Of a stretch of DNA of 64,000 nt, positions 1 to 64,000 are shown in pieces; the stretch's first letter is position 1, and each line of letters starts with the position of its first letter. This DNA comes from Arcobacter sp. (GTDB taxonomy: Bacteria > Campylobacterota > Campylobacteria > Campylobacterales > Arcobacteraceae), in NCBI GenBank assembly GCA_002869565.1, contig PKUJ01000011.1, positions 62,001 to 126,000 on the forward strand. Direction: 5' to 3'. The notes beneath the pieces were generated by a model. The model was not told where the DNA came from. It saw only the letters and a program-made list of their open reading frames with translations, and did not search any database. The translations under genes and the position numbers were made by a program.

Positions 1-28
1 TATACTTCTAAAAAATCTAGGAAATTAA

Positions 29-1927
29 ATGACTCTATTATCTCAACTTATTAAATATTATTTTTATATGATAGCTATCTTTTTTACGGGAAGACTTGCC
101 CTTTTTATATTATATTTTGATTCATTCAAAAATAGTGATGTAAATTATTGGTTAACTTTTATTTATGGTATTAGGATGGATACAATAACTGCCTGTATGC
201 TTTTATTACTCCCTACAATACTTTTATGTTTTTCACCAAAACTAATAGAAAAACTAGTTGGTAAATTTTTAAAAATCTATTTTTTAATCGTTTTATCTTT
301 TTTAATCTATATTGAGTTTGCAACTTTCCCATTCTTTGCACAATATGACGTAAGACCAAATTATCTTTTTGTAGAATATTTAGCATATCCAAAAGAACTT
401 TTTTCAATGATATTTTCAAAATATAAAAAAGAGTTGTTTATCACTTTTTCTATAATTGCTCTATTTGTATTCTTATATACAAAATATTCAAATGATAATA
501 CAAAAAAAGTTTTCAAAATTCATTACCTAAAAAGAATTTTATTATTTATTCCCCTACTTATAATCTTATTTATTGGTATACGTTCTTCATTTGGACATCG
601 TCCTGCAAATAATTCTGATGCCCTGTACTCTTCAAATAGAATAATAAATGAACTTACGAAAAATTCTCTTTATAGCATAGGTTATGCAATTTATGCAAAT
701 TCAAAAAATAGTAACAAAATCAAAAACTATGGAAAGATGGATATAAAAGAAGCTCTAAATAGAGTGAAAAAAAGAATAAATATTGAAAATTCTGATGAAG
801 CAAGTGTATTTAAAAGATTAGTAAAAAGTAATTTTAAATCCAATAATCCAAAAAATCTTGTAATTTTTTTACAAGAGAGTATGGGTTACCAATTTGTTGA
901 AGCAGTTGGAGGAGAAAAAGGTATAACTCCACATTTAAATAAACTAAGTAAAGAAGGTATTCTTTTTTCCAATCTTTATTCAAATGGAACAAGAAGTGTT
1001 AGAGGAATAGCAGGTGTGACTTCAGGAAACTTTTCAGTTCCAGGGAAAGGTGTAGTAAAAAGAAATAAAGCACAACATGATTTTTTTACATTCTCTTCTT
1101 TACTTAAACCTTATGGATACAAAACTTCATTTATTTATGGAGGAGAAAGTAGATTTGATAATATGAAAGAGTGGTTTTTAGGAAATGGATTTGACAAAAT
1201 TATTGATCAAAGTAAATTTAAGAACCCATCGTTTGTTGGTACTTGGGGTGTAAGTGATGAAGATTTAGTTACAAAAGCAAATGAAGAGTTTAAAACTTTA
1301 TATAAAAATAAACAAAAATTTGCATCTTTAATGTTCTCAACATCAAATCATTCACCTTTTGATTTTCCAGAAGATAAAATTGCTTTAGTAAAAGATGTTG
1401 ATAAAAAAAGTGTGAAAAATGCAGTTAAATATGCAGATTTTGCAATAGGAAAATTTATAGAACAAGCAAAAAAAGAAGATTATTATAAAGATACAATTTT
1501 TGTAATTCTTGCAGATCATAATGTTAGAATTTATGGTAACGATGTTCTCCCAGTAAATATGTTTCAAATCCCAGGCTTAATTTTAGGGAAAGATATAAAA
1601 CCAATGAATTATGAAAATATTTCTAGTCAACCTGATGTTTTAGCAACTGCACTAGACTTAATTGGTTTAGATTTAGAATATCCTATTATGGGAAACTCTA
1701 TTTTTAGTGATAAAAAACAGAATATTTCATTAATGCAGTTTTATGATACATATGCTTTAAGAGTAAATGATAAGGTCTCTATAGTAAGACCATTTCAAGA
1801 ACCTACTACATATTTATATAAAAATAAAAAACTTATTCAAACATCGAAAGATGAAGAGTTAGAGAAAGATGCACTAGCTTTTGTCATCTCCTTAGACTAC
1901 ATATACAATAAAAAACTCTATAAATAA
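29..1927 (+). CDS. LTA synthase/MdoB-like phosphoglycerol transferase
   Basis: Membrane-bound alkaline-phosphatase-superfamily enzyme expected to transfer a phospho-alcohol group (phosphoglycerol or phosphoethanolamine) to a periplasmic or envelope glycan. About five hydrophobic helices fill residues 1-190. A periplasmic sulfatase-type domain begins near residue 275, with the metal-binding Glu in FLQESMG, the likely catalytic Thr in NGTRSVRGI near residue 321, and downstream metal ligands in SNHSPFDFP and ILADHN. Its 632 residues are normal for the family. AGGA sits eight bases before the ATG. It is followed by a hairpin and is not co-directionally overlapped with the next operon. The family is clear; the exact substrate is not. 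Confidence 0.88.
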   Translation: MTLLSQLIKYYFYMIAIFFTGRLALFILYFDSFKNSDVNYWLTFIYGIRMDTITACMLLLLPTILLCFSPKLIEKLVGKFLKIYFLIVLSFLIYIEFATFPFFAQYDVRPNYLFVEYLAYPKELFSMIFSKYKKELFITFSIIALFVFLYTKYSNDNTKKVFKIHYLKRILLFIPLLIILFIGIRSSFGHRPANNSDALYSSNRIINELTKNSLYSIGYAIYANSKNSNKIKNYGKMDIKEALNRVKKRINIENSDEASVFKRLVKSNFKSNNPKNLVIFLQESMGYQFVEAVGGEKGITPHLNKLSKEGILFSNLYSNGTRSVRGIAGVTSGNFSVPGKGVVKRNKAQHDFFTFSSLLKPYGYKTSFIYGGESRFDNMKEWFLGNGFDKIIDQSKFKNPSFVGTWGVSDEDLVTKANEEFKTLYKNKQKFASLMFSTSNHSPFDFPEDKIALVKDVDKKSVKNAVKYADFAIGKFIEQAKKEDYYKDTIFVILADHNVRIYGNDVLPVNMFQIPGLILGKDIKPMNYENISSQPDVLATALDLIGLDLEYPIMGNSIFSDKKQNISLMQFYDTYALRVNDKVSIVRPFQEPTTYLYKNKKLIQTSKDEELEKDALAFVISLDYIYNKKLYK

Positions 1928-1935
1928 TCTTACAA

Positions 1936-1967
1936 AATAGAATATGAATTTTTATTCATATTCTATT
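1936..1967 (+). terminator. Hairpin terminator after the phosphoglycerol transferase
   Basis: A perfect 13-bp inverted repeat (AATAGAATATGAA / TTCATATTCTATT) with a 6-base loop lies nine bases after the stop codon. The T-run after it is short, so it may be a weak terminator or an mRNA 3' end stabiliser. Confidence 0.6.
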
Positions 1968-2023
1968 CATTAATCTTTCATATTCACTTGTTATTATTTT
2001 ATAAATTATAATAAGGAAAAGTA

Positions 2024-3106
2024 TTGATTTCATCTGCTTTAAAAGCATTAAAAGCGAACCGTTTAAAAACTACTTTAATATATTTAAGTCTAATATTTTC
2101 TATTACTTCAATATTTTTAATTTCTTCTATTTCAAATGGTATTATTAGTATGTATTCATCTATGTTAAAAAGTGATGGAGACATAATTATTACTCAAGCA
2201 AAAATATCTGATACATTTTTTTCAAATGTAGATATTAATTTAATTGAAAAAATCAATAAATTATCCAATATAAAAGACTCTTCAGCAATTATTGTAGGAG
2301 CTTCACCTGTTGAAAAGCTTCCAATTGTTGCAGTTTATGGAGTAACTAAAAATAGATTTACAAACTATAAACTAGTAAAAAATTCATACCCAAAAGAAAA
2401 TGAAGTATTAGTTGGACAATCAATTTATGAACAACTTGAAAATAAAAACTCTATTGAAATAGCAAATAAAACTTTTAAAATATCAGGAGTATTTGAAAGC
2501 TCAATTGGTTTTGAAAATGGTGGAGTTGTTTTAAATATAAAAGAAGCTGGTGAAATTTTTAATAAAAGTGCTTCTATGATTATGGTAAATAGCAAAATAG
2601 ACACAGATATTGAAAATCTAGTAAAAGAAATTAGCACTTTAAGCTCAAAAATAGAAGTAAAATCTACAGATAGTTTTGTTGATAACTATAACAAATTTAA
2701 AATTATTCAAACCTCATCAAATGCCATTTCTTTTATTGCTTTTGCCATGGGATTATTGGGAATTGTAAGTATCATGAGTATTACTATAAATCAAAGAAAA
2801 AGTGAATTTGGAATTAAAAGAGCTATTGGAATTCCAATGAAAAGAATAGTTTTTCAAATTATGAGTGAAAGTTTTATTCTTGGTTTCTTTTCTTTTATCT
2901 CTGCTTTTATTTTATCCCATGTGGTTTTATATTTTATAAAAAACTCATCACAACTTCAAGGTTATGTAAATGGAGAAATATCAACAAACTTAGCTATATA
3001 TGTTTTTCTAACTTCAATTGCAATGGCTATGTTAGGAGCTGTGATTCCAGCACTAAATGCAGCAAAAACTGACCCAGTTATTTTAATCCAAGGAAATAAA
3101 ATATGA
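2024..3106 (+). CDS. ABC transporter permease, FtsX/MacB/LolC type
   Basis: 360-residue permease with one N-terminal membrane helix, a periplasmic MacB-like domain (about residues 45-225) and three C-terminal helices carrying the FtsX signature (QRKSEFGIKRAIG followed by the closing helices and PALNAAKTDPV). Such proteins use a LolD-type ATPase to push lipoproteins, peptides or lipids through periplasmic conformational change rather than to carry solutes. The start is TTG, chosen because AAGGAAAAG precedes it at good spacing and no ATG lies before the first helix. It overlaps the ATPase gene by four bases and heads a nine-gene run. Confidence 0.88.
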   Translation: MISSALKALKANRLKTTLIYLSLIFSITSIFLISSISNGIISMYSSMLKSDGDIIITQAKISDTFFSNVDINLIEKINKLSNIKDSSAIIVGASPVEKLPIVAVYGVTKNRFTNYKLVKNSYPKENEVLVGQSIYEQLENKNSIEIANKTFKISGVFESSIGFENGGVVLNIKEAGEIFNKSASMIMVNSKIDTDIENLVKEISTLSSKIEVKSTDSFVDNYNKFKIIQTSSNAISFIAFAMGLLGIVSIMSITINQRKSEFGIKRAIGIPMKRIVFQIMSESFILGFFSFISAFILSHVVLYFIKNSSQLQGYVNGEISTNLAIYVFLTSIAMAMLGAVIPALNAAKTDPVILIQGNKI

Positions 3107-3723
3107 TAAAAGCACAAAATATATCACACTCTTATTCAAATGATATTGCTTTAAAAAATATTAACTTTGAGATTAAAAAAGGTGAATTTGTAGCAATCGT
3201 AGGTGAAAGTGGAAGTGGTAAATCAACTCTTCTTTCAATACTTTCAACTCTTTTAAAACCTACATCAGGAGAAGTTTATTTTGAAGATACAAATTTTAAA
3301 AATATAAAAGATATTGATAGTTTTAGACAAAAAAATATTGGTTTTATATTCCAATTTCATTATTTGATTAATTACTTAAATGTAAAAGAGAATATTCAAA
3401 TTGCAAATGAAAATGCAACAAAAGAGGAAATAGAAGAATTATTAGAACTTTTAGGAATAAAAAATATCATAGATAAATATCCAAATGAAATTTCAGGAGG
3501 GCAAAGACAAAGAGCTGCTATTGCAAGAGCTCTTATAAACAAGCCCAAAGTAATTTTTGCAGATGAACCAACAGGAAATTTAGATTCAATGAATTCTCAA
3601 AATGTATTTGAGATTCTAAAAAAACTATCAAATAAAGGAACAACTATAATAGTTGCAACACACGATTTGAACTTAGCTTCAAAAACAGATAAAACAATAG
3701 AGGTAAAAGATGGACAACTTTAA
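3103..3723 (+). CDS. ABC transporter ATPase, LolD/MacB type
   Basis: 206-residue ATPase with Walker A GESGSGKS (about residue 34), Q-loop FIFQFHYLI, signature SGGQRQRAAIARAL (about 134), Walker B VIFADEPTGNLD and switch His in VATHD. The LDSMNSQNVFEIL stretch is typical of the LolD/FtsE/MacB group. It partners the permease just upstream (ATGA overlap) and its 3' end overlaps the next gene by 14 bases, so translation of all three is probably coupled. The cargo is unknown; the neighbours suggest a role at the cytoplasmic membrane connected with a heme protein. Confidence 0.92.
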   Translation: MIKAQNISHSYSNDIALKNINFEIKKGEFVAIVGESGSGKSTLLSILSTLLKPTSGEVYFEDTNFKNIKDIDSFRQKNIGFIFQFHYLINYLNVKENIQIANENATKEEIEELLELLGIKNIIDKYPNEISGGQRQRAAIARALINKPKVIFADEPTGNLDSMNSQNVFEILKKLSNKGTTIIVATHDLNLASKTDKTIEVKDGQL

Positions 3724-5272
3724 TACTTTCATTGAGACACATTTTAAAATATCACTAATATTTTTTGGTGTAGGTTTAGTCTTTGGACTTTTTTATTCAA
3801 TAAATTTACTTGGATTCTCAATTGATTCCCAAACACTATTGCCAAGTAATTTAAGATCTATTCATATAAGTTTAATGCTTTATGGTTTTGTACCATTGAT
3901 GCTTTCATATTTACCTTTTTTACTAATAAAAAAGGAAGTTGGAGTTTCAAAAAAAGGACTATATTATTTAAATTTATATACTATTTTTTGGTATATTTTC
4001 TTAGTATTTATGACTAGCTCACTTCTTTTTGGAAATACAAGAGGTTTAGCATTTTATGATTTCCCTTATGAGTTAAATTTTATACTTGCCTTTGCAGGTC
4101 TTTTTTATATTATTGCTTTATATAACTTTATCAAAGAATATGACTTTCATCCAATGTGGGTAAGAGTATGTTTACGTGTGGTAATAATTGCACCTATTAC
4201 CCTCTTAATCTTAATGAATCCTATAATTGGGCAAGTTGAAAGTACCGTTACTGGTCCCCATGGAGATAATACCTTAGGAATGAGTTTAGCTCTTATTCCT
4301 CTATATTATTTAATCATCAAATTATTGAACAAAGAAGAGTTTATAGCAAGATGGAATATCCTATGGATTATTCCTACTCTTTTCTATTTTGCTTCTGTTT
4401 TATACAGAACTTTCTTTGAACCATTAACTTATAATCAAGAGTGGTTTTTACAATACCTTACATTTTTATATGTGCCTTTATTATATAGATGGTACAAAGA
4501 TTCAAATATTGAAAGTTTTGCAAAATTATCACTTCTTATATCAATACTTGCTTTTCTTTTTGTAGATATTCAGGGAAATATTCTTTTTATTCCTGAAATT
4601 AGGTGGGTATTTCATAGAAATGACTTAATAGTTGCCCATGCGCATGTAGCCATGGGAATAGGTGTACTATTTATGGTTTTATGTATGTTTACTTCATATA
4701 TTAGTGATCTTAAAAAAGTATCATTTTATTATCTTTATCTTTTAGGACTAATTGGTATTTTTGTAAGCCTAAGCCTTTCAGGTTTTGTTCAAGCGGGTAT
4801 TTTAAATATGAATATTACAACATTATGGATTTTAAGATCAATCTTTGGAGTAGTTGCAATATCAAGTTTAATCTTTTTTATTCAAAATAAATATACTCTA
4901 AGTGCTTTACAAAAATATAATCTTCTAGGTGTATTAAGTGATGGTTTTGGAGGAATTGGACTTATACTAATGGCAAGCTATATATATCCACTTGTTGGTT
5001 TTTCTTTTACTGGAACTTATGAATATATTGTATTTTCTTTTGTAAGTATGACAGGAATTCTACACTTTATGGCACTAAGATACAAAGAACATGAAACTAT
5101 TCTTACAAATATCACAGTTATTATAAGGGTTTTTGTAAGTTCTGTTTTCTTCGCTCTATTTATGGCTAAAACATTAGGATTAGAAGCCTTACTTATTAGT
5201 GCTTTTGATTTCTCATTTGTACTAGTTTATTTAATCTTTTTCTATCAAAAGGAGTCTTTATGCAAAAATTAA
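3710..5272 (+). CDS. Heme-copper-oxidase-like (CcoN-related) membrane protein, copper ligands apparently lost
   Basis: 520 residues and about 12-14 hydrophobic helices. Three places match CcoN/NorB-type subunit I: helix II with LRSIHISLMLYGF (His52), a helix VI-like GPHGDNTLGMSLALIPLYY (His184), and helix X with IVAHAHVAMGIG (His310, His312), equivalent to the GHVHSGALGW region that binds both hemes in CcoN. The adjacent His-His of helix VII that helps bind CuB is absent (the region reads YRTFFEPLT), and in my alignment the helix VI ligand position is occupied by Asp186 rather than His. It may thus be a heme b protein for electron transfer or sensing, not an oxygen reductase. No CcoO/CcoP-like subunit is next to it. 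Confidence 0.6.
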   Translation: MDNFNTFIETHFKISLIFFGVGLVFGLFYSINLLGFSIDSQTLLPSNLRSIHISLMLYGFVPLMLSYLPFLLIKKEVGVSKKGLYYLNLYTIFWYIFLVFMTSSLLFGNTRGLAFYDFPYELNFILAFAGLFYIIALYNFIKEYDFHPMWVRVCLRVVIIAPITLLILMNPIIGQVESTVTGPHGDNTLGMSLALIPLYYLIIKLLNKEEFIARWNILWIIPTLFYFASVLYRTFFEPLTYNQEWFLQYLTFLYVPLLYRWYKDSNIESFAKLSLLISILAFLFVDIQGNILFIPEIRWVFHRNDLIVAHAHVAMGIGVLFMVLCMFTSYISDLKKVSFYYLYLLGLIGIFVSLSLSGFVQAGILNMNITTLWILRSIFGVVAISSLIFFIQNKYTLSALQKYNLLGVLSDGFGGIGLILMASYIYPLVGFSFTGTYEYIVFSFVSMTGILHFMALRYKEHETILTNITVIIRVFVSSVFFALFMAKTLGLEALLISAFDFSFVLVYLIFFYQKESLCKN

Positions 5273-6255
5273 ATTTTTTAAAAATGTCACTTGGACAATT
5301 AGCTTTAATAATTTTTATATCTTCTGAATTATGTTACTACTTGCTAATTGCACAAACAGGGATTGTAGAATATTTTTCATCTGATATTTTTGCAATTGCA
5401 CCACTTCCAATTGGAGGAGTTATTGGTTCACTTTTAACTTATTTTCTAAAAGTTTCAAATAAAAATAAAATTAGACTTTTTTTAAGTTTACAACTAGGTA
5501 TGAGCTTTTTTTATCCAAACTTATCAAATATAATGCTTTTTCTTTTAGGAATAAGTGTTGGAGCACTAGCTCCACTTATAATAAATGAATTAAAAAAAGC
5601 CTCTCTTATAGACTTAGGATTTGCCCTTGCAATCTCTTATACTATTGGGACATATCTATTTAATTATGATGCTGCTTTAAGAGGTGGATTAGGTATAACT
5701 CTAACAATCATAACTATTATCTCTTCACAATTTTTATCAAAAATAAAAATAAATCAAGAAAGCAACCAAGAGTTTTCACTTTTTGTGATGGTTTTATGGA
5801 TATTTTTAGATGCAGCTTTATTTGAAACTCTATCAAGGGATAGTGTAATTTCTATTTGGAGAGATGGTTATAGTTTTGAAATTGCATTATTCCACATAAT
5901 TGGAGTTGTTGCTGCCTTAACATTCAGCATAAGAAAAAACCAAAAAGAGCTATTTATCATTATATTGTTTGCTCTTAGTTATCTATTTTATTTTTTACAA
6001 GAAGCATTTATTTTATCACTTATTTATCCATTTGTAATTTCATATTACAATGTAGCAATACTTCAAACTATTATAAAAAAGGATTTGAAAATTATTAGTA
6101 TTTACATGATTTTTATAGGCTGGATGGCATCTGGAGCAGGTTTATTTGTTGCTTTAGAGAATTTAATTATATTTGTTCCTAGTATCTTTTTATTAGGACT
6201 TATAAAAGTAATCAATACACAACAAACACAAAACAAGGAGTTAAACTATGCGTAA
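5260..6255 (+). CDS. Multi-pass membrane protein of unknown function (MFS-like topology)
   Basis: 331 residues, nearly all in about ten hydrophobic helices with short basic loops, and no motif I can name with certainty. Loosely MFS-like, with glycine-rich helices such as LLGISVGALAPL and GWMASGAGLF. It overlaps the CcoN-like gene by 13 bases and the YceI gene by 8 bases, so it belongs to the same transcript. AAAGGAG lies ahead of the ATG. A transporter or a membrane partner of the CcoN-like protein are both possible. Confidence 0.6.
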   Translation: MQKLNFLKMSLGQLALIIFISSELCYYLLIAQTGIVEYFSSDIFAIAPLPIGGVIGSLLTYFLKVSNKNKIRLFLSLQLGMSFFYPNLSNIMLFLLGISVGALAPLIINELKKASLIDLGFALAISYTIGTYLFNYDAALRGGLGITLTIITIISSQFLSKIKINQESNQEFSLFVMVLWIFLDAALFETLSRDSVISIWRDGYSFEIALFHIIGVVAALTFSIRKNQKELFIIILFALSYLFYFLQEAFILSLIYPFVISYYNVAILQTIIKKDLKIISIYMIFIGWMASGAGLFVALENLIIFVPSIFLLGLIKVINTQQTQNKELNYA

Positions 6256-6775
6256 ATTAATTTTAGTTGCTTTTCTAAGCATATTTTCTTTTGCAAACAA
6301 TTTAGTATTGCAAGAAGGTGAAATCGTTGCTCACACAGAGATATTTGGGGATAGTAAAATTGATCCAATGACAAAAGTTATAGATTCAAAAATTACTATG
6401 AATGAAAACATTGAATCTATTAAAGGTAATGTAACTATCAATTCTTTATCTCTTGTAAGTGATAATCTAGATAGAGATAAACATATGTATGAAGTGCTAA
6501 ATATTAAGGTTAATCCTACAATTAGTTTCGAATTTAAGTCAATTGAAAAAAATGATTTAGATTATAAAATTAATGGTTATCTAACACTAAATGGGGTAAA
6601 AAAAGAAATCTCTTCGATAACTACTATTGTTGATGATCAAAAGTTATTAAATCTTTCAGGAAATTTTTCTATAAAATTAACTGAATTTAATATGGAGCCA
6701 CCATCATTGTTGTTTCTAACAGTAAGAGACCAAATAGATATAAAATACAATCTATCATACACAAAAGGAAAATAA
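6248..6775 (+). CDS. YceI family periplasmic protein
   Basis: 175 residues starting with a classic signal peptide (cleavage probably after SFANN). The rest matches the YceI lipocalin-like beta barrel, which binds isoprenoid chains: paired strands such as KITMNENIESIKGNVTINSL, the conserved PTISFEFKSIEK and YKINGYLTLNGVKKEI segments, and a C-terminal DQIDIKYNLSY strand. The family binds polyisoprenoids or quinone-like lipids in the periplasm, which suits the neighbouring heme membrane protein. AAGGAG precedes the start. It overlaps the preceding gene, and the next gene starts directly after its stop. Confidence 0.82.
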   Translation: MRKLILVAFLSIFSFANNLVLQEGEIVAHTEIFGDSKIDPMTKVIDSKITMNENIESIKGNVTINSLSLVSDNLDRDKHMYEVLNIKVNPTISFEFKSIEKNDLDYKINGYLTLNGVKKEISSITTIVDDQKLLNLSGNFSIKLTEFNMEPPSLLFLTVRDQIDIKYNLSYTKGK

Positions 6776-7225
6776 ATGATTAAAAAAATCGCACTTCTAA
6801 TAGCCTTCGCAAGCTTATTATTTTCAAATAGTTTTAATGTAAATCAAAACATAAATAGCTTTTCATTAGCTGATCAATTTGACAAAATTCACACAGTTAA
6901 TGGTAATATAAAAACTATTGTCGTTTCATTTGAAAAGGGAACTGGAGCTGATATAAATGAGTTCTTAGATAAAAAACCTGCTGATTTTTTACAAAAAAAT
7001 AATGCCGTGTTTATTGCAAATATTTCAGGAATGCCATCTATTATTACAAAACTATTTGCTTTGCCTAAAATGAAAAAATATAAACACAATATATTACTTA
7101 TTTATGATGAAAAAGACACAAGATTTTTACAAAAAGAGGATAAATCTACTGTATACAAACTTGAAAATGGTGTTATTAAAAGTATCAATTATATAGAAAA
7201 AGAAGATTTAGAAAAAACTTTCTAA
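6776..7225 (+). CDS. Small exported protein, possibly thioredoxin-fold
   Basis: 149 residues with an N-terminal signal peptide (MIKKIALLIAFASLLFSNS). The mature part reads like a redoxin-type alpha/beta fold (FSLADQFDKIHTV near the start, NILLIYDEKDTRFLQKE towards the end), but it has no Cys pair and no recognised catalytic motif. It begins the base after the YceI stop codon. It may be a non-catalytic periplasmic partner of YceI; I cannot assign a function. Confidence 0.6.
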   Translation: MIKKIALLIAFASLLFSNSFNVNQNINSFSLADQFDKIHTVNGNIKTIVVSFEKGTGADINEFLDKKPADFLQKNNAVFIANISGMPSIITKLFALPKMKKYKHNILLIYDEKDTRFLQKEDKSTVYKLENGVIKSINYIEKEDLEKTF

Positions 7226-7227
7226 GA

Positions 7228-7965
7228 ATGAAATTAAATCTTCCTCAAACAGTTGAAGTATTTATTAACCATGTAAACTTGCATGGTTTAAGAATACTTC
7301 ATCTTAGTGATTTACATATAAATAAAAAAATTAAAGAAAAAACTCTCATTGAATTAATAAATACTTGTAATAATTTAGACTATGACTTTGCCGTTATTAC
7401 AGGTGATATTATTGATTGTAAAGTAAAATATATAAAAGAAAAACTTCATATTTTAAATACTTTATCTTCTAAAAAACCCGTCTATTATATTAGTGGGAAT
7501 CATGACCTTGTTTATGGTTTAGAAGAGTTAAAAAAAGAGCTTAGCAATTTTATCTTTATGGATAATATATCTAAAAATATAAATTTTAATAACAACAAAA
7601 TTTGTATTGTAGGTTTAGCAGATAGATTTTCTAAATTCTTTAAAATAAAAAGAGATGAAAAAAAAGTTTTTAATCTTCTAAAAGAGAATAAAGCTACAAT
7701 CTTTATTAGCCATCAACCAAAAGATTATAAACTTGCAGTTAATTCACAAACAGACCTATTTTTGTGTGGACACACTCACGGTGGGCAAATTTTTCCTTTT
7801 CATTTTTTTGTGAGATTGATTCAACCTTTTTTAGCAGGACTTTTTTATAAGAATAAAACTGCGATTTATGTAAATAGAGGTTTAGGAACTTGGGGTATTG
7901 ATTATAGATATAAAGCAGATAGTGAAATTACCATCTTAAAATTAATTTCAAAAAGTGTAGAATAA
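7228..7965 (+). CDS. Metallophosphoesterase (YaeI/LpxH-like calcineurin fold)
   Basis: 245 residues with the full set of calcineurin-type motifs: LHLSDLHI, TGDIID, SGNHD, FISHQP and CGHTHGGQIFPF, i.e. the DxH, GDxxD, GNH(D/E), and GHxH metal ligands. The family hydrolyses phosphodiester or pyrophosphate bonds, often in lipid precursors (UDP-diacylglucosamine or similar). The ATG follows the preceding stop by two bases, so it is co-transcribed. There is no signal peptide; a short hydrophobic N-terminal strand suggests peripheral membrane contact. The precise substrate is unknown. Confidence 0.85.
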   Translation: MKLNLPQTVEVFINHVNLHGLRILHLSDLHINKKIKEKTLIELINTCNNLDYDFAVITGDIIDCKVKYIKEKLHILNTLSSKKPVYYISGNHDLVYGLEELKKELSNFIFMDNISKNINFNNNKICIVGLADRFSKFFKIKRDEKKVFNLLKENKATIFISHQPKDYKLAVNSQTDLFLCGHTHGGQIFPFHFFVRLIQPFLAGLFYKNKTAIYVNRGLGTWGIDYRYKADSEITILKLISKSVE

Positions 7966-7979
7966 GACTGAGGTATAAA

Positions 7980-8648
7980 ATGAAAATTTTAATTATTGAA
8001 GATGATGAAAAAATTATTAACTTTTTGAAAAAAGGACTTGAAGAAGAATCATATACTGTTGATTATTCAAAAAATGGTGATGAAGGTCTATATTTAGCAA
8101 GTGTAAATACCTATGATTTAATTTTACTTGATATTATGATTCCAATTAAAGATGGCATTGAAGTTTGCAAAACACTCAGAGATTCTGATGTTCAAACTCC
8201 AATTATTATGCTTACTGCAAAAGATTCTATTGAAGATAAAATAAAAGGTTTAGATATTGGTGCCAATGACTATTTAGCAAAACCTTTTTCTTTTTCTGAA
8301 TTACTTGCAAGAATAAGAGTGCAATTAAGAACTAAAAGCACCTTTGAGACTACACTAAAACTAGGTGATTTAGAATTAGATTTATTAACAAAAACTGAAA
8401 AAAGAGCAAATGATACTATAACTTTAACTGCAAAAGAGTTTGCTATTTTAGAGTTTTTAATCAAAAATAAAAACAGGGTTTTATCAGAAACAGTTATCAT
8501 GGATTCTTTGAGTAATCTTGATGACTCAAATATGAGTAATATTGTAAATGTATATATTTATAGGCTCAGAAATAAAATAGATAAACCTTACGAAAAGAAA
8601 TTGATTAAGACAGTTAGAGGATTAGGATTTAAAATAAGTGATGACTAA
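7980..8648 (+). CDS. OmpR/PhoB-family response regulator
   Basis: 222 residues. Receiver domain at 1-115 with the acidic pair EDDEK, phospho-acceptor Asp in LILLDIMIP (about residue 51), the Thr of MLTAKD and Lys of YLAKPF. Winged-helix DNA-binding domain at about 125-220 (LTAKEFAILEFL and VNVYIYRLRNKID, ending KTVRGLGFKI). ATG preceded by GAGGTA. It overlaps the kinase gene downstream by several bases, the usual operon form of a two-component pair. It lies 14 bases after the phosphoesterase, so it may also be read from the long upstream operon and control it. Confidence 0.93.
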   Translation: MKILIIEDDEKIINFLKKGLEEESYTVDYSKNGDEGLYLASVNTYDLILLDIMIPIKDGIEVCKTLRDSDVQTPIIMLTAKDSIEDKIKGLDIGANDYLAKPFSFSELLARIRVQLRTKSTFETTLKLGDLELDLLTKTEKRANDTITLTAKEFAILEFLIKNKNRVLSETVIMDSLSNLDDSNMSNIVNVYIYRLRNKIDKPYEKKLIKTVRGLGFKISDD

Positions 8649-10014
8649 TTTATCAATAAAAAAGAAACTTGTAGCCTATGGCTTTACTATACAACTAATA
8701 ATACTAGTTATTCTCTCTTTTTCACTATATAAAGCATTAGAAATTTCTACAATAGATAAAATACAAACAACACTAAGAGTTATTACACTTGATATTGTTA
8801 ATGATATTTTAGAACATAAAAATAATTTGCTTACAAGAGATTTTCATGAAGAAAAAGAGTATAAATATGAACCTTTATACATTAGACTTTTAAGATTTGA
8901 TAAGGATTTTTCAGTAATAAAATCATCAAAGTTTCCTTCTTCTATAAAATTTAATATAGAATATTTGAAAAATTTAGAAAATAATGTTATCACTTTTGAA
9001 AAAAAAGAACCTTATATAATTAGTAGAATAAAAATTCATATTAACTCAGAAGACTATGTATTAGAAGTTGCTACAAATCATGTTTTGGTTGATTCAACTT
9101 TAGAAAATCTTTTATATATATTATTTTTAATTATTCCAATTATGCTTATTTTTTCTACTATTGGTGGTTATTTTTTAGTAAATGAATCTTTTGCTCCAGT
9201 TGAAAGAATTTTAAAAAATTTAAAAAAAATTAATGCATCAGATCTTTCAAAAAGATTGGATATTACAAACAATAATAATGATGAAATAGAATTACTTACA
9301 AAAGAGATAAATTCTCTGCTTACTAGGCTAGAAATCTCTTTTGATAAAATATCTCAATTTAGTAGTGATGCTTCCCATGAACTAAAAACTCCACTTACTA
9401 TAATAAGAGGAGAGATAGAGATTGCATTAAGAAAAGATAGGTCTATAGAAGAGTATAAAGATACTTTAGAGAGTTCTTTAGATGAAGTCTTACTTATTCA
9501 ACAAACAATTGATGATCTTCTTTTCCTCGCTAAATCAAAAGACAATTTAGAAGATATAGAAAAAGAGATTTATCTTGATGAAATAACCTACGAAGCAGGG
9601 AAAGAGCTAGAAAGATTTGCAAAAATCAAAAAAATAGATATAAAATATGATATTAGTGAAGCTCAACAAATTAGTGGTCATTCAAAACTTCTAAAAATTG
9701 CTTTAAAAAATATTATAAAAAATGCAATAAACTTTAGTCATGAAAACTCCTCAATATATTTAAAAAACTATTCAGATAAAGAATATTTTATAATTAGTGT
9801 AGAAGATAAAGGAATTGGTATTCCTAAAAAAGAGCAAGATAATATTTTTGAAAAATTTTATAGAACAGATAAAAGTAGAAATAAAGACTCTGGAGGAACG
9901 GGACTAGGAATGTCAATTTCGAAAAAAATTATTGATATGCATCATTCTGAAATTTCAATAGAAAGTACAGAAGATATAGGAACTACAATATTTTTTAAAT
10001 TTCCAAAAAATTAA
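8641..10014 (+). CDS. Two-component sensor histidine kinase
   Basis: 457 residues from this ATG; a GTG three bases earlier (8638) is an equally possible start. Two membrane helices (about 10-32 and 155-180) bracket a periplasmic sensor of some 120 residues. HAMP follows (about 185-235), then HisKA with SSDASHELKTPLTIIRGE (His near 245) and a HATPase with NAINFS, GIGIPKKEQDNIFEKFYR and SGGTGLGMSISKKI. Its start overlaps the end of the response-regulator gene, so it is the cognate kinase. The signal is unknown; the domain between the helices has no motif I recognise. Confidence 0.92.
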   Translation: MTNLSIKKKLVAYGFTIQLIILVILSFSLYKALEISTIDKIQTTLRVITLDIVNDILEHKNNLLTRDFHEEKEYKYEPLYIRLLRFDKDFSVIKSSKFPSSIKFNIEYLKNLENNVITFEKKEPYIISRIKIHINSEDYVLEVATNHVLVDSTLENLLYILFLIIPIMLIFSTIGGYFLVNESFAPVERILKNLKKINASDLSKRLDITNNNNDEIELLTKEINSLLTRLEISFDKISQFSSDASHELKTPLTIIRGEIEIALRKDRSIEEYKDTLESSLDEVLLIQQTIDDLLFLAKSKDNLEDIEKEIYLDEITYEAGKELERFAKIKKIDIKYDISEAQQISGHSKLLKIALKNIIKNAINFSHENSSIYLKNYSDKEYFIISVEDKGIGIPKKEQDNIFEKFYRTDKSRNKDSGGTGLGMSISKKIIDMHHSEISIESTEDIGTTIFFKFPKN

Positions 10015-10042
10015 AAATTATCAACTAAAAGTTCATTTAATG

Positions 10043-10048
10043 TATAAT
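10043..10048 (+). promoter_or_regulatory. -10 element (TATAAT) upstream of the gene at 10072
   Basis: A TGTATAAT extended -10 hexamer 24 bases ahead of the ATG in the short gap after the kinase gene. Campylobacterota sigma-70 promoters often rely on the -10 element alone. Confidence 0.45.
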
Positions 10049-10071
10049 CTCAAAAAATTTAGGTAAATCAT

Positions 10072-10569
10072 ATGAATGTAACTCTTTTACAAAATCCTTC
10101 TTCTATCTCTGAAGATTTAACATATACTTTTTTTATTGAGGGAATAAGTGATATTTTATTTCAAGAGTTAATGCCCTATAAAAAAGGTAGTCATACAATT
10201 GCACCATTAGAAAAACTAAAAAAAGAGTATTCATTCTCTTCTTTGGATAGTTTAAGAGCTTCCAAATACATTGTAATGTTAAAAGATACCTTACTTAATG
10301 AAAAATCTATTAAGACTTTAGAAGAGTTAAGAATTAGCCTTCAATCAAATCCAAATAATGATATAAAAGAAGAGTCTCTCCCTACCTTCTACAAAAGATC
10401 TTTAAACTGTTCTTTTAGCTTAAAAAAATTGCAAGAGTTAATATTTTCAATAGATTTAGAGTCTACACCTTTAGAAAATAAACACTTATCAAAAGCGCTA
10501 TTTAGAGCATTTCCTAAAGAACAAAGAAAGCTATTTGATGAAGTTGTTATTCAAGATAAGAAGAAATAA
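10072..10569 (+). CDS. Hypothetical protein
   Basis: 165 residues, not recognised. No signal peptide or membrane helix; predominantly charged and helical with Leu-rich segments (LEKLKKEYSFSSLDSL, LKKLQELIF) and a basic C-terminus. It has its own -10-like TATAAT at 10043-10048 and sits two bases before the TRIC-like channel gene, so the two are probably co-transcribed. A cytoplasmic soluble protein; no function assigned. Confidence 0.6.
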   Translation: MNVTLLQNPSSISEDLTYTFFIEGISDILFQELMPYKKGSHTIAPLEKLKKEYSFSSLDSLRASKYIVMLKDTLLNEKSIKTLEELRISLQSNPNNDIKEESLPTFYKRSLNCSFSLKKLQELIFSIDLESTPLENKHLSKALFRAFPKEQRKLFDEVVIQDKKK

Positions 10570-10571
10570 AA

Positions 10572-11177
10572 ATGACCGCCTTACAAATTGCAGATATTAT
10601 TGGAATTATTTCTTTTGCACTTAGTGGATTTCTAATAGCAGTTCACTATAAACTTGATATTTTAGGTATTTTTATTTCATCATTTTTAACTGCTCTTGGT
10701 GGTGGAATAATAAGAGATGTAATTGCAAATAAAAGTCCCTATGTATTAAATGATAACTTACCTATTATACTCGTAACAGCAACTCTATTTATTTCATTAA
10801 TTTTAAAACTTCATAAAAAAACAGACTTAGAAGGTAAAACAGCTTTCATAATCTCTGATGCCGTAGGATTAGTTTCATTTGCAATAACTGGTGCATTAAT
10901 TGGTATCCAATCAGATTTTAACTTCTTAGGTGTTTTAATGCTTGCATTTTTAACTGCTGTTGGAGGGGGAACAATAAGAGATATATTGATTAATAAAGTT
11001 CCTTCAATATTAGTATCAGAATTTTATGGAACAGTTGCAATTATTGTAGGATTAATAACTTATTTTATACATCTATTCTATGAAACAACAATTTTAAATC
11101 TTACAATTTTATTTATTGCGGGTGTGACTTTAAGATTATTGGCATTTTATAAAAAATGGAATTTACCTAAATTATAA
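10572..11177 (+). CDS. TRIC cation channel family (UPF0126/YadS) membrane protein
   Basis: 201 residues with seven predicted helices made of two repeated three-helix halves, each carrying the family signature: ALGGGIIRDVIANKSP in the first and AVGGGTIRDILINKVP in the second. The duplicated GGG-x-IRD motif is diagnostic of bacterial TRIC-like proteins, which form trimeric monovalent-cation channels. It follows the hypothetical gene by two bases. Its stop codon is inside the left arm of the terminator shared with purN. Confidence 0.9.
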   Translation: MTALQIADIIGIISFALSGFLIAVHYKLDILGIFISSFLTALGGGIIRDVIANKSPYVLNDNLPIILVTATLFISLILKLHKKTDLEGKTAFIISDAVGLVSFAITGALIGIQSDFNFLGVLMLAFLTAVGGGTIRDILINKVPSILVSEFYGTVAIIVGLITYFIHLFYETTILNLTILFIAGVTLRLLAFYKKWNLPKL

Positions 11178-11193
11178 CTATTATAATTTAGGT
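11165..11193. terminator. Bidirectional hairpin terminator between TRIC-like gene and purN
   Basis: A perfect 13-bp inverted repeat (ACCTAAATTATAA / TTATAATTTAGGT) with loop CTA lies between two convergent genes and overlaps the stop codon of the left one. Confidence 0.7.
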
Positions 11194-11200
11194 GAAAATA

Positions 11201-11803
11201 TTATTTTAATTTTTTAAAAGCTTCAACTATAGCAGAAGATTCTAAATCTTTTATACGGTTTTCTAAAGATTCTACAGTTTCATTTTCATTTAAAGTAAAC
11301 TTTTTTTGTAAAATAAATTCACCTTCATCATAGTTTTCATTTACAAAATGAATAGTACAACCACTCTCTTTTTCTTTTGCTTCAATTACAGCTTTATGGA
11401 CATTCGAACCAAACATTCCTGCCCCACCAAATTTTGGTAAAAGTGCAGGATGAGAATTTATAATTCTATTTTCAAAAGTAGTAACTAAATTTTTTTCTAT
11501 TTTTTTCATATATCCTGATAAAAATATATAGTCAACTTTAAATTCTTTCATCAAATTAGTTATTTTTTCATCAAGGTTCTCATCTGGATATCTATTTGCA
11601 TTTATTATAAAATTTGGAATATTTTTATTTGATGCTTTTTCTAGTACTTTTGCATTTGTATTATTTGAGATTACAAGTACAACTTGTGCATTTAAAACTT
11701 TTTCTTCGCATGCTTTTTGAATGGTTTCAAATCCGCTTCCATTATGCGAGGATAGTATTGCAATTCTTTTGTTTTCATGCAGGTTTCCACTTTGTTTAAT
11801 CAT
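11201..11803 (-). CDS. purN: Phosphoribosylglycinamide formyltransferase
   Basis: Formyl-tetrahydrofolate-dependent transfer of formyl to GAR, third step of de novo purine synthesis. Motifs: the phosphoribosyl-binding ILSSHNGSGFETI, FLSGYMKKI, the catalytic region INSHPALLPKFGGAGMFG (Asn/His), SGCTIHFVNENYDEGEFILQ with the conserved Asp. 200 residues is normal length, though about ten extra residues precede the first strand. AGGATA lies ahead of the ATG. It converges with the TRIC-like gene and is transcribed in the same direction as the broken EamA gene upstream, separated by a gap of 64 bases. Confidence 0.92.
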   Translation of the reverse strand: MIKQSGNLHENKRIAILSSHNGSGFETIQKACEEKVLNAQVVLVISNNTNAKVLEKASNKNIPNFIINANRYPDENLDEKITNLMKEFKVDYIFLSGYMKKIEKNLVTTFENRIINSHPALLPKFGGAGMFGSNVHKAVIEAKEKESGCTIHFVNENYDEGEFILQKKFTLNENETVESLENRIKDLESSAIVEAFKKLK

Positions 11804-11867
11804 TATTATCCTAAATCTATATATTTCGCGAATTATAATGAAATTTTAAAAAAATATCAAAAAAATA

Positions 11868-12746
11868 TTAGATTTTTCTTTTATTAATTAAAAATACACC
11901 TAAAAATATCAATCCCGTTGCTAAGATATCTACTATTTTAATATTTTCTCCTACAAGTACCACAGCAATCAAAAGAGCCACTACTGGTGGAATATATGTT
12001 ATGGAAGAAGCCTTTATAGCTCCTAAACTTTCAACCATGTAATAATATATAATAAATGCCAATCCAGTACCCAAAAGTCCCAAACCTAATATCATGCCAA
12101 CAGCACTATGAGTATCTTGCCAAATATTATTAATTCCATCAAAATTTGTTATTAAAAGCAATATTAAAAGAGCAAAACCAAGTTGATAAGTTGCTAAAGC
12201 AGTAGCTTTTATATTAAGTGGACTTACAAATCTCTTTGCATAAACAAAAGATGCACCAACACTTAAAGAACCTAAAACTATTGATATCATGCCCTCCATA
12301 TTTGAAGCTAATAAATTTTCATTAAAGACATCACTTATTAGAATAACTCCAAAAAATCCAAGAATTACGCCTAAAAATGACCTTTTTGTAATTTTTTCAT
12401 CTTTTAAAAATAGTGCTGCAAGAAGAAAAGAAAAAAGAGGGATTGAGCCACTTAAAGCCCCAGCTATTCCAGATAAAAGTAAAAATGAACCTTTTACAAA
12501 ACCATAATAATAAACGACTGCTGCAAGCAATGACATAACAATAAAATGTTTATAATGTTTTAAATCTTCGTATTTTAAAACTTTTTTATATAATGCATAA
12601 AAAAACACTGGGATAAATCCAAATAATACTCTATAAAAAACTACCTGCATCGGATCTATAAATTATGCAGCCATTTTCATATATATAAAATTGCTTCCCC
12701 AAATAATTCCTAAAGACCAAAAAGCTATAATTGGAAGATTTTTCAA
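11868..12746 (-). pseudogene. EamA/DMT transporter interrupted by an in-frame TAA
   Basis: The open frame from 12650 encodes 260 residues of a DMT-family exporter with nine helices, but it lacks the first helix. Reading further upstream in the same frame gives the missing part: a TTG at 12746 right after the ruvC stop, with AAAGGA eight bases before it, then LPIIAFWSLGIIWGSNFIYM, a perfect EamA helix 1, then MAA followed by TAA at 12663-12665, then FIDPMQVVFYR. So a full-length 293-codon gene is broken by one stop codon. Everything after the stop looks intact, so the change is recent or is tolerated through restart at ATG 12650. A sequencing error is also possible. Confidence 0.8.
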
Positions 12747-13214
12747 TTATTTTATCCTTTGAGCATGGGTTAATGCAATTGCAATTGCATCAGTAATATC
12801 AAGAGGTTTTATCTCTTTTTTTATGCCTAATAATCTTTTTACCATAAAAGCAACTTGAGTTTTATCTGCTTTTCCATTTCCAGTAACTGCTTTTTTTACT
12901 TGTAATGGAGTATATTCTGCAAAATTTCCAAATTCTTGAAGTACTTTTAATGATATTGCCCCTCTAAATTGTGCAAGTTTTATTACTGTTTTTGGATTAA
13001 AAGCATAAAACATATCTTCAATTGAAACTTCGTCTATTTTGTGTTTTGCAAAAATTAAATCAAATCCTTCTGTCATCTCTACTATTTGCTCTTGCAAAAT
13101 TTTTGTTTTTATTTTAATCAAACCTGCTTCAACTAATTTTATTTCATTTCTATTTTTTTCAATTATTGCATACCCACAATTTCTTGTTCCTGGATCTATT
13201 CCTAAAATTTTCAA
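12747..13214 (-). CDS. ruvC: Crossover junction endodeoxyribonuclease RuvC
   Basis: 155-residue Holliday-junction resolvase working with RuvAB. RNase H-like catalytic acids are visible: Asp in [14 protein letters not shown] (residue 6), Glu in VSIEDMFYA (about 66) and the [13 protein letters not shown] motif near the C-terminus. Length is typical. The gene is divergent from dnaA, with the oriC1 DnaA-box cluster in between, and its stop codon directly abuts the start of the broken EamA gene. Confidence 0.96.
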
Positions 13215-13367
13215 CTTTTCACATTCCTGTTATTCAATGTATTCACATCTAAAGATGCCTATATAATGGTCAATTTTAGATAAAGATTTACTTAAAAAGA
13301 CTTAGTTTTTCACATATTAACTTCATTAATTAAAAGTTTTTATTCACAGTGAAAAACTTTTAATTAA
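13215..13367. other. oriC1: DnaA-box cluster upstream of dnaA
   Basis: Matches to the Campylobacterota DnaA box occur at 13215-13223 (CTTTTCACA), 13239-13247 (GTATTCACA), 13306-13314 (TTTTTCACA) and 13340-13348 (TTATTCACA, perfect), plus an imperfect reverse copy at 13348-13356. The region is very AT-rich. Together with the boxes beyond dnaA it resembles the bipartite origin known from Helicobacter pylori and relatives, in which DnaA bridges two clusters around dnaA. It may also mediate dnaA autoregulation. Confidence 0.8.
13326..13367. repeat. Long palindrome with a DnaA box at its centre
   Basis: Perfect 16-bp arms at 13326-13341 and 13352-13367 (TTAATTAAAAGTTTTT and its complement) flank ATTCACAGTG. 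The perfect TTATTCACA box runs from the left arm into the loop, and a weaker box reads back on the other strand. Confidence 0.75.
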
Positions 13368-13375
13368 AATTTAGA

Positions 13376-13381
13376 TATAAT
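13376..13381 (+). promoter_or_regulatory. -10 element of dnaA
   Basis: TATAAT 33 bases before the dnaA ATG, directly after the DnaA-box palindrome. DnaA bound at the palindrome would sit where the -35 region lies, so autorepression is plausible. Confidence 0.6.
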
Positions 13382-13414
13382 CTTAACAATTTATATATAA
13401 AGAGTGCCTATTTA

Positions 13415-14722
13415 ATGACAAGTAAAGAGTTTTTATCAATTATTGAAAAAGAAGCTAACCCAGCTGATTATAAAAAATATTTAAAACAACTATCATACAA
13501 AAAAATCTCATCGGATGATAATATAGCTGTATTTGAAGTTTCAAATAAATATATTGCATCTTGGATAAAAAGCAAATACACTCCAGTTATTCAGCATTGT
13601 TTCGAAGTTTACGACGGTACAAAACCCGATATTGAAATAAAAATCACAGGTGAAAAGAAAAGTAAAAAAGAGATTATCTCTGAAAAAGCTAAAAATGAAA
13701 CTGCTGAAAGTACTATTTTAAACCCTTCATACACTTTTGATTCTTTTGTAGTTGGAACATCTAACCAAATGGCTTATAATGCTTCACTTGCAGTTGCTAA
13801 CAAACCAGGTGTTCAATATAATCCACTATTTTTATATGGTGGAACAGGACTTGGAAAAACTCACCTTTTACAAGCAATTGGAAATAATGCAATAGAACAT
13901 GGAAAGACTGTTATATACGTAACTATTGAACAGTTTATGAATGATTTTACTTTCTCAATCAATAATAAAAATATGGAACATTTTAGATCTAAATATAGAA
14001 AATGTGATGTTCTATTAATTGATGATATTCAATTTTTATCTGGAAAAGAACAAACACAAGAAGAATTTTTTCACACCTTTAATGAACTTCATAATGCAAA
14101 AAAACAAATTGTTATGACCTCTGATAGACTTCCATCTCAAATTGCAGGTTTAGTTGATAGACTAAAATCTAGATTTGAATGGGGATTAACAGCTGATATT
14201 CAAGTTCCAGGGCTTGAAACAAAAATTGCAATTATAGAAAAAAAATCTGAATTAAATGGAATTCATTTATCAAGAGAAATTATTAACTATATTGCCACAA
14301 ACCTCGATAACTCCATTAGAGAGATAGAAGGAGTTCTTATTAGAATCAATGCAAGTGCCTCTTTACTTAATCAAGAAATTAATTTAGAACTTGCTCAAAA
14401 TCTATTAAAAGAACAAATTAAAGAGAAAAAAGAAAATATTAAATTACCAGATATTATTTCGCTTGTTGCAACTGAGTTAAATATCAAACCAAGTGACATA
14501 AAATCAAAGAAAAGAACAGCAACTGTAGCAAATGCAAGACGAGTTGTAATATACCTAGCTAGGGAGCTTACACATAACTCTATGCCAGATATAGCAAAAT
14601 TTTTAGGAATGAAAGATCATAGTTCTATTTCAAAAAATATTCAAAAAACAAATGAATTGATTGAAACAGATGAAAACTTTAAATTAATCATTCAAAATTT
14701 AAAAAATAAAATCATACATTAA
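13415..14722 (+). CDS. dnaA: Chromosomal replication initiator DnaA
   Basis: 435 residues. N-terminal domain I (1-85), a short linker, and the AAA+ domain III starting at YTFDSFVVGTSNQMA with Walker A GGTGLGKTHLLQAIG (about 150), Walker B VLLIDDIQFLSGKE and the arginine finger region LVDRLKSRFEWG. Domain IV ends with the DnaA box-binding helix-turn-helix signature ELTHNSMPDIAKFLGMKDHS. It binds ATP and the boxes of the two flanking clusters to open the origin. An AAAGAG ribosome site precedes the ATG. Confidence 0.98.
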   Translation: MTSKEFLSIIEKEANPADYKKYLKQLSYKKISSDDNIAVFEVSNKYIASWIKSKYTPVIQHCFEVYDGTKPDIEIKITGEKKSKKEIISEKAKNETAESTILNPSYTFDSFVVGTSNQMAYNASLAVANKPGVQYNPLFLYGGTGLGKTHLLQAIGNNAIEHGKTVIYVTIEQFMNDFTFSINNKNMEHFRSKYRKCDVLLIDDIQFLSGKEQTQEEFFHTFNELHNAKKQIVMTSDRLPSQIAGLVDRLKSRFEWGLTADIQVPGLETKIAIIEKKSELNGIHLSREIINYIATNLDNSIREIEGVLIRINASASLLNQEINLELAQNLLKEQIKEKKENIKLPDIISLVATELNIKPSDIKSKKRTATVANARRVVIYLARELTHNSMPDIAKFLGMKDHSSISKNIQKTNELIETDENFKLIIQNLKNKIIH

Positions 14723-14752
14723 GGAGTTTGGAAAATAAGTTTAAGACGAAAG

Positions 14753-14880
14753 TGTGAAAAGATGTGAAATATTATCTCTTTTTATTCACAGGCATAAAAG
14801 CCTACTGAATAAGCTCTAGAGTAATACTTTCATCTTTTCACATGGTCTACTACTTCCACTACTTAATATAAATAAATAGG
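14753..14880. other. oriC2: DnaA boxes, DnaA-trio-like tract and AT-rich unwinding region between dnaA and dnaN
   Basis: Boxes at 14753-14761 and 14763-14770 (reverse strand, TGTGAAA core), 14782-14790 (TTATTCACA, perfect) and 14834-14842 (CTTTTCACA). From 14847 the top strand reads CTA CTA CTT CCA CTA CTT, so the other strand read 3' to 5' is GAT GAT GAA GGT GAT GAA, fitting the published DnaA-trio rule of 3'-[G/A]A[T/A]-5' triplets in five of six. An A/T-only stretch (14865-14878) follows. The order box, trio, AT-rich DUE marks this as the probable site where strands open. Confidence 0.75.
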
Positions 14881-14890
14881 AGCTAATAAA

Positions 14891-18305
<3,415 letters not shown>

Positions 18306-18325
18306 AAGTTTATCTTTTATTCATA

Positions 18326-18403
18326 CTCTGCGTTAAAGCGCAAAATTTACTCAGTCACTTACGACTGAGTAAGTTCCTTCCAAAATTTTACCCTTCGCTT
18401 TGA
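18326..18403. repeat. Palindromic repeat element, copy A (after gyrB)
   Basis: Begins CTCTGCGTT and ends CGCTTTGA. It contains a perfect 10-bp inverted repeat, TTACTCAGTC (18347-18356) and GACTGAGTAA (18363-18372) around ACTTAC, nested in outer pairings such as AAAGCG/CGCTTT. A second copy with the same ends and core (AGTCAC-yTAC...AGTArG-yTCCT) but different arm sequence follows nrdB at 43932-44007. Confidence 0.7.
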
Positions 18404-18492
18404 TTATAAACAAAATATAAACTTTTAAAAGAAATTTATTTCTTTTAAAATATTTTTCATGTAATAGTTATTTAAATTTTAGGATAATTAAA

Positions 18493-18852
18493 GTGTTAGG
18501 TAATTTAAATTATAAAGAGTTCAAACGAAGACCATATAATAAAAAACAGCATTACTTAATATCAGTTGTTGGTGCTCTTTTAATTGCATCAATGGAATCT
18601 TTTTTATTTGAAGAAAATGTATTTGATTTAGGAACGTTGTTTACCTTTTCATATTATTTTTTTATTTGGGTTATTACATTATTTACAATAGGTCATATTG
18701 CTTTTAATGATAAAAAAGATAAGTATATAAAGGGTGCTTGGTTTGTAGGTGTATATTTTTTACCATTAGTTTTTATTCCTATATATTATTATTTCAGAGA
18801 TACATATTCACCAAAAAGTTTAAATCCAGAATTAAAAGAAAATGTAAATTAA
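18493..18852 (+). CDS. Small membrane protein, unknown
   Basis: 119 residues with three hydrophobic stretches (about 25-40, 48-72, 85-105). The last one, KGAWFVGVYFLPLVFIPIYY followed by a basic-acidic tail, resembles the PLDc_N two-helix unit, as does the small protein at 44126, but the match is weak. GTG start with AGGA eight bases before it. It stands alone between the gyrB repeat and a decayed region. No function assigned. Confidence 0.55.
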   Translation: MLGNLNYKEFKRRPYNKKQHYLISVVGALLIASMESFLFEENVFDLGTLFTFSYYFFIWVITLFTIGHIAFNDKKDKYIKGAWFVGVYFLPLVFIPIYYYFRDTYSPKSLNPELKENVN

Positions 18853-18971
18853 ATTACTATTTTAAATTTATAGTTCTTCATATCATATAAAATAATTAAT
18901 AAAATTACAATCTGTAATAATATCAAATCAAAAAATTAAAACAGCAAGAGATATTTTAAAGGAGTACAACA

Positions 18972-19088
18972 ATGGTTAATACAACCGAATTTGAACTGTC
19001 ACAATATTTAAATTCTAAAGAGATGATAGCCGAATATTTAACTCAAGTATTAAAGATGGAGACTAATTTATTGATAAATAGGCGATAA
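18972..19088 (+). pseudogene. Truncated addiction-module antidote (HigA2/GraA-like) remnant
   Basis: An open frame of 38 residues with a good AAAGGAG site. Its start (TTEFELSQYLNSKEMIAEYL then TQVLKMETNLLIN) matches the N-terminus of putative addiction-module antidote proteins, which continue with an HTH of about 60 more residues (typically -AIGDIAKAKGM-). Here the frame ends at once after LLIN with RR-stop, where a small GC-rich hairpin (AGGCG ATAAC CGCCT, 19080-19094) sits. No toxin gene is adjacent. A remnant is more likely than a working gene. Confidence 0.5.
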
Positions 19089-19123
19089 CCGCCTATAATA
19101 TATTAAAAACTAAAGGTTTTGTT

Positions 19124-19573
19124 ATGACACAACAACAAATTAGTAAATTATTAGATGTGCCAGATAGGACTTTAAGAGATTGGAAAAAGAATAGGCATAG
19201 ACTTTATAATCTTTTAGAATCACTTGATTATGTTGAAGCAAAAGAAAAAATAAATGCTGTTGATGTTGAGGATATGGTTGTATTTGAACCAAATAAATAC
19301 TCTTATAATCTATTTTGGCAAACGAATGAAAAGAGTGAACAAAGGGTTTACTCTATTATTTCAAACTATTTATCAACTATCAATGAAAATGATATTAAAA
19401 CACTATGCAATCAGTTTGGTAAAAATATGGTAAAGAGTGTTTTAAAAGACAAATACAAAAAAATGTTTGCAAAAGGTTATCTTTCCACAAATGGAATTGA
19501 TATACCTTTAAGTGGTAAGTTTGAACAAAATGATATTTATAAACAGCTTCTTGGAATAATAAATGACTGCTAA
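19124..19573 (+). CDS. HTH-domain protein, possibly an antitoxin-like regulator
   Basis: 149 residues. The first 30 form a clear helix-turn-helix (QQISKLLDVPDRTLRDWKKN); the rest is helical and not recognised. The stop codon overlaps the start of a second, broken reading frame (ATGACTGCTAA), an arrangement typical of toxin-antitoxin pairs. Similar HTH-plus-partner pairs occur as accessory genes in this phylum, but I cannot name the family. The gene itself appears intact. Confidence 0.55.
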   Translation: MTQQQISKLLDVPDRTLRDWKKNRHRLYNLLESLDYVEAKEKINAVDVEDMVVFEPNKYSYNLFWQTNEKSEQRVYSIISNYLSTINENDIKTLCNQFGKNMVKSVLKDKYKKMFAKGYLSTNGIDIPLSGKFEQNDIYKQLLGIINDC

Positions 19574-19775
19574 TGTAAAAGAAGTTCTAAATAAAATCGA
19601 TTAATGATATTATCAATTTTATTAATGCTAAAGAAAAACCTATTGATGATGAGTCTGTTTATCTAAATTAAAAAGAAAAAATTGATTTAGATTTTGAAGA
19701 AATTAAAAATCAAGTTAATGGGAAGTTGAAGAAGCTAAACATTTAGGCTTATTTATCCACTTCATCAACATATAA
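19563..19775 (+). pseudogene. Decayed partner gene of the HTH protein
   Basis: An ATG overlapping the preceding stop opens a frame that ends after 13 codons (TAA at 19602). Coding-like sequence continues in the next frame from 19600 (INDIINFINAKEKPIDDES), is cut by another TAA in VYLN-stop-KEKIDLDFEEIKNQV, and appears to shift again (WEVEEAKHLGLFIHF) to end at 19775. So at least two frameshifts and one stop break a gene of about 70 codons. Its original function is unknown. Confidence 0.5.
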
Positions 19776-19782
19776 ACAGTCA

Positions 19783-19793
19783 TATAATATAAT
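19783..19793 (+). promoter_or_regulatory. -10 elements (two overlapping TATAAT) upstream of the ABC-F gene
   Basis: TATAAT at 19783-19788 and again at 19788-19793, about 31-41 bases ahead of the ATG at 19824, at the end of the decayed region. Confidence 0.45.
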
Positions 19794-19823
19794 CCCGAAA
19801 ATAAAACCAAATAGAAGAGAATC

Positions 19824-21560
19824 ATGATAGAACTAATCAATATTTCAAAAAGTTATCCGACAAGTGAGCTTTATAGTGAACTAAACCTTAGACTTAATGC
19901 TGGCGATAAGGTTGGTCTTGTAGGGCGTAATGGTACTGGTAAATCGACACTTTTTAAACTAATTCTTGGTGAAGAACATCAAGATAGTGGTGAAATAAAA
20001 TTTCCAAAAGCTTATAAAATTGGTGCCTTGAAACAATATTTTGATTTTAGTGAAAAAACTTTGATTGATGAAACTGCTTTGGCTTTAAGTGAAGAAGATA
20101 AATATGATATTTACAAAGCTGAAAAGATATTATTTGGTCTTGGATTTACTGAAGAAGATTTACAAAAAGAGCCAAAGGCTTTTTCTGGTGGTTTTCAAAT
20201 TAGAATCAATCTAGCAAAACTTCTTCTAACTGAACCAAATATGCTTTTACTTGATGAGCCTACAAACTATTTGGATATTTTGTCCATTAGATGGTTAAAA
20301 GCTTTTTTAAAATCTTTTCAGGGTGAAGTGATTTTAATTACACATGATAGAGATTTTATGGATAGTGTTTGTACTCATACTTTAGGGATTGTTAGAAAAA
20401 GTGCATTTTTAATTGAAGGTGGCACAAGAAAATTTTATGAGCAGATTTCAGCAAATGAAGAACATCATGAAAAACAAAAAATTGCACAAGAAAAAAAGAT
20501 TAAAGACCTTGAAGAATTTATTGCCAAAAATAAAGCAAGAGCTGCGACTGCAACACTTGCACAATCAAAAGTTAAAATTTTAGAGAAAATGGATATCTTA
20601 GAAGATATCAATTATGATGCAAATCTTAAATTTGATTTTAACTATAAAGATACAGCTGCAAAATATTTACTTGAAGTAAAAGATTTAAGCTTTGGCTACA
20701 CTCACGACAATATACTTTTTAAAAATATAACATTTGCCCTATCTCGTGGTGAAACTATAGGAATCATAGGTAAAAATGGTAAAGGTAAATCAACACTTTT
20801 AAATACAATCGCAGGAGAGTTACAAGCATTAGATGGAAAAGTAGATTTCCATCCATCTTGTGTATTTGGACATTTTGGACAAACAAATATCTCTCATCTA
20901 AATAAAGACAATACAATTATGGATGAAATTTACAGTATAAATCATAAACTTCCAGAAGCAGTTATTAGATCTATTTGTGGAATTATGATGTTTAGTGGTG
21001 ATAATGCTAAGAAAAAAATCTCACTTCTTTCAGGGGGAGAAAAATCTAGAGTAATGCTTGGTAAAATTATTGCCCAGGATGTAAACCTTCTTTTCCTTGA
21101 TGAGCCAACAAATCACTTGGATATTGATTCTATAGATGCTCTTACAACTGCTATAAAAGCTTTTGAAGGTTCATGTGTGATTGTAACACATAGTGAAGAG
21201 TTATTAAGAACTGTTTGTGATAGGTTGATTGTATTTACAAATGATGGGGCTGATTATTTTAATGGAACTTATGATGAGTTTTTAGAAAAAATTGGTTGGG
21301 AAGATGATGATACAAGTGAAAAAAAGAAAGTTGTTAAACCAAAAAGAAACAAAAAAGAGATAAAAAAATTAAGAGCTGCAATTGTTACGGAAAAAAGTAA
21401 AGCTACATCACCAATTAAAAAAGAGATTGATGAATTAAAAGAATTAATTCCTACTTTAAGTGGAAAACATAAATCTCAAACAAATTCTCAAATTTTGGAT
21501 TTAGAAGATAAGCTAGAAAAATTAAATTTAGAATTTCAAAAAAGAATGGACGAAGTTTAA
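19824..21560 (+). CDS. ABC-F family ATPase
   Basis: 578 residues with two ABC ATPase domains and no membrane part. First domain: Walker A GRNGTGKST, signature FSGGFQIRINLAKLL, Walker B LLLDEPTNYLD. Then the P-site linker with a charged coiled helix (KQKIAQEKKIKDLEEFIAKN). Second domain: GKNGKGKST, LLSGGEKSRVMLGKI, LFLDEPTNHLD. A coiled-coil tail ends the protein. ABC-F proteins bind the ribosome E site and relieve stalls or protect against antibiotics; the overall form is of the YbiT/Uup housekeeping type rather than a known resistance factor. AGAGAA precedes the ATG. Confidence 0.9.
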   Translation: MIELINISKSYPTSELYSELNLRLNAGDKVGLVGRNGTGKSTLFKLILGEEHQDSGEIKFPKAYKIGALKQYFDFSEKTLIDETALALSEEDKYDIYKAEKILFGLGFTEEDLQKEPKAFSGGFQIRINLAKLLLTEPNMLLLDEPTNYLDILSIRWLKAFLKSFQGEVILITHDRDFMDSVCTHTLGIVRKSAFLIEGGTRKFYEQISANEEHHEKQKIAQEKKIKDLEEFIAKNKARAATATLAQSKVKILEKMDILEDINYDANLKFDFNYKDTAAKYLLEVKDLSFGYTHDNILFKNITFALSRGETIGIIGKNGKGKSTLLNTIAGELQALDGKVDFHPSCVFGHFGQTNISHLNKDNTIMDEIYSINHKLPEAVIRSICGIMMFSGDNAKKKISLLSGGEKSRVMLGKIIAQDVNLLFLDEPTNHLDIDSIDALTTAIKAFEGSCVIVTHSEELLRTVCDRLIVFTNDGADYFNGTYDEFLEKIGWEDDDTSEKKKVVKPKRNKKEIKKLRAAIVTEKSKATSPIKKEIDELKELIPTLSGKHKSQTNSQILDLEDKLEKLNLEFQKRMDEV

Positions 21561-21575
21561 TACTTTATTAAAAGC

Positions 21576-22931
21576 CTATGAATCAAAAGTTGCTCCATAG
21601 GCTTTTATATTGTTTTCTCTAAATCCAGAAACTAAGTCAATAGTAAACTTTTGATTTGACATTACAAAAACTGCTTCTGGTTTGTAGTGTGTATATGCTT
21701 CTAATGCTAAAGCCATATAATGCCTATTTTTAAATTTATTTAAATCTTTTTCTGTAGTATCTAAAATATGAAGATTTATTTCTTGGTTTTTAATTTTATT
21801 TTTTAATTTTGTTAATAATTTGCTAGTAAATTCTTTTGTTTGCGAACGACCGATCCATAAAACATTAATTCTTGTTTTTTTATTTAAAACTAAACAAGGG
21901 ATAATTGGTGCAATTCCTCCTCCTGTAACAACTATTAATATATTGTCATAGAGTGCATGATGGTACATAAAACCTTTATGTCTATTCTTTTTTATGGTGC
22001 ATTTTTCTAATAAAAATTTATTTTCATTTGCTGCACCAATTATTTTACTAGTTCTATCACCTGCAGGTGTCATATATAAAGTTCTATTTTTCATATCATT
22101 AAAATTAATCATAGAATCCCCAAATGGATGATAATAGCCATTTGATAGAGTAATTCTTGAATATGTTCCAAAAGTTGGCTCTCCAGGTATTGAGATACCA
22201 ACAACATGTGGACCTACATGAACAAGTTTTGGATATACTTTTTTAACTCCTAACCAAGGACTGACAAGCATTAATACAATACCAATTAACAAAAAGAAAT
22301 GAGGTTTTAATAAGATTTCATTTAGATTAAGATTGAGTTGTAAGTTTTGTTGAAAATAATATACTATTAATAATACAACTGAAATATATCCAAAATATCG
22401 ATGAATATTTTCAAAAGTGTTGTGATGTCTTCTTCTAAATATTGCTAAGGCATTAATCATTATAAATATTAATAAAAATATTAATATTAAAACAACATTT
22501 TTGTTAGACTCTTCTATATATTGAAAATGTACAATTAACCAGCCTAGAGCTGATATTGCCATCATACGATGAAAATATCCAATTTGGTTTGCTAATTGGT
22601 GTAAAATGAAGTTTTTAGTTTTATTTCCTATTACATGAAACATAATGTAATTTACTGAATAGTTTCTTGCTGCAATTGCTAAAAAAAGCGAAAAAATAGC
22701 AAATAGGCTTGAAACATCAAATTTATTACTACTACTATTAAAATATAAAATACCTATTAAATTTATAAATATTGATGCAATAAACCAAATAACAAATGAG
22801 ATTGAAGAATTTTGTAATTGTCTTACAAAATGATTTTTATATTTAAAATTATATATTTTTGGATTTATTTTAAAATTTTCTATTTTTTTCTCAAAAAGAT
22901 TAAATAATTCTTTAAATTGATGATTTTTTAT
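21576..22931 (-). CDS. Membrane ferric-reductase-like FAD/NAD(P) oxidoreductase with non-standard start
   Basis: The ATG-initiated frame (from 22643) gives 355 residues, but the same frame stays open upstream to a stop near 22996 and encodes about 96 more residues that look real: a basic-acidic leader (HQFKELFNLFEKK) and two membrane helices (FVIWFIASIFINLIGILYF and SSLFAIFSLFLAIAARN). No ATG, GTG or TTG occurs in that extension. An AAGGGA site (22938-22943) stands six bases before ATA at 22931, the best start. The body has His-bearing helices (HFQYI, RRRHHNTFENIHRYFG) for heme, then an FAD/NAD part (PFGDS, VVTGGGIAPIIP). Similar to ferric-reductase/NOX-like proteins; donor and acceptor unknown. 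If the ATA is not used, the gene has lost its start. Confidence 0.6.
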   Translation of the reverse strand: MKNHQFKELFNLFEKKIENFKINPKIYNFKYKNHFVRQLQNSSISFVIWFIASIFINLIGILYFNSSSNKFDVSSLFAIFSLFLAIAARNYSVNYIMFHVIGNKTKNFILHQLANQIGYFHRMMAISALGWLIVHFQYIEESNKNVVLILIFLLIFIMINALAIFRRRHHNTFENIHRYFGYISVVLLIVYYFQQNLQLNLNLNEILLKPHFFLLIGIVLMLVSPWLGVKKVYPKLVHVGPHVVGISIPGEPTFGTYSRITLSNGYYHPFGDSMINFNDMKNRTLYMTPAGDRTSKIIGAANENKFLLEKCTIKKNRHKGFMYHHALYDNILIVVTGGGIAPIIPCLVLNKKTRINVLWIGRSQTKEFTSKLLTKLKNKIKNQEINLHILDTTEKDLNKFKNRHYMALALEAYTHYKPEAVFVMSNQKFTIDLVSGFRENNIKAYGATFDS

Positions 22932-23083
22932 TGTAAATCCCTTAATATATAGTTTTATCTTGATATTAAATAATAGAATTAAAGTATATCTTAAAATAAT
23001 TTAAAAATTATTTATTTTATTAGATAATTAGTTCAAAAAATTAATATTTAATTTATTTTCATACATAAATAGGCAATTTTTGG

Positions 23084-23089
23084 TATAAT
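23084..23089 (+). promoter_or_regulatory. -10 element of the rhodanese-kinase operon
   Basis: TGGTATAAT (extended -10) 30 bases ahead of the ATG at 23120, in the AT-rich gap between divergent genes. Confidence 0.55.
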
Positions 23090-23119
23090 TATTGATCTAT
23101 ATCAAGAAAAAGGTTTTAA

Positions 23120-24019
23120 ATGAATTTAAATAAATCATTTATATCATTATTATTAATCATCAATTTCTTATTTGCAGATAATGTTGAAAGTGAAAATAAA
23201 ATTATGCCAGCTATCGTTTCTGTAAATTGGTTAAAAAATAATATTAATCATCCTAATTTATCAATTATAGATTTAAGAGAAAAAATTGAATATGAAAAAG
23301 ACCATATTAAAAATGCTGTTAATATTCCAGGTTTAAAATCTTTGTTTGATGAAAAGTTTTTTATGCCAAAATTAGATTTTTTGAAAAAATTGTTTAGTGA
23401 AGCTGGAATTGATAGCAATAGCCTTGTTCTTGCATATGATAATGGAGATTTTATTTGGGCAGCAAGGTTTTATTGGATTTTAGAAACATTAGGTCATAAC
23501 AATGTTGGAATTTTAAATATAGGATATAGCGATTGGTTAAAAAAGCAATTACCAATTTCTACGATTAATTATAAAGCAGAAAGAAAAGAGTTTGTTCCCA
23601 GAATTAATAACAAAAAAGTTGAAACAAAACTAAGTACACTTTTATCAGTTGGAAATAAAACTATTATAGATGGAAGAAAAAAATCACATTATGCTGGTGA
23701 AGAATCCACTGCTACAAGGTATGGACATATTCCTACTGCCAAAAATTATGCATGTACTCAAAATTATCAAGTAACATCAATCGGAAATAAAATGAGAGAC
23801 TTAGATGAATTAAGAGATCTTTATAAAGATATACCAAAAGAAAAAGAAATTGTTTTATATTGTGATGGAGGAGCAGAAGCTGCCTTAAATTATATTGTAT
23901 TGCAGGAGTTAGGATATAAAGCTTCTGTTTATGATGGGTCATGGTTAGAATGGGGGAATGATTTAGAGGTTCCTATTGATAACCCGTCGAAAATAAAAAT
24001 TATTAAAGATCCCAAATAA
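23120..24019 (+). CDS. Periplasmic two-domain sulfurtransferase (rhodanese, SseA-like)
   Basis: 299 residues with an N-terminal signal peptide ending near LFADN, then two rhodanese domains. The first has SIIDLREKIEYEKDHIKNAVNIPG but no Cys in its loop (AYDNGDF). The second carries VLYCDGGAEAALNYIVLQEL, giving one Cys near residue 247 in an atypical CDGGA loop instead of the CRxGx of thiosulfate sulfurtransferases, and ends with VYDGSWLEWG. It likely handles thiosulfate or polysulfide sulfur in the periplasm. AAAAGG precedes the ATG. Its stop overlaps the kinase start by one base, suggesting a sulfur-related signal for that kinase. Confidence 0.87.
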   Translation: MNLNKSFISLLLIINFLFADNVESENKIMPAIVSVNWLKNNINHPNLSIIDLREKIEYEKDHIKNAVNIPGLKSLFDEKFFMPKLDFLKKLFSEAGIDSNSLVLAYDNGDFIWAARFYWILETLGHNNVGILNIGYSDWLKKQLPISTINYKAERKEFVPRINNKKVETKLSTLLSVGNKTIIDGRKKSHYAGEESTATRYGHIPTAKNYACTQNYQVTSIGNKMRDLDELRDLYKDIPKEKEIVLYCDGGAEAALNYIVLQELGYKASVYDGSWLEWGNDLEVPIDNPSKIKIIKDPK

Positions 24020-25824
24020 TGTATAAAGGTTCCATAAAAAAGAAATTAATTACTATTATTATTTCAGTTACTTTTTTAACGGGAGTAATTGGATATAGTA
24101 CATTTGTATATTGGTATATGAATAATCAATATACAAAGTCTTTAGAACTTGCGAAAACTGTAGGTTTAGTTTTATCTCAAGATTTTGCAAAACTTGTACT
24201 TTTGAATGAAGTATCAGTAGCTGCGGATATTTCATCATCAATTAAATCTTTCTCTAATATAGATTCACTTGTTTTATACAAATTAAATGGAGAACCTATT
24301 TTGCAATATAGTATTGATGATAAAAGCTTTATTCCTGAATATTTACCCGTTAAGTCTGAACGTAAATCAACTATTTATGGAAATAATTTAAAATTATATG
24401 TAGATGCAGAATATAAAAATAGTCATTTAGGTTATATGTTATTTAAACTTCATATAGACACAATTTTTGATGTAATACAAAAAAATTTAAAAGTATTAAT
24501 TTCGATACTTGTATTAATGATTATTTTATCCTACCTTTTAGCTACATATTTTGCTAAAAGATTTACATATCCTATATTAAATTTAGTTTCTTTTTTAGAA
24601 AAAATAGATTTAGCAGATAGCTTAAAAAGCAGAATTGAAACAAATGAAAAAAATGAGTATGGAAAACTTTATAACGAAGTTAATATTATGTTAGAAAGAT
24701 TGGAATCTTCACATAAAATATTAAAGTTAGGTGCAGTTACTTTTGAGACTCAAAATGGTATTACAATTACTGATAAAAATCAGAAAATTTTACAAATAAA
24801 CAGAGCCTTTACAAATATTACAGGATATACCTCAGAAGATGTTGTAGGTCAAACTCCAAGAATACTTCAGTCGGGTATGCATGATAAAGATTTTTATGAT
24901 GAAATGAGAAATTTTTTAAGTGAGCATAATTTTTGGATTGGAGAGATTAATAATAGACACAAAGATGGAAGTATAGTAAATGAACATCTTACAATTCATA
25001 CAGTTTTAGATGATGATGGAGAAGTTTTATATTATGTAGGATCATTTTTGGACATAACTTTACAAAAAGAGATGGAACAAAAATTAAAAGAGAAAGAAAG
25101 TCTTTTGGTTCAACAATCAAAAATGGCTGCAATGGGTGAAATGATAGAGCACATTGCACATCAATGGAAACAGCCTTTGTCTATAATCTCAACTGCATCA
25201 ACATCAATTTTGTTAAAAAAAGAATTAGGATTGCCAATCAGTGAAGAAGAAAATATAGAACAACATAAAACTGTAAATGATACAGTTCAATATTTATCTC
25301 ATACAATTGACGATTTTAGAGAATTTTTTAGACCTGATAAAATTAAAAAAAGATTTAATTTAAAAAATTATTATAAAAAAGTCTTAAAATTAGTAGGGTC
25401 GAAGATTAAATCTTTGGATATCGAACTCATTGAAAACTTAAATGATATAAATATTACTAATTTAGAGAATGAACTAATTCAGGTAATTATAAATATTTTA
25501 AATAATGCAAAAGATGAACTTGAAAATAAAAAAAATCAAAGAAAACTTATTTTTGTAGATACTTATGTGGAAAATAATTATGCGATACTGAGTATTAAAG
25601 ATAATGCTGGTGGAATTTCAAAAAATGTAATAAAAGATGTATTTGAACCATATTTTACAACAAAAGGTGATGTAGATGGAACAGGTATTGGATTAAATAT
25701 GTCAAAAGAGATAATTACGAACCATATGAATGGGAAAATTGATGTTAAAAACAGTACCTACACTTATGATGATGTAAAATACGTGGGAGCACTTTTTAAA
25801 ATAGCAATACCACTTGAAAATTAA
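24019..25824 (+). CDS. PAS-containing sensor histidine kinase
   Basis: 601 residues. Membrane helices near 10-32 and 157-178 enclose a periplasmic domain; HAMP follows (about 180-230), then a PAS domain (ITITDKNQKILQINRAFTNI, IGEINNRHKDGSIVNEHL) to about 350. The phospho-acceptor motif is IEHIAHQWKQPLS (His near 378), the form typical of Campylobacterota kinases, followed by an ATPase domain with NILNNAKDEL, KDNAGGI and GTGIGLNMSKEI. No response regulator is next to it. Translational coupling (TAATG) to the periplasmic rhodanese is notable. Confidence 0.92.
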   Translation: MYKGSIKKKLITIIISVTFLTGVIGYSTFVYWYMNNQYTKSLELAKTVGLVLSQDFAKLVLLNEVSVAADISSSIKSFSNIDSLVLYKLNGEPILQYSIDDKSFIPEYLPVKSERKSTIYGNNLKLYVDAEYKNSHLGYMLFKLHIDTIFDVIQKNLKVLISILVLMIILSYLLATYFAKRFTYPILNLVSFLEKIDLADSLKSRIETNEKNEYGKLYNEVNIMLERLESSHKILKLGAVTFETQNGITITDKNQKILQINRAFTNITGYTSEDVVGQTPRILQSGMHDKDFYDEMRNFLSEHNFWIGEINNRHKDGSIVNEHLTIHTVLDDDGEVLYYVGSFLDITLQKEMEQKLKEKESLLVQQSKMAAMGEMIEHIAHQWKQPLSIISTASTSILLKKELGLPISEEENIEQHKTVNDTVQYLSHTIDDFREFFRPDKIKKRFNLKNYYKKVLKLVGSKIKSLDIELIENLNDINITNLENELIQVIINILNNAKDELENKKNQRKLIFVDTYVENNYAILSIKDNAGGISKNVIKDVFEPYFTTKGDVDGTGIGLNMSKEIITNHMNGKIDVKNSTYTYDDVKYVGALFKIAIPLEN

Positions 25825-25928
25825 ATATTGCAATTTGTCATAAAATCGAACTAAATAAAAAATTTATTCTATACTTTCTCAAATTATAAAAATTAAAGCT
25901 CTTTTCTGGGCATTTAAAAAGGGATAAT

Positions 25929-26324
25929 ATGAAAATTTGTGGAATAGATTTAAAAGCTAATAATATGATATTAGTTGTTCTTGATAATACAAAATTTATA
26001 GATTTAAAAACAAAAAAAATTACGTTAGAAAATGATGAAAATCAAAATGATATAAGAAGTTTTTGCAATGATTTTTTACTTTTTTTAGAACAAAATGAAA
26101 TAGAAAGAGTTTTTATTAAAAAAAGAGCAAAAAAAGGAAATTTTGCAGGGGGTGCGGTAACTTTCAAAATGGAAGGTTTGATTCAATTAAACCCATTATG
26201 TGAAGTTGAGTTAATTTCATGTCAATCTATAAGTTCATTTGAAAAGAAAAATCACATAGATTTTCCTGAATCTTTAAAAAAGTATCAAGAGCAAGCTTTT
26301 TTAACAGCTTTTTCTATGAGTTAA
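25929..26324 (+). CDS. DUF3010 family protein
   Basis: 131 residues matching the DUF3010 pattern: MKICGIDLKANNMILVVLDN at the start, a central IERVFIKKRAKKGNFAGGAV, and the ELISCQSISSF segment. The first strand and following acidic residue suggest an RNase H-like fold, but no biochemical role is known to me. AAAGGGA precedes the ATG. It stands alone and converges on lrgB with a shared hairpin terminator. Confidence 0.8.
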   Translation: MKICGIDLKANNMILVVLDNTKFIDLKTKKITLENDENQNDIRSFCNDFLLFLEQNEIERVFIKKRAKKGNFAGGAVTFKMEGLIQLNPLCEVELISCQSISSFEKKNHIDFPESLKKYQEQAFLTAFSMS

Positions 26325-26346
26325 TATAGGTCTTATCGACCTATAT
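26324..26346. terminator. Bidirectional hairpin between the DUF3010 gene and lrgB
   Basis: Perfect 9-bp inverted repeat ATATAGGTC / GACCTATAT with loop TTATC, starting at the stop codon of the left gene and 11 bases from the end of the right one. Confidence 0.65.
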
Positions 26347-26356
26347 CTAGTAAAAA

Positions 26357-27070
26357 CTATTTTAAAAATTGGATTACGAGTGGTAAAAATATTGCAGTTG
26401 TAATTCCACTTAATCCCATAGCAAGTGCTGCAAATGCTGCAGTTTTTTCTCCCATTTCAATAGCTCTTGCTGTTCCTATTCCATGAGAAATTAAACCTAA
26501 GGCAAAACCTTTTGATGTGTCTTTTTTTATTTTCATAATTTTAAAAATAATACTTCCAAAAAGTGCTCCAATAATTCCTGTACTAATAACAAATCCGACA
26601 GCTAAAGAAGGTATAGCTCCAATTTGTTCAGATGTTATAATTGCAATAGGTGCAGTAATTGATTTTGTAGCCATTGATAATATCGTAGTTAATTGTGCAT
26701 CTAAAATCCATAGTAGTCCTAGTGCTATAAGAATTGAAAAACTTCCTGCTATAAATAAAGTTAAAACAATAGGCCAAAAGATTGCTTTGATGTGTTTTAA
26801 GTTTTTATAAAGTGGTAAAGCTAAAGCAACAGTTGCAGGGCCTAAAAAGAAGTGAATTATTTCTACTGATTTAAAATACTCTTCATAAGATTTTCCACTT
26901 ATTAATAATGCTGCCATAATTGTTATATATGCAATAATTATTGGCTGTAAAAGGGTGTGTTTATTTGCTCTTTCATAAATAATGATTCCTACTTTATAAG
27001 CGCCTAAAGTCAAAATTAACCATAACATTGGAGTTGTAGTTATATATTCTACAAGCGCATTAAAGTTCAT
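26357..27070 (-). CDS. lrgB: LrgB family membrane protein
   Basis: 237 residues with about seven helices and typical LrgB/CidB stretches: FFLGPATVALALPLYKNLKHIK, LSMATKSITAPIAI, SHGIGTARAIEMGEKTAAFAALAMGL. With LrgA it forms a membrane system linked to murein-hydrolase control and, in some bacteria, export of pyruvate, acetate or similar metabolites. Its start overlaps the end of lrgA by 11 bases, so translation is coupled. Confidence 0.92.
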   Translation of the reverse strand: MNFNALVEYITTTPMLWLILTLGAYKVGIIIYERANKHTLLQPIIIAYITIMAALLISGKSYEEYFKSVEIIHFFLGPATVALALPLYKNLKHIKAIFWPIVLTLFIAGSFSILIALGLLWILDAQLTTILSMATKSITAPIAIITSEQIGAIPSLAVGFVISTGIIGALFGSIIFKIMKIKKDTSKGFALGLISHGIGTARAIEMGEKTAAFAALAMGLSGITTAIFLPLVIQFLK

Positions 27071-27416
27071 TGTTTTTTTCCTTTCTTATAGTTAAAATAT
27101 CAATAAATTTTGCAGAAAAAGCAAGAGCAATTAAAGTTCCTACAAACAAAGATATAATAATTGCCCAAAACTCTTTTGATATTGTATCAGCTTGTGTGAT
27201 TATTCCCATGGCGGCGGGTATAAATAAAAGCGGCAAATATCTTAAATGTAAAAATACTGCATTATCCAAAGATTCAAAACTTTTGTTTCTTATAATTAGA
27301 AATAAGAGAAGTAATACCATTCCAATTACGGGACCTGGCACAATTAATTCAAAAAATCTTACAAAACATTCTCCAATAAATTGAAAAATTAGAAGAGTTA
27401 TAATTCCTTTTAACAT
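27060..27416 (-). CDS. lrgA: LrgA/CidA family holin-like protein
   Basis: 118 residues with four helices. The family signature PGPVIGMVLLLLFLI is clear, as is PAAMGIITQAD. LrgA/CidA proteins are small holin-like membrane proteins that act together with LrgB. An AAAAGGAAT lies before the ATG. Six bases separate it from the dehydrogenase gene upstream, so all three genes may form one transcript. Confidence 0.92.
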   Translation of the reverse strand: MLKGIITLLIFQFIGECFVRFFELIVPGPVIGMVLLLLFLIIRNKSFESLDNAVFLHLRYLPLLFIPAAMGIITQADTISKEFWAIIISLFVGTLIALAFSAKFIDILTIRKEKNNEL

Positions 27417-27422
27417 TTAATT

Positions 27423-28274
27423 CTAATCTTTAAATAGTTGGTAAATAGAAGAAAAATCTTCTTCACCTTTTCCATTTTTTTTCATTTTTGCAAATAATTC
27501 TTTTGGAATTGCAGCAGTATAAAGTGGTTGGTTTAAACTATAAGCCAAGTCTTGTAAAGTATGTAAATCTTTATAAATTGCATTATTAGAAAAATGCGCT
27601 GAAAAATCTTCATCAATAAGTTTTTGAGTTTTTGCTTTTAAAACTAGCGATTGCCCACCACCAACACCTAGTATTTCTAAAAGTTTTGCTTTATCTATAT
27701 TACAAGCTTCTCCTAATGCTGTACATTCTGCTAAAGTAGCCATAAATGACCCAAGACATAGGTTATTAATAAGTTTCATTTTTGAGGCTTGTCCAGGCTC
27801 TTTTATATAAAATATTTCTTTTCCTATTTTTTCTAAAATTGGTTTACAGAAATCAAAAGTTTCTTTTTTACCAGATGTTGTAATAGTTATAAGCCCTTGA
27901 AGTGCTGGAGCAACACTTCCAAAAACAGGTGATTCTAAATAATCTCCACCTTTATCTTCTATTCTATTATGAAAAGTTAACACTTCTTCGAAATGATTTG
28001 TAGTAAGATCAATAATAGTTTTACCCTCTAAGTCAGCATCTAAAAGTCCATTTTCCATTGTTAATATATTTTCAACTGCACTTGATTCAAATAGACACAT
28101 AAAAACTATATCACACTCTTCAATTAATTTTTTTGGAGAATCTACAATTTTGTAAGCTAAGTGTTCAACTTTCGATTTTGTTCTATTATAAATCTTTAAT
28201 TCTTCACCCATATCCGTTAATCTCTGTGCTATTGCAGTTCCAAGATTTCCTAATCCAATAAATCCTATAGACAT
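27423..28274 (-). CDS. 3-hydroxyisobutyrate dehydrogenase-type NAD(P) oxidoreductase
   Basis: 283 residues. N-terminal Rossmann motif IGFIGLGNLGTAIAQRL, a DLTTNHFEE segment and the substrate-binding motif ESPVFGSVAPALQG; catalytic Lys in GQASKMKLINNLCLGS (about residue 166). Enzymes of this group reduce small beta-hydroxyacids or semialdehydes (3-hydroxyisobutyrate, tartronate semialdehyde, succinic semialdehyde). The exact substrate is unclear. AAAGGATTG precedes the ATG. It stands first in a run with lrgA and lrgB. Confidence 0.88.
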   Translation of the reverse strand: MSIGFIGLGNLGTAIAQRLTDMGEELKIYNRTKSKVEHLAYKIVDSPKKLIEECDIVFMCLFESSAVENILTMENGLLDADLEGKTIIDLTTNHFEEVLTFHNRIEDKGGDYLESPVFGSVAPALQGLITITTSGKKETFDFCKPILEKIGKEIFYIKEPGQASKMKLINNLCLGSFMATLAECTALGEACNIDKAKLLEILGVGGGQSLVLKAKTQKLIDEDFSAHFSNNAIYKDLHTLQDLAYSLNQPLYTAAIPKELFAKMKKNGKGEEDFSSIYQLFKD

Positions 28275-28425
28275 AACAATCCTTTAAATTATATTTTTAA
28301 GATTATAGTAAAATTTTTTAAAAATCAAGTAATAATTATAAATAAATATTCTTATTAAAATTTAATAATTTAAAAAGGAACGATATATGCATGCTATTTT
28401 AAGAATATAATTTTAGGAGTTTCAC

Positions 28426-28743
28426 GTGAGTAGTTTAGAAAAAACAGAAATTGAAAATATTCATTTGGCACTTGTATCAACAGATTTAGAATTACTTAAT
28501 GAACTTTCAAATTCTAGCTCTATGAATACAAGACGAGCATTAGCAAGGAATAGAAATATTAACTCAATTATTGCAAACAAATTGCTCTTTGATCCAGTTC
28601 TAAATGTATCTTATATAGCTTCTTTAAATTCACGAAGAACACTTAATAGAAATTTTGATGAAAATATAATAACCCCTTGTGTTAGGTGTAATGTGGATGA
28701 ACGAAAACTTAATTGTATGGCATGCCCTGATGTTTTAAGTTAA
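28426..28743 (+). CDS. Small LRV-like repeat protein with a four-Cys motif
   Basis: 105 residues, not a family I can name. Residues 13-75 show two LRV/HEAT-like helical repeats (SMNTRRALARNRNINSIIAN; VLNVSYIASLNSRRTLNRNF). The C-terminus has CVRC-X8-CMAC (Cys85, 88, 97, 100), a spacing suited to a zinc knuckle or an Fe-S cluster; the leucine-rich-repeat-variant protein of Azotobacter also joins such repeats to a cluster. GTG start with TAGGAG before it. A 7-codon frame (28387-28410) with its own AAGGA lies upstream and could be a leader peptide. Confidence 0.6.
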   Translation: MSSLEKTEIENIHLALVSTDLELLNELSNSSSMNTRRALARNRNINSIIANKLLFDPVLNVSYIASLNSRRTLNRNFDENIITPCVRCNVDERKLNCMACPDVLS

Positions 28744-28753
28744 AAAAACTTAT

Positions 28754-29146
28754 TTAGGCTAGAGGATCTTCTCCTGTTTCCCAACCAGCTAAATATTTTT
28801 CAACAAGATGAAAATCTTCCCCTGTATGCTGGGTGAAAGTTATGTATTGATTTCTATTATCTACTTCAAAAACTTCATTTACAATTGCCATATATCGTAA
28901 TGCAAGTTCTCTTCTTTTTTCAATTGTTCGCCCCTCTCTAATATCAAGATTCATTAAACAGATATCATCATCTGGATTTGCACGTCCAATTGTTAGATTG
29001 TATTTATCGTATTCACGTATACTTATTGCAATATGATCCGTACCCGTATCCATTATTTCAGAAAAAGTATCTCTAATTTCATTAACAAATTTATCTTTTG
29101 TTTCATTTGATATTTTTTTATTTATTTCAAATTGTAAGTGTGGCAT
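28754..29146 (-). CDS. Tautomerase-superfamily protein (CHMI/MIF-like)
   Basis: 130 residues beginning MPHLQFEINKKIS: after Met removal Pro1 is the catalytic base of the tautomerase superfamily. The length and the central HIAISIREYDKYNLTIG fit 5-carboxymethyl-2-hydroxymuconate isomerase-like members, longer than the 60-residue 4-oxalocrotonate type. The physiological substrate is not predictable. AAAAGGATTC precedes the ATG. The C-terminal tail is acidic. It converges with the LRV-like gene. Confidence 0.7.
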   Translation of the reverse strand: MPHLQFEINKKISNETKDKFVNEIRDTFSEIMDTGTDHIAISIREYDKYNLTIGRANPDDDICLMNLDIREGRTIEKRRELALRYMAIVNEVFEVDNRNQYITFTQHTGEDFHLVEKYLAGWETGEDPLA

Positions 29147-29248
29147 CTTGAATCCTTTTGCTTTTAATTATTATAAAAACTATATAAAATTAATAACTTA
29201 TATATAAAAATTATAAATTTAAATTAAGAAATATAATATTATACTTCA

Positions 29249-29288
29249 AAAGGTAAAAAAAATTTTACCTTTAGACCTAAGTTTAGGT
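29249..29288. promoter_or_regulatory. Two inverted repeats ahead of the sugar operon (candidate operators)
   Basis: First, a perfect 10-bp repeat AAAGGTAAAA / TTTTACCTTT (29249-29258 and 29263-29272, loop of four A). Two bases later a second perfect palindrome ACCTAAGTTTAGGT (29275-29288). Both contain AGGT/ACCT half-sites. They lie 82-121 bases upstream of the first ATG of the operon. Binding of an unlinked repressor is the simplest reading. Confidence 0.55.
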
Positions 29289-29369
29289 ACACAATTTAGC
29301 AAAATTCTCTTCAAAATCTGTGCTTCATTTGTGAAAAAAATTAAAAAACTCATATTAAGGATAGAAACT

Positions 29370-30326
29370 ATGAAAAGAATTATTTTCTTAGTAAGTATAC
29401 TTGCATCTACAATTTTTGCAGGTGATAAAATCAAAATATATTTTGATGCAGGTGGTAGTGTTGGTGGAAGTTATGCCAATATTGTCGTAACTGGTGCTAA
29501 AATGGCAGCAGATGACTTGGGAGTGGATTTAAAAATCTATTATTCTGATTGGTCTTCTTCTAAGATGATTAATAACTTTAATAAAGCAATTGCATCAGAT
29601 GTTGATGGTATCGCAATTATGGGACATCCAGGTGATGATGCTTATTCTCTTCTTGTGAAAAAAGCTATTGATGCAGGTATTTTAGTGACAACTTTAGATA
29701 CTCCTTTACCAAAACTTCAAAGTAAATATACAGCAAATGGTTTTGGATATGTTGGAACGGACAATTATACAAGTGGTATTGCCTTAGCAAAAGAGGCTGT
29801 TTTAAGAAATAATCTTAAAAAGGGTGATATAGCTATGGTTTGGGGACTTTTATCTCAACCTACAAGAGGTTTAAGAGCTAAGGGCATGATTGAAGAGCTT
29901 GAAAGACATGGCATAAAAGTAAACTATATTGAAATCTCAAACGAAATCAATAAAGATCCAGTTTTAGGTGCTTCTGTATTTACTGCATACATTACAAAAA
30001 ATCCAAAAACAAAGCTTATTTTAGTTGATCACGGTGGTTTAACTGCACAAATGGAAAACTTCTCAAAAATAGCAAATATAAGTGCAGATGATTATTATAT
30101 TGCTGGTTACTCTTTATCTCCTGCAACTACACATGCGGTTAAAGAAAACTATGTAGATTTAATTGGTGATGGGCAACCTTTCTTACAAGGATATATTTCA
30201 GTTGTACAATTAGCACTTAGTAAAAAATATGGTTTTTCTGGACTAAATATTGATACAGGTGCAGGATTTATTGATAACAAAAATATCAGTATTATTGAAC
30301 CATTAGCTAAAAAAAGTATCAGATAA
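29370..30326 (+). CDS. Sugar ABC transporter substrate-binding protein
   Basis: 318 residues from the ATG at 29370, chosen over the GTG at 29331 because AAGGA lies eight bases before it and it begins a perfect signal peptide (MKRIIFLVSILASTIFAG). The body is a periplasmic-binding-protein/LacI fold of the RbsB type (SSKMINNFNKAIASDVDGIA, LVTTLDTPLPK, GYVGTDNYTSGIALAKEA, LILVDHGG). It would deliver a monosaccharide or glycoside to the ATPase and permease encoded next. Two bases separate it from the ATPase gene. Confidence 0.9.
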   Translation: MKRIIFLVSILASTIFAGDKIKIYFDAGGSVGGSYANIVVTGAKMAADDLGVDLKIYYSDWSSSKMINNFNKAIASDVDGIAIMGHPGDDAYSLLVKKAIDAGILVTTLDTPLPKLQSKYTANGFGYVGTDNYTSGIALAKEAVLRNNLKKGDIAMVWGLLSQPTRGLRAKGMIEELERHGIKVNYIEISNEINKDPVLGASVFTAYITKNPKTKLILVDHGGLTAQMENFSKIANISADDYYIAGYSLSPATTHAVKENYVDLIGDGQPFLQGYISVVQLALSKKYGFSGLNIDTGAGFIDNKNISIIEPLAKKSIR

Positions 30327-30327
30327 A

Positions 30328-31080
30328 TTGAAACAAGTTCTAAATCTAAAAAATGCTTTTAAAACTTATGGGAAAACCCAAGTTTTAAAAGATATAAATT
30401 TAGAACTAAATTCAGGCGAAGTTATCTCTCTTTTGGGAGATAATGGAGCTGGAAAATCAACGTTGATTAAATGCCTTTCTGGTCTAGAGAACTTTGATAA
30501 AGCAAAGCTTACTATAAATGAAAAGAAAGTCAATCTAAAAAAATATGATATAAAAAGTGCGAGAGATTTGGGTTTTGAAACGGTATATCAAGAATCTTCT
30601 GTTGGTTTAGAACAAGAGATTTACAGAAATATTTTTTTAGGACGAGAGATTACCAATACTTTTGGATTTATTGATATTAAAAAAGAGCAAGAAGTAAGTA
30701 TGCATCTTCTTCAAAACTTTTTAGGTTTACGAGGTGTTGGCTTATCTGCTAACTCAAAGGTAAGCTCTTTATCGGGTGGGGAGAGACAAGGTTTGGCAAT
30801 TGCCAGAGCTATTTACTTTGACTCAAAAGTAGTCATACTTGATGAACCAACAACAGCGTTGGCTATAAAAGATGTAAAAAAAGTTTTAAGTTTTATAAAA
30901 AATTTACAAGAGCATGAGAAAAGTTGTATTCTCATTACTCACAATATTTTACACGCCTATGAAGTGAGTGATAGATTTATTATGCTTGATAGAGGTGAAA
31001 TTAAAGTGGATATAAAAAAAGATGATATTAGTTTAGAAGAACTTCAAAACAGACTTTTAACAATACAAAATGAGTATTAA
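30328..31080 (+). CDS. Sugar ABC transporter ATP-binding protein
   Basis: 250 residues, a single ABC domain of the RbsA/XylG sugar group: Walker A GDNGAGKSTLIKCLSG, signature SLSGGERQGLAIARAI, Walker B VVILDEPTTAL, switch LITHN. Unlike classical RbsA (about 500 residues, two domains) it has only one, as do FrcA-type transporters. The start is TTG two bases after the preceding stop with only a weak ribosome site, so translation is probably coupled. It ends in TAATG overlap with the permease. Confidence 0.9.
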   Translation: MKQVLNLKNAFKTYGKTQVLKDINLELNSGEVISLLGDNGAGKSTLIKCLSGLENFDKAKLTINEKKVNLKKYDIKSARDLGFETVYQESSVGLEQEIYRNIFLGREITNTFGFIDIKKEQEVSMHLLQNFLGLRGVGLSANSKVSSLSGGERQGLAIARAIYFDSKVVILDEPTTALAIKDVKKVLSFIKNLQEHEKSCILITHNILHAYEVSDRFIMLDRGEIKVDIKKDDISLEELQNRLLTIQNEY

Positions 31081-32027
31081 TGAAAGAAAAATATATCTAT
31101 CAAATATCAATTTTTGCCATACTTTTTATTACTTTAGCACTCTTTATTAGCACGGTTCCTGAGGTATTTTTACAAGGTAGGATTTATATTTCCTATTTAT
31201 CTATTATTCCTTTTACTATGATTTTAGCTTTAGCTTTAACTCCTTTGATTATTGCAAAAGAGATAGACCTCTCTTTTCCTTCTGTTATGGCTGTAAGTGG
31301 TTATATATTTTCCCAAAGTTATTTAAGTTTTGAGAACACTTTTTTATCCTTTTTTCTCTGTCAATGCTTTGGCTTTTTTGCAGGTTTATTCAATGGATTA
31401 ATAGTTGTAAAAATTGGTGTTCCTTCAATAATTGCAACCATAGGAAGTCAGTTTTTATTCAGAGGTTTGGCCATGATTTTAAGTGGTGGTACGGCTTTAA
31501 GTGTGATAGAAGTAAAAGAAAGTTTTATTGCAGAACTTTTTACAGGAAGATGGTTTGGGTTTTTCCCTGCTCAAAGTTTTTGGGTGATTTTATTTGCCAT
31601 TTTAGTTTGGTTTGTACTCTTTAGACACAAATTTGGAAATGCTGTTTTATTTGTAGGTGACAATATAAAAGCTGCAAAAATGATGGGAATAAATACAGAT
31701 AAAACACGAATAATCCTTTTTATACAAATGGGAATGGTAAGCTCTTTTAGTGCTGTTTTATTAACTCTTGAAATGGCTAATTGGTGGCCTACGAATGGAG
31801 AGGGTTATTTACTTTTAGTATTTGCATCTATATTTATTGGTGGAACTTCTGTATTTGGTGGAAGTGGAACGATCTTTGGTACCTTTATAGGAGCAATAAT
31901 AATTGGAATAATTGAATCAGGAATAATCGCCATGGGATTAGATGGTTTTTATACAAGATTTGTTTATGGTGTTATCATCTTAATCGCGGTATGTGTACAT
32001 GCAAAAATTCTTAATAAAGGTAAATGA
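31080..32027 (+). CDS. Sugar ABC transporter permease (RbsC/FrcC type)
   Basis: 315 residues with eight to ten helices. Family stretches are evident: LALTPLIIAKEIDLSFPSVM, FNGLIVVKIGVPSIIATIG, FVGDNIKAAKMMGINTDKTR and GGTSVFGGSGTIFGTFIGA, the last being the conserved cytoplasmic loop and helix of branched-chain amino acid/ribose type permeases. It works as a homodimer with the ATPase before it. Overlaps both neighbours by one to four bases. Confidence 0.9.
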   Translation: MKEKYIYQISIFAILFITLALFISTVPEVFLQGRIYISYLSIIPFTMILALALTPLIIAKEIDLSFPSVMAVSGYIFSQSYLSFENTFLSFFLCQCFGFFAGLFNGLIVVKIGVPSIIATIGSQFLFRGLAMILSGGTALSVIEVKESFIAELFTGRWFGFFPAQSFWVILFAILVWFVLFRHKFGNAVLFVGDNIKAAKMMGINTDKTRIILFIQMGMVSSFSAVLLTLEMANWWPTNGEGYLLLVFASIFIGGTSVFGGSGTIFGTFIGAIIIGIIESGIIAMGLDGFYTRFVYGVIILIAVCVHAKILNKGK

Positions 32028-33370
32028 TGAATAAAATAGTATTAATAGGTGCAGGAAGTAGCTCTTTTGCAAGACAACTTTTATGTGCAATGTTCTCTTA
32101 TGATAATGTAAAAGATTCCACTTTTGTTTTACATGATATTGATAAAGAGAAACTGGATTTTACCTTTGATTTTACAAAAAAAATAATTGAACAAGAGAAT
32201 ACAAAAGCAAAAGTTATAAAAACATTATCTATTGATGAAGCTTTAGAAAATGCTGATTTTGTCATAACAGCATTTACTGTTGGAGGAATGAAAGCTTGGG
32301 AAAAGGATCTTTATATACCTTTAAAATATGGAGTTGACCAAGATGCTGGAGATACTATGGGACCAGGTGGCATGTTTAGAGCCATGAGAGATATTCCAGT
32401 ACTTGTAAGTATTGCAAAAAATATGGAAAAGCTCTGTCCTGATGCTCTTTTATTAAATTATTCAAACCCTTTAGCACCTATGATTAAAGCGGTAAAAGAG
32501 ACTACCTCTATAAATATTGTTGGTCTTTGTTATGCTGTTCAATATACAGTAGCCCAAATCCTTGGCTTTTTAGGTGAAGATAAGTGGATTTCTCATCCAA
32601 ATGAAAATAAAAAAAGACATGATATCGTAAATTCGAAAATCAGTAAAAATGTAGAGTTTGAGTTTGCTGGAATCAATCATATGACATGGATTACAAAACT
32701 AAGTCTGAATGGAGAAGATTTATACCCAAGAATTAGAAAACTAGTTGATGATGAAAAAGTTCAAAAAGAGGACTTAATAAGATTAGAACTATTAAAAACC
32801 TTTGATTATTTCTGTACAGTAAATCACTGGCATTTAAGTGACTACCTACCATACTTTAAAAAAAATGAAGAACTTACAAAAAAGTTTTTACCAATTAGAT
32901 GGGATTTATTAAATTTAGAACGAGAAAAAATTGAACTAATGACAATACAGATGGAAGATGAAATTAGTGGAAAGATAAAAATTCCAGTAAAACAAAATAT
33001 CTTCAATGCTCCAAAAATCATCAATGCAATCATAAACAATGAAAAAACAAGGGTAAATATAAATACAAACAATGATAACTATGTTCCTAATTTGCCTTTT
33101 GCAAGTATTATTGAAATACCGGCTTTTGTAGATAAAGAGGGAATAAAACCTTGCAAAGTTACAAACCTTCCAAATGCTTGTGCTGCATTAAATAAAACAA
33201 ATATACTTTTCCAAGAACTTTTAGTTGAAGGCGTATTAAAAAAGGATTTAAAACTACTAAAACAAGCCTTGTGTTTTGATCCTTTATCTTCTGCAGTTTG
33301 TACCTTAGAAGAGATTTCTGATATGTTTGATGAAATGTATAAAGAACAAAAAGAGTTTTTAAGTTTTTGA
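32027..33370 (+). CDS. Glycoside hydrolase family 4 (NAD- and metal-dependent)
   Basis: 447 residues. N-terminal NAD site VLIGAGSSSFARQLLCAM, then the GH4 set: NYSNPLAP, the metal-binding Cys in GLCYAVQYT (usually CHSVQ), the His of INHMTWI, and DTMGPGGMFRAMR. GH4 enzymes cleave alpha- or beta-glycosides by transient NAD oxidation, with Mn2+; the form here is nearer to alpha-glucosidase/galacturonidase members than to 6-phospho-beta-glucosidases. Start: ATG 32024 and 32027 are both possible; AAAGG is better spaced to 32027. Being last in an ABC-sugar operon it probably hydrolyses the imported non-phosphorylated glycoside. Confidence 0.85.
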   Translation: MNKIVLIGAGSSSFARQLLCAMFSYDNVKDSTFVLHDIDKEKLDFTFDFTKKIIEQENTKAKVIKTLSIDEALENADFVITAFTVGGMKAWEKDLYIPLKYGVDQDAGDTMGPGGMFRAMRDIPVLVSIAKNMEKLCPDALLLNYSNPLAPMIKAVKETTSINIVGLCYAVQYTVAQILGFLGEDKWISHPNENKKRHDIVNSKISKNVEFEFAGINHMTWITKLSLNGEDLYPRIRKLVDDEKVQKEDLIRLELLKTFDYFCTVNHWHLSDYLPYFKKNEELTKKFLPIRWDLLNLEREKIELMTIQMEDEISGKIKIPVKQNIFNAPKIINAIINNEKTRVNINTNNDNYVPNLPFASIIEIPAFVDKEGIKPCKVTNLPNACAALNKTNILFQELLVEGVLKKDLKLLKQALCFDPLSSAVCTLEEISDMFDEMYKEQKEFLSF

Positions 33371-33399
33371 ATATTTTAATTTATAATTGCCATATATTT

Positions 33400-34248
33400 T
33401 TAGTTTTTTCTTTTACTTAAAATTGCTATTGCAATTCCTAAAAGTATTATATCTGTGGAGATAAAAAGTTTAAATGTAAGTTCTTCATTTAATAAAAGAA
33501 CTCCTAAAAATATAGCAATAGGAGGAACTATTAATTGGATTATTCCTGATGTAATAATTTGGATTTGAGGTAAGATATAATACCAAATCGTATAACCTAA
33601 TGCGGAGGTTAATCCTCCAGAAATGAAAGCTAAAACAATTCCATTAAAACTAATATGAGTTTGTGATACAAATAGAAAATAAAAAATTGCAATAAATAGT
33701 AGTGATTTTGTAAAATTATCAGCTGTATGTTGTAAAGCATTTGTACAATTTTTTCCTAAAATTGTGTATATTCCCCATGCTAAACCCGCAATAATCATTA
33801 GAAAAACGTGAAAAAAAGATAATTTAAATGATTCTTCTGGAAATAATAAGTAAAATAATCCTAAAAAGGCTAAGGCAATCCCTCCTCCTTTTTGTATAGT
33901 TAAACTCTCTTTTTTTATCAAAGCAACAAGAATTAAAAAAAGTTGAACAACCGCAAATAAAATTAGTGCACCGATTCCTGCATCCAAATTTATATATGAA
34001 TATGAAAAAGTTATTGCATATAAAAAAAGCATGAAAGAACTAATCCAATTTTCTTTCGTAGATAGAGCTAGTTTTTTTTCTTTAAAATATATAATAGTTA
34101 ATAACACAAAGCTACCAGAAAAAAGTCTAAAAAAGGTAAAACTAAAAGCATCAATATAATTTTCAATAAGTGTTGCACGAGCTAGTATGGAGCTTGTAGA
34201 AAAGAAAAACAATGTTATGAGAATTAAGATAAATAGCTTGAAGTTCAT
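33400..34248 (-). CDS. EamA/DMT family transporter
   Basis: 282 residues with ten predicted helices in two EamA halves: STSSILARATLIENYIDAFS in the first and WGIYTILGKNC opening the second, ending with basic SKRKN. Such proteins export amino acids, nucleosides or other metabolites. It lies 14 bases downstream of the FAD-oxidoreductase gene in the same direction, so the two may be co-transcribed. Substrate unknown. Confidence 0.87.
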   Translation of the reverse strand: MNFKLFILILITLFFFSTSSILARATLIENYIDAFSFTFFRLFSGSFVLLTIIYFKEKKLALSTKENWISSFMLFLYAITFSYSYINLDAGIGALILFAVVQLFLILVALIKKESLTIQKGGGIALAFLGLFYLLFPEESFKLSFFHVFLMIIAGLAWGIYTILGKNCTNALQHTADNFTKSLLFIAIFYFLFVSQTHISFNGIVLAFISGGLTSALGYTIWYYILPQIQIITSGIIQLIVPPIAIFLGVLLLNEELTFKLFISTDIILLGIAIAILSKRKN

Positions 34249-34262
34249 AACCTAGTATATCT

Positions 34263-35291
34263 TTAGTGCTTAAAACTTGGATTATTTGCAAAAAATTCTT
34301 CTACTTTATCTGTATGTGAATAAATTTTGCCACTTCTTCTCATATATGAATTTACAATATGATAACCATGATTAAGTGCAGCAGCGATTGAGCCACCTGT
34401 ATTAAATGCAATATCTCCAGCTACATACATACAATCAATATTCGTTTTATAATGTTCATCATAGATTGGTTTACCATTTTCATCAGTCTCAATTCCAACT
34501 TTTTTTAGGAAGTCAATAGGCGCTGTCCCTCCAATTGCATAAATTACTCTGTCATAAATAGTATAGTATCCATCATTAAAATTTACTTTTACTTTTCCAT
34601 GCTCATTTTCTACAGAATTTATATCTGTATTCATTCGTAAACGAAGTTTCTCTTGCCCATTGTATTGGTATAAAATATCTTCATTTTCAGGGTTTAATCT
34701 ATTAAAATCTTCTCTTCTATAAACTAGGGTTACTGTATTATTTTCATCTGCTAATTCATAAGCATATTCAGCAGCAGAATTTCCACCTCCAACTACAAGA
34801 ATTTTTTCACCTTCTGAACAGTTGTCAAGATTGAAATTTACATACTCTTTTATTGAGGGAGGAATTTTATATGTTGGTTTATTTGGTTTACCCATCTTAC
34901 CAATTGTAATTACTACGGCTTTAGATTTAAAACTTTGGGTTCCTGTTGTAATTAAAAAACAATCTTCCTTGTCATATCTTATTATATTTTCAACTTCAGT
35001 ATTAAAGGCTGTATCAATCTTTTCTTCATCTAAAAGCTGATCAAAAAAGTCTAAAGTTGTCTCTTTTGTTCCATCCATAAAAGGAATATTCCCTTCTATA
35101 TCTATAGTTTGACCTTTCCAATCTTTATCAACTCGTTTGTTATTTTTATAAAATTTTCTAATAGTACTAGAGTGATTATCTGCCTTATCAATTAGTAGTA
35201 TATTTTTAATTCCATGTACGGCTGCTTCAATGGATGTACCAATGCCTCCAGGTCCTCCACCAATAATGGCTATATCATAAATTGTAGTCAT
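34263..35291 (-). CDS. NAD(P)/FAD-dependent oxidoreductase, thioredoxin-reductase-like (YpdA group)
   Basis: 342 residues. FAD-binding IIGGGPGGIGTSIEAAVHG at the N-terminus, NAD(P)-binding VVGGGNSAAEYAYELAD (about 170) and the second FAD motif MYVAGDIAFNTGGSIAAALNHG near the C-terminus. No redox CxxC is present, so it is not a thioredoxin reductase in the strict sense; it resembles YpdA-type and ferredoxin-NADP reductase-like proteins. The electron acceptor is unknown. AAAGGGAAATCAAATG forms the start region. Confidence 0.85.
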   Translation of the reverse strand: MTTIYDIAIIGGGPGGIGTSIEAAVHGIKNILLIDKADNHSSTIRKFYKNNKRVDKDWKGQTIDIEGNIPFMDGTKETTLDFFDQLLDEEKIDTAFNTEVENIIRYDKEDCFLITTGTQSFKSKAVVITIGKMGKPNKPTYKIPPSIKEYVNFNLDNCSEGEKILVVGGGNSAAEYAYELADENNTVTLVYRREDFNRLNPENEDILYQYNGQEKLRLRMNTDINSVENEHGKVKVNFNDGYYTIYDRVIYAIGGTAPIDFLKKVGIETDENGKPIYDEHYKTNIDCMYVAGDIAFNTGGSIAAALNHGYHIVNSYMRRSGKIYSHTDKVEEFFANNPSFKH

Positions 35292-35466
35292 TTGATTTCC
35301 CTTTATATGAACTTTTTTAAACTATTATACTATAATTTTTTCTTATGCACAGCTTACAAAAAAATCTTAAATACTTAATCTTATATATGTAAGCAAAATT
35401 TAGATAAAATGGCTTTTTCAAGTCTGATAAAAAGATAATTAATATGTATAAAAAGGTAAAAACATA

Positions 35467-35844
35467 ATGAAATATGGTGAAAAAGAAATTTTAGAATTTG
35501 ATATAAATAAAGAAGAAAACTTCTGGCCAAATACAAATGAAAAGAATTACACAATAAATATTGAACTTCCTGAGTTTATGGCAAAATGTCCAAGAAGTGG
35601 TTATCCAGATTTTGCAACAATAAAATTAGAATATGTACCGAATAAATTAGTAATAGAATTAAAAGCTCTAAAACTTTATATTAATTCATTTATAAATAGA
35701 GAAATTTCTCATGAAAATACAGCAAATGAGATTTTTGATACTCTTTATGAAAAATTAGCTCCTAGATATATGAAAGTGATTGCAGACTTTAAACCTCGTG
35801 GAAATGTACATACAGTTATTGAAGTAGATAGTGAAAAAATGTAA
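35467..35844 (+). CDS. queF: NADPH-dependent 7-cyano-7-deazaguanine reductase QueF
   Basis: 125 residues, the short YkvM type of QueF. It reduces the nitrile preQ0 to the amine preQ1 in queuosine synthesis. Visible: the active-site Cys in PEFMAKCPRSGYPDFATIKL, the substrate-binding ELKALKLYINSFINREISHE (family motif E-[SL]K-[SA]xK-xYxxSFR, with minor change) and the C-terminal FKPRGNVHTVIEVD. AAAAAGG lies before the ATG. No preQ1 riboswitch was seen upstream. Ten bases after it begins an HTH protein. Confidence 0.95.
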   Translation: MKYGEKEILEFDINKEENFWPNTNEKNYTINIELPEFMAKCPRSGYPDFATIKLEYVPNKLVIELKALKLYINSFINREISHENTANEIFDTLYEKLAPRYMKVIADFKPRGNVHTVIEVDSEKM

Positions 35845-35853
35845 GGTTTAGTC

Positions 35854-36456
35854 TTGGAAAGATTAGTTACTTCAGCTCAGGCTGCTCAAATATTAGGACT
35901 CTCTTTACAGGGAGTTCATTATAGAATTAAGCATAATCAATTAAAATCAATTAAAAAATCTGGAAAAACTTATGTGTATATAAGTGACCATGTTGAAAAT
36001 AAATCTGAATCTGCAAAGGTTGAGATAAAAGAGATTGCAAGTGATAGTTTTAATGAAGTAATTAAAGTAAAAGATGAACAAATAGCCCTTCTGAAAACCT
36101 CTATAAAATGGATGAAAAAACAGTATGGTTCTGAAATTTCAAGGTTAGAAAAAAATCAAAAAAGAATTATAGGTGTTTTTAATAGAGAAATAGAACTTCT
36201 TCAAAGTGCATTTAATGAAATGCGTTCAATTTATAAACCACAAATTACAAGTCAAATTAATGAAAAAAATATAGAAAAAGAGAAATTTATACCACTGTCT
36301 CAATTTACAATGTACTTAAAAAGTTTCAGTAAAAGTGAAAAAGAGATTAAATTAATCATTCTAAAAGCAATACAAAAACGGGATAATAGATTTATTTATA
36401 ATAAAAAAGATAAAAAACTTTTGATATTAAATGAAGATTTTTCTGATTTGATTTGA
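35854..36456 (+). CDS. HTH (excisionase/MerR-like) protein with coiled coil
   Basis: 200 residues. The N-terminus is a DNA-binding helix-turn-helix of the excisionase type (TSAQAAQILGLSLQGVHYRI followed by the wing IKKSGKTYVY). Residues about 65-135 form a long charged coiled coil (KDEQIALLKTSIKWMKKQYG, NREIELLQSAFNEM) and the C-terminus is basic and helical (SKSEKEIKLIILKAIQKRD). TTG start, ten bases after queF. A conserved Campylobacterota-type protein of unknown role; no integrase is nearby, so it is not evidence for a mobile element. Confidence 0.65.
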   Translation: MERLVTSAQAAQILGLSLQGVHYRIKHNQLKSIKKSGKTYVYISDHVENKSESAKVEIKEIASDSFNEVIKVKDEQIALLKTSIKWMKKQYGSEISRLEKNQKRIIGVFNREIELLQSAFNEMRSIYKPQITSQINEKNIEKEKFIPLSQFTMYLKSFSKSEKEIKLIILKAIQKRDNRFIYNKKDKKLLILNEDFSDLI

Positions 36457-36460
36457 AAAG

Positions 36461-36479
36461 GAGTGCTTAAATAGCACTC
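36461..36479 (-). terminator. Hairpin terminator of the SRP RNA
   Basis: On the minus strand GAGTGCT ATTTA AGCACTC (perfect 7 bp) followed by CCTTTT. Its 5' arm overlaps the last bases of the SRP RNA closing helix. Confidence 0.65.
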
Positions 36480-36581
36480 TTCTCCAGGTACCCAAACACA
36501 CCAAAAGAAGAGGTGCCTTGCTATGTTCCCATCCTGGGGCGTTGTCTCTAAAAATGATTGTAAGGGGCTAAAGAAGAGCAC
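36474..36581 (-). ncRNA. ffs: Signal recognition particle RNA, small bacterial type
   Basis: About 108 nt. The minus strand contains the domain IV hallmark CCAGGATGGGAACATAGCA: CAGG and AGCA on opposite sides of the Ffh-binding internal loop, a TG/CA pair and a GGAA tetraloop. The ends pair over about 12 bp, including G-U pairs (GTGCTCTTCTTT with GGAGAAGAGTGC), giving the usual long hairpin. It is more GC-rich than its surroundings and is followed by a hairpin and T-run. It acts with Ffh in co-translational membrane targeting. Confidence 0.85.
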
Positions 36582-36666
36582 AAAAAATACCTAGATATTC
36601 TTTGTGCTTTTCTTTAAGGACGGTAATTATACCTTGTGGAAGCTTAAACTTCTTATAAATAAATTC

Positions 36667-36694
36667 TTGACTTAAGTTTTTAAAAGAGTATAAT
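36667..36694 (+). promoter_or_regulatory. Sigma-70 promoter of the EamA-YqaA pair
   Basis: TTGACT (36667-36672), 16-base spacer, TATAAT (36689-36694), 32 bases ahead of the TTG start at 36727. One of the few places here with a recognisable -35 box. Confidence 0.6.
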
Positions 36695-36726
36695 GCCAGC
36701 CTAATTTCATAAAAAGAGTAAATAAA

Positions 36727-37623
36727 TTGTCTAAAAATTTTAATTTAATTGGTATTTTTTCTATCATCTTTGCAATGTTTATTTGGGGTAGCTCTTTTAT
36801 TGCTTTAAAATCTGCAATGGCAGATTTAGGGGAATTTACAGTTATATTTTTTAGAATGCTAATTGCATCATTTTGTTTTTTATACTTTATAAAAGGTTTT
36901 TTAAAATATGACTTTACAAAAAGTGATATTAAATATATTTTACTTTTAGCAATTTTTGAACCTTGTCTTTATTTTATTTTTGAAGCAAAAGCTTTACTCT
37001 ATACTTCAGCTTCACAAGCTGGAATGATTACTTCTTTAATGCCTTTAATAACTGCAATTGCAGCGGGATATTATTTAAAAGAGATAATCTCAAGACAATT
37101 GATTTTAGGTTCTGGTCTTGCAATGATTGGTGCAGTGTGGCTTAGTGTTCAAGCTAGTACAACTTTAAGTGCTCCAAATCCTATGTTAGGAAACCTTTTA
37201 GAACTTGGTGCAATGTTTTGTGCTGCAGGTTATACTATTGTTACAAGATATTTAGTAGATAAATATTCAGCTTTATTTATAACTGCGATTCAAGCTTTTA
37301 TTGGAGCAATATTCTTTTTTCCATTTTTTATATATGAGTATTTTACTGTTGATATGAATTTTACAATTGAAGCTATGTCTTGGCTTTTATATTTAGGAGT
37401 TGTTGTTACTTTATGTGGATATGGTTTATATAATTTTGCTTTGACAAAAATAGAAGCTTCTAAAGCTGCTATGTTTGTGAATTTAATACCTGTATTTACT
37501 CTCATTTTGGCCTTTTTAATTTTAGGTGAAAAACTTTCAGTCTCAGAATTAATTGCAAGTGCTACAATCTTAGCTGGAGTACTTGTTTCTCAAATTTCTG
37601 TAAATAGATTTAGAAGAAAGTGA
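36727..37623 (+). CDS. EamA/DMT family transporter
   Basis: 298 residues, ten helices, with the classic EamA opening IFAMFIWGSSFIALKSAM and second half opening LGAMFCAAGYTIVTRYLV. A TTG start is chosen because it includes all of helix 1 and lies a normal distance after the promoter; the first ATG would remove about 13 residues. A metabolite exporter of unknown substrate. The next membrane-protein gene follows after four bases. Confidence 0.87.
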   Translation: MSKNFNLIGIFSIIFAMFIWGSSFIALKSAMADLGEFTVIFFRMLIASFCFLYFIKGFLKYDFTKSDIKYILLLAIFEPCLYFIFEAKALLYTSASQAGMITSLMPLITAIAAGYYLKEIISRQLILGSGLAMIGAVWLSVQASTTLSAPNPMLGNLLELGAMFCAAGYTIVTRYLVDKYSALFITAIQAFIGAIFFFPFFIYEYFTVDMNFTIEAMSWLLYLGVVVTLCGYGLYNFALTKIEASKAAMFVNLIPVFTLILAFLILGEKLSVSELIASATILAGVLVSQISVNRFRRK

Positions 37624-37627
37624 TAGT

Positions 37628-38038
37628 TTGATTTATTTAACACTTTTTTTTTCTGCATTAATTTCAGCTACACTTATCCCTCTTGGAAGTGAAGCCTTAT
37701 TAATTTATGATATAAAAGAGGGGTATAATCTTTATTTACTTCTTTTCTTTGCAACATTTGGAAATGTTTTAGGTTCTGTTATAAACTACTATCTTGGATT
37801 AAAAGGCGAAGAGTTTTTAGTAGAAAAGAGATATTTGAAACAAGAAAAAATTAATAAATATAAAGCTTACTTTGATAGATTTGGTGCTTATATTTTACTT
37901 CTGTCTTGGACTCCTATAATTGGTGATCCAATCACTTTTGTTTCTGGAATATTAAAATATGATTTAAAAAAGTTTTTATTCTTAGTCACTCTTTCAAAAT
38001 TTGTAAGATATTTAGTTTTAGCTCTTTTAGTTATATAA
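37628..38038 (+). CDS. YqaA/SNARE-associated (DedA-like) membrane protein
   Basis: 136 residues. About four helices with the YqaA-type pattern: IPLGSEALLIY at the start, FATFGNVLGSVINYYLGLKG in the middle and SWTPIIGDPITFVSGILKYD, the conserved re-entrant region of the DedA/VTT superfamily. Members are thought to act in lipid scrambling or proton-coupled transport. TTG start four bases after the EamA stop; AGAAGAAAG serves as ribosome site. Confidence 0.85.
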   Translation: MIYLTLFFSALISATLIPLGSEALLIYDIKEGYNLYLLLFFATFGNVLGSVINYYLGLKGEEFLVEKRYLKQEKINKYKAYFDRFGAYILLLSWTPIIGDPITFVSGILKYDLKKFLFLVTLSKFVRYLVLALLVI

Positions 38039-38058
38039 TTTTTTATTTTTAAATAATT

Positions 38059-38961
38059 TTATTTTTCAAACTCTTTTAAAATTTCAGGATTTTTAGAAAA
38101 TATTTTGTATGTTACTTTTTTATAATCAAACTCTAAAAAATTGGCATGTAGCCATAATCTATACGAACCAGATACTTTTTTTCTATCTTCTTTACTTAGA
38201 GTTTTATTTAAATATCCTTCTGCATTCACATCATCTACTCCATAAATAGGGTCTCCTACAATTCTATGTCCTATTGAATGAAGATGAATTCTAATTTGAT
38301 GTTGTCTTCCTGTAATTGGAATTAGTTCAATTAAAGTTATATCTTTTTTTTTGTTATATTTTATTGGTTTCACGTGTGTTATTGATTTTTTCCCTTCCTC
38401 ATTTTCACAAGTTGCCATTCTTACACCAATATTTTTCCCCTCTTTTTTAAGGTTTTTATCTATTGTGATTTCTTGGTCTATTTTACCCTCAACAATTGCA
38501 AGATAAGATTTTTTGTACTCTTTTGTTTCAAACATACTTGCTAAAGTATTTGTAGCTTTTTCATTTTTCCCAACTAGAACCAATCCAGATGTTTCAGCAT
38601 CTATTCTATGTGCTTGGTTTGCTTTGTTTCCAAAATGAAATCTAATTTCATCTAATAGTGAATATTCAGTCTTTTTTGAATTTGGATGAATTACAAGATT
38701 TGAAGGTTTGTCGAAGATTGCAAAATCAATAAATGTGTGTAAAGGTTTTAACCCCCTTGTGTGCCCTTCAAACAGTGCAACATAGACACACTCTTCTTTT
38801 ATTGATTCTGATATCAAGTAGGAGTTATGATTACTATCAAAAATTCTTCCACGGCTTATTAGACGATGTGCAACTGCGGGCTTGTAGCCTAGGTCTTGTA
38901 ACAAAAATAGTTGTATTTTTTTGCCTTTTTTGGCATCAAATTTTTTTAAGATAAATGGCAA
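38059..38961 (-). CDS. RluA-family pseudouridine synthase
   Basis: 300 residues. A partial S4-like RNA-binding N-terminus, then the RluA catalytic domain: FAIFDKPSNLVIHP, HRIDAETSGLVLVGKN containing the catalytic Asp, YLAIVEGKI, and ELIPITGRQHQIRIHLHSIGH with IVGDPIYG. It isomerises uridine in rRNA or tRNA. Which residue it modifies cannot be told; Campylobacterota have several paralogues (RluB/RluD-like). It faces purB across a 137-base gap. Confidence 0.9.
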   Translation of the reverse strand: MPFILKKFDAKKGKKIQLFLLQDLGYKPAVAHRLISRGRIFDSNHNSYLISESIKEECVYVALFEGHTRGLKPLHTFIDFAIFDKPSNLVIHPNSKKTEYSLLDEIRFHFGNKANQAHRIDAETSGLVLVGKNEKATNTLASMFETKEYKKSYLAIVEGKIDQEITIDKNLKKEGKNIGVRMATCENEEGKKSITHVKPIKYNKKKDITLIELIPITGRQHQIRIHLHSIGHRIVGDPIYGVDDVNAEGYLNKTLSKEDRKKVSGSYRLWLHANFLEFDYKKVTYKIFSKNPEILKEFEK

Positions 38962-39098
38962 TATTATTTCCTGAAATTAAGTAAAAATTTAACAAAAGTT
39001 AAACAAAATCTTTGGCTAAATTAGATAGGATATCATACTTAAATTATAAACAAAACTTAATAAAAATACTACAAATATAGATAATAAGGGATATATAG

Positions 39099-40430
39099 AT
39101 GGTTGAAAGATATGCCAGAGAAGAAATGACAAAAAATTGGACACAACATGCAAGATATGCTGCATGGCTTGAAGTTGAAAAAGCAGCAGTAAAAGCATGG
39201 AATAAATTGGGTCTAATCCCTGATTCTGATTGTGAAAAGATTGTAAAAAATGCTACTTTCTCAGTAGAAAGAATAGAAGAGATAGAAGCTGTAACAAAAC
39301 ATGACTTAATTGCATTTAATACAAGTGTAAGTGAAAGTCTTGGAGAAGAATCAAGATGGTTCCATTATGGTATGACTTCATCTGATGCAGTTGATACAGG
39401 TGTTGCTCTTCAAATGAGAGATTCACTTAATATTATCATTGAAGATGTAAAAATGTTAATGGAATCTATCAAAAAAAGAGCAATGGAACATAAAATGACT
39501 CTAATGGTAGGAAGATCTCATGGTATTCATGGTGAGCCTATTACATTTGGTTTGACATTAGCTGTTTGGTATGATGAAATGGCTAGACATTTACTAAATT
39601 TAGAGCAAACTATGGATGTGATTGCTGTTGGACAAATTTCAGGAGCAATGGGTAACTTTGCACATGCCCCACTTGAGCTTGAAGAGTTAGCAATGGCTGA
39701 ATTAGGTTTAAAACCTGAACCTTGTTCAAATCAAGTAATTCATAGAGATAGATATGCAAGACTTGCAACTGCATTAGCTACTATGGCTTCTTCAATTCAA
39801 AAGTTTGCAGTACAAGTTAGACATTTACAAAGAACAGAAGTTTATGAAGCTGAAGAGTATTTTGCAAAAGGGCAAAAAGGTTCTTCTGCAATGCCTCATA
39901 AAAGAAATCCAATTTTAACTGAAAATATTACAGGTCTTGCAAGAATGGTTAGAGCATATGCAAATCCTGCTATGGAAAATGTTGCCTTATGGCATGAAAG
40001 AGATATATCTCACTCTTCAACTGAAAGATTTTGGCTTCCAGATGCATTTATTACATCTGACTTTATGCTACATAGAATGAACAACGTAATTGCTAACTTA
40101 ACTGTTATGCCTGAAAATATGATAAAAAATTTAAACTTAACTGGTGGTTTAGTTTTCTCTCAGCGAGTTTTACTAGAATTACCAAAAGGTGGAGTAAGTA
40201 GAGAAGACGCATATAGAATTGTTCAAAGAAATGCAATGAAAGTATGGGAAGAGATTCAACAAGGTAAACCTTCAACAAATGAAAATGGTGAGTCTTTATA
40301 TCTTGGACACTTATTAGCTGATGAAGAGTTAAGAAACACATTATCTGAAGAACAGATTAGAGAGTGTTTTAACTTCGATTACTATACTAAAAATGTTGAT
40401 GCAATTTTCAACAGAGTATTCAAAAAATAA
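39099..40430 (+). CDS. purB: Adenylosuccinate lyase
   Basis: 443 residues. It cleaves SAICAR and adenylosuccinate in purine synthesis. Signature loop GQKGSSAMPHKRNPILTEN (about 260-278, catalytic Ser), MTSSDAVDTG and GRSHGIHGEP carry the other substrate-binding residues. Length typical. AAGGGATATATAG precedes the ATG. Twenty-four bases separate it from nrdA, so the two nucleotide genes may share a transcript. Confidence 0.97.
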   Translation: MVERYAREEMTKNWTQHARYAAWLEVEKAAVKAWNKLGLIPDSDCEKIVKNATFSVERIEEIEAVTKHDLIAFNTSVSESLGEESRWFHYGMTSSDAVDTGVALQMRDSLNIIIEDVKMLMESIKKRAMEHKMTLMVGRSHGIHGEPITFGLTLAVWYDEMARHLLNLEQTMDVIAVGQISGAMGNFAHAPLELEELAMAELGLKPEPCSNQVIHRDRYARLATALATMASSIQKFAVQVRHLQRTEVYEAEEYFAKGQKGSSAMPHKRNPILTENITGLARMVRAYANPAMENVALWHERDISHSSTERFWLPDAFITSDFMLHRMNNVIANLTVMPENMIKNLNLTGGLVFSQRVLLELPKGGVSREDAYRIVQRNAMKVWEEIQQGKPSTNENGESLYLGHLLADEELRNTLSEEQIRECFNFDYYTKNVDAIFNRVFKK

Positions 40431-40454
40431 AACATTAAGCACAAGGTACAAAAT

Positions 40455-42839
40455 ATGGCAATAATTATTCAAAAAAGAAATGGTAGAAAAGAAGTTTTAG
40501 ATATTACTAAAATTCAAAAGATGACTATTGAAGCTACAGAAGATTTAGATGGAGTATCTCAAAGTGAATTAGAACTTGATGCACAAATCAAGTTTATTGA
40601 TGGAATGAGTTCTGCTGATATTCAGGATGCTTTAATTAAAACGGCGGTTGAGAAAATAGATATTGATGTTCCAAATTGGACTTTTGCAGCTTCAAGACTA
40701 TTTATCTTTGACCTTTATCATAGAGTTGGAAAAGTAACTCATGGGATAAAAGGTGAGCCATATTGTCATTTAAAAGAGTATTTAAGATATGGAAAAGAAG
40801 CAGGAAGGTTAATTCCTAACTTAGGTGAAGGGTATGATTTAGATGAATTAAATGATTATCTTGATCCTTCGAGAGATTATCTTTTCAACTACCTTGGAAT
40901 CAAAACTTTATATGATAGATATTTAATTAAAAATAGAAATGGAGTTCCAATCGAACTTCCTCAGCAAATGTTTATGGCAATAGCTATGTTCTTAGCTCAA
41001 AATGAAGATGATAAACAACAAAGAGCAAAAGAGTTCTATGATGTAGTTTCAAAATTTGAAGTTATGTTAGCAACTCCCACTCTATCAAATGCAAGAACAA
41101 ATAGACATCAATTATCATCTTGTTATATTGGTTCAACTCCTGATAATATTGAAGGTATATTTGATACTTATCACGAAATGGCATTATTGTCTAAATTTGG
41201 TGGTGGTATTGGTTGTGATTGGAATCAAGTAAGAGCACTAGGTGGAGTTATTGATGACCATAAATCTGCTGCTGGTGGTACTGTACCATTCTTAAAAATT
41301 GCAAATGATGTTGCAATCGCAGTTGATCAACTTGGTACAAGAAAAGGTGCAATTGCTGTTTATCTTGAGCCTTGGCATATGGATATTGTAGATTTCATTG
41401 ACCTTAAAAAGAACTCAGGAGAAGAAAGAAGAAGAGCTCATGACTTATTCCCTGCTCTTTGGATTTCAGATATTTTTATGGAAAGAGTTTTAGAAGATTC
41501 TTATTGGACTCTTTTTGATCCATATGAAGTACAGGATTTATCTGAGCTTCACGGTGATGCATTTAGAGCAAAATATTTAGAATATGAAGACGATGATTCT
41601 ATTACAAAAGATAGAATGAAAGCGAAAGATTTATGGAAAAAAATCTTAACATCATATTTTGAATCTGGTTCACCATTTTTGTGTTTCAAAGATAATGCAA
41701 ATAGAGCAAATCCAAATGCACATGCAGGTCATATTAGATCTTCTAACCTTTGTACAGAAATTTTTCAAAATACGAATCCAAATCATTATCTAATCAAATT
41801 AGAGTTTGAAGATGGTTCGATTGAAACATATGAAGAGAGTGATTTAATAACTGTTGATGGTGGGATAGAGAAAAGAGCAAACAAAGTTTCAGCTCTTGAT
41901 TCAATCAATGGTAAAAAAGTCTTTATAGTTGAAAAACAAAAAATTGATGGAGACACTGCTGTATGTAACTTAGCATCAGTTAACCTTTCAAGAATTAATA
42001 CTAAAGAAGATATAGAAAGAGTTGTTCCAATTGCAGTTAGAATGTTAGATAACGTAATTGACTTAAATTTCTATCCACTTAGAAAAGTAAAAGCAACAAA
42101 CTTAAAATCAAGATCAATCGGTCTTGGTGTTATGGGTGAAGCTCAAATGGTAGCTGAAAATAAAATCGTTTGGGGTGGAAATGAGCACTTTAAAAAGATT
42201 GATTCTATCATGGAAGCAATTTCATATAATGTAATTAAATCTTCATCAGAATTAGGTGTAGAAAAAGGTGTTTATCCTACATTTGAAGGTTCAAATTGGT
42301 CAAAAGGTATTATGCCTCATGATCATACTCCACAAGCTGTAAATGCTTTAGTTGATAAAGATTTATTTGATGCTGGTTATGACTGGGATGCTTTAAGGGA
42401 ACAAGTAAAAAAAGATGGAATGAGAAATGGTTATTTAATGGCGATTGCTCCTACTTCATCAATTTCTATTCTTGTTGGAACTACACAAGCAATTGAACCT
42501 GTATATAAAAGAAAATGGTTTGAAGAGAACTTATCTGGACTTATTCCGGTAGTTGTTCCACAACTATCTCCTGAGACTTGGTCTTATTATACTCCTGCTT
42601 ATGAAGTTGATCAATTAGACTTAATTAAAGCAGCAGCAGTTAGACAAAAATGGATTGATCAAGGACAAAGTACAAATATCTTTATGTCTTTAGATAAAGC
42701 AAGTGGAAAACATCTGCATGACATTTATACTTTAGCTTGGAAACTTGGATTAAAATCAACTTATTACCTAAGAAGTCAATCTCCAGAAGCTGATAATAAT
42801 ATAGAAGATAGAAGTATGGAATGTTCAGGTTGTCAATAA
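40455..42839 (+). CDS. nrdA: Class I ribonucleotide reductase alpha subunit with an extra insertion
   Basis: 794 residues. ATP cone at 1-90; active-site Cys223 in SSCYIGSTPDN, Asn431-Cys433-Glu435 in SNLCTEIFQN (thiyl radical site), Cys504 in GDTAVCNLAS, Tyr pair in the radical pathway and the C-terminal CSGC redox pair. It reduces ribonucleotides to deoxyribonucleotides with NrdB. Cys433 and Cys504 are 71 residues apart, whereas the corresponding E. coli residues (439 and 462) are 23 apart: an insert of about 48 residues (HYLIKLEFEDGSIETYEESD to FIVEKQKID) sits directly after the radical Cys. It looks beta-rich and hedgehog/intein-like but lacks splicing residues. Confidence 0.95.
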   Translation: MAIIIQKRNGRKEVLDITKIQKMTIEATEDLDGVSQSELELDAQIKFIDGMSSADIQDALIKTAVEKIDIDVPNWTFAASRLFIFDLYHRVGKVTHGIKGEPYCHLKEYLRYGKEAGRLIPNLGEGYDLDELNDYLDPSRDYLFNYLGIKTLYDRYLIKNRNGVPIELPQQMFMAIAMFLAQNEDDKQQRAKEFYDVVSKFEVMLATPTLSNARTNRHQLSSCYIGSTPDNIEGIFDTYHEMALLSKFGGGIGCDWNQVRALGGVIDDHKSAAGGTVPFLKIANDVAIAVDQLGTRKGAIAVYLEPWHMDIVDFIDLKKNSGEERRRAHDLFPALWISDIFMERVLEDSYWTLFDPYEVQDLSELHGDAFRAKYLEYEDDDSITKDRMKAKDLWKKILTSYFESGSPFLCFKDNANRANPNAHAGHIRSSNLCTEIFQNTNPNHYLIKLEFEDGSIETYEESDLITVDGGIEKRANKVSALDSINGKKVFIVEKQKIDGDTAVCNLASVNLSRINTKEDIERVVPIAVRMLDNVIDLNFYPLRKVKATNLKSRSIGLGVMGEAQMVAENKIVWGGNEHFKKIDSIMEAISYNVIKSSSELGVEKGVYPTFEGSNWSKGIMPHDHTPQAVNALVDKDLFDAGYDWDALREQVKKDGMRNGYLMAIAPTSSISILVGTTQAIEPVYKRKWFEENLSGLIPVVVPQLSPETWSYYTPAYEVDQLDLIKAAAVRQKWIDQGQSTNIFMSLDKASGKHLHDIYTLAWKLGLKSTYYLRSQSPEADNNIEDRSMECSGCQ

Positions 42840-42894
42840 GATAATCTTGTAAAAAAAGAATTGAATAAAATATAGAAAAATAGAGGAAACGCCT

Positions 42895-43914
42895 ATGGCA
42901 AGAAAAACGATATATAACCCAGAATCAACAGAATCACTAAATGACAGAAGAATTTTTGGTGGAAATCCCGATGGAATGATTAACTTCACAAGAATGAAGT
43001 ATCAATGGGCGTTGAATCTTTGGGATACAATGGAAGCAAATACTTGGTTCCCTAAAGAAGTACAAATGACAGGTGATGCGAAAGATTATAAATACCTATC
43101 TCCTGCAGAAAAAAGAATGTATGATTTAGTTTTATCACAACTTATTTTTATGGATTCATTACAAACAAATAACTTGATGGATAATATCAATCCATATATT
43201 ACAGTTCCAGAAATCAATGCTTGTCTTTCAAGACAATCGTATGAAGAAGCTAACCACTCTAAATCATATGCCGTTATGGTTGAGTCAATATCTGATAATA
43301 CAGATGAAATATATGACAAATGGAAAACCGATACACAATTAAGAGAAAAGAACAACTATATTGCAGCTGTATATGATAATCTTGCAGGTGAAGTAACAAA
43401 TGAGAAAATGGTACTAGCACTATTTGCAAACCAAATCTTAGAAGGTCTTTATTTCTATGCAGGTTTCGCAGCAATGTATGCTCTTGGAAAATCAGGAAAA
43501 ATGTTAGGTTCTTCACAAATGATTAGATTTATTCAAAGAGATGAAGTAACACACCTGTTACTTTTCCAAAACATGATTAATAGTACAAGAAAAGAGAGAC
43601 CAGAACTATTCACTCCTGAGTTAGAACAAACAGTAAGAGGAATGTTCAGAAAAGCAGTAGAACTAGAATCATCTTGGGGAGCATATATCACACAAGGTCA
43701 AATCCTAGGATTCACAGATGCAATCATCACACAATACATCCAATACCTAGCAGATAAAAGATTAGAAGCAGTAGGATATAAACCAGAATATAACGTAAAA
43801 CATCCAATCCCATGGGTAGATGGTTACGCAAGTTTCAATGATCAAAGAACGAATTTCTTCGAAGGAAATGTAGTAAACTACAGTAAAGGTTCAATCGACT
43901 TCGACGATTTTTAA
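42895..43914 (+). CDS. nrdB: Class I ribonucleotide reductase beta subunit
   Basis: 339 residues. Helical di-metal protein that creates the tyrosyl radical used by NrdA. Ligand motifs: MDSLQTNN region, [12 protein letters not shown] (Glu, His and radical Tyr), [17 protein letters not shown] and [14 protein letters not shown]. The C-terminal tail ([12 protein letters not shown]) is the NrdA-binding peptide. It follows nrdA by 55 bases with GAGGAAA before the ATG. A palindromic repeat begins 18 bases after its stop. Confidence 0.96.
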
Positions 43915-43931
43915 TAGCTCTTTTACCCAAT

Positions 43932-44007
43932 CTCTGCGTTGGAGGAGTTTTTTAACTTAGTCACCTACTTTAGTAGGCTCCTACGCAAAAAAACTCCTCC
44001 GCCTTGA
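43932..44007. repeat. Palindromic repeat element, copy B (after nrdB)
   Basis: Begins CTCTGCGTT and ends CGCCTTGA like copy A. Outer arms are a perfect 13-bp repeat GGAGGAGTTTTTT (43941-43953) and its complement (43988-44000). The inner part has CCTAC TTTA GTAGG preceded by TTAGTCAC and followed by CTCCT. The outer arm sequence differs from copy A while base pairing is kept, so pairing rather than sequence is conserved there. It may also terminate nrdB transcription. Confidence 0.75.
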
Positions 44008-44125
44008 CCTTGACTAAAATACCAATTAAAAAGTGAAGAGGTGAATTCCTTCACGAAAACCAAAAAAAATTGAAATATAAAACTCTTTGTTATATAATTA
44101 AGAATAAGAAAGAAAGGAGAACGCT

Positions 44126-44302
44126 ATGGTCTTCTCATTCACAATTTTACTAATCGTAAACTTCTTACTAACATACAAAGTGATCAAAAAAAACAACTAT
44201 AATCAAAAGCAAAAAAACATACAACTATTTATAATATGGCTCATCCCTATAATGGGCGCATTGATTATATACATTTTACTAAAAAGAGAAGAAGATAAAT
44301 AA
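44126..44302 (+). CDS. Small two-helix membrane protein (PLDc_N-like)
   Basis: 58 residues with a strong GAAAGGAG ribosome site. Two hydrophobic helices (FSFTILLIVNFLL and LFIIWLIPIMGALIIYILL) are separated by a short basic loop, and the tail is KREEDK. The W-x-IPIMGALIIY pattern resembles the PLDc_N (cardiolipin synthase N-terminal) unit found as free-standing small proteins. Function unknown. Low GC, high Lys content and good ribosome site favour a real gene. Confidence 0.6.
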   Translation: MVFSFTILLIVNFLLTYKVIKKNNYNQKQKNIQLFIIWLIPIMGALIIYILLKREEDK

Positions 44303-44326
44303 GTCACATATAGTAACTAAAACCCC

Positions 44327-44938
44327 CTACTCAAAAATCACAGGCAAAACAGACAAAACCAAAAGAACAGCCATCAAAATATTAAATTTCCTAACATGAG
44401 TTTCATCTTTTATAAACTTCTTTAATGCAACTCCACCCATAGCCCAAGTATTGGTAGATATTACCCCTGATAATAAAAAAATTAAAGCTATAATTATAAC
44501 TTGCTCTATACTATTATCTTTTGAAGTCACAAAAATAGATATAGAAGTAATAGCCATAATCCATCCCTTTGGATTTACCCATTGAAACAGTGCAGCTTGT
44601 ATAAAAGTAAAAGGTTTATTTTTCTCTTTTATATTCATTTTACCTTTACTATTAGCTATTTTAAATGCCATCCACAAAAGATAAAGTATTCCTATGACTT
44701 TAAGTATTTCAAGTACTATTGGAAACTTCTCAAAGATAATACCAACTCCTAGACCTACAAGTAAAACCATCAATGAAAAACCTAAAAATACGCCAAATAT
44801 ATGAGGCAAAGTTTTTTTATATCCAAAGGTAAGTCCAGAAGATAAAAGCATTACATTATTTGGACCAGGTGTGATTGTCGCTGTTAGAGTAAAGGTTGCT
44901 ATTGAAACTAACATCGCAAGTGTATAAAATTCTTGCAT
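44327..44938 (-). CDS. LysE family amino-acid exporter
   Basis: 203 residues with six helices. The LysE/RhtB signature TATITPGPNNVMLLSSGLTFG is complete, and FQWVNPKGWIMAI matches the second conserved motif. Exports amino acids or derivatives. It starts directly after the stop of the EamA gene upstream (one base apart), so the two exporters form an operon, divergent from the AraC-type regulator. Confidence 0.9.
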   Translation of the reverse strand: MQEFYTLAMLVSIATFTLTATITPGPNNVMLLSSGLTFGYKKTLPHIFGVFLGFSLMVLLVGLGVGIIFEKFPIVLEILKVIGILYLLWMAFKIANSKGKMNIKEKNKPFTFIQAALFQWVNPKGWIMAITSISIFVTSKDNSIEQVIIIALIFLLSGVISTNTWAMGGVALKKFIKDETHVRKFNILMAVLLVLSVLPVIFE

Positions 44939-45820
44939 CTAAACTCCTTCATATACTTTTTTATATAATTTTTGACCATAGGTATTGATTAATAAAGCTA
45001 AAATAATTAAAAACGAGGCTAGTATTTTTATAAAGCCTATTGTTTCACCAAAAATAAAATATGATCCTGCTAATCCAAAAATTGGCACAAGTAAGCTCAA
45101 TGGTGCTACACTTGAAATAGGATATTTATGTAACAATTTATTCCAAATCCAATACCCAAAAAGTGTTGTTGGATATACTTGAAATAGGATTGAAAATATT
45201 GCAGTATTATCTAAATCATCATAAAAATTTGTAAATACTACTTCTCCTTGGGTTATAAAAGCTAATATAAATAGTGGTACGGGAGAGAACAAACTTGCCC
45301 AAACCATAAATGAAAATAGATTTTTGCTTCCTGCTTTTTTTATTATAATATTTGTAAAACTCATTGATATAGCACCTATTAGAACAAGTAATAACCCTAA
45401 GCTAGTTACTGATCCGTCAGTTACACTTATAATCAAAATCAAACCCAATAATGACACTAGAAAAGCTAATTTTTTTGTGATATCAATTTCTTCATTTAAA
45501 AGTATACTTGCAAGAATTACAGTAAAAAATACGCTCATCTGTAATACTAGAGATGCCATACCTGCTGATATTCCAAAATAGATTCCTAAAGAGACCATTC
45601 CCCATAAACCTACTCCAAAAAGTAGACCATAAGAGATAATGTATTTCATAGCTACTTTTGGTTTTTTTATGAAAAAAACCAAAGGTAAAGCACATAATAA
45701 AAATCTCATTCCTGCAAGGATAAAAGGATCAAGGGAAGTTAATCCTAGTTTAATTACAGAGAAATTGACACCCCAAATGAAGGTCACAAAAATTGTTAAT
45801 ATTAAATCATTCTGTTTCAT
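44939..45820 (-). CDS. EamA/DMT family transporter
   Basis: 293 residues, ten helices. EamA motifs FVTFIWGVNFSVIKLGL at the start and LGLLLVLIGAISMSFTNIII at the second half; the C-terminal half ends with LASFLIILALLINTYGQKLYKK. AAAAGGAGTAG precedes the ATG. With the LysE gene just downstream it forms an export operon, which lies back to back with an AraC-GyrI-type regulator gene. Substrate unknown. Confidence 0.88.
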   Translation of the reverse strand: MKQNDLILTIFVTFIWGVNFSVIKLGLTSLDPFILAGMRFLLCALPLVFFIKKPKVAMKYIISYGLLFGVGLWGMVSLGIYFGISAGMASLVLQMSVFFTVILASILLNEEIDITKKLAFLVSLLGLILIISVTDGSVTSLGLLLVLIGAISMSFTNIIIKKAGSKNLFSFMVWASLFSPVPLFILAFITQGEVVFTNFYDDLDNTAIFSILFQVYPTTLFGYWIWNKLLHKYPISSVAPLSLLVPIFGLAGSYFIFGETIGFIKILASFLIILALLINTYGQKLYKKVYEGV

Positions 45821-45960
45821 TAAACTACTCCTTTTAAACTTTGTGCAATATATTAGCCAGTAATTTTATTTTATTCTCAATATTTATTGTTTAAAAAATT
45901 ATCTATTTTTGTTCATTAAGTTATCTATTTATGATAAAATTACTATTAATAAGGAAAAAG

Positions 45961-46845
45961 ATGCAAAAAAGAAGCACCTATAATAAGAATACACAAATAG
46001 CAAATGACACTATGTACTACATTTATGAGTATATAGCTACTGATATAAATATTGATGATTTAGCTTTTAATTTTGGCATTAGTAAATTTCATTTTCATAA
46101 GATATTTAAAGAAGTCATGGGTATTAATATCTATGAGACAATAAAATCTATACGTCTTCAAAAAGCATCTAGTCTATTACTTACTAATAAATATTCAACT
46201 ATAACAGAGATAGCAAAAATGTGTGGATATAGCTCTCAAACCTCTTTTATACGAGCTTTTAAAGAGAGATTTCATCAGACGCCAAAAATATGGAGAAATG
46301 GTGGATATAAAGAGTATTCAACAAATATTTTAAAAGACTCTAAAATATCATTTTATGTAAAAGAGGATTTTGAAAAGATTGAACCTAAGATTGTAAAAAC
46401 AAAATCTGTGCCCGCTTATTATATTAGACATAGAGGATATATTACGAGTGAAATAAAAAGAGTTTGGCAAAAAATGCAAGCGTGGGTATATACAAATGAT
46501 ATAAAAGAGTATGAGCAAATTGGAATATATCATGATAATCCAGCTATTACTCCTCATAGTGACTGTTTTTATGTTGCAGCTATTATTTCTAAAGATGGAA
46601 CAGATTTATCTAATACAAAACTTCCATATTTTGACATGCCTGAAGCTTTATATGCAACTTTTGAAATAAGTGGAAAAATTGGTGATGCCCTTAGATTTAT
46701 ACAATGGGCATATCATGATTGGCTTCCTAAAAGTGGTTTTGAAACTACAACCAATCCATCTTATGCAATCTTTAGAAAGAATCAATTTTTAGATGAAGAT
46801 GGTAGATTTGAAGCTACTTATTATTTACCTATACAGTATGTATAA
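45961..46845 (+). CDS. AraC-family regulator with GyrI-like ligand domain
   Basis: 294 residues from the ATG at 45961, which has AAGGA five bases before it; the upstream ATG (45931) has no ribosome site. Two helix-turn-helix units occupy residues 15-105 (INIDDLAFNFGISKFHFHKI and STITEIAKMCGYSSQTSFIR). The C-terminal GyrI-like domain (VPAYYIRHRGYITSEI, LRFIQWAYHDWLPKSG) binds cationic or amphiphilic small molecules in BmrR/Rob-like proteins. Divergent from the EamA-LysE exporters, so it probably turns them on in response to the exported compound. Confidence 0.88.
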   Translation: MQKRSTYNKNTQIANDTMYYIYEYIATDINIDDLAFNFGISKFHFHKIFKEVMGINIYETIKSIRLQKASSLLLTNKYSTITEIAKMCGYSSQTSFIRAFKERFHQTPKIWRNGGYKEYSTNILKDSKISFYVKEDFEKIEPKIVKTKSVPAYYIRHRGYITSEIKRVWQKMQAWVYTNDIKEYEQIGIYHDNPAITPHSDCFYVAAIISKDGTDLSNTKLPYFDMPEALYATFEISGKIGDALRFIQWAYHDWLPKSGFETTTNPSYAIFRKNQFLDEDGRFEATYYLPIQYV

Positions 46846-46934
46846 CTAATTTAAATAATAACTTTTATTAATATTAAGTATGCTACTATACAAAGAATTT
46901 TTTATGTAATATTTATACATATATGGGAGAAATA

Positions 46935-47927
46935 ATGAAAAATAAATTTATATTAGTAGGAAAAATAACTATACTCTTAGCAATAGTTTTTTCTTTTCAG
47001 GCTTGTTCTTTAAAAGTGCCATTGCGATCTATAGGACAGTCAGAAAATATTTATGTCCCATCTTTAGAAAAAAAAGATATTAAAGAAATAAGTTTTAAAG
47101 ATAAATTAGGAAATAGTCCCAAAGTAATTAGCGGAGTTTTTGAAAAAATAGTATTCTTGGAAAATAATAAAAAAAATGTTGAAGCATATTCTTTTATATC
47201 AAATGCAATAAAAAATGAATTAGAAGCAAGAAAACTACCAATTAAATTTGTTGAAGAATCAAAAGAGTCTTTATTTTTAAAGAAGTTCGAAATTTTTGTA
47301 CATAGAACAAGTTCTTATTCTCCTATGGTTACAATTTCTATGCTAAAAGTTACTGCAAATATTGGAAATGAGGAAAAAATATTTAGATCAGTTATTAAAA
47401 GAGGGAAAGTTCCTATTTGGTCTATGGATGAAGTAAATGATCCCTGTTTTAATGAACCTATTTCACTTATGGTAAAAGAAGTTGTTTCAAAAATTAATAA
47501 AGCATATTTCAATTATAAATTAAGTGATGAAAAAGTTGAAGAGTTAATAAAAAGAATTCATGATGGGGAAAAAGTAAATGATAAGTTAAATTATCTAAAT
47601 ATGTATGAATTAGGATTCTCAAATAATGTTAAAGCCTTAGAAGTTGTGAAATCTTATAATGATAGCTTTGATGAATATTTAAGGTTAACATCTATTGCTG
47701 TATTAGGTTTATTAGGTGGAGAAAATGAATTTTCAAATTTAGTAGCTATTTATAGAAATGCAAAACTTTGGCAAGATAGAGCAATGGCATTGAAAGCTAT
47801 TGCAGATATTGGGACAGAAAGGACAAAAAAATTTGTTGATTTAGAGTATAAGTATTGGCAAAAACAAGATACTAAAGAAGGAAAATGGAATAGTATGATT
47901 TTAAAATTATATAAAACGAAAAATTAA
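46935..47927 (+). CDS. Lipoprotein with HEAT-like repeats
   Basis: 330 residues. The ATG at 46935 is preferred over 46923 because GGGAGA directly precedes it and it begins the lipoprotein signal (FILVGKITILLAIVFSFQAC, lipid Cys24). The N-terminal two thirds carry mixed beta/alpha sequence (VTISMLKVTANIG) as in periplasmic outer-membrane lipoproteins; the last 100 residues show helical repeats (LRLTSIAVLGLLGGENEFSN, WQDRAMALKAIADIG) of HEAT type. Not assigned to a known family. The monooxygenase gene follows after 14 bases. Confidence 0.65.
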   Translation: MKNKFILVGKITILLAIVFSFQACSLKVPLRSIGQSENIYVPSLEKKDIKEISFKDKLGNSPKVISGVFEKIVFLENNKKNVEAYSFISNAIKNELEARKLPIKFVEESKESLFLKKFEIFVHRTSSYSPMVTISMLKVTANIGNEEKIFRSVIKRGKVPIWSMDEVNDPCFNEPISLMVKEVVSKINKAYFNYKLSDEKVEELIKRIHDGEKVNDKLNYLNMYELGFSNNVKALEVVKSYNDSFDEYLRLTSIAVLGLLGGENEFSNLVAIYRNAKLWQDRAMALKAIADIGTERTKKFVDLEYKYWQKQDTKEGKWNSMILKLYKTKN

Positions 47928-47941
47928 TAAAAGGAACAAAT

Positions 47942-48244
47942 ATGAGTAATGTTATTTTAGTAGTAAAAGTAAAAGTAAAAGAAGAGTTTGCAACAGAAGT
48001 ATACACTTTTATGAAAGCACTTCATAAACTAACTCATGAGTTAGATGAGGGATGTATTCAATATGATTTACATAAAGTTTTAGAAGATGAAAATACATTT
48101 TGTTTTATTGAGACTTGGGAAAATGAAGCATTTTTAATTGAACATTCTAAAAAAGATCATTTTATTAACTTTATGGAATATGTAGAAGGAAAAATTGAAG
48201 ATATGCAAAAAACTTTTTTAGAAAAATATGAAGAAAAAAATTAA
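47942..48244 (+). CDS. Antibiotic-biosynthesis-monooxygenase-domain protein (YgiN-like)
   Basis: 100 residues forming one ABM ferredoxin-like fold: VILVVKVKVKEEFATEVYTF at the start, EGCIQYDLHKVLEDENTFCF in the middle and IETWENEAFLIEHSKKDHF, the commonly conserved WENxxxLxxHxxxxHF pattern. Members such as YgiN act on quinols or related aromatics as cofactor-free oxygenases; the exact role here is unknown. AAAGGAAC precedes the ATG. Confidence 0.85.
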   Translation: MSNVILVVKVKVKEEFATEVYTFMKALHKLTHELDEGCIQYDLHKVLEDENTFCFIETWENEAFLIEHSKKDHFINFMEYVEGKIEDMQKTFLEKYEEKN

Positions 48245-48278
48245 TTTTGTATAAATAAGTAATAGTCTTTTTATTATT

Positions 48279-48377
48279 TTAAAAAAAATAACTAAAAGCT
48301 ACAACAATATTTGTGATAAAACTTATAAGTACTAATAGTATTATCTTATTAGAAGAATTGTCTATAGTAGTTCCCAT
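48279..48377 (-). CDS. Small single-helix membrane protein
   Basis: 32 residues in the otherwise empty 48245-48641 gap. MGTTIDNSSNKI is followed by one strongly hydrophobic helix (LLVLISFITNIVVAF) and ends SYFF. AAAGGCAAGAC precedes the ATG, a moderate ribosome site. The clean polar-head/hydrophobic-helix layout and lack of overlap with other genes favour it, but such short frames are weak evidence. The rest of the gap (48378-48641) holds only AT-rich sequence and the promoter of the next gene. Confidence 0.4.
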   Translation of the reverse strand: MGTTIDNSSNKIILLVLISFITNIVVAFSYFF

Positions 48378-48601
48378 GTCTTGCCTTTAATAGTTAAATT
48401 ATTGAGTTTAAATTGTACAAAGATAGAATTATTTTAAATTAATTAAAATAGTTTAAATAGAAAAAATTACTTAATTTTAAGCTGAATAAAACTTTTTAAG
48501 AGATTATAATAATATTTATTTTTTTAAAATTATAAATATACTTATAATAATTTTAAAATAATTTCATATTTTTAATTTAATTTAAAGTCCAAAACTTATG
48601 G

Positions 48602-48607
48602 TATAAT
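48602..48607 (+). promoter_or_regulatory. -10 element upstream of the OmpA-like gene
   Basis: TGGTATAAT, an extended -10, 34 bases ahead of the ATG at 48642. Confidence 0.55.
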
Positions 48608-48641
48608 CATCCTTAATTTAAAATATAAATAAAGATTTGAT

Positions 48642-49433
48642 ATGAGCCCAGAAAAAAAAGTTTTATTATTGTTTTTAGCCCTTATATGTCTTATGATTGC
48701 TTGTGTATATACCCACATTGATGAAATGATGCTGAATATAACAGATATTAATAAGCAAGAAAAAGTTGCTGAATCTACACAAGTGACAAAAATTGAAGAG
48801 GAAAAATCCTCAGGAGAAATAGAAGAAAAAGTTCTTCCTGAATCTAGTGATGAAGATATGTCTTCTCCTGAATTTAAATCTGAAGAGAGTATAAATGTTC
48901 TCGAAGATTCAGTTAAAGATGAATTAGAATCAACTGAAACTTTGAAAAAAGAAAAAGTAATTAATACTACAGTTGAAGAGCCTCTTCAACCCTTAATTAC
49001 AACAGATAAAAGATATACTAGAATTGGAAATGAAAAAAATATTGAAGAATTATCTACTGAATCACAACTTCTTCAAGTTAAAATAAATGATTATATAAGA
49101 GAAAACCCAATTGATTTTAGAAGAGCTAGTAATAAGATTACTAAAAGTAGTGTAAAAACTATTTTATATATGGTTGAAATACTAAAAGAATTTCCAAATA
49201 TTAAAATTGAACTTGCAGGACATACCGATGCTGCAGGGCCAGAAAAATTAAATCAAACGATATCATATCAAAGAGCAAAAAAAGTCAGTGATAGATTAAT
49301 CTATTTTGGGATTGATAAAAATAGAATTAAAGTACGTGGATATGGAGAAAATATTCCAATGGTTGAGAATAGCCCACAAGGGTATTCTCGAATAAATAGA
49401 AGAGTAGAATTTAATATAATAGAGGAAAAATAA
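48642..49433 (+). CDS. OmpA-family C-terminal domain membrane protein
   Basis: 263 residues. A single N-terminal membrane helix (VLLLFLALICLMIACVY) acts as anchor or uncleaved signal, followed by a highly acidic low-complexity linker (about 40-125, rich in Glu, Ser and Lys). An OmpA/MotB peptidoglycan-binding domain closes the protein: FPNIKIELAGHTDAAGPEKL, SYQRAKKVSDRLIYFGID and VRGYGENIP...NRRVEF. It likely ties the inner or outer membrane to peptidoglycan. One base separates it from the next gene. Confidence 0.88.
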   Translation: MSPEKKVLLLFLALICLMIACVYTHIDEMMLNITDINKQEKVAESTQVTKIEEEKSSGEIEEKVLPESSDEDMSSPEFKSEESINVLEDSVKDELESTETLKKEKVINTTVEEPLQPLITTDKRYTRIGNEKNIEELSTESQLLQVKINDYIRENPIDFRRASNKITKSSVKTILYMVEILKEFPNIKIELAGHTDAAGPEKLNQTISYQRAKKVSDRLIYFGIDKNRIKVRGYGENIPMVENSPQGYSRINRRVEFNIIEEK

Positions 49434-49434
49434 A

Positions 49435-49833
49435 GTGATAGAAATAGCATCTCAGATAATTTTTTGTTTAGTAATTGCAGCATTTATAGGTTTTTTAATA
49501 GGTCTAGTTATAGGAAGAGCATTTGCTGGAGAGAAAAATATAAGTTACAATAGTATTACAGCTCATGGCGGTGCTGCTGGTGGAAATATTTATAATAAAC
49601 CATTAATTAGAAGTTCACCAAGACCAATGGGTAAAGATAATCTTCAAAAAATCGAAGGAATTGATAGTGATTTAGAATCAAGGTTAAATGAACTTGGAAT
49701 TTTCCATTTTGATCAAATTGCTAAATGGAGTGCAAAAAATAGCCATTGGGTTGAAGAGTATCTTACTTTAGAAGATAATCAAGTAAAAGAAGACAATTGG
49801 ATAGAACAAGCACAAGGGCTTTCTACGATTTAG
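49435..49833 (+). CDS. Membrane-anchored HhH-like small protein
   Basis: 132 residues. N-terminal helix (IIFCLVIAAFIGFLIGLVIG) then a Gly/Ala-rich stretch (AHGGAAGGNIYNK) and a C-terminal helix-hairpin-helix-like domain (DNLQKIEGIDSDLESRLNEL, FDQIAKWSAKN) of the type seen in several small membrane proteins and fused to other domains. GTG start one base after the OmpA-domain gene with GAGGAAA before it, so the two are coupled. Function unknown; the pair may work at the cell envelope. Confidence 0.6.
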   Translation: MIEIASQIIFCLVIAAFIGFLIGLVIGRAFAGEKNISYNSITAHGGAAGGNIYNKPLIRSSPRPMGKDNLQKIEGIDSDLESRLNELGIFHFDQIAKWSAKNSHWVEEYLTLEDNQVKEDNWIEQAQGLSTI

Positions 49834-49854
49834 AAAGCTTTCTCTTTTAAAAAT

Positions 49855-50310
49855 TTATCTTTTATAAGATTTATCTTTTATAAGATTTTTTACACACACT
49901 TCAATCATTTCATAAACTTTATCAAAACCTTCAAAGCCATTAAAAAAGTATGGGTCGGGAACATCTTCTCCCTTACACCCAAAGTCTCCAATTTTAATTG
50001 GATTTTTACATCCAAGATTTTTTAAATCTCGAAGGTTCTTATCATCAAGAGCTATTACTAAGTCAAAATTAGAAAAATCTTCTTTTTGTATAAGTCTTGC
50101 CCTTTGATTTGAAATATCTATGCCTTTTTGTTTTCCTATTTTTATAGAATCACTACAAGGTGCTTCTCCTACATGCCAATTTCCAGTCCCTGCACTATCA
50201 ATTTTTAAATCCAAGTTGTATTCTTTTGCATATTTTTTAGCAATTCCTTCTGCTAAAGGTGAACGACAAATATTTCCTAAGCATACAAAAATAATTGATT
50301 TTACTTCCAT
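49855..50310 (-). CDS. Low-molecular-weight protein-tyrosine phosphatase
   Basis: 151 residues. The phosphate loop FVCLGNICRSPLAEG (C-X5-R-S) stands at the N-terminus and the catalytic Asp in DVPDPYFFNGFEGF near the C-terminus, both typical. It hydrolyses phosphotyrosine, in bacteria often on kinases controlling polysaccharide export, or small aryl phosphates. Its start overlaps the end of the amidase gene by ten bases, suggesting co-translation. Confidence 0.93.
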   Translation of the reverse strand: MEVKSIIFVCLGNICRSPLAEGIAKKYAKEYNLDLKIDSAGTGNWHVGEAPCSDSIKIGKQKGIDISNQRARLIQKEDFSNFDLVIALDDKNLRDLKNLGCKNPIKIGDFGCKGEDVPDPYFFNGFEGFDKVYEMIEVCVKNLIKDKSYKR

Positions 50311-51029
50311 TTCTTTTTTAATCCTATGTCAATATATTTTCTAACTTTTTTCACTTCGTCTATATTCATAGTGTGAGTTATAATTTCTTTTGAATCATTT
50401 CTATACTCAACTCCCCAAGGAGTAATAATACCACTACTTTTTGCCATATTATCATCTGCACTATTTGATGCTAAAACATAACATTGATTTGCAACAGCAA
50501 GGGCTTTTGTCATAGTTTCATAATGAACTTTTCTTTTTACACCCCATGCAGATGGGTTTAGGATCAAATCTGCACCTAAAACTTTTAACCAATATTGTGG
50601 AAATCTTATTTCAAAACAGATTAAAACTGCAACTTTAATACCATTTATATCTAATATCTTCATATTATTGATTTTGCCACTTTCAAAGTACTCAGGTTCA
50701 TTTCCTAATGGAAATAATCTATGTTTTGATTGCCTATGGATTATTTTTTTGTTATGAAAAATATATAGAGTATTAAAATAATCTAAGTCTTGTTTTTCAA
50801 TAAAAGTGATTGCAATAGTTTTATTTTCTGATAGTTTTTTTATTTTTTTTATTGCTTTTATAGCAAATTCAGAAGCTTCATCCATCCTATCATACGAAAA
50901 TCCAGTTAAACAAAGCTCCGGAGCTAAAATAAAAGAACCCTCTTCACAAGAAGAGATAAGTTCTTTTATATGGTTTAAATTCTGTTTAAAATCTTTTGTT
51001 GTTTTAGTTTGTAATGCTACTAATTTCAT
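50301..51029 (-). CDS. Carbon-nitrogen hydrolase (nitrilase superfamily)
   Basis: 242 residues. The Glu-Lys-Cys triad is visible: Glu in ILAPELCLTGFS (about residue 41), Lys in HRQSKHRLFPLG (about 110) and Cys in AVLICFEIRFPQYWL (about 139). Enzymes of this group hydrolyse amides, for example omega-amidase (YafV-like) or N-carbamoyl compounds. The substrate is not assignable. It overlaps its neighbours at both ends, forming a three-gene run with the phosphohexomutase and the phosphatase. Confidence 0.9.
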   Translation of the reverse strand: MKLVALQTKTTKDFKQNLNHIKELISSCEEGSFILAPELCLTGFSYDRMDEASEFAIKAIKKIKKLSENKTIAITFIEKQDLDYFNTLYIFHNKKIIHRQSKHRLFPLGNEPEYFESGKINNMKILDINGIKVAVLICFEIRFPQYWLKVLGADLILNPSAWGVKRKVHYETMTKALAVANQCYVLASNSADDNMAKSSGIITPWGVEYRNDSKEIITHTMNIDEVKKVRKYIDIGLKKKWK

Positions 51030-52410
51030 TTTTTGCAGTTTGGATTAAGGCATTTAATTTATCTTCATACTCTTTTGCAAGTAATTCATCTGTTGATTCA
51101 AATCTTGTTACAAGTATTGGAGTTGTGTTTGATGCTCTTACTAATCCCCATCCTTTCTCAAATATTACTCTTACACCGTCTACTTCAATTATATCAATAA
51201 TTTTTGGAAAATCCAAGGGAGGGTTTTTAAGTAATTCTTTTAATTTATTTACTAATAAGAATTTTTCTTCTTCTGTTGTTTTAACTTTTATTTCTTCAGT
51301 TGAATATGTTTTTGGAAGTGCATCAATTTCAGCATCTATATCCATACCTTGTTGTACAAGTTCAAGAAGTCTAAATGTTGCATAAATTGCATCGTCAAAG
51401 CCAAAAAACCTATCATTAAAGAAAATATGTCCAGAGACTTCCGCTGCAAGATCGGCATTTGTTTCTTTAAGTTTTACTTTAAGATTTGAATGCCCAGTTT
51501 TATACATAATAGCTTTTCCTGAAGCATTTATAATATCATACATGATTTGTGTACATTTTACTTCCCCAATTATAGTTGGGTTATCCATAGTTTTTGCAAA
51601 AAGTATAGCCATTATATCCCCTTTTACATTATGCTTTTTAGTTAAAAAGGCGATTCTATCTGCATCTCCATCATAAGCAAACCCATAGTCATAGTCACCT
51701 TTTAAAGATTCAACGATATCTACAAGATTATGTGGGTCACTTGGGTCTGGGTGATGATTAGGGAAAGTACCATCTGGTTCACAATATAATCCATCATAGT
51801 TTAATTCTAGTCTATCAAGAATTGTTGTTAATACTGTATCAGCAACGCCATTCCCACAATCTATAATTAGTTTTTGTGGCATTGCTTTTAAATGTGCAAA
51901 TTCATTTACTATATAATCAATGTATACTGACTTAACATTTATTTCAAAATGTGTATCATTATCTTCTATTTCAATACTACTTGCAACAATTTCATCTCCT
52001 AGTGAATAAATATCATTTGCAAAAAATGGTGCTTTATCTAGAGTTATTTTAAAACCATTATAATTACTTGGATTATGACTTCCTGTAATCATAACAGAAG
52101 CATTTGGCTGAACTGTTTTTCCTTCAATTTTAAAGTTTTGATAGTTTGCAAAATAATTAACACCAGTAGCAACCATTCCCATTCCTAAAACTTTACATCC
52201 AGCTTGATTAAATCCACTTGTAAGATAAGAAAAAAGTTCGGGTGAATGCGTTCTTGCATCATAACCTATTGCAACATATGCATTTTCTTGAAACTGCTCA
52301 TATACTTTTTTACCTAAAAAATATCCAATTAGTTTAACTGATTCTTTATTTAATTCTGGACCAACAATACCTCTTATATCGTACTCTCTGAAAATTGATT
52401 TATTTACCAT
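51004..52410 (-). CDS. Phosphomannomutase/phosphoglucomutase
   Basis: 468 residues of the alpha-D-phosphohexomutase family. Domain motifs: FREYDIRGIVG at the N-terminus, the phospho-serine loop SVMITGSHNPSNYNGFK (about 105), the metal loop AYDGDADRIAFL (about 243), the sugar loop AAEVSGHIFFND and the phosphate loop RASNTTPILVTRFE. It interconverts hexose-6- and hexose-1-phosphates for cell-surface polysaccharide precursors. GlmM is a different subfamily, with a shorter phospho-serine motif. AATAGGAATAAA precedes the ATG. Confidence 0.92.
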   Translation of the reverse strand: MVNKSIFREYDIRGIVGPELNKESVKLIGYFLGKKVYEQFQENAYVAIGYDARTHSPELFSYLTSGFNQAGCKVLGMGMVATGVNYFANYQNFKIEGKTVQPNASVMITGSHNPSNYNGFKITLDKAPFFANDIYSLGDEIVASSIEIEDNDTHFEINVKSVYIDYIVNEFAHLKAMPQKLIIDCGNGVADTVLTTILDRLELNYDGLYCEPDGTFPNHHPDPSDPHNLVDIVESLKGDYDYGFAYDGDADRIAFLTKKHNVKGDIMAILFAKTMDNPTIIGEVKCTQIMYDIINASGKAIMYKTGHSNLKVKLKETNADLAAEVSGHIFFNDRFFGFDDAIYATFRLLELVQQGMDIDAEIDALPKTYSTEEIKVKTTEEEKFLLVNKLKELLKNPPLDFPKIIDIIEVDGVRVIFEKGWGLVRASNTTPILVTRFESTDELLAKEYEDKLNALIQTAKNEISSITN

Positions 52411-52434
52411 TTTATTCCTATTTATTTTTTTATT

Positions 52435-53004
52435 TTAGTGTTCATGGTGATGAGTTTTGCGAATTATATCATAAGAATAGTTATTTTCTAGTTTCAGAAG
52501 TGATTGTTTTTTATTAACTCCACTTGCATATCCTCCAAGTTTTCCATTCTTTTGAATAATTCTATGACAAGGTATTAAAATCGATATCATATTGTTTGCA
52601 TTTGCATTAGCCACAGCTCTTACTGCTTTTGGTTTTTTTAAAAGTTCAGCTTCATCTTTATATGAAATTGTATCTCCATAAGGAATATGCATTAAAATCT
52701 TCCAAACATCTTGTTGAAAAGGAGTTCCCACTAATTGTAGTGGTACTGTAAAATCTGCTCTTTTCCCTTCAAAATATTCATCTAACTCTTTTTGTAGACA
52801 TTCAAAGTATTTATTATGAGCGGGAATTGCTTCTGAGTCAAAGAATTTCTGGACTTTTTCTATTTGCTTTTTTAAATTCTTTTGTTCAAAGAAACTAAGT
52901 AGACAAATTCCTCTTGATGTTGCTGCACAAAACATATCACCAAGTGGAGTTTTTATTACAGATGTTGCTAGTATATTTTTTTTGATAGCTTTGTATTCTC
53001 TCAT
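52435..53004 (-). CDS. ogt: Methylated-DNA-protein-cysteine S-methyltransferase
   Basis: 189 residues. It repairs O6-methylguanine by transfer of the methyl group to its own Cys. The active-site motif ILIPCHRIIQKNGKLGGYASG is complete, as is the DNA-binding FQQDVWKILMHIPYGDTISY. N-terminal domain ATSRGICLLSFF fits Ogt. The length suits a single-domain suicide methyltransferase. It ends in a His-rich tail (RKTHHHEH). It is divergent from the response-regulator gene across 56 bases. Confidence 0.93.
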   Translation of the reverse strand: MREYKAIKKNILATSVIKTPLGDMFCAATSRGICLLSFFEQKNLKKQIEKVQKFFDSEAIPAHNKYFECLQKELDEYFEGKRADFTVPLQLVGTPFQQDVWKILMHIPYGDTISYKDEAELLKKPKAVRAVANANANNMISILIPCHRIIQKNGKLGGYASGVNKKQSLLKLENNYSYDIIRKTHHHEH

Positions 53005-53049
53005 TAGAATCCTTTAATTATGGATGATTTTAACATAATGAAATTAAGA

Positions 53050-53055
53050 TATAAT
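53050..53055 (+). promoter_or_regulatory. -10 element directly before the response-regulator ATG
   Basis: TATAAT five bases before the ATG at 53061. A transcript starting 6-8 bases after it would begin at or near the A of the ATG, i.e. would be leaderless. Confidence 0.45.
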
Positions 53056-53060
53056 ACAAA

Positions 53061-53741
53061 ATGCAAAATAAGATTAATGAAAAAATAAAAATTTTATATG
53101 TAGAAGATGATGAAATTGCACGTGAAAATGGTGTTGAATATTTAGAAAATTACTTCACACGGATTTTTGAAGCGGGTGATGCTTTACAGGCATTAAAGAT
53201 ATATAGCCAAGAAGAGCCTGATATTATAATTACTGATATACAAATGCCAAAACTAAATGGTATTGAATTTATAAAAAAAATAAGAGAAAAAGATAAAAAA
53301 ACGCAAATTATAATTTTGACTGCATTTTCTCATAAAGATTATCTTTTCCAAGCTATTGAACTACAGCTTGTAAAGTATTTAACAAAACCAATAAAAGAAA
53401 AAGAGTTAGAAGAAGCTATTCTTTCTTGTATTTATACAATAGAAAATGATTGTTCAAATATAATAAGTTTAAGTGCAGATTCAACTTTTGATATGTATAA
53501 CAAAACACTTGTTTCTAGTAATGAAATAGTAAAACTTAGAACAAAAGAACTAGATTTATTAACACTTCTTTTAAAAAATAAAAATAGATATGTTAGTTAT
53601 GAAGAGATAGAAAATATTGTATGGTATGAAAGTGCCATGAGTAAGGATGCTTTAAAAACTGTTATAAAAAATCTAAAATCAAAACTTCCTAAAGACTTGA
53701 TTTTAAATCTATCTGGTACTGGTTATAAGATTGATGCCTGA
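53061..53741 (+). CDS. Response regulator with winged-helix output domain
   Basis: 226 residues. Receiver domain at 1-120: acidic pair YVEDDE, phospho-Asp in DIIITDIQMPKLNG (about 58), Thr in IILTAFS and Lys in KYLTKPIKEKE. The output domain (about 150-226) is an OmpR-like winged helix (LRTKELDLLTLLLKN, LKTVIKNLKSK, LSGTGYKI). No Shine-Dalgarno is visible before the ATG (see the -10 element). It overlaps the kinase gene after it by eight bases. Confidence 0.92.
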   Translation: MQNKINEKIKILYVEDDEIARENGVEYLENYFTRIFEAGDALQALKIYSQEEPDIIITDIQMPKLNGIEFIKKIREKDKKTQIIILTAFSHKDYLFQAIELQLVKYLTKPIKEKELEEAILSCIYTIENDCSNIISLSADSTFDMYNKTLVSSNEIVKLRTKELDLLTLLLKNKNRYVSYEEIENIVWYESAMSKDALKTVIKNLKSKLPKDLILNLSGTGYKIDA

Positions 53742-55050
53742 TTTATATGTTACTTTAGCTTATGGTATAACCTTTGGTATATTGATAATGACTATTGTAT
53801 ATACTTTTATAAGATATATATACTCAAAAGAGATGTTTTATATCTCTTATTGTTTTATGCAGTTTTTCTCACTTGTTTACATCGTTTCATATAGTAAATT
53901 TTTCTATATTCCATTTTTTGTAGAAGAAATATCTTTACTTCTTTCAACTCTTACTGCAATTGTTTTTGCAGTTAGATTTTATGAAGGTAAATTTCTTCCT
54001 TCAATGACAAATGCAAAAGAATTGATTATAAATACAATTCTTTTGAATATAGTAATATTAACAGCTTTTTATCACTATTTGCTTTTTGAATATCTCCCTT
54101 ATACTATTATCTATGCAATATTATTTATATCTGTAATATTTAATTTAAGACAAGGTTTTAAGCCAACTATTGTTTATGTAGCTGGTTGGTCCATATTTTG
54201 TTTTGTTCTATTTATTTTAGATTTTAAATCATATTATGAAGAGAAAGGTTTTATGAATATTGTTTTAATGGCATTTGCTATTGAAGCTGTATTATTTACT
54301 ATTTCTGTTGCATATAAATATAATAGTTTACAAAAGCAGAGTAAAAGTTTTGAAAGTATGTTATTACAACAATCAAGACTTGCAAAGAGTGGTGAGATGA
54401 TTGCTAATATAACTCATCAATTTAGACAACCATTGAATAATTTATCTTATATTTTAATAAATTTAAAAAAAAGATTTGAGAATAAAAAACTTGATGAGCT
54501 TTATTTTGAGAAAAAAGTTTATCAAGCAAATGAACAATTAGATTTTTTATCAAAAACAATTAATGATTTCAAAGAGTTCTATGCTCCTTCTAAAGAAAAA
54601 GAGAACTTTAGTATTAAAGAAGCTATTGAGAATGTAGTTACAATTTTAAGTGCAGATATGAAAAGAAGAAATGTAAATTTTAATTTGATATTTAATACAA
54701 ATGAAAATATTGAACTTTATGGAATTAAAAATGAACTTTCGCAAGTTTTATTAGCATTGATTTCTAATGCAAATGATGCTTTAATTGATATATATAATCC
54801 CTATATTAATTTAGAGATAAGTTCCACAACTGCCGAGGTTATAATAAAAATTACTGATAATGCAGGTGGAATAAAACAAAAAAATATGGAAAAAATATTT
54901 GAACCCTATTTTTCAACAAAAGATGATGGTACAGGGATAGGACTTTATCTCGTAAAATTAATTATTGAAGAGAGTTTTAAAGGAAGAATTGAAGTAGAAA
55001 ATCAAAAAGAAGGAGTGGCATTCTCCCTCTTTATTGAAAAAACTATTTGA
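53734..55050 (+). CDS. Sensor histidine kinase with multi-helix membrane sensor
   Basis: 438 residues from the ATG at 53734 (TTG at 53731 is a possible alternative). Seven hydrophobic helices within residues 1-205, a 7TM-type sensor without a large periplasmic loop, are followed by a coiled linker and the phospho-acceptor motif IANITHQFRQPLNNL (His near 228) and an ATPase domain with LISNANDAL, ITDNAGGI and DDGTGIGLYLVKLI. Partner of the overlapping response regulator. Its 3' end overlaps ccoG by eight bases on the other strand. Confidence 0.9.
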   Translation: MPDLYVTLAYGITFGILIMTIVYTFIRYIYSKEMFYISYCFMQFFSLVYIVSYSKFFYIPFFVEEISLLLSTLTAIVFAVRFYEGKFLPSMTNAKELIINTILLNIVILTAFYHYLLFEYLPYTIIYAILFISVIFNLRQGFKPTIVYVAGWSIFCFVLFILDFKSYYEEKGFMNIVLMAFAIEAVLFTISVAYKYNSLQKQSKSFESMLLQQSRLAKSGEMIANITHQFRQPLNNLSYILINLKKRFENKKLDELYFEKKVYQANEQLDFLSKTINDFKEFYAPSKEKENFSIKEAIENVVTILSADMKRRNVNFNLIFNTNENIELYGIKNELSQVLLALISNANDALIDIYNPYINLEISSTTAEVIIKITDNAGGIKQKNMEKIFEPYFSTKDDGTGIGLYLVKLIIEESFKGRIEVENQKEGVAFSLFIEKTI

Positions 55051-56386
55051 TTAAATCACTTCTTGGATAAATAAATGAAACTTCTTTTTCTAAGTTAATA
55101 TTTTTGTCTTCTTGAGCAAAGCCTAGAATCTTTATTTTGAAAGCAGTATCTTTTTTATCTGATAAAAATAGTCTCTTTTTTGTTTCTAATATTAATACTT
55201 TTCTAACTCTTGTCATAGATTTTATTTTTATAGGTTTGAATCTTTTTACTCTAAAATTTTCAGTATCTAAGACTTTTATATTATAAGTATAATCATTTTT
55301 ACTAGTATTATGCAAAGTAATAAGATAGTTGTTTGAAACCATTGAATTATCTTGGATTTTATAAAGGGTAGTAGTTTTATTTATATTCATTAGGAAGTCT
55401 TCTTTTTTTGAAGCAAAAAATCCAGCTAAAATAATACATAATGCGAGTGAAAGCAGATATACAATATTTCTTTTTGAGAAAAGATTTGATATCTTATTTT
55501 TGATTACACTATTTGTACTTCCCCAATAAATTAAAGATTTTTTACCTAGTTTCCCCATAACTGTTGAACAAGCATCTGAACATTCTAAACAGTTAATACA
55601 TTCAACTTGTAGACCTTTTCTAATATCAATATTTGTCGGACAAACTCTTACACAGGCTTCACAGGTTGTACACTCTTCATTGTTAGACCATTGTTTAACA
55701 TCAAAGATAGATTTTGAATTGTTTTCATAAATATTTCCTCCTCTGAAAGTATTGAAAACAACCTGTTTTGTATCATCATCATAAAGTACAGATTGGATTC
55801 TTGAATAAGGACAAACATAAGTACAAAAGTTTTCTTTTAAAAAAACAATATCATAGAATAGAAAAACAGCAATAGAAATAATAAACATATATAAATAAAA
55901 ATGTTCTTTAGGGTCTTTTATATATTGAATAAAATCTTCTGGTGGAACGAAATATAACATGAAATTTGAGGCTATTATTAAACATAATATTCCCCATATA
56001 ATTAGTGATATATATTTTTTTATTTTGTTAGAATTTTTTGAATAATTTATCTCTTTTTGTTTATTTTTGATTCTTCTTAAATCTAATATTGTACTTTCAA
56101 TTAAGTCTCTATAGATTACTCTAAATATGGTTTGAGGACAAGCCCATCCACACCAAACTCTCCCAAACATTGCTGTCATTGCAAAAATACCAATAAATAA
56201 AAACATCAATAAAAATGGCATTATATAAAGTTCATTCATATTAAAAGCGAAACCTAAAAAATGAAACTGCAATTTATCAAAAGATAAAAGTAATAGATGA
56301 TTTTCATTTATTTTGATAAATGGTATGACCAATGTAAATAGAGTAATTAGAGTATAAGTTAAATATCTCTTTTTTGTATAGTTCAT
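55043..56386 (-). CDS. ccoG: CcoG, copper chaperone for cbb3 oxidase assembly
   Basis: 447 residues. Membrane helices near 12-32, 50-72, 127-147 and 160-180; FGRVWCGWACPQTIFR and FCTYVCPYSRIQ between them, then a two-cluster ferredoxin part (CTTCEACVRVCPTNIDIRKG, CINCLECSDAC) and a C-terminal helix plus Ig-like periplasmic domain. CcoG reduces Cu(II) to Cu(I) for the CuB centre of cbb3 oxidase. The cco genes are not in this window, apart from the CcoN-like protein at 3710, which lacks the copper ligands. Confidence 0.93.
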   Translation of the reverse strand: MNYTKKRYLTYTLITLFTLVIPFIKINENHLLLLSFDKLQFHFLGFAFNMNELYIMPFLLMFLFIGIFAMTAMFGRVWCGWACPQTIFRVIYRDLIESTILDLRRIKNKQKEINYSKNSNKIKKYISLIIWGILCLIIASNFMLYFVPPEDFIQYIKDPKEHFYLYMFIISIAVFLFYDIVFLKENFCTYVCPYSRIQSVLYDDDTKQVVFNTFRGGNIYENNSKSIFDVKQWSNNEECTTCEACVRVCPTNIDIRKGLQVECINCLECSDACSTVMGKLGKKSLIYWGSTNSVIKNKISNLFSKRNIVYLLSLALCIILAGFFASKKEDFLMNINKTTTLYKIQDNSMVSNNYLITLHNTSKNDYTYNIKVLDTENFRVKRFKPIKIKSMTRVRKVLILETKKRLFLSDKKDTAFKIKILGFAQEDKNINLEKEVSFIYPRSDLIK

Positions 56387-56467
56387 GTTTTCTCCTAAAT
56401 ATTTTTTATAGTTTATTTTGATTTGGTGTTCATTTGGTGGTATGTAAAATAAATAGGAAGTTTTTGT

Positions 56468-56473
56468 TATAAT
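56468..56473 (+). promoter_or_regulatory. -10 element upstream of the LysE gene
   Basis: GTTATAAT, 21 bases ahead of the ATG at 56495, between divergent ccoG and lysE-type genes. Confidence 0.45.
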
Positions 56474-56494
56474 TCTTTACTTAAAAGGAAAATT

Positions 56495-57124
56495 ATGATT
56501 GAATTAACTAATCTTTATATGTTTATTGCTGTTTCATTTTTATTATGTTTAGCTCCTGGCCCTGATAATATTTATGTACTTACTCAAGGTATGACAAAGA
56601 GTAAAAAAGCTGCAATTATTACTACTCTTGGTCTATGTTCTGGTATTGTTATTCATACGGCTGCTGCGGCATTTGGTATCTCTATGATCTTTAAAACTTC
56701 AGAAATAGCTTTTAATATTGTAAAATTTGCAGGTGCTGCATATCTGATTTATATTGCATATCAAGCTTTTAAATATAGAAATGCCCCTTTAGATTTATCT
56801 GTTCAAAACTCAAGTTCTGAACTTAAAAAACTTTATATTAAAGGTTTTTTTATGAATGTTTTAAATCCTAAGGTTTCAATTTTCTTTTTAGCATTCCTTC
56901 CTCAATTTGTAACTCCTACAAATGGAAATGTTCCTATGCAAATGATTACATTAGGCGTTGTTTTTATGGTTCTTACTGTGATTGTATTCTCTTTTATTGG
57001 AGTTGCAGGGAATATGTTGAGTTCAAAACTTTTAGAGAAACCAAGTATTGTTAAATATATGAATATTTTAACTTCATTTGTTCTTGGGAGTTTGGTAATT
57101 AAATTAGCATTATCAAATAGATAG
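56495..57124 (+). CDS. LysE family amino-acid exporter
   Basis: 209 residues, six helices. The LysE/RhtB signature is LCLAPGPDNIYVLTQGMT near the N-terminus, and FMNVLNPKVSIFFLAFLPQF is the second family motif. It exports amino acids or homoserine lactone-like compounds. AAAAGGAAAATT precedes the ATG. Standing alone, it converges on proA with a hairpin between them. It is more distant from the LysE protein at 44327, so no recent duplication. Confidence 0.9.
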   Translation: MIELTNLYMFIAVSFLLCLAPGPDNIYVLTQGMTKSKKAAIITTLGLCSGIVIHTAAAAFGISMIFKTSEIAFNIVKFAGAAYLIYIAYQAFKYRNAPLDLSVQNSSSELKKLYIKGFFMNVLNPKVSIFFLAFLPQFVTPTNGNVPMQMITLGVVFMVLTVIVFSFIGVAGNMLSSKLLEKPSIVKYMNILTSFVLGSLVIKLALSNR

Positions 57125-57140
57125 GAAATTATTCCTATCT
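57119..57140. terminator. Bidirectional hairpin between the LysE gene and proA
   Basis: Perfect 9-bp repeat AGATAGGAA / TTCCTATCT with loop ATTA covers the end of both convergent genes. Confidence 0.6.
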
Positions 57141-58367
57141 TATTTGACCATTTCCTAATATTTTATATTTAAATGTTGTTAAGTCAGTTATTCCCATTGG
57201 ACCTCTTGAGTGAAGTTTGTTTGTTGAAATCCCTACTTCCGCTCCAAGTCCAAAAGCTCCACCGTCAGTAAATCTTGTACTCGCATTTGCATATACGCAA
57301 GCTGCATCGACTTCATCTAAGAATTTATTTACAATTGAGTAGTTTTCACTAATGATTGATTCTGAGTGCCCTGAACCATATTTCCCTATATGATAAATTG
57401 CTTCATCAACATTTGCTACAATTTTGATATTTAAAATATTTGCTAGATACTCTGTATCGTAATCTTCATGCGTAGCGCACTGAATCTCAATAATTTTTCT
57501 AGATAAATCACAACCTTTTAACTCTGTTCCATATCTTTCAAAGGCTTCATGTAAAGGAGGTAAAATATATGCTGCAACATCTTTGTGAACTAATAGTGTT
57601 TCCATTGCATTACAAACACCTGGTCTTGATACTTTTGCATTAATGGCTATTTTTATTGCTTTATCATGGTTTGCATCTTTGTCAATAAATATGTGGCAAA
57701 GTCCTTTGTCATGTTTTACTACAGGTACAGTTGCATTTTCACTTACATATTTAATTAAAGCAGAACCGCCTCTTGGAACAATTAGGTCCACATATTTATC
57801 TTGTTTAATAAGATTAGCAACACCTTCTCTTGTCGAATCTGGTAACAATGCAATAGCTTGTTCTGGAAGCTTATTTTTTGCTAATACACTTCTTAATACA
57901 TTTGCAATTGCATTATTTGAGTGTTCAGCTTCTTTTCCACCTTTTAGTACACATACGTTTCCACTTTTAAAACAAAGTGCAGCTGTGTCAGAAGTAACAT
58001 TTGGTCTACTTTCGTAAATGATACCAATAACTCCGATTGGAATTGTCACTTTTTGGATGTTTAAGCCATTTTCTGTAACCCAACCTTCAAGTGTTTTTCC
58101 TACAGGCTCTTTTAGTGTTGCAATTTCTCTTATAGCTTGAGCCATATCTTTTACTCTATCACCAGTTAGTAAAAGTCTATCAAGAAGTGCATCATCTAGG
58201 TTTCCTAATCTTCCTGCACTCATGTCTTTTTCATTATTACTTACAATAAAATCACAATGCTCCATTAAGGCATCTGCCATTTCATTTAGTACTCTATTTT
58301 TAACTTCTCCGCTAAGAGTAGCAATTTCACGACTTATTTTTTTTGATTCTTCTAAAAATTGTTTCAT
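57135..58367 (-). CDS. proA: Glutamate-5-semialdehyde dehydrogenase
   Basis: 410 residues. NADPH-dependent reduction of gamma-glutamyl phosphate to the semialdehyde, second step of proline synthesis. Motifs: IGVIGIIYESRPNVTSDTAA, LCFKSGNVCVLKGGKEAEHS, and the catalytic Cys in KVSRPGVCNAMETLLVH; the C-terminus has FTDGGAFGLGAEVGISTNKLHSRGP (family signature). Length typical. TAGGATATTAA precedes the ATG. proB is not adjacent. Confidence 0.96.
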   Translation of the reverse strand: MKQFLEESKKISREIATLSGEVKNRVLNEMADALMEHCDFIVSNNEKDMSAGRLGNLDDALLDRLLLTGDRVKDMAQAIREIATLKEPVGKTLEGWVTENGLNIQKVTIPIGVIGIIYESRPNVTSDTAALCFKSGNVCVLKGGKEAEHSNNAIANVLRSVLAKNKLPEQAIALLPDSTREGVANLIKQDKYVDLIVPRGGSALIKYVSENATVPVVKHDKGLCHIFIDKDANHDKAIKIAINAKVSRPGVCNAMETLLVHKDVAAYILPPLHEAFERYGTELKGCDLSRKIIEIQCATHEDYDTEYLANILNIKIVANVDEAIYHIGKYGSGHSESIISENYSIVNKFLDEVDAACVYANASTRFTDGGAFGLGAEVGISTNKLHSRGPMGITDLTTFKYKILGNGQIR

Positions 58368-58459
58368 TTAATATCCTAAATATCTTCACATATCTGTTAA
58401 TTTTATCTAAAAAATTCTTTTTTTAAGTAGAAATAAATGAGGGAGAGTTATTTTGTGTA

Positions 58460-58481
58460 GGTAGTAGATATTTCTACTACC
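58460..58481 (-). terminator. Hairpin terminator after trxA
   Basis: Perfect 9-bp inverted repeat GGTAGTAGA / TCTACTACC with a 4-base loop, 16 bases beyond the trxA stop codon on the minus strand. T-run absent on that side, so strength is uncertain. Confidence 0.55.
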
Positions 58482-58496
58482 CTTTTCTATAAGTTA

Positions 58497-58814
58497 TTAT
58501 AATTGTGCGTTAATTTTGTCAGCTAATGCTTGTTTTGATTGTGCACCAATAACTTGGTCAACGATTTCTCCGTCTTTCATAAATAAAATTGTTGGAACTG
58601 ATCTAACACCATATTTAACTGCTAAATCTTGTTGTTCGTCTGTATTTACTTTACAAATGTTTGCTTTTCCATCAAACTCACTTGCTAATTCATCTATTAC
58701 GGGAGCAATCATTCTACAAGGACCACACCAAGGTGCCCAGAAGTCTACTAAAGATACTCCATTATTTACTGTTGCTTCAAAATTTTCTGTTGTTAATTCT
58801 ATATATCCTGCCAT
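58497..58814 (-). CDS. trxA: Thioredoxin
   Basis: 105 residues with the active site WAPWCGPCRM and the cis-Pro region VRSVPTILFMKDGE. The standard cytoplasmic disulfide reductase. AAAGGAAAAATT stands before the ATG. It is divergent from an HxlR-type regulator; the 146-base gap contains repeated GTACTT/GGTAC blocks that could be regulator sites. No thioredoxin reductase gene is adjacent. Confidence 0.96.
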   Translation of the reverse strand: MAGYIELTTENFEATVNNGVSLVDFWAPWCGPCRMIAPVIDELASEFDGKANICKVNTDEQQDLAVKYGVRSVPTILFMKDGEIVDQVIGAQSKQALADKINAQL

Positions 58815-58878
58815 AATTTTTCCTTATATTTTTTTGATTGTTGAAATACTATCTTAATAGTGAATTATTGTCAAGTAT

Positions 58879-58910
58879 GTACTTAAAAGTTATATAGGTA
58901 CTTTTAGGTA
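58879..58910. promoter_or_regulatory. GTACTTA / GGTACTTTTAGG blocks between trxA and the HxlR gene
   Basis: GTACTTAAAAG (58879-58889) and ATAGGTACTTTTAGGTA (58894-58910) share GTACTT. ATAGGTACT also occurs before the second HxlR gene at 62651. Candidate operators, by position and similarity only. Confidence 0.35.
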
Positions 58911-58960
58911 ACTATTAATCTATTTATGTTAATATCAAATAAATTAATAGAAAGTTTTAA

Positions 58961-59317
58961 ATGGATACTAAACAATACAACTGCTTTTTTCAACTGGCTA
59001 CGGATATGATTGGTGGAAAATGGAAAGGCATGGTTCTTTGGGCATTAAAAAAAGATGTAAAAAGAAATGGTGAATTAAAAAAACTAATTCCAAATATTTC
59101 TCAAAAAATGCTAACTCAACAGTTACGAGAGCTTGAAGAAGTTGGTATTGTTGAAAGAATTATTTATCCTGTCATTCCTCCAAAAGTTGAATATAAATTG
59201 ACTCCATCGGGGCAAAAGTTACTTCCTATATTAGAAAATTTACATGATTGGGGTAAAGAATATGCCCTTGAAAATGATATTAATATTGTAAAAGATGCTA
59301 ATTGCGTTATTGAATAA
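58961..59317 (+). CDS. HxlR-family transcriptional regulator
   Basis: 118 residues, the small winged helix of the HxlR/DUF24 family: IGGKWKGMVLWALKKDVKRN, LIPNISQKMLTQQLRELEEV and PPKVEYKLTPSG. A single Cys near the N-terminus (Cys8 in KQYNCFF) is at the redox-sensing position of YodB/HypR-type members. Divergent from trxA, so regulation of thioredoxin by thiol or electrophile stress is a reasonable guess. It shares many residues with the HxlR protein at 62697. Confidence 0.9.
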   Translation: MDTKQYNCFFQLATDMIGGKWKGMVLWALKKDVKRNGELKKLIPNISQKMLTQQLRELEEVGIVERIIYPVIPPKVEYKLTPSGQKLLPILENLHDWGKEYALENDINIVKDANCVIE

Positions 59318-59330
59318 AAATTTGGAAATA

Positions 59331-61526
59331 TTAATCTTTATATTGCTCTCTAATTTCAATAAATTTATCTTTATTTTCAAAAAGTAAATCTATAAGTTTG
59401 GGTTCAAAACTTTTGCCTTTTTCATCTTCAAAAAGTTTGAATATTTTTTCATCTTCCCAGGCTTTTTTATAACATCTATCACTAGCAAGAGCATCAAACA
59501 CGTCAGCAATAGCTGTAATTCTTCCAAAAATATGGATTTCTTCTCCTTTTTTACCTCTTGGATAACCTGTTCCATCCCATTTTTCATGGTGTTCATAAGA
59601 GACAATAGCAGCAGCTTTAAGTACTTTTCTTTTTGAATTTTTTAAGATGTTATAACCTAGTTCTGCATGTTTTTTCATAAATTCAAATTCATTATCTGTT
59701 AGTTTTCCAGGCTTTTTTAAGATAGAATCAGGAATACCAACTTTCCCAATGTCATGCATTGGAGATGCAGTAAATAATAAATCAATTTTTTCTTCATTTA
59801 ATCCATAATATGTTGCTAATAGTTTAGAATATAAGGCAACACGTTTTACATGTTGTCCTGTTTCATTACTTCTAGTTTCTCCTATTTCTCCCATACGATA
59901 TATAATCTCTTTTTGTGTCTCTTCTATTTCTTTATGAAGTTCGAAAAGTTCTGTTAAATCATTTCTTATTGACATATATTCAATAATATTTTCATTTTTA
60001 TCTTTGATTGGTACAATTGTTGTATCAACCCAATATGTTCTTCCTGTTTTAGAACAATTTTTTATAATTCCATTCCAAGTTCTACCCTCTTTAATAGTCT
60101 TCCAGAGTTCTTTGAAAATATGATTATCCATATCTTCGTGTCTTACTATACTATGAGAGTTGCCCAATAATTCATCTTCTGAGTATTCAGAAATTTTGCA
60201 AAATTGTTCATTTACAAAAGTGATCTTTCCATTTAAATCGGCTATTGAAACTATATTGCTCTTATACATTGCTTTTTTATACTCTTCAGTTTTATTCATT
60301 GCATATTCTAAATTCTGATTTGAACTACTTAACTGGTCTTTGAAATAATTATTTATTAGTTCATTTTGTGTTATATTTGTACTTATTGCAATACATTCTA
60401 CTAATTCATTTTGTGTATTGAATATTGGATTTATTATTGTATTCACCCAAAAATATTTTCCACTTTTTGTTTTATTTTTAATTTTGCCTTTCCAAGCTCT
60501 TTTTTTTTCATTTATACTGGACCATAAGTTATTGAAAAAATCTTTTTTCATCTCAGTATCTCTGAGAATATCTAATTTTTTTCCTAATAATTCATTTTTT
60601 GTATATTCTGAGATTTTGCAAAATTCTTCATTGACATATATAATATTTCCTTTTGGATCAGTTTTATAAACTAAGGAACTTCTGTCAACAGTCTCTTTAT
60701 ATTGGTTTAAAAGTTTTGTTGAATTTTGAATTTCCTCTTCTTTTCTTTTATAATCAATCCATAAATCTACTTTTAAAATAATTTCTTCAAAAATATATGG
60801 TTTTTTTATTACGTCAACAGCACCATTTTTTAAACCTTCTCTTATAATAGTTGAATCAACATGTCCAGAGATAATTAATACAGGGATTTTCTTTTTATTG
60901 ATAATCTCTAATTTATTTTTTTTTAAAAATTCTATTCCATTAGAGTTTTTTAATTGAACATCCAAAAGTATTAGGTTTATCTTCTTTTCTTGAATAATTT
61001 TATATGCTTCTTTTGTATCGCTTGCAAGTTCAATTTTATAGTGTCTATTTGAAAGAATATCTTGAAGTTGATATTGTATAATCTTTGAATCATCTACAAT
61101 AAGAATTGTCTTTAATTTATTTTTTTCAAGTTTTTCTATCGTATTTGTAATATCTTCTATTTTATGAAAAAAATCTTTGTCTTTATGTATAAAATCGATT
61201 ATACCTTTTCTGTAAGATTCGTCTATAAATAATTTATTATTTTCAGATGTGAGTAAAAATATTTTAGTATTACTATCTTTGAATCTTTCAATGATTTGAG
61301 CTCCATTTCCATCTGGCAAATTTAAATCAAGCATTATATAATCTATTTGTTCTTCATCTAAAATTTGATTTGCTTCACTAATAGTATACGCATTAAAACA
61401 TTTGTATTTTAAGATTTTAAATCGCTCTGTTAATATTTTATTAATTGATTTGGAATCTTCTAATATTAATATATTAAAATTTTCTGGATCAAATGTAGAA
61501 TTCATAAAATTATTATTATTTTTCAT
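59331..61526 (-). CDS. Double-receiver, double-PAS HD-GYP phosphodiesterase
   Basis: 731 residues. Two receiver domains (IDYIMLDLNLPDGNG, about 13-125; INLILLDVQLKNSNG, about 140-255), two PAS domains in tandem with similar cores (YVNEEFCKISEYTKNELLGK; FVNEQFCKISEYSEDELLGN), and a C-terminal HD-GYP domain (HVKRVALYSKLLA, HDIGKVGIPDSILKKPG, HHEKWDGTGYPRGKKG). HD-GYP enzymes hydrolyse cyclic di-GMP. The near-identical PAS pair suggests internal duplication. No membrane helix, so it reads cytoplasmic signals. Confidence 0.92.
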   Translation of the reverse strand: MKNNNNFMNSTFDPENFNILILEDSKSINKILTERFKILKYKCFNAYTISEANQILDEEQIDYIMLDLNLPDGNGAQIIERFKDSNTKIFLLTSENNKLFIDESYRKGIIDFIHKDKDFFHKIEDITNTIEKLEKNKLKTILIVDDSKIIQYQLQDILSNRHYKIELASDTKEAYKIIQEKKINLILLDVQLKNSNGIEFLKKNKLEIINKKKIPVLIISGHVDSTIIREGLKNGAVDVIKKPYIFEEIILKVDLWIDYKRKEEEIQNSTKLLNQYKETVDRSSLVYKTDPKGNIIYVNEEFCKISEYTKNELLGKKLDILRDTEMKKDFFNNLWSSINEKKRAWKGKIKNKTKSGKYFWVNTIINPIFNTQNELVECIAISTNITQNELINNYFKDQLSSSNQNLEYAMNKTEEYKKAMYKSNIVSIADLNGKITFVNEQFCKISEYSEDELLGNSHSIVRHEDMDNHIFKELWKTIKEGRTWNGIIKNCSKTGRTYWVDTTIVPIKDKNENIIEYMSIRNDLTELFELHKEIEETQKEIIYRMGEIGETRSNETGQHVKRVALYSKLLATYYGLNEEKIDLLFTASPMHDIGKVGIPDSILKKPGKLTDNEFEFMKKHAELGYNILKNSKRKVLKAAAIVSYEHHEKWDGTGYPRGKKGEEIHIFGRITAIADVFDALASDRCYKKAWEDEKIFKLFEDEKGKSFEPKLIDLLFENKDKFIEIREQYKD

Positions 61527-61592
61527 ATTCTCTATATCCTCAATATAGCATTATATTGAATACTATATTAAGAAATTATTAACAATTTATAA

Positions 61593-62567
61593 TTATATTT
61601 TTACTAAATACCTTCCTACTGATTTTCCTGCAAGTAAGGCTTCATATGACTCTTTAATTTCATCTAATGAAATTTCATTCGTAAGACTTTCTAATGTTTC
61701 TATTTTAAATTCATCTGCAATTTTTTCCCATGCAGCTGCTTTTTTTTCTTTTTTAGCTTCAACTGAATCAATACCAATAAGTCTAACACCTCTTAATATA
61801 AATGGAAATACATTTGTAGCTAATTCATGTGATGAAGTTAATCCACAACAAGTTGCAACACCATCATATTTTATTAGTTTTAGAGCTTCTGCTAAAATAT
61901 TTCCTCCAACTGTATCAATTACACCAGAATATTTTTCACTTCCCATTGGTCTTTTATTTTCTACATCAAAATCTTTTCTTAAAATTACTTCTTTTGCTCC
62001 AAGTTCTTTTAAAAATGGGATTTTATCCTCTTTCCCTGAAATTGCAGTAACTTCAAATCCTAGTTTACTTAAGATTGAAACGGCAATACTTCCTACTCCT
62101 CCTGTTGCTCCTGTTACTAAAATTTCACCAGAAGTCACACCATTGTTAAGTAGTTCATTTACCGAAAGTGCAGCTGTTAATCCAGCTGTTCCATAAGTCA
62201 TAATCTCTTTATCTGTGATATTTGTTGGCATTTTAACAACCCATGAAGCTGGTACTTTTACAAACTCTGCATGACCGCCATTTGTATTCATTCCCATATC
62301 ATAACCAGTAACTAAAACTTTTTGCCCTACTGTAAACTCATCTGAGTTTGATTCTTCAATAGTTCCTGCAACATCAATTCCTGTTACGTGTGGGAATACT
62401 CTAGTTACACCAGGGTTTCCCACTGAACTTAATGCATCTTTAAAATTTAGTGATGAATAACTTACTTTGATAAGTACTTCATTATCTTCTATTGCTGGAA
62501 TTTCAATATCTTGAACCCCTGATTCAAATTTTCTATCTTCTATTTTTTCAACAACATATGCTTTCAT
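61593..62567 (-). CDS. YhdH/AcuI-type quinone oxidoreductase (MDR family)
   Basis: 324 residues. NADPH-dependent medium-chain reductase without the zinc ligands of alcohol dehydrogenases. YhdH-family motifs: SSLNFKDALSSVGNPGVTR, HVTGIDVAGTIEES, GTAGLTAALSVNELL and the NADP-binding LVTGATGGVGSIAVSILSKLG, ending AGKSVGRYLVKI. AcuI members reduce acryloyl-CoA; others act on quinones or enones. AAAAGGACT precedes the ATG. The HxlR-type regulator gene starts 130 bases away on the other strand, which suggests control by that regulator. Confidence 0.88.
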   Translation of the reverse strand: MKAYVVEKIEDRKFESGVQDIEIPAIEDNEVLIKVSYSSLNFKDALSSVGNPGVTRVFPHVTGIDVAGTIEESNSDEFTVGQKVLVTGYDMGMNTNGGHAEFVKVPASWVVKMPTNITDKEIMTYGTAGLTAALSVNELLNNGVTSGEILVTGATGGVGSIAVSILSKLGFEVTAISGKEDKIPFLKELGAKEVILRKDFDVENKRPMGSEKYSGVIDTVGGNILAEALKLIKYDGVATCCGLTSSHELATNVFPFILRGVRLIGIDSVEAKKEKKAAAWEKIADEFKIETLESLTNEISLDEIKESYEALLAGKSVGRYLVKI

Positions 62568-62649
62568 ATTAGTCCTTTTTATTTTGTTTTATTTACTTAT
62601 GCTGAAATTTTAGCTAAAATATGACATATGAGCAAGAACTAACAAAAAA

Positions 62650-62674
62650 GATAGGTACTATCAAAAAGTATACT
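62650..62674. promoter_or_regulatory. Inverted repeats between the YhdH-type gene and the HxlR gene
   Basis: GATAG-GTA-CTATC (62650-62662) and the 8-base palindrome AGTATACT (62667-62674), five bases apart, 23 bases or more upstream of the HxlR start. Candidate HxlR operators. Confidence 0.45.
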
Positions 62675-62696
62675 ATATGATTTTATGGAGTATATT

Positions 62697-63038
62697 ATGA
62701 CTAAAAGAATTGAAGTTGAAGAAAATTTTGAAAAATGTCCTGTTGAAACTGCATTAGATGTGCTTGCAGGGAAATGGAAAATTTTACTTTTATGGTATTT
62801 AAGACGTGATACTCTTAGGTTTAATGAGTTACAAAAAATGGCTCCAAGGATTACGCAGAAAATGTTAATCCAAAAATTAAGAGAGTTAGAAGAGGATGGA
62901 ATTATCCATCGTGAGGTTTATCCTGTGGTTCCTCCAAAAGTAGAGTATTCACTTACTGAATATGGAGAAACTTTAAAACCTATTATAAAGCAAATGTATT
63001 TATGGGGTCAAATTCATAAGGAAAAGTTTGCTAAATAG
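62697..63038 (+). CDS. HxlR-family transcriptional regulator
   Basis: 113 residues from the ATG at 62697, preferred to 62685 because GGAG stands six bases before it. HxlR winged helix: [54 protein letters not shown]. The N-terminal Cys in EKCPVETAL is at the position of the quinone- and diamide-sensing Cys of YodB/QsrR. It is divergent from a YhdH-type quinone oxidoreductase, much as YodB stands near its nitroreductase targets. Confidence 0.9.
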
Positions 63039-63136
63039 TTAGTTTTCTTTATTAATTAATTAAAATAAACAATAAGCTTCTCCACTTATGATATATATAA
63101 GTTAGACTTTTCCTAATCAAACTTTAAGGAGTGATT

Positions 63137-63976
63137 ATGAAAAAAGAAAAAAATACTTTTCTGAAAAGTGTTGTATCTGTGATACTAGGGGTATCTTTAA
63201 TGGTGAGTTTACAGGCAAGTGAACTTCCAAATTTCTTGGATAAAAAAGACATTATAAACGCAGAGTTTAAATGTTTAGGTACTACAAAGAAGTATAATAA
63301 GGAAGAACAAAAGCATATAGATGTGTTGTGGGATGAAACTCTTTCATATTTAAATGCATATGCTCAAGCTTTAACAAATTCAAGTCAGAGTCAGTGTCTA
63401 AATTCAGATGAAGCTATGATTGATTCTACAAATGGTGTAAAAAAAATGTGTATCATGGATCGAAGAGACATGAAGATATTAGTAAATAATATCTATCAAG
63501 TTGTAAATAATCCTGATAAAGCAAAAGAGTGTTTTAGTGCGAGAGAGGATGTTAGTTGGATTTATAGTCCAGGAGAAGAGATAGAGAAAAATTCTCCCGT
63601 AGCACAATGGTTAAATAGAACTACATTTGAAGAATTCTTTGATAAAAAAGTTACAAACAAAGATGTGAAAAAATTAGGAAAAGTACAATTTGATGCGGGA
63701 CATAAAGATGAGCACAAAATGTGGAATGATAGTAGTTACAAAAAGGATTCTTTAATGTATTTCCACCAAAATACAATACATGCTTTTGAAGTAGAAGGTG
63801 ATTGTGAAGCAAAACCTGAAGAAAGAGCTATTGTTTCAGTTTGGGCAAGAAGTAATGCTCATGACAAGCGAAATGATTATGGTACTACACTATTATGTGA
63901 GTCAGCTGAAAAACCAGGGACTCCTGCACATAGAGGTGAAATGATTCAATGTGATTTAACACATACTAAGTGGTAA
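63137..63976 (+). CDS. Exported hypothetical protein
   Basis: 279 residues from the ATG at 63137, which follows AAGGAG at the best spacing (a GTG lies six bases before). Signal peptide with hydrophobic core SVVSVILGVSLMVSL, probably cleaved after QAS. The mature protein has several Cys (residues near 47, 94, 107 and others), suggesting disulfides, and a repeated charged helical pattern. I do not recognise a family. A stretch SVWARSNAHDKRNDYGTTLL near the end is notable. The gene stops 24 bases before the window end. Confidence 0.6.
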   Translation: MKKEKNTFLKSVVSVILGVSLMVSLQASELPNFLDKKDIINAEFKCLGTTKKYNKEEQKHIDVLWDETLSYLNAYAQALTNSSQSQCLNSDEAMIDSTNGVKKMCIMDRRDMKILVNNIYQVVNNPDKAKECFSAREDVSWIYSPGEEIEKNSPVAQWLNRTTFEEFFDKKVTNKDVKKLGKVQFDAGHKDEHKMWNDSSYKKDSLMYFHQNTIHAFEVEGDCEAKPEERAIVSVWARSNAHDKRNDYGTTLLCESAEKPGTPAHRGEMIQCDLTHTKW

Positions 63977-64000
63977 AGAAAATAAATTGATAATTTAATA

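Follow-up and report, generated by a model that had tools for sequence, protein, structure and literature searches.

A respiratory-type heme protein probably re-used for another cell-envelope function in a conserved gene set of Arcobacter and other Campylobacterota

Nine genes were identified head to tail on the forward strand between positions 2024 and 10014 of the window (i.e., the whole 64,000-nucleotide stretch of the Arcobacter sp. contig PKUJ01000011.1 analyzed here). The first six genes encode an FtsX/MacB-type ABC permease (360 aa; 2024–3106), a LolD/MacB-like ABC ATPase (206 aa; 3103–3723), a CcoN-like protein of the heme-copper oxidase superfamily (520 aa; 3710–5272), a multi-pass membrane protein with a predicted MFS fold (331 aa; 5260–6255), an exported lipid-binding protein of the YceI family (175 aa; 6248–6775), and a small exported protein (149 aa; 6776–7225). 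These are followed by genes encoding a calcineurin-type phosphoesterase similar to YaeI and LpxG (7228–7965), an OmpR-family response regulator (7980–8648), and a sensor histidine kinase (8638–10014). Successive genes from the permease to the YceI gene overlap by 4, 14, 13, and 8 bases, and the YceI and small exported protein genes abut; the small exported protein gene and the phosphoesterase gene are separated by 2 bases, and the regulator and kinase genes overlap by 11 bases. These coordinates bear out the earlier note on this DNA, which had described six overlapping or abutting head-to-tail genes as well as a two-component system beginning 14 bases past the phosphoesterase gene (7965 to 7980). 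A sulfatase/LtaS-like gene (29–1927) was considered as a further member, but was excluded because a scan of the other 132 sources did not reveal its family in any of them.

The genes encoding the CcoN-like and multi-pass proteins were present in identical sets of genomes (60 of the 397 Campylobacterota genomes). Of 132 loci, 112 distinct loci were retained after removal of one locus (L062) with a CcoN-like gene fragment at a contig end and of 20 protein-identity duplicates; 75 of the 112 had at least 5 kb of flanking sequence on each side and a CcoN-like protein of >480 aa. The window's own locus lies outside this 75-locus set because its flank is 3.7 kb. The permease, ATPase, CcoN-like, multi-pass, and YceI genes were clustered, in permuted order, in 74 of these 75 loci (permease and ATPase, 75/75 each; YceI, 74/75), which exceeds chance. 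The small exported protein was present in 57/75 loci; its family was found in 116 of the 397 genomes, including unlinked homologues, and thus also occurs without the module, making this protein a frequent, detachable companion and not an obligate member. The co-occurrence of all six families in Campylobacterota, suggested earlier as a check, therefore holds for five genes but not for the small exported protein, the only one found scattered singly. The full six-gene set was also identified in one contig titled Proteobacteria (L169). A search of genome contigs gave 105 relatives of the CcoN-like protein, of which the best 80 were used; no relative was found in plasmids, and in viral contigs none of 21 pattern matches was confirmed. 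No published account of this gene set was found in the open-licence PMC literature.

The YceI protein (Pfam YceI, 67.2 bits) has a signal-peptide-like start, as read from its sequence, and presented profile matches to 1y0g (E = 4.6e-17) and to the C. jejuni proteins 2fgs and 5w2x; relatives in this family have been described as binding isoprenoids (PDB names; PMC9113575). A sequence impression that the small exported protein may be thioredoxin-like was not upheld, as no relative was found in Pfam, NCBIfam, PHROGs, or PDB sequences; among 15 aligned members of this family, three presented one cysteine each and the rest none.

The CcoN-like protein reached a Pfam COX1 score of 35.8 bits (cut-off 34.8). 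Its structure model (pLDDT 85.1) matched the cbb3 oxidase 3mk7 in Foldseek (E = 4.4e-6), and a VIA comparison with residues 1–402 of the model placed cNOR 3o0r on top (Z = 26.9) and cbb3 at approximately 26, with 361–387 residues aligned; as modeled, the protein has a heme-copper oxidase fold of the 12-helix subunit I type. The two stretches nearest the ligands in the model (177–181 and 304–308) presented pLDDT values <50. Three histidines (H52, H310, and H312) are invariant in 112/112 CcoN-like sequences and align with heme ligands of CcoN, NorB, and aa3; according to the alignment, two of them correspond to ligands of the electron-transfer heme and the third to a ligand of the catalytic heme. 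While the heme binding proposed in the earlier note is consistent with these ligands, the metal site appears to be lost: H230, a CuB histidine of CcoN, aligns with the invariant D186 by three alignment routes, and the CuB His-His pair is gone from the family, the column being mostly Phe (105/112). Because the profile alignment against NorB is unreliable in helices VI–VII, this statement rests on CcoN and on the lack of a conserved histidine pair.

Heme-copper oxidases have been described as having a signature sextet of histidines, of which the three CuB/FeB ligands are part (PMC3413370); with the CuB/FeB histidines lost, the CcoN-like protein is not expected to act as a conventional oxidase or NO reductase. 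It shares with cbb3 CcoN the fold and the ligands of both the low-spin and the high-spin heme, and its H302-x-x-D305 resembles H360/D363 of cbb3 CcoN; it differs from cbb3 CcoN in the missing CuB ligands, in extra C-terminal helices (approximately 120 residues), and in having no CcoO/CcoP partner. Despite its likeness to the cNOR NorB 3o0r, it is without the FeB histidines and the NorB glutamate motif and has no NorC or cupredoxin subunit; no Pfam domain for a heme c or cupredoxin partner was found in the nine proteins encoded from 2024 to 10014. gNOR has been described as having Asp in its active site and a subunit of the cupredoxin type (PMC8756737). The window's genome encodes a normal CcoN and a separate NorB in addition to the CcoN-like protein.

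An enzyme reducing a gas (NO, O2, or another small molecule) could still be built on this scaffold if H184, D186, Y241, E244, or Q248 formed a new metal site beside the high-spin heme, with the other genes serving maturation or repair. The conservation of these residues (112/112 sequences for the first four and 111/112 for Q248) is consistent with such an enzyme, as are its closest structural neighbors (cNOR and cbb3) and the description of putative NO dismutases with an altered FeB site, in which one histidine is replaced (PMC3413370). However, all three CuB/FeB histidines, not one, are gone here, and a subunit II, whether cytochrome c, cupredoxin, or another kind, is missing from the module. 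The genomic distribution also argues against a gas reductase; in a non-random sample of 80 roughly family-matched genomes, hand-chosen from among those already searched, cNOR-type NorB was found in 16/42 module-positive and 22/38 module-negative genomes (p = 0.12), and NosZ in 15/42 and 20/38, respectively (p = 0.18). Neither gene was enriched alongside the module, so that the low-oxygen or NO role raised in the earlier note, and a link to denitrification, found no support in this sample; we consider a gas reductase unlikely.

The multi-pass protein had no significant match in Pfam or NCBIfam, including the MFS family models. Its structure model (pLDDT 91.9) gave Foldseek matches that were nearly all MFS proteins (best E = 2.2e-4) and a VIA match to EfpA (Z = 25.1, 301 residues), and its modeled fold is that of the MFS. 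The ABC pair resembles transporters of the MacB/LolCDE type in having an FtsX-type permease with a MacB core domain (Pfam FtsX, 69.3 bits; MacB_PCD, 51.6 bits) and a LolD/MacB-like ATPase (ABC_tran, 134.6 bits), but scores beneath every curated NCBIfam cut-off for LolCDE, FtsE/FtsX, and MacB. The best model for the ATPase was LolD (219 bits; cut-off 307.75), a test that is weak in this genome because no ATPase encoded there reaches the LolD cut-off, and the LolC/E model gave 31.9 bits (cut-off 362.45). The LolD-type pair described previously is thus retained as an FtsX permease with a LolD/MacB-like ATPase, but, by these cut-offs, not as LolCDE. Of all module components, the ABC pair and the MFS-fold protein vary least in their presence (75/75 loci), and in Arcobacteraceae a two-component system closes the operon, both of which would suit a MacB/Lol-type exporter of lipids or lipoproteins in which the CcoN-like protein acts as a redox-state sensor or structural part, not as an electron carrier. 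The heme ligands, however, are invariant across a family whose identity reaches down to approximately 45%, which argues for a working cytochrome, and the scores below the LolD and LolC/E cut-offs also speak against this type of exporter; we regard it as rather unlikely.

The phosphoesterase (Pfam Metallophos, 58.5 bits) scored 99.4 bits with the NCBIfam model for YaeI and 94.9 bits with that for LpxG, both under the cut-off. A calcineurin-type phosphoesterase was found near the module in 48/75 loci and a NAPE-PLD-like hydrolase in 20 loci, while no locus contained both and seven contained neither; the swap between these two unrelated hydrolase families involves at least two changes on the tree. 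The NAPE-PLD-like protein of one locus (L087) matched 4qn9 with E = 3.5e-33 across 229 residues. As the NAPE-PLD-like gene is convergent to the module in 17 of the 20 loci, it is not co-transcribed with the module there. The hydrolases beside the module are of the NAPE-PLD (4qn9) or YaeI/LpxG phosphodiesterase kinds, but fall below curated cut-offs where these exist; the phosphoesterase may occupy a lipid-hydrolase slot of the module.

We identified a candidate operator (ATGAA-N6-TTCAT-N6-TTCAT-N6-TTCAT; 1944–1981, forward strand, 20/20 positions) upstream of the permease gene, with boxes spaced 11 bases apart and the first box inverted. With this motif, which was defined after inspection of upstream regions, sites matching at least 18/20 positions were found upstream of the FtsX gene in 37 of 103 loci (i.e., those examinable among the 112), with one further site in the 1,528,556 bases of those loci. 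The window's genome contains three sites with at most two mismatches, as compared to one for a reversed-pattern control. The candidate operator is restricted to the Arcobacteraceae type, being present in 32/41 loci with the phosphoesterase and the regulator, and none was found in Sulfurospirillum (g39) or Sulfuricurvum-type loci.

The response regulator (Response_reg, 104.9 bits; Trans_reg_C, 78.3 bits) is encoded together with the kinase (HATPase_c, 90.5 bits; HisKA, 51.7 bits), and the NCBIfam models closest to it were heavy-metal RR (247.2 bits; cut-off 279.2) and HprR (232.6 bits; cut-off 353). MsrPQ is a system that repairs damaged envelope proteins. The similarity of the regulator to these models and an MFS fold near drug exporters could suggest an efflux cluster for antibiotic, metal, or detergent stress, under a CusR/HprR-like copper or peroxide regulator and with an MsrPQ-like redox part repairing envelope damage. 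We judge this quite improbable, as the regulator is below the curated cut-offs and the nine genes encode neither a TolC-like protein of the outer membrane nor a periplasmic adaptor.

Since the heme residues are kept, the metal site is lost, and the set recurs with lipid-handling genes, a well-known enzyme of respiration has probably been adapted here to a different task in the cell envelope. Specifically, we propose, with a probability of roughly 0.4, that the module is a two-component-controlled envelope system in which the movement of lipids is coupled to a redox step at heme b. The response regulator would bind the TTCAT repeats, and the CcoN-like protein would hold two b hemes and draw electrons from menaquinol. 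Without CuB, it would hand these electrons not to O2 or NO but to a lipid-soluble acceptor, which may be a quinone or an oxidized lipid held by YceI. Moving this lipid, either inside the inner membrane or out of it, would fall to the MFS-fold protein together with the FtsX/ATPase pair, while YceI would carry the lipid in the periplasm and the phosphodiesterase would trim a phospholipid. The gene set, folds, and heme ligands found are in line with the redox or export module linked to quinones or lipids that the earlier note had envisaged. That a separate heme-copper oxidase branch, having lost the metal site for oxygen reduction, has become the redox core of a mobile system for lipid repair and transport under two-component control, passing electrons from menaquinol to YceI-carried lipids or quinones, is possible though doubtful. 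A conserved family in which the three heme histidines are retained and the three metal histidines dropped, and which always occurs with lipid-handling genes, would show that a respiratory scaffold had been re-used beyond O2 or NO reduction. The gene set, whose hosts are widespread environmental bacteria, also offers a concrete entry to the question of how Gram-negative envelopes repair or reduce their lipids and quinones independently of the respiratory chain.

In this scheme, the module would operate in the manner of BcnA-LcoA of Burkholderia cenocepacia, where a YceI lipocalin and a cytochrome b561 have been described in lipid peroxyl radical detoxification (PMC9113575). In both systems, an exported YceI lipid-binding protein is genetically linked to a membrane heme-b protein, a putative one here. 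In contrast to BcnA-LcoA, the constant membrane cytochrome of the operon described here is oxidase-derived and not b561, and the operon additionally encodes a phosphodiesterase of a lipid type, a protein with an MFS fold, and an ABC pair. Cytochrome b561 itself is found in or beside the operon in some Arcobacteraceae, but is absent from most loci; the module is therefore taken to include it in some genomes, along with the two-component system and the phosphoesterase. A cytochrome b561 homologue was present anywhere in the stretch around the module in 12/112 distinct loci and directly followed the kinase gene (gap of −7 to 16) in six of the 112. A second copy of the TTCAT repeat is located just before the cytochrome b561 gene (Pfam, 79.0 bits), both in the genome of the window and in L099.

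The six genes of the module (FtsX, ATPase, CcoN-like, multi-pass, YceI, and small exported protein; window 2024–7225) are packed head to tail as the earlier note had described, with successive overlaps of 4, 14, 13, and 8 bases followed by abutting codons. The adjacent phosphoesterase gene and two-component system that it had reported were likewise confirmed; the phosphoesterase gene (7228–7965) starts 2 bases after the sixth gene, and the response regulator (7980–8648) and kinase (8638–10014) pair follows 14 bases on. Pfam matches in the cluster included FtsX and MacB_PCD, ABC_tran, COX1, YceI, Metallophos, response regulator, and kinase; the COX1 match of the CcoN-like protein was barely above the cut-off (35.8 vs. 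34.8), and the multi-pass (331 aa) and exported (149 aa) proteins had no significant match in the Pfam search. A gene encoding an LtaS- or MdoB-like membrane enzyme (window 29–1927; Sulfatase, 143.5 bits) lies between a cytochrome b561 gene and the module, a placement seen in the window's genome only and not conserved with the module.

The CcoN-like query matched in 32 of 100 relatives and, in a sample of 397 genomes spanning the phylum, in 60; the multi-pass protein profile matched exactly the same 60 genomes (set identity was checked). Our comparison set consisted of 52 fetched stretches and 80 loci from a scan of genome contigs (best 80 of 105 relatives); of these 132 stretches and the window, 132 had a usable CcoN-like gene and 112 had distinct proteins. 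Among the 75 of these 112 loci with at least 5 kb of flank on either side, all 75 carried FtsX, ATPase, CcoN-like, and multi-pass genes, 74 the YceI gene, and 57 the gene for the small exported protein. These counts are conditional on the CcoN-like gene, for whose presence the stretches were picked. Three gene orders were seen: FtsX-ATPase-CcoN-multipass-YceI-small in Arcobacteraceae; small-FtsX-ATPase-CcoN-multipass-YceI in Sulfurimonas/Sulfuricurvum and others; and multipass-YceI-FtsX-ATPase-CcoN-small in families coded f6 and f4, some with Sulfurovum titles. That the gene content stays constant while its order is shuffled speaks strongly for a working unit. We regard the conserved module as well supported.

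Scattering of single genes, which the earlier note had named as evidence against a joint system, was found for the small exported protein, whose family occurs in 116 of 397 genomes, some of them without the module, but not for the other members. This protein is also absent from Sulfurospirillum modules; it is not bound to the module. The module is broken in two Sulfurospirillum-type genomes (loci L058 and L098): G079 has a split multi-pass frame, and G431 has its CcoN-like frame divided into three pieces. The module is therefore dispensable in some niches. One locus on a long branch (L169), on a contig titled Proteobacteria bacterium Glo_12, carries the whole set arranged in the second order. 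For most of its larger flanking ORFs the other stretches offered no match, which suggests that the module was transferred as a block; the locus may reflect transfer out of Campylobacterota or an older, wider spread.

The CcoN-like protein (520 aa; window 3710–5272) was modeled from 23 aligned sequences (pLDDT 85.1). The model matched cbb3 CcoN by Foldseek (3mk7, E 4.4e-6), while VIA scored cNOR (3o0r, Z 26.9, 3.7 Å over 370) and cbb3 (3mk7, Z 26.0) about equally; the match spans residues 1 to ~400, with the ~120 C-terminal residues predicted as further helices. H52, H310, and H312, present in 112/112 distinct sequences, align with the residues that ligate the low-spin and high-spin hemes in the window genome's own CcoN, NorB, and aa3. 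By hhalign, MAFFT addition, and HMMER alignment alike, GHNAVG of CcoN falls on GDNTLG, indicating replacement of a CuB histidine by D186, which is also found in all 112 sequences. The helix VII His-His pair has no counterpart (residue 235 is Phe in 105/112; residue 236 is a variable hydrophobic or Arg). Three of six signature histidines are thus kept and three lost, and we regard the loss of the CuB ligands as well supported. The invariant residues H184, D186, Y241, and E244 could make another site, in a model uncertain at 177–181 and 304–308. The window's genome also encodes a canonical NorB with a NorD-like VWA neighbor (locus L181), so NO reduction does not require the CcoN-like protein. 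No positive association of the module with NO reduction or denitrification was seen among 80 hand-chosen genomes, NorB (query from the window's genome, E 1e-60) occurring in 16/42 module-positive vs. 22/38 module-negative genomes (Fisher p 0.12) and NosZ in 15/42 vs. 20/38 (p 0.18).

The multi-pass protein model has an MFS transporter fold (pLDDT 91.9; nearly all Foldseek rows MFS; best VIA match EfpA, Z 25.1), which no sequence model saw. The ABC pair scored under all curated cut-offs for LolD, LolC/E, FtsE/FtsX, and MacB, but no ATPase of this genome reached the LolD cut-off either. The module YceI has relatives of known structure in E. coli YceI and the C. jejuni polyisoprenoid-binding protein; a second YceI with a stronger match (163.6 bits) is encoded in the same genome, outside the module (G000:C21:221085–221570, locus L184).

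The neighboring hydrolase was a calcineurin-type phosphoesterase in 48 of 75 loci, a metallo-beta-lactamase-fold enzyme in 20, both in none, and neither in seven; the one metallo-beta-lactamase-fold member tested is a NAPE-PLD relative (4qn9, E 3.5e-33). The view that the two hydrolases alternate beside the module is, however, weakened by the opposite direction of the NAPE-PLD-like gene in 17 of 20 loci and by the few label changes (at least two needed) on the tree of 75 CcoN-like proteins.

Upstream of FtsX (window 1944–1981), we identified ATGAA-N6-TTCAT-N6-TTCAT-N6-TTCAT, with a repeat spacing of 11 bases; direct repeats at this spacing are a common binding pattern of OmpR-family regulators. 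The motif, first spotted by eye and then counted in the same data, was present (at least 18/20 positions) upstream of FtsX in 37/103 loci, including 32 of the 41 with phosphoesterase and regulator, against a single further site in 1,528,556 bases. A fairer test, the search of the window's whole genome, gave three sites vs. one in the reversed control, the second best (G000:C21:61179–61216) having one mismatch. Both extra sites, this one and that in locus L099, are closely followed by a cytochrome b561 gene (Pfam 79.0 bits); the one shortly before the window (L191:1587–2246, on G000:C21), with its near-perfect repeat, is likely a second target of the same regulator. A cytochrome b561 gene immediately follows the kinase gene in 6/112 distinct loci.

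In Burkholderia, the YceI lipocalin BcnA and the cytochrome b561 LcoA shield envelope lipids against peroxyl radicals (PMC9113575); the two are cotranscribed and, in other bacteria, sometimes fused, and the authors of that study propose that quinone held by BcnA is re-reduced by LcoA. The module has a YceI part, a putative heme-b membrane protein unable to be a normal oxidase, lipid-type hydrolases, two transporters and, in some genomes, b561 as well. It is best read as a functional analogue of BcnA-LcoA with a cytochrome derived from an oxidase (probability roughly 0.4), for which we infer electron donor, acceptor, substrate, and stress alike. Literature searches of open-licence papers returned no description of this gene combination or of a CuB-less, heme-keeping oxidase relative. 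All parts except the small exported protein are of known family or fold.

An Rfam SNORD36 match elsewhere in the window (48842–48909), whose score equals the threshold (30 bits, E 0.99), is most likely due to chance in this bacterial host.

Follow-up and report, generated by a model that had tools for sequence, protein, structure and literature searches.

Six histidines are taken as the signature of a heme-copper oxidase (HCO), and genes that match the Pfam model COX1 (PF00115) are routinely called oxidase or NO reductase genes. Departures from this signature are described for two systems. The gNOR of Sulfurimonas, Sulfurovum, and Persephonella carries an Asp in its active site (PMC8756737), and in the putative NO dismutases (Nod) one histidine is exchanged for Asn and the catalytic Glu for Gln (PMC3413370). 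An earlier, sequence-only reading of the locus described here had taken it as established that no HCO can reduce O2 or NO without these metal ligands; given the deviating gNOR and Nod this is overstated, and a changed site alone hence leaves NO chemistry possible.

A second described system combines a membrane heme protein with a lipocalin. YceI proteins bind isoprenoids, for example ubiquinone-8, and many proteobacteria encode YceI together with a diheme cytochrome b561, even as fusions (PMC9113575). The pair LcoA-BcnA (cytochrome b561 and YceI), which is fused in many alphaproteobacteria, protects membranes against lipid peroxyl radicals, with an effect of LcoA/BcnA seen only in the presence of O2; for LcoA, the proposed task is re-reduction of the BcnA-bound quinone, and PA0423 is named as the bcnA orthologue (PMC9113575).

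Fold and ligands of the HCO-like protein

The window, which is the whole analyzed stretch of 64,000 nucleotides from Arcobacter sp., contains an intact open reading frame at positions 3710–5272 (+) with an ATG start. It encodes a protein of 520 residues (P0001), herein called the HCO-like protein, with nearest homologues in Halarcobacter (87% identity) and Poseidonibacter (82%). Its match to PF00115 reaches 35.8 bits and is barely over the cut-off of 34.8, with residues 1–393 alone scoring 42.1 bits. A set of 72 homologues with identities down to about 44% was assembled, 65 of which match PF00115 at E ≤ 0.01. No NCBIfam model, ccoN included, matches the protein up to E = 1, and a PDB search with the single sequence gave no match; the profile of the 72 homologues has a sole match in the PDB, namely subunit I of the cbb3 oxidase 6xkw (E 2.9e-4).

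An AlphaFold (AF2) model, built from the alignment of the 72 homologues and containing no cofactors, has a mean pLDDT of 89.4 and a pTM of 0.88; confidence is lowest at about residues 170–190 and 300–310, next to the expected heme pocket. The predicted topology is a 12-TM HCO core followed by four extra C-terminal TM helices (residues 399–517), which lie outside the structure matches. Foldseek lists cbb3 at the top (3mk7, E 1.8e-6, TM 0.57/0.63), and VIA-align over residues 1–396 returns Z scores of 28.6 (4xyd, cNOR), 28.1 (3o0r, cNOR), and 27.4 (3mk7, cbb3), i.e., a tie between cNOR and cbb3 as the best structural match. Because of this tie, the modeled protein is assigned to the HCO subunit-I fold on its cbb3/NOR side. 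Comparison with a viral structure library gave no match. Pfam matches of the C-terminal four-TM part to SPP or DnaG were weak and isolated and were discarded, as were those to DUF2871 and other models in single family members.

The sequence-only reading had described a CcoN-like protein that keeps the heme histidines and appears to lack the CuB site, and it had proposed structure prediction and an alignment of homologues as checks. The AF2 fold with its Z scores and the invariant residues of the alignment both bear this out. His52 in helix II (codon 3863–3865, +) and His310-x-His312 in helix X (codons 4637–4645, +), which that reading had matched to CcoN and NorB, are invariant in 72/72 homologues and align with the heme ligands of CcoN, NorB, and gNOR; the counterpart of His52 in CcoN is His72. 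The propionate-side His302 is likewise present in 72/72; its counterpart in the alignment is the His that is conserved ahead of helix X. Asp186 (codon 4265–4267, +; 72/72) was correctly placed at the position of the helix-VI CuB/FeB histidine, as seen from GDNTLG versus GHNAVG in the genome's own CcoN. The helix-VI signature of cNOR, a His with a Glu at +4, is here D186 followed by G190 at +4. The absence of the His-His pair from helix VII (217–235 in the AF2 model) was also read correctly, with no conserved His found there among the 72 homologues. The His-His columns correspond to Y232/R233 when the protein is aligned with CcoN, NorB, and gNOR together, and to L231/Y232 in CcoN-only alignments. 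Only Arg233 (codon 4406–4408, +; 72/72) is invariant among these three residues and stands at or next to the His-His position, the register being uncertain by one residue; in either register the metal ligands are missing.

As helix VII lacks a conserved His, Asp186 occupies the His-VI position, and Arg233 lies at or near His-His, the CuB site is very probably absent, with the CuB histidines replaced throughout the 72 homologues. An HCO fold free of copper is thus held with high confidence. The invariant ligands suggest a content of two hemes, and Asp186 and Arg233 may form a charged pair of presumed geometry that replaces the metal. Further conserved residues, beyond Arg233, are His184 (71/72), Glu244, Tyr226, and His452, and a second site could use His184, Tyr226, and Glu244. 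The fold as such is known; a literature search that was thin on subscription papers, and is hence weak evidence, found no description of this family or of the copper-free form with the partners described below.

The gene is under purifying selection and functioning, with a dN/dS of 0.10–0.20 against five relatives; a decaying gene is ruled out by this ratio together with the invariant sites. The same genome encodes an ordinary A-type oxidase, cbb3 (CcoNO), and cNOR (NorCB), all on other contigs. In one genome of the Sulfurospirillum group (G253, 99% complete), which carries the module described below, a whole-genome search with PF00115 revealed no further full-length HCO that passes the Pfam cut-off, be it subunit I of a cbb3, A-type, or NOR enzyme. 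Hence, the HCO-like protein is independent of cbb3.

The operon and its distribution in Campylobacterota

The HCO-like gene is the third in a run of six genes on the forward strand (2024–7225) that overlap or abut each other with gaps of −4, −14, −13, −8, and 0 bases. The run starts with an FtsX/MacB-type ABC permease of 360 residues (2024–3106; FtsX E 4e-19, MacB_PCD E 2e-13) and a LolD-like ABC ATPase of 206 residues (3103–3723; ABC_tran, with LolD as the nearest NCBIfam model). The nearest models and structures of this pair are LolD/MacB, and its scores stay short of the cut-offs curated for lolCE, LolD, and MacB. Downstream of the HCO-like gene lies the membrane protein B (331 residues, 5260–6255), for which no Pfam or NCBIfam match was found. 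Its AF2 model (pLDDT 94) shows an MFS fold and matches EfpA, a lipid-bound efflux pump, with a Z score of 26; direct homology of B to the HCO-like protein was considered and found no support in a profile comparison. The fifth gene encodes a YceI-family periplasmic lipocalin of 175 residues (6248–6775; PF04264 E 2.6e-18), which matches the structures of PA0423 and E. coli YceI, and the sixth a small, probably secreted protein of 149 residues without cysteines (6776–7225), which fits no family in Pfam or the PDB.

The run is continued by variable members, namely a metallophosphoesterase (245 residues, 7228–7965, +; PF00149), found mostly in Arcobacteraceae and Sulfurospirillum-like loci, and a response regulator with a sensor kinase of the CopRS/CzcRS type (7980–10014, +; closest in NCBIfam to the copper/heavy-metal models TIGR01387 and TIGR01386, whose cut-offs are not reached), joined to the run mainly in Arcobacteraceae. 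From ftsX to position 7228 the gaps range from −14 to +2 bases, and those of the two-component pair are +14 and −11. None of the operon genes contains a c-type heme motif (CxxCH), and an open reading frame with CxxCH occurs near the module in only 4 of 58 comparable loci, in agreement with the earlier statement that a CcoO/CcoP partner is lacking. Upstream of the module, positions 29–1927 of the window hold a gene for a Sulfatase-family (LTA-synthase-like) membrane protein; as no homologue of it was found beside the module in any of 88 loci, it is not a module member. A gene for a cytochrome b561 of 219 residues (L168:5265–5921; contig C21:61265–61921) is located immediately outside the window, at 0.1 kb on the upstream side of the gene at position 29.

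Across the 88 loci, the ATPase gene (abc) and B each accompany the HCO-like gene in 85, whereas ftsX does so in 84, yceI in 81, and the small gene in 59, several of the remaining loci for the last ending at contig ends. In L036 and L084, no YceI was detected next to the module. In several lineages the gene order is reshuffled with the genes still linked, B and yceI standing upstream of ftsX in L037, L082, L087–L089, and L106. Among 249 sampled Campylobacterota genomes, one and the same set of 24 carries the permease, the HCO-like protein, and the MFS-fold protein, without a single deviation. Here, the permease was called as an FtsX orthologue at E below 1e-100 and the HCO-like count comprises 24 strong matches, three weaker ones that resemble ordinary CcoN being left out. 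As related genomes are not independent, a chance figure for this overlap is no p-value; the all-or-none pattern spans at least five families. A pattern search with two conserved motifs returned 80 loci, all apparently from Campylobacterota, with divergent relatives elsewhere still possible, and no plasmid copy of the HCO-like gene was found. That the gene belongs to an obligate module is regarded as nearly certain. In one genome, G079, a transposase-like gene (4803–5662) has inserted into the gene for the MFS-fold protein (L038:4061–6035) and interrupts it; the neighboring genes for the HCO-like protein, the permease, and the ATPase are intact.

Proposed function and competing explanations

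The constant co-inheritance with lipid-handling genes suggests a new, non-respiratory job for a respiratory fold. The sequence-only reading had proposed a heme b protein for electron transfer or redox sensing, which is possible; it is, however, unspecific and overlooked the obligate FtsX/LolD–MFS–YceI module. Starting from the computed fold, loss of CuB ligands, and module, the explanation preferred here as a whole, at somewhat below an even chance, is that of a copper-free diheme-b electron-transfer protein within a lipid-handling envelope module. Herein, a low-spin heme b would be held between His52 and His312 and a second heme b by His310. In place of CuB/FeB, Asp186 and probably Arg233 would lie above the second heme, perhaps as a salt bridge, and the protein would not respire O2. 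It would conduct electrons, most likely from menaquinol, across to the periplasmic face of the inner membrane. A lipophilic molecule would be loaded, moved, or presented by the FtsX/LolD-type ABC pair together with the MFS-fold protein, and the YceI lipocalin would ferry it through the periplasm. The HCO-like protein would then keep this YceI-borne molecule, a quinone or an oxidized lipid, reduced, as proposed for LcoA/BcnA. Such a role as reductant is put forward because of the lipid-type partners and the LcoA-BcnA precedent, by which we also infer the direction of electron flow, the menaquinol donor, and the substrate. The lipid/quinone redox role taken by itself is proposed tentatively. The same caution applies to the wider idea of a repurposed HCO fold, in which copper-free diheme electron transfer with an Asp-Arg pair for CuB would serve an ABC/MFS/lipocalin lipid machine.

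Two observations bear on the analogy with LcoA-BcnA. LcoA/BcnA is needed only with O2 and many carriers of the module live at little O2, which counts against an LcoA-like role. The b561 gene near the module fits the lipocalin link, and its proximity implies that b561 may have the HCO-like protein as a companion and not as a substitute. Related b561 genes are also found near the module in other Arcobacteraceae, and at a distance of up to about 7 kb in L043, L044, L045, L048, L061, and L068. A second and more typical YceI gene (163 bits vs 67) is found elsewhere on the same contig (L169:3571–4134, −); it adjoins a gene for a MarR-like regulator and has no b561 gene beside it.

Among the other explanations, a divergent NO-converting enzyme, either a reductase or a dismutase, survives best and is nonetheless unlikely. 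Its chemistry would take place at an unusual metal site, to which Asp186, His184, and perhaps Glu244 contribute, or at the heme alone. The putative NO dismutases and gNOR demonstrate that FeB ligands can change, cNOR is the best structural match in a tie with cbb3, Asp186, His184, Tyr226, and Glu244 are invariant or nearly so, and most members belong to a phylum rich in denitrifiers. However, all three metal histidines are lost here and not one, the own genome and others already possess cNOR or gNOR, and the partners are lipid-handling proteins, with NorC, a cupredoxin, and a c-type cytochrome partner all absent. NosZ co-occurs only weakly, in 11 of the 24 carriers (Fisher p 0.10, uncorrected for phylogeny), and a tie to N2O respiration was rejected on this ground. 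With this weak link and no c-type cytochrome partner, a role in denitrification is without support beyond the fold.

A heme-based sensor of redox state or gas, which passes its signal to the neighboring two-component system or regulates ABC/MFS transport, appears rather improbable. A pentacoordinate heme without CuB could bind gas freely, and a CopRS-type regulator and kinase follow later in the same run in many Arcobacteraceae. These two genes are missing, however, beside most copies of Sulfuricurvum, Sulfurimonas, and Sulfurovum, which keep ftsX, abc, B, and yceI. Their place outside the conserved core thus weakens a sensor role, and the extra part of the protein consists of four TM helices instead of a sensory output domain.

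In a third explanation, the FtsX/ABC pair would extract or export heme, and the HCO-like protein would store heme b or pass it on. The module indeed contains a type VII ABC permease with a small ATPase, comparable to HrtBA, an FtsX-type/ABC pair that extracts or exports heme, and the heme sites are intact. This explanation is judged very unlikely, as ATPase and permease are nearest to the LolD/MacB models and structures, the two buried HCO-type heme sites appear made for tight binding, and the YceI cargo is isoprenoids and not heme (PMC9113575). An ordinary or decaying CcoN isosubunit pairing with CcoO/CcoP encoded elsewhere, to which the C-family-like core and CcoN-like helix VI would point, is largely refuted and hardly credible in view of the dN/dS, the uniformly replaced CuB ligands, the four extra TM helices, the lack of a ccoN match in NCBIfam, and the retention of the gene in G253, where no cbb3 or A-type HCO was found.

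A widespread and constrained family that keeps the heme half of the site and drops the metal half indicates that the HCO fold is viable without the metal, and in genome surveys such genes should not be counted as terminal oxidases or NO reductases. The obligate partners hint at an envelope lipid/quinone system of Campylobacterota whose function is undescribed. The lipid-envelope role, if true, would be a function undescribed for any HCO in the literature found.

Comparison with known systems

Membership in canonical CcoN, cNOR, or gNOR was considered for the HCO-like protein and rejected, since metal ligands or partners are missing in each case. With CcoN of the cbb3 oxidases (C-family) it shares the 12-TM core, the helix-II His, the HxH in helix X, the His before helix X, and GxNxxG at the helix-VI position. 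It differs from CcoN by Asp186/Arg233 in place of the CuB histidines, the four extra TM helices, the lack of CcoO/CcoP, and another operon. With NorB of cNOR it has the heme ligands in common, and the structural match is tied with that of cbb3 (Z 28.6 and 27.4), whereas the FeB site of three His and a Glu and the NorC partner are lacking.

For gNOR, which occurs in the same phylum, the likeness is an Asp in the active-site stretch of helix VI; that this Asp replaces His-VI itself follows from motif spacing (DxxxD vs HxxxE), the MAFFT alignment being one column off. In contrast to the HCO-like protein, gNOR keeps the helix-VII His-His and an adjoining gene for a second subunit (195–201 residues). 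Gene pairs of gNOR-like type are present in genomes of the Sulfurospirillum and Sulfurovum groups (L155:608–2844 and L158:613–2894), with WWGLDLVADG in helix VI of subunit I, HH in helix VII, and a second subunit. A divergent HCO-like protein of another kind, 420 residues long, is encoded in the Sulfurospirillum group (L156:1575–2834, −; L157:1093–2352, −); it has a weak PF00115 match below the cut-off and no NCBIfam match and forms a separate family. Nod is similar in being an HCO fold with altered FeB ligands. It is, however, qNOR-like with a single His-to-Asn and a Glu-to-Gln exchange, whereas all three metal histidines are gone from the HCO-like protein.

The ABC pair of the module resembles the type VII systems LolCDE and MacB in its FtsX-type permease and LolD-like ATPase, and differs from them by falling below their curated cut-offs and by its linkage to an HCO-fold protein. 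In LcoA-BcnA, a membrane b-heme protein is encoded together with a YceI lipocalin; the module, with yceI in 81 of 88 loci, would share this arrangement if the HCO-like protein holds the hemes predicted from its ligands, and its YceI matches the structure of PA0423. The membrane partner of that pair is a cytochrome b561, the fold of which is unrelated to the HCO fold found here, and the accessible part of its description mentions no FtsX/LolD or MFS partners (PMC9113575), which are present in the module. In the preferred explanation, the module would resemble LcoA-BcnA in role and not in ancestry.
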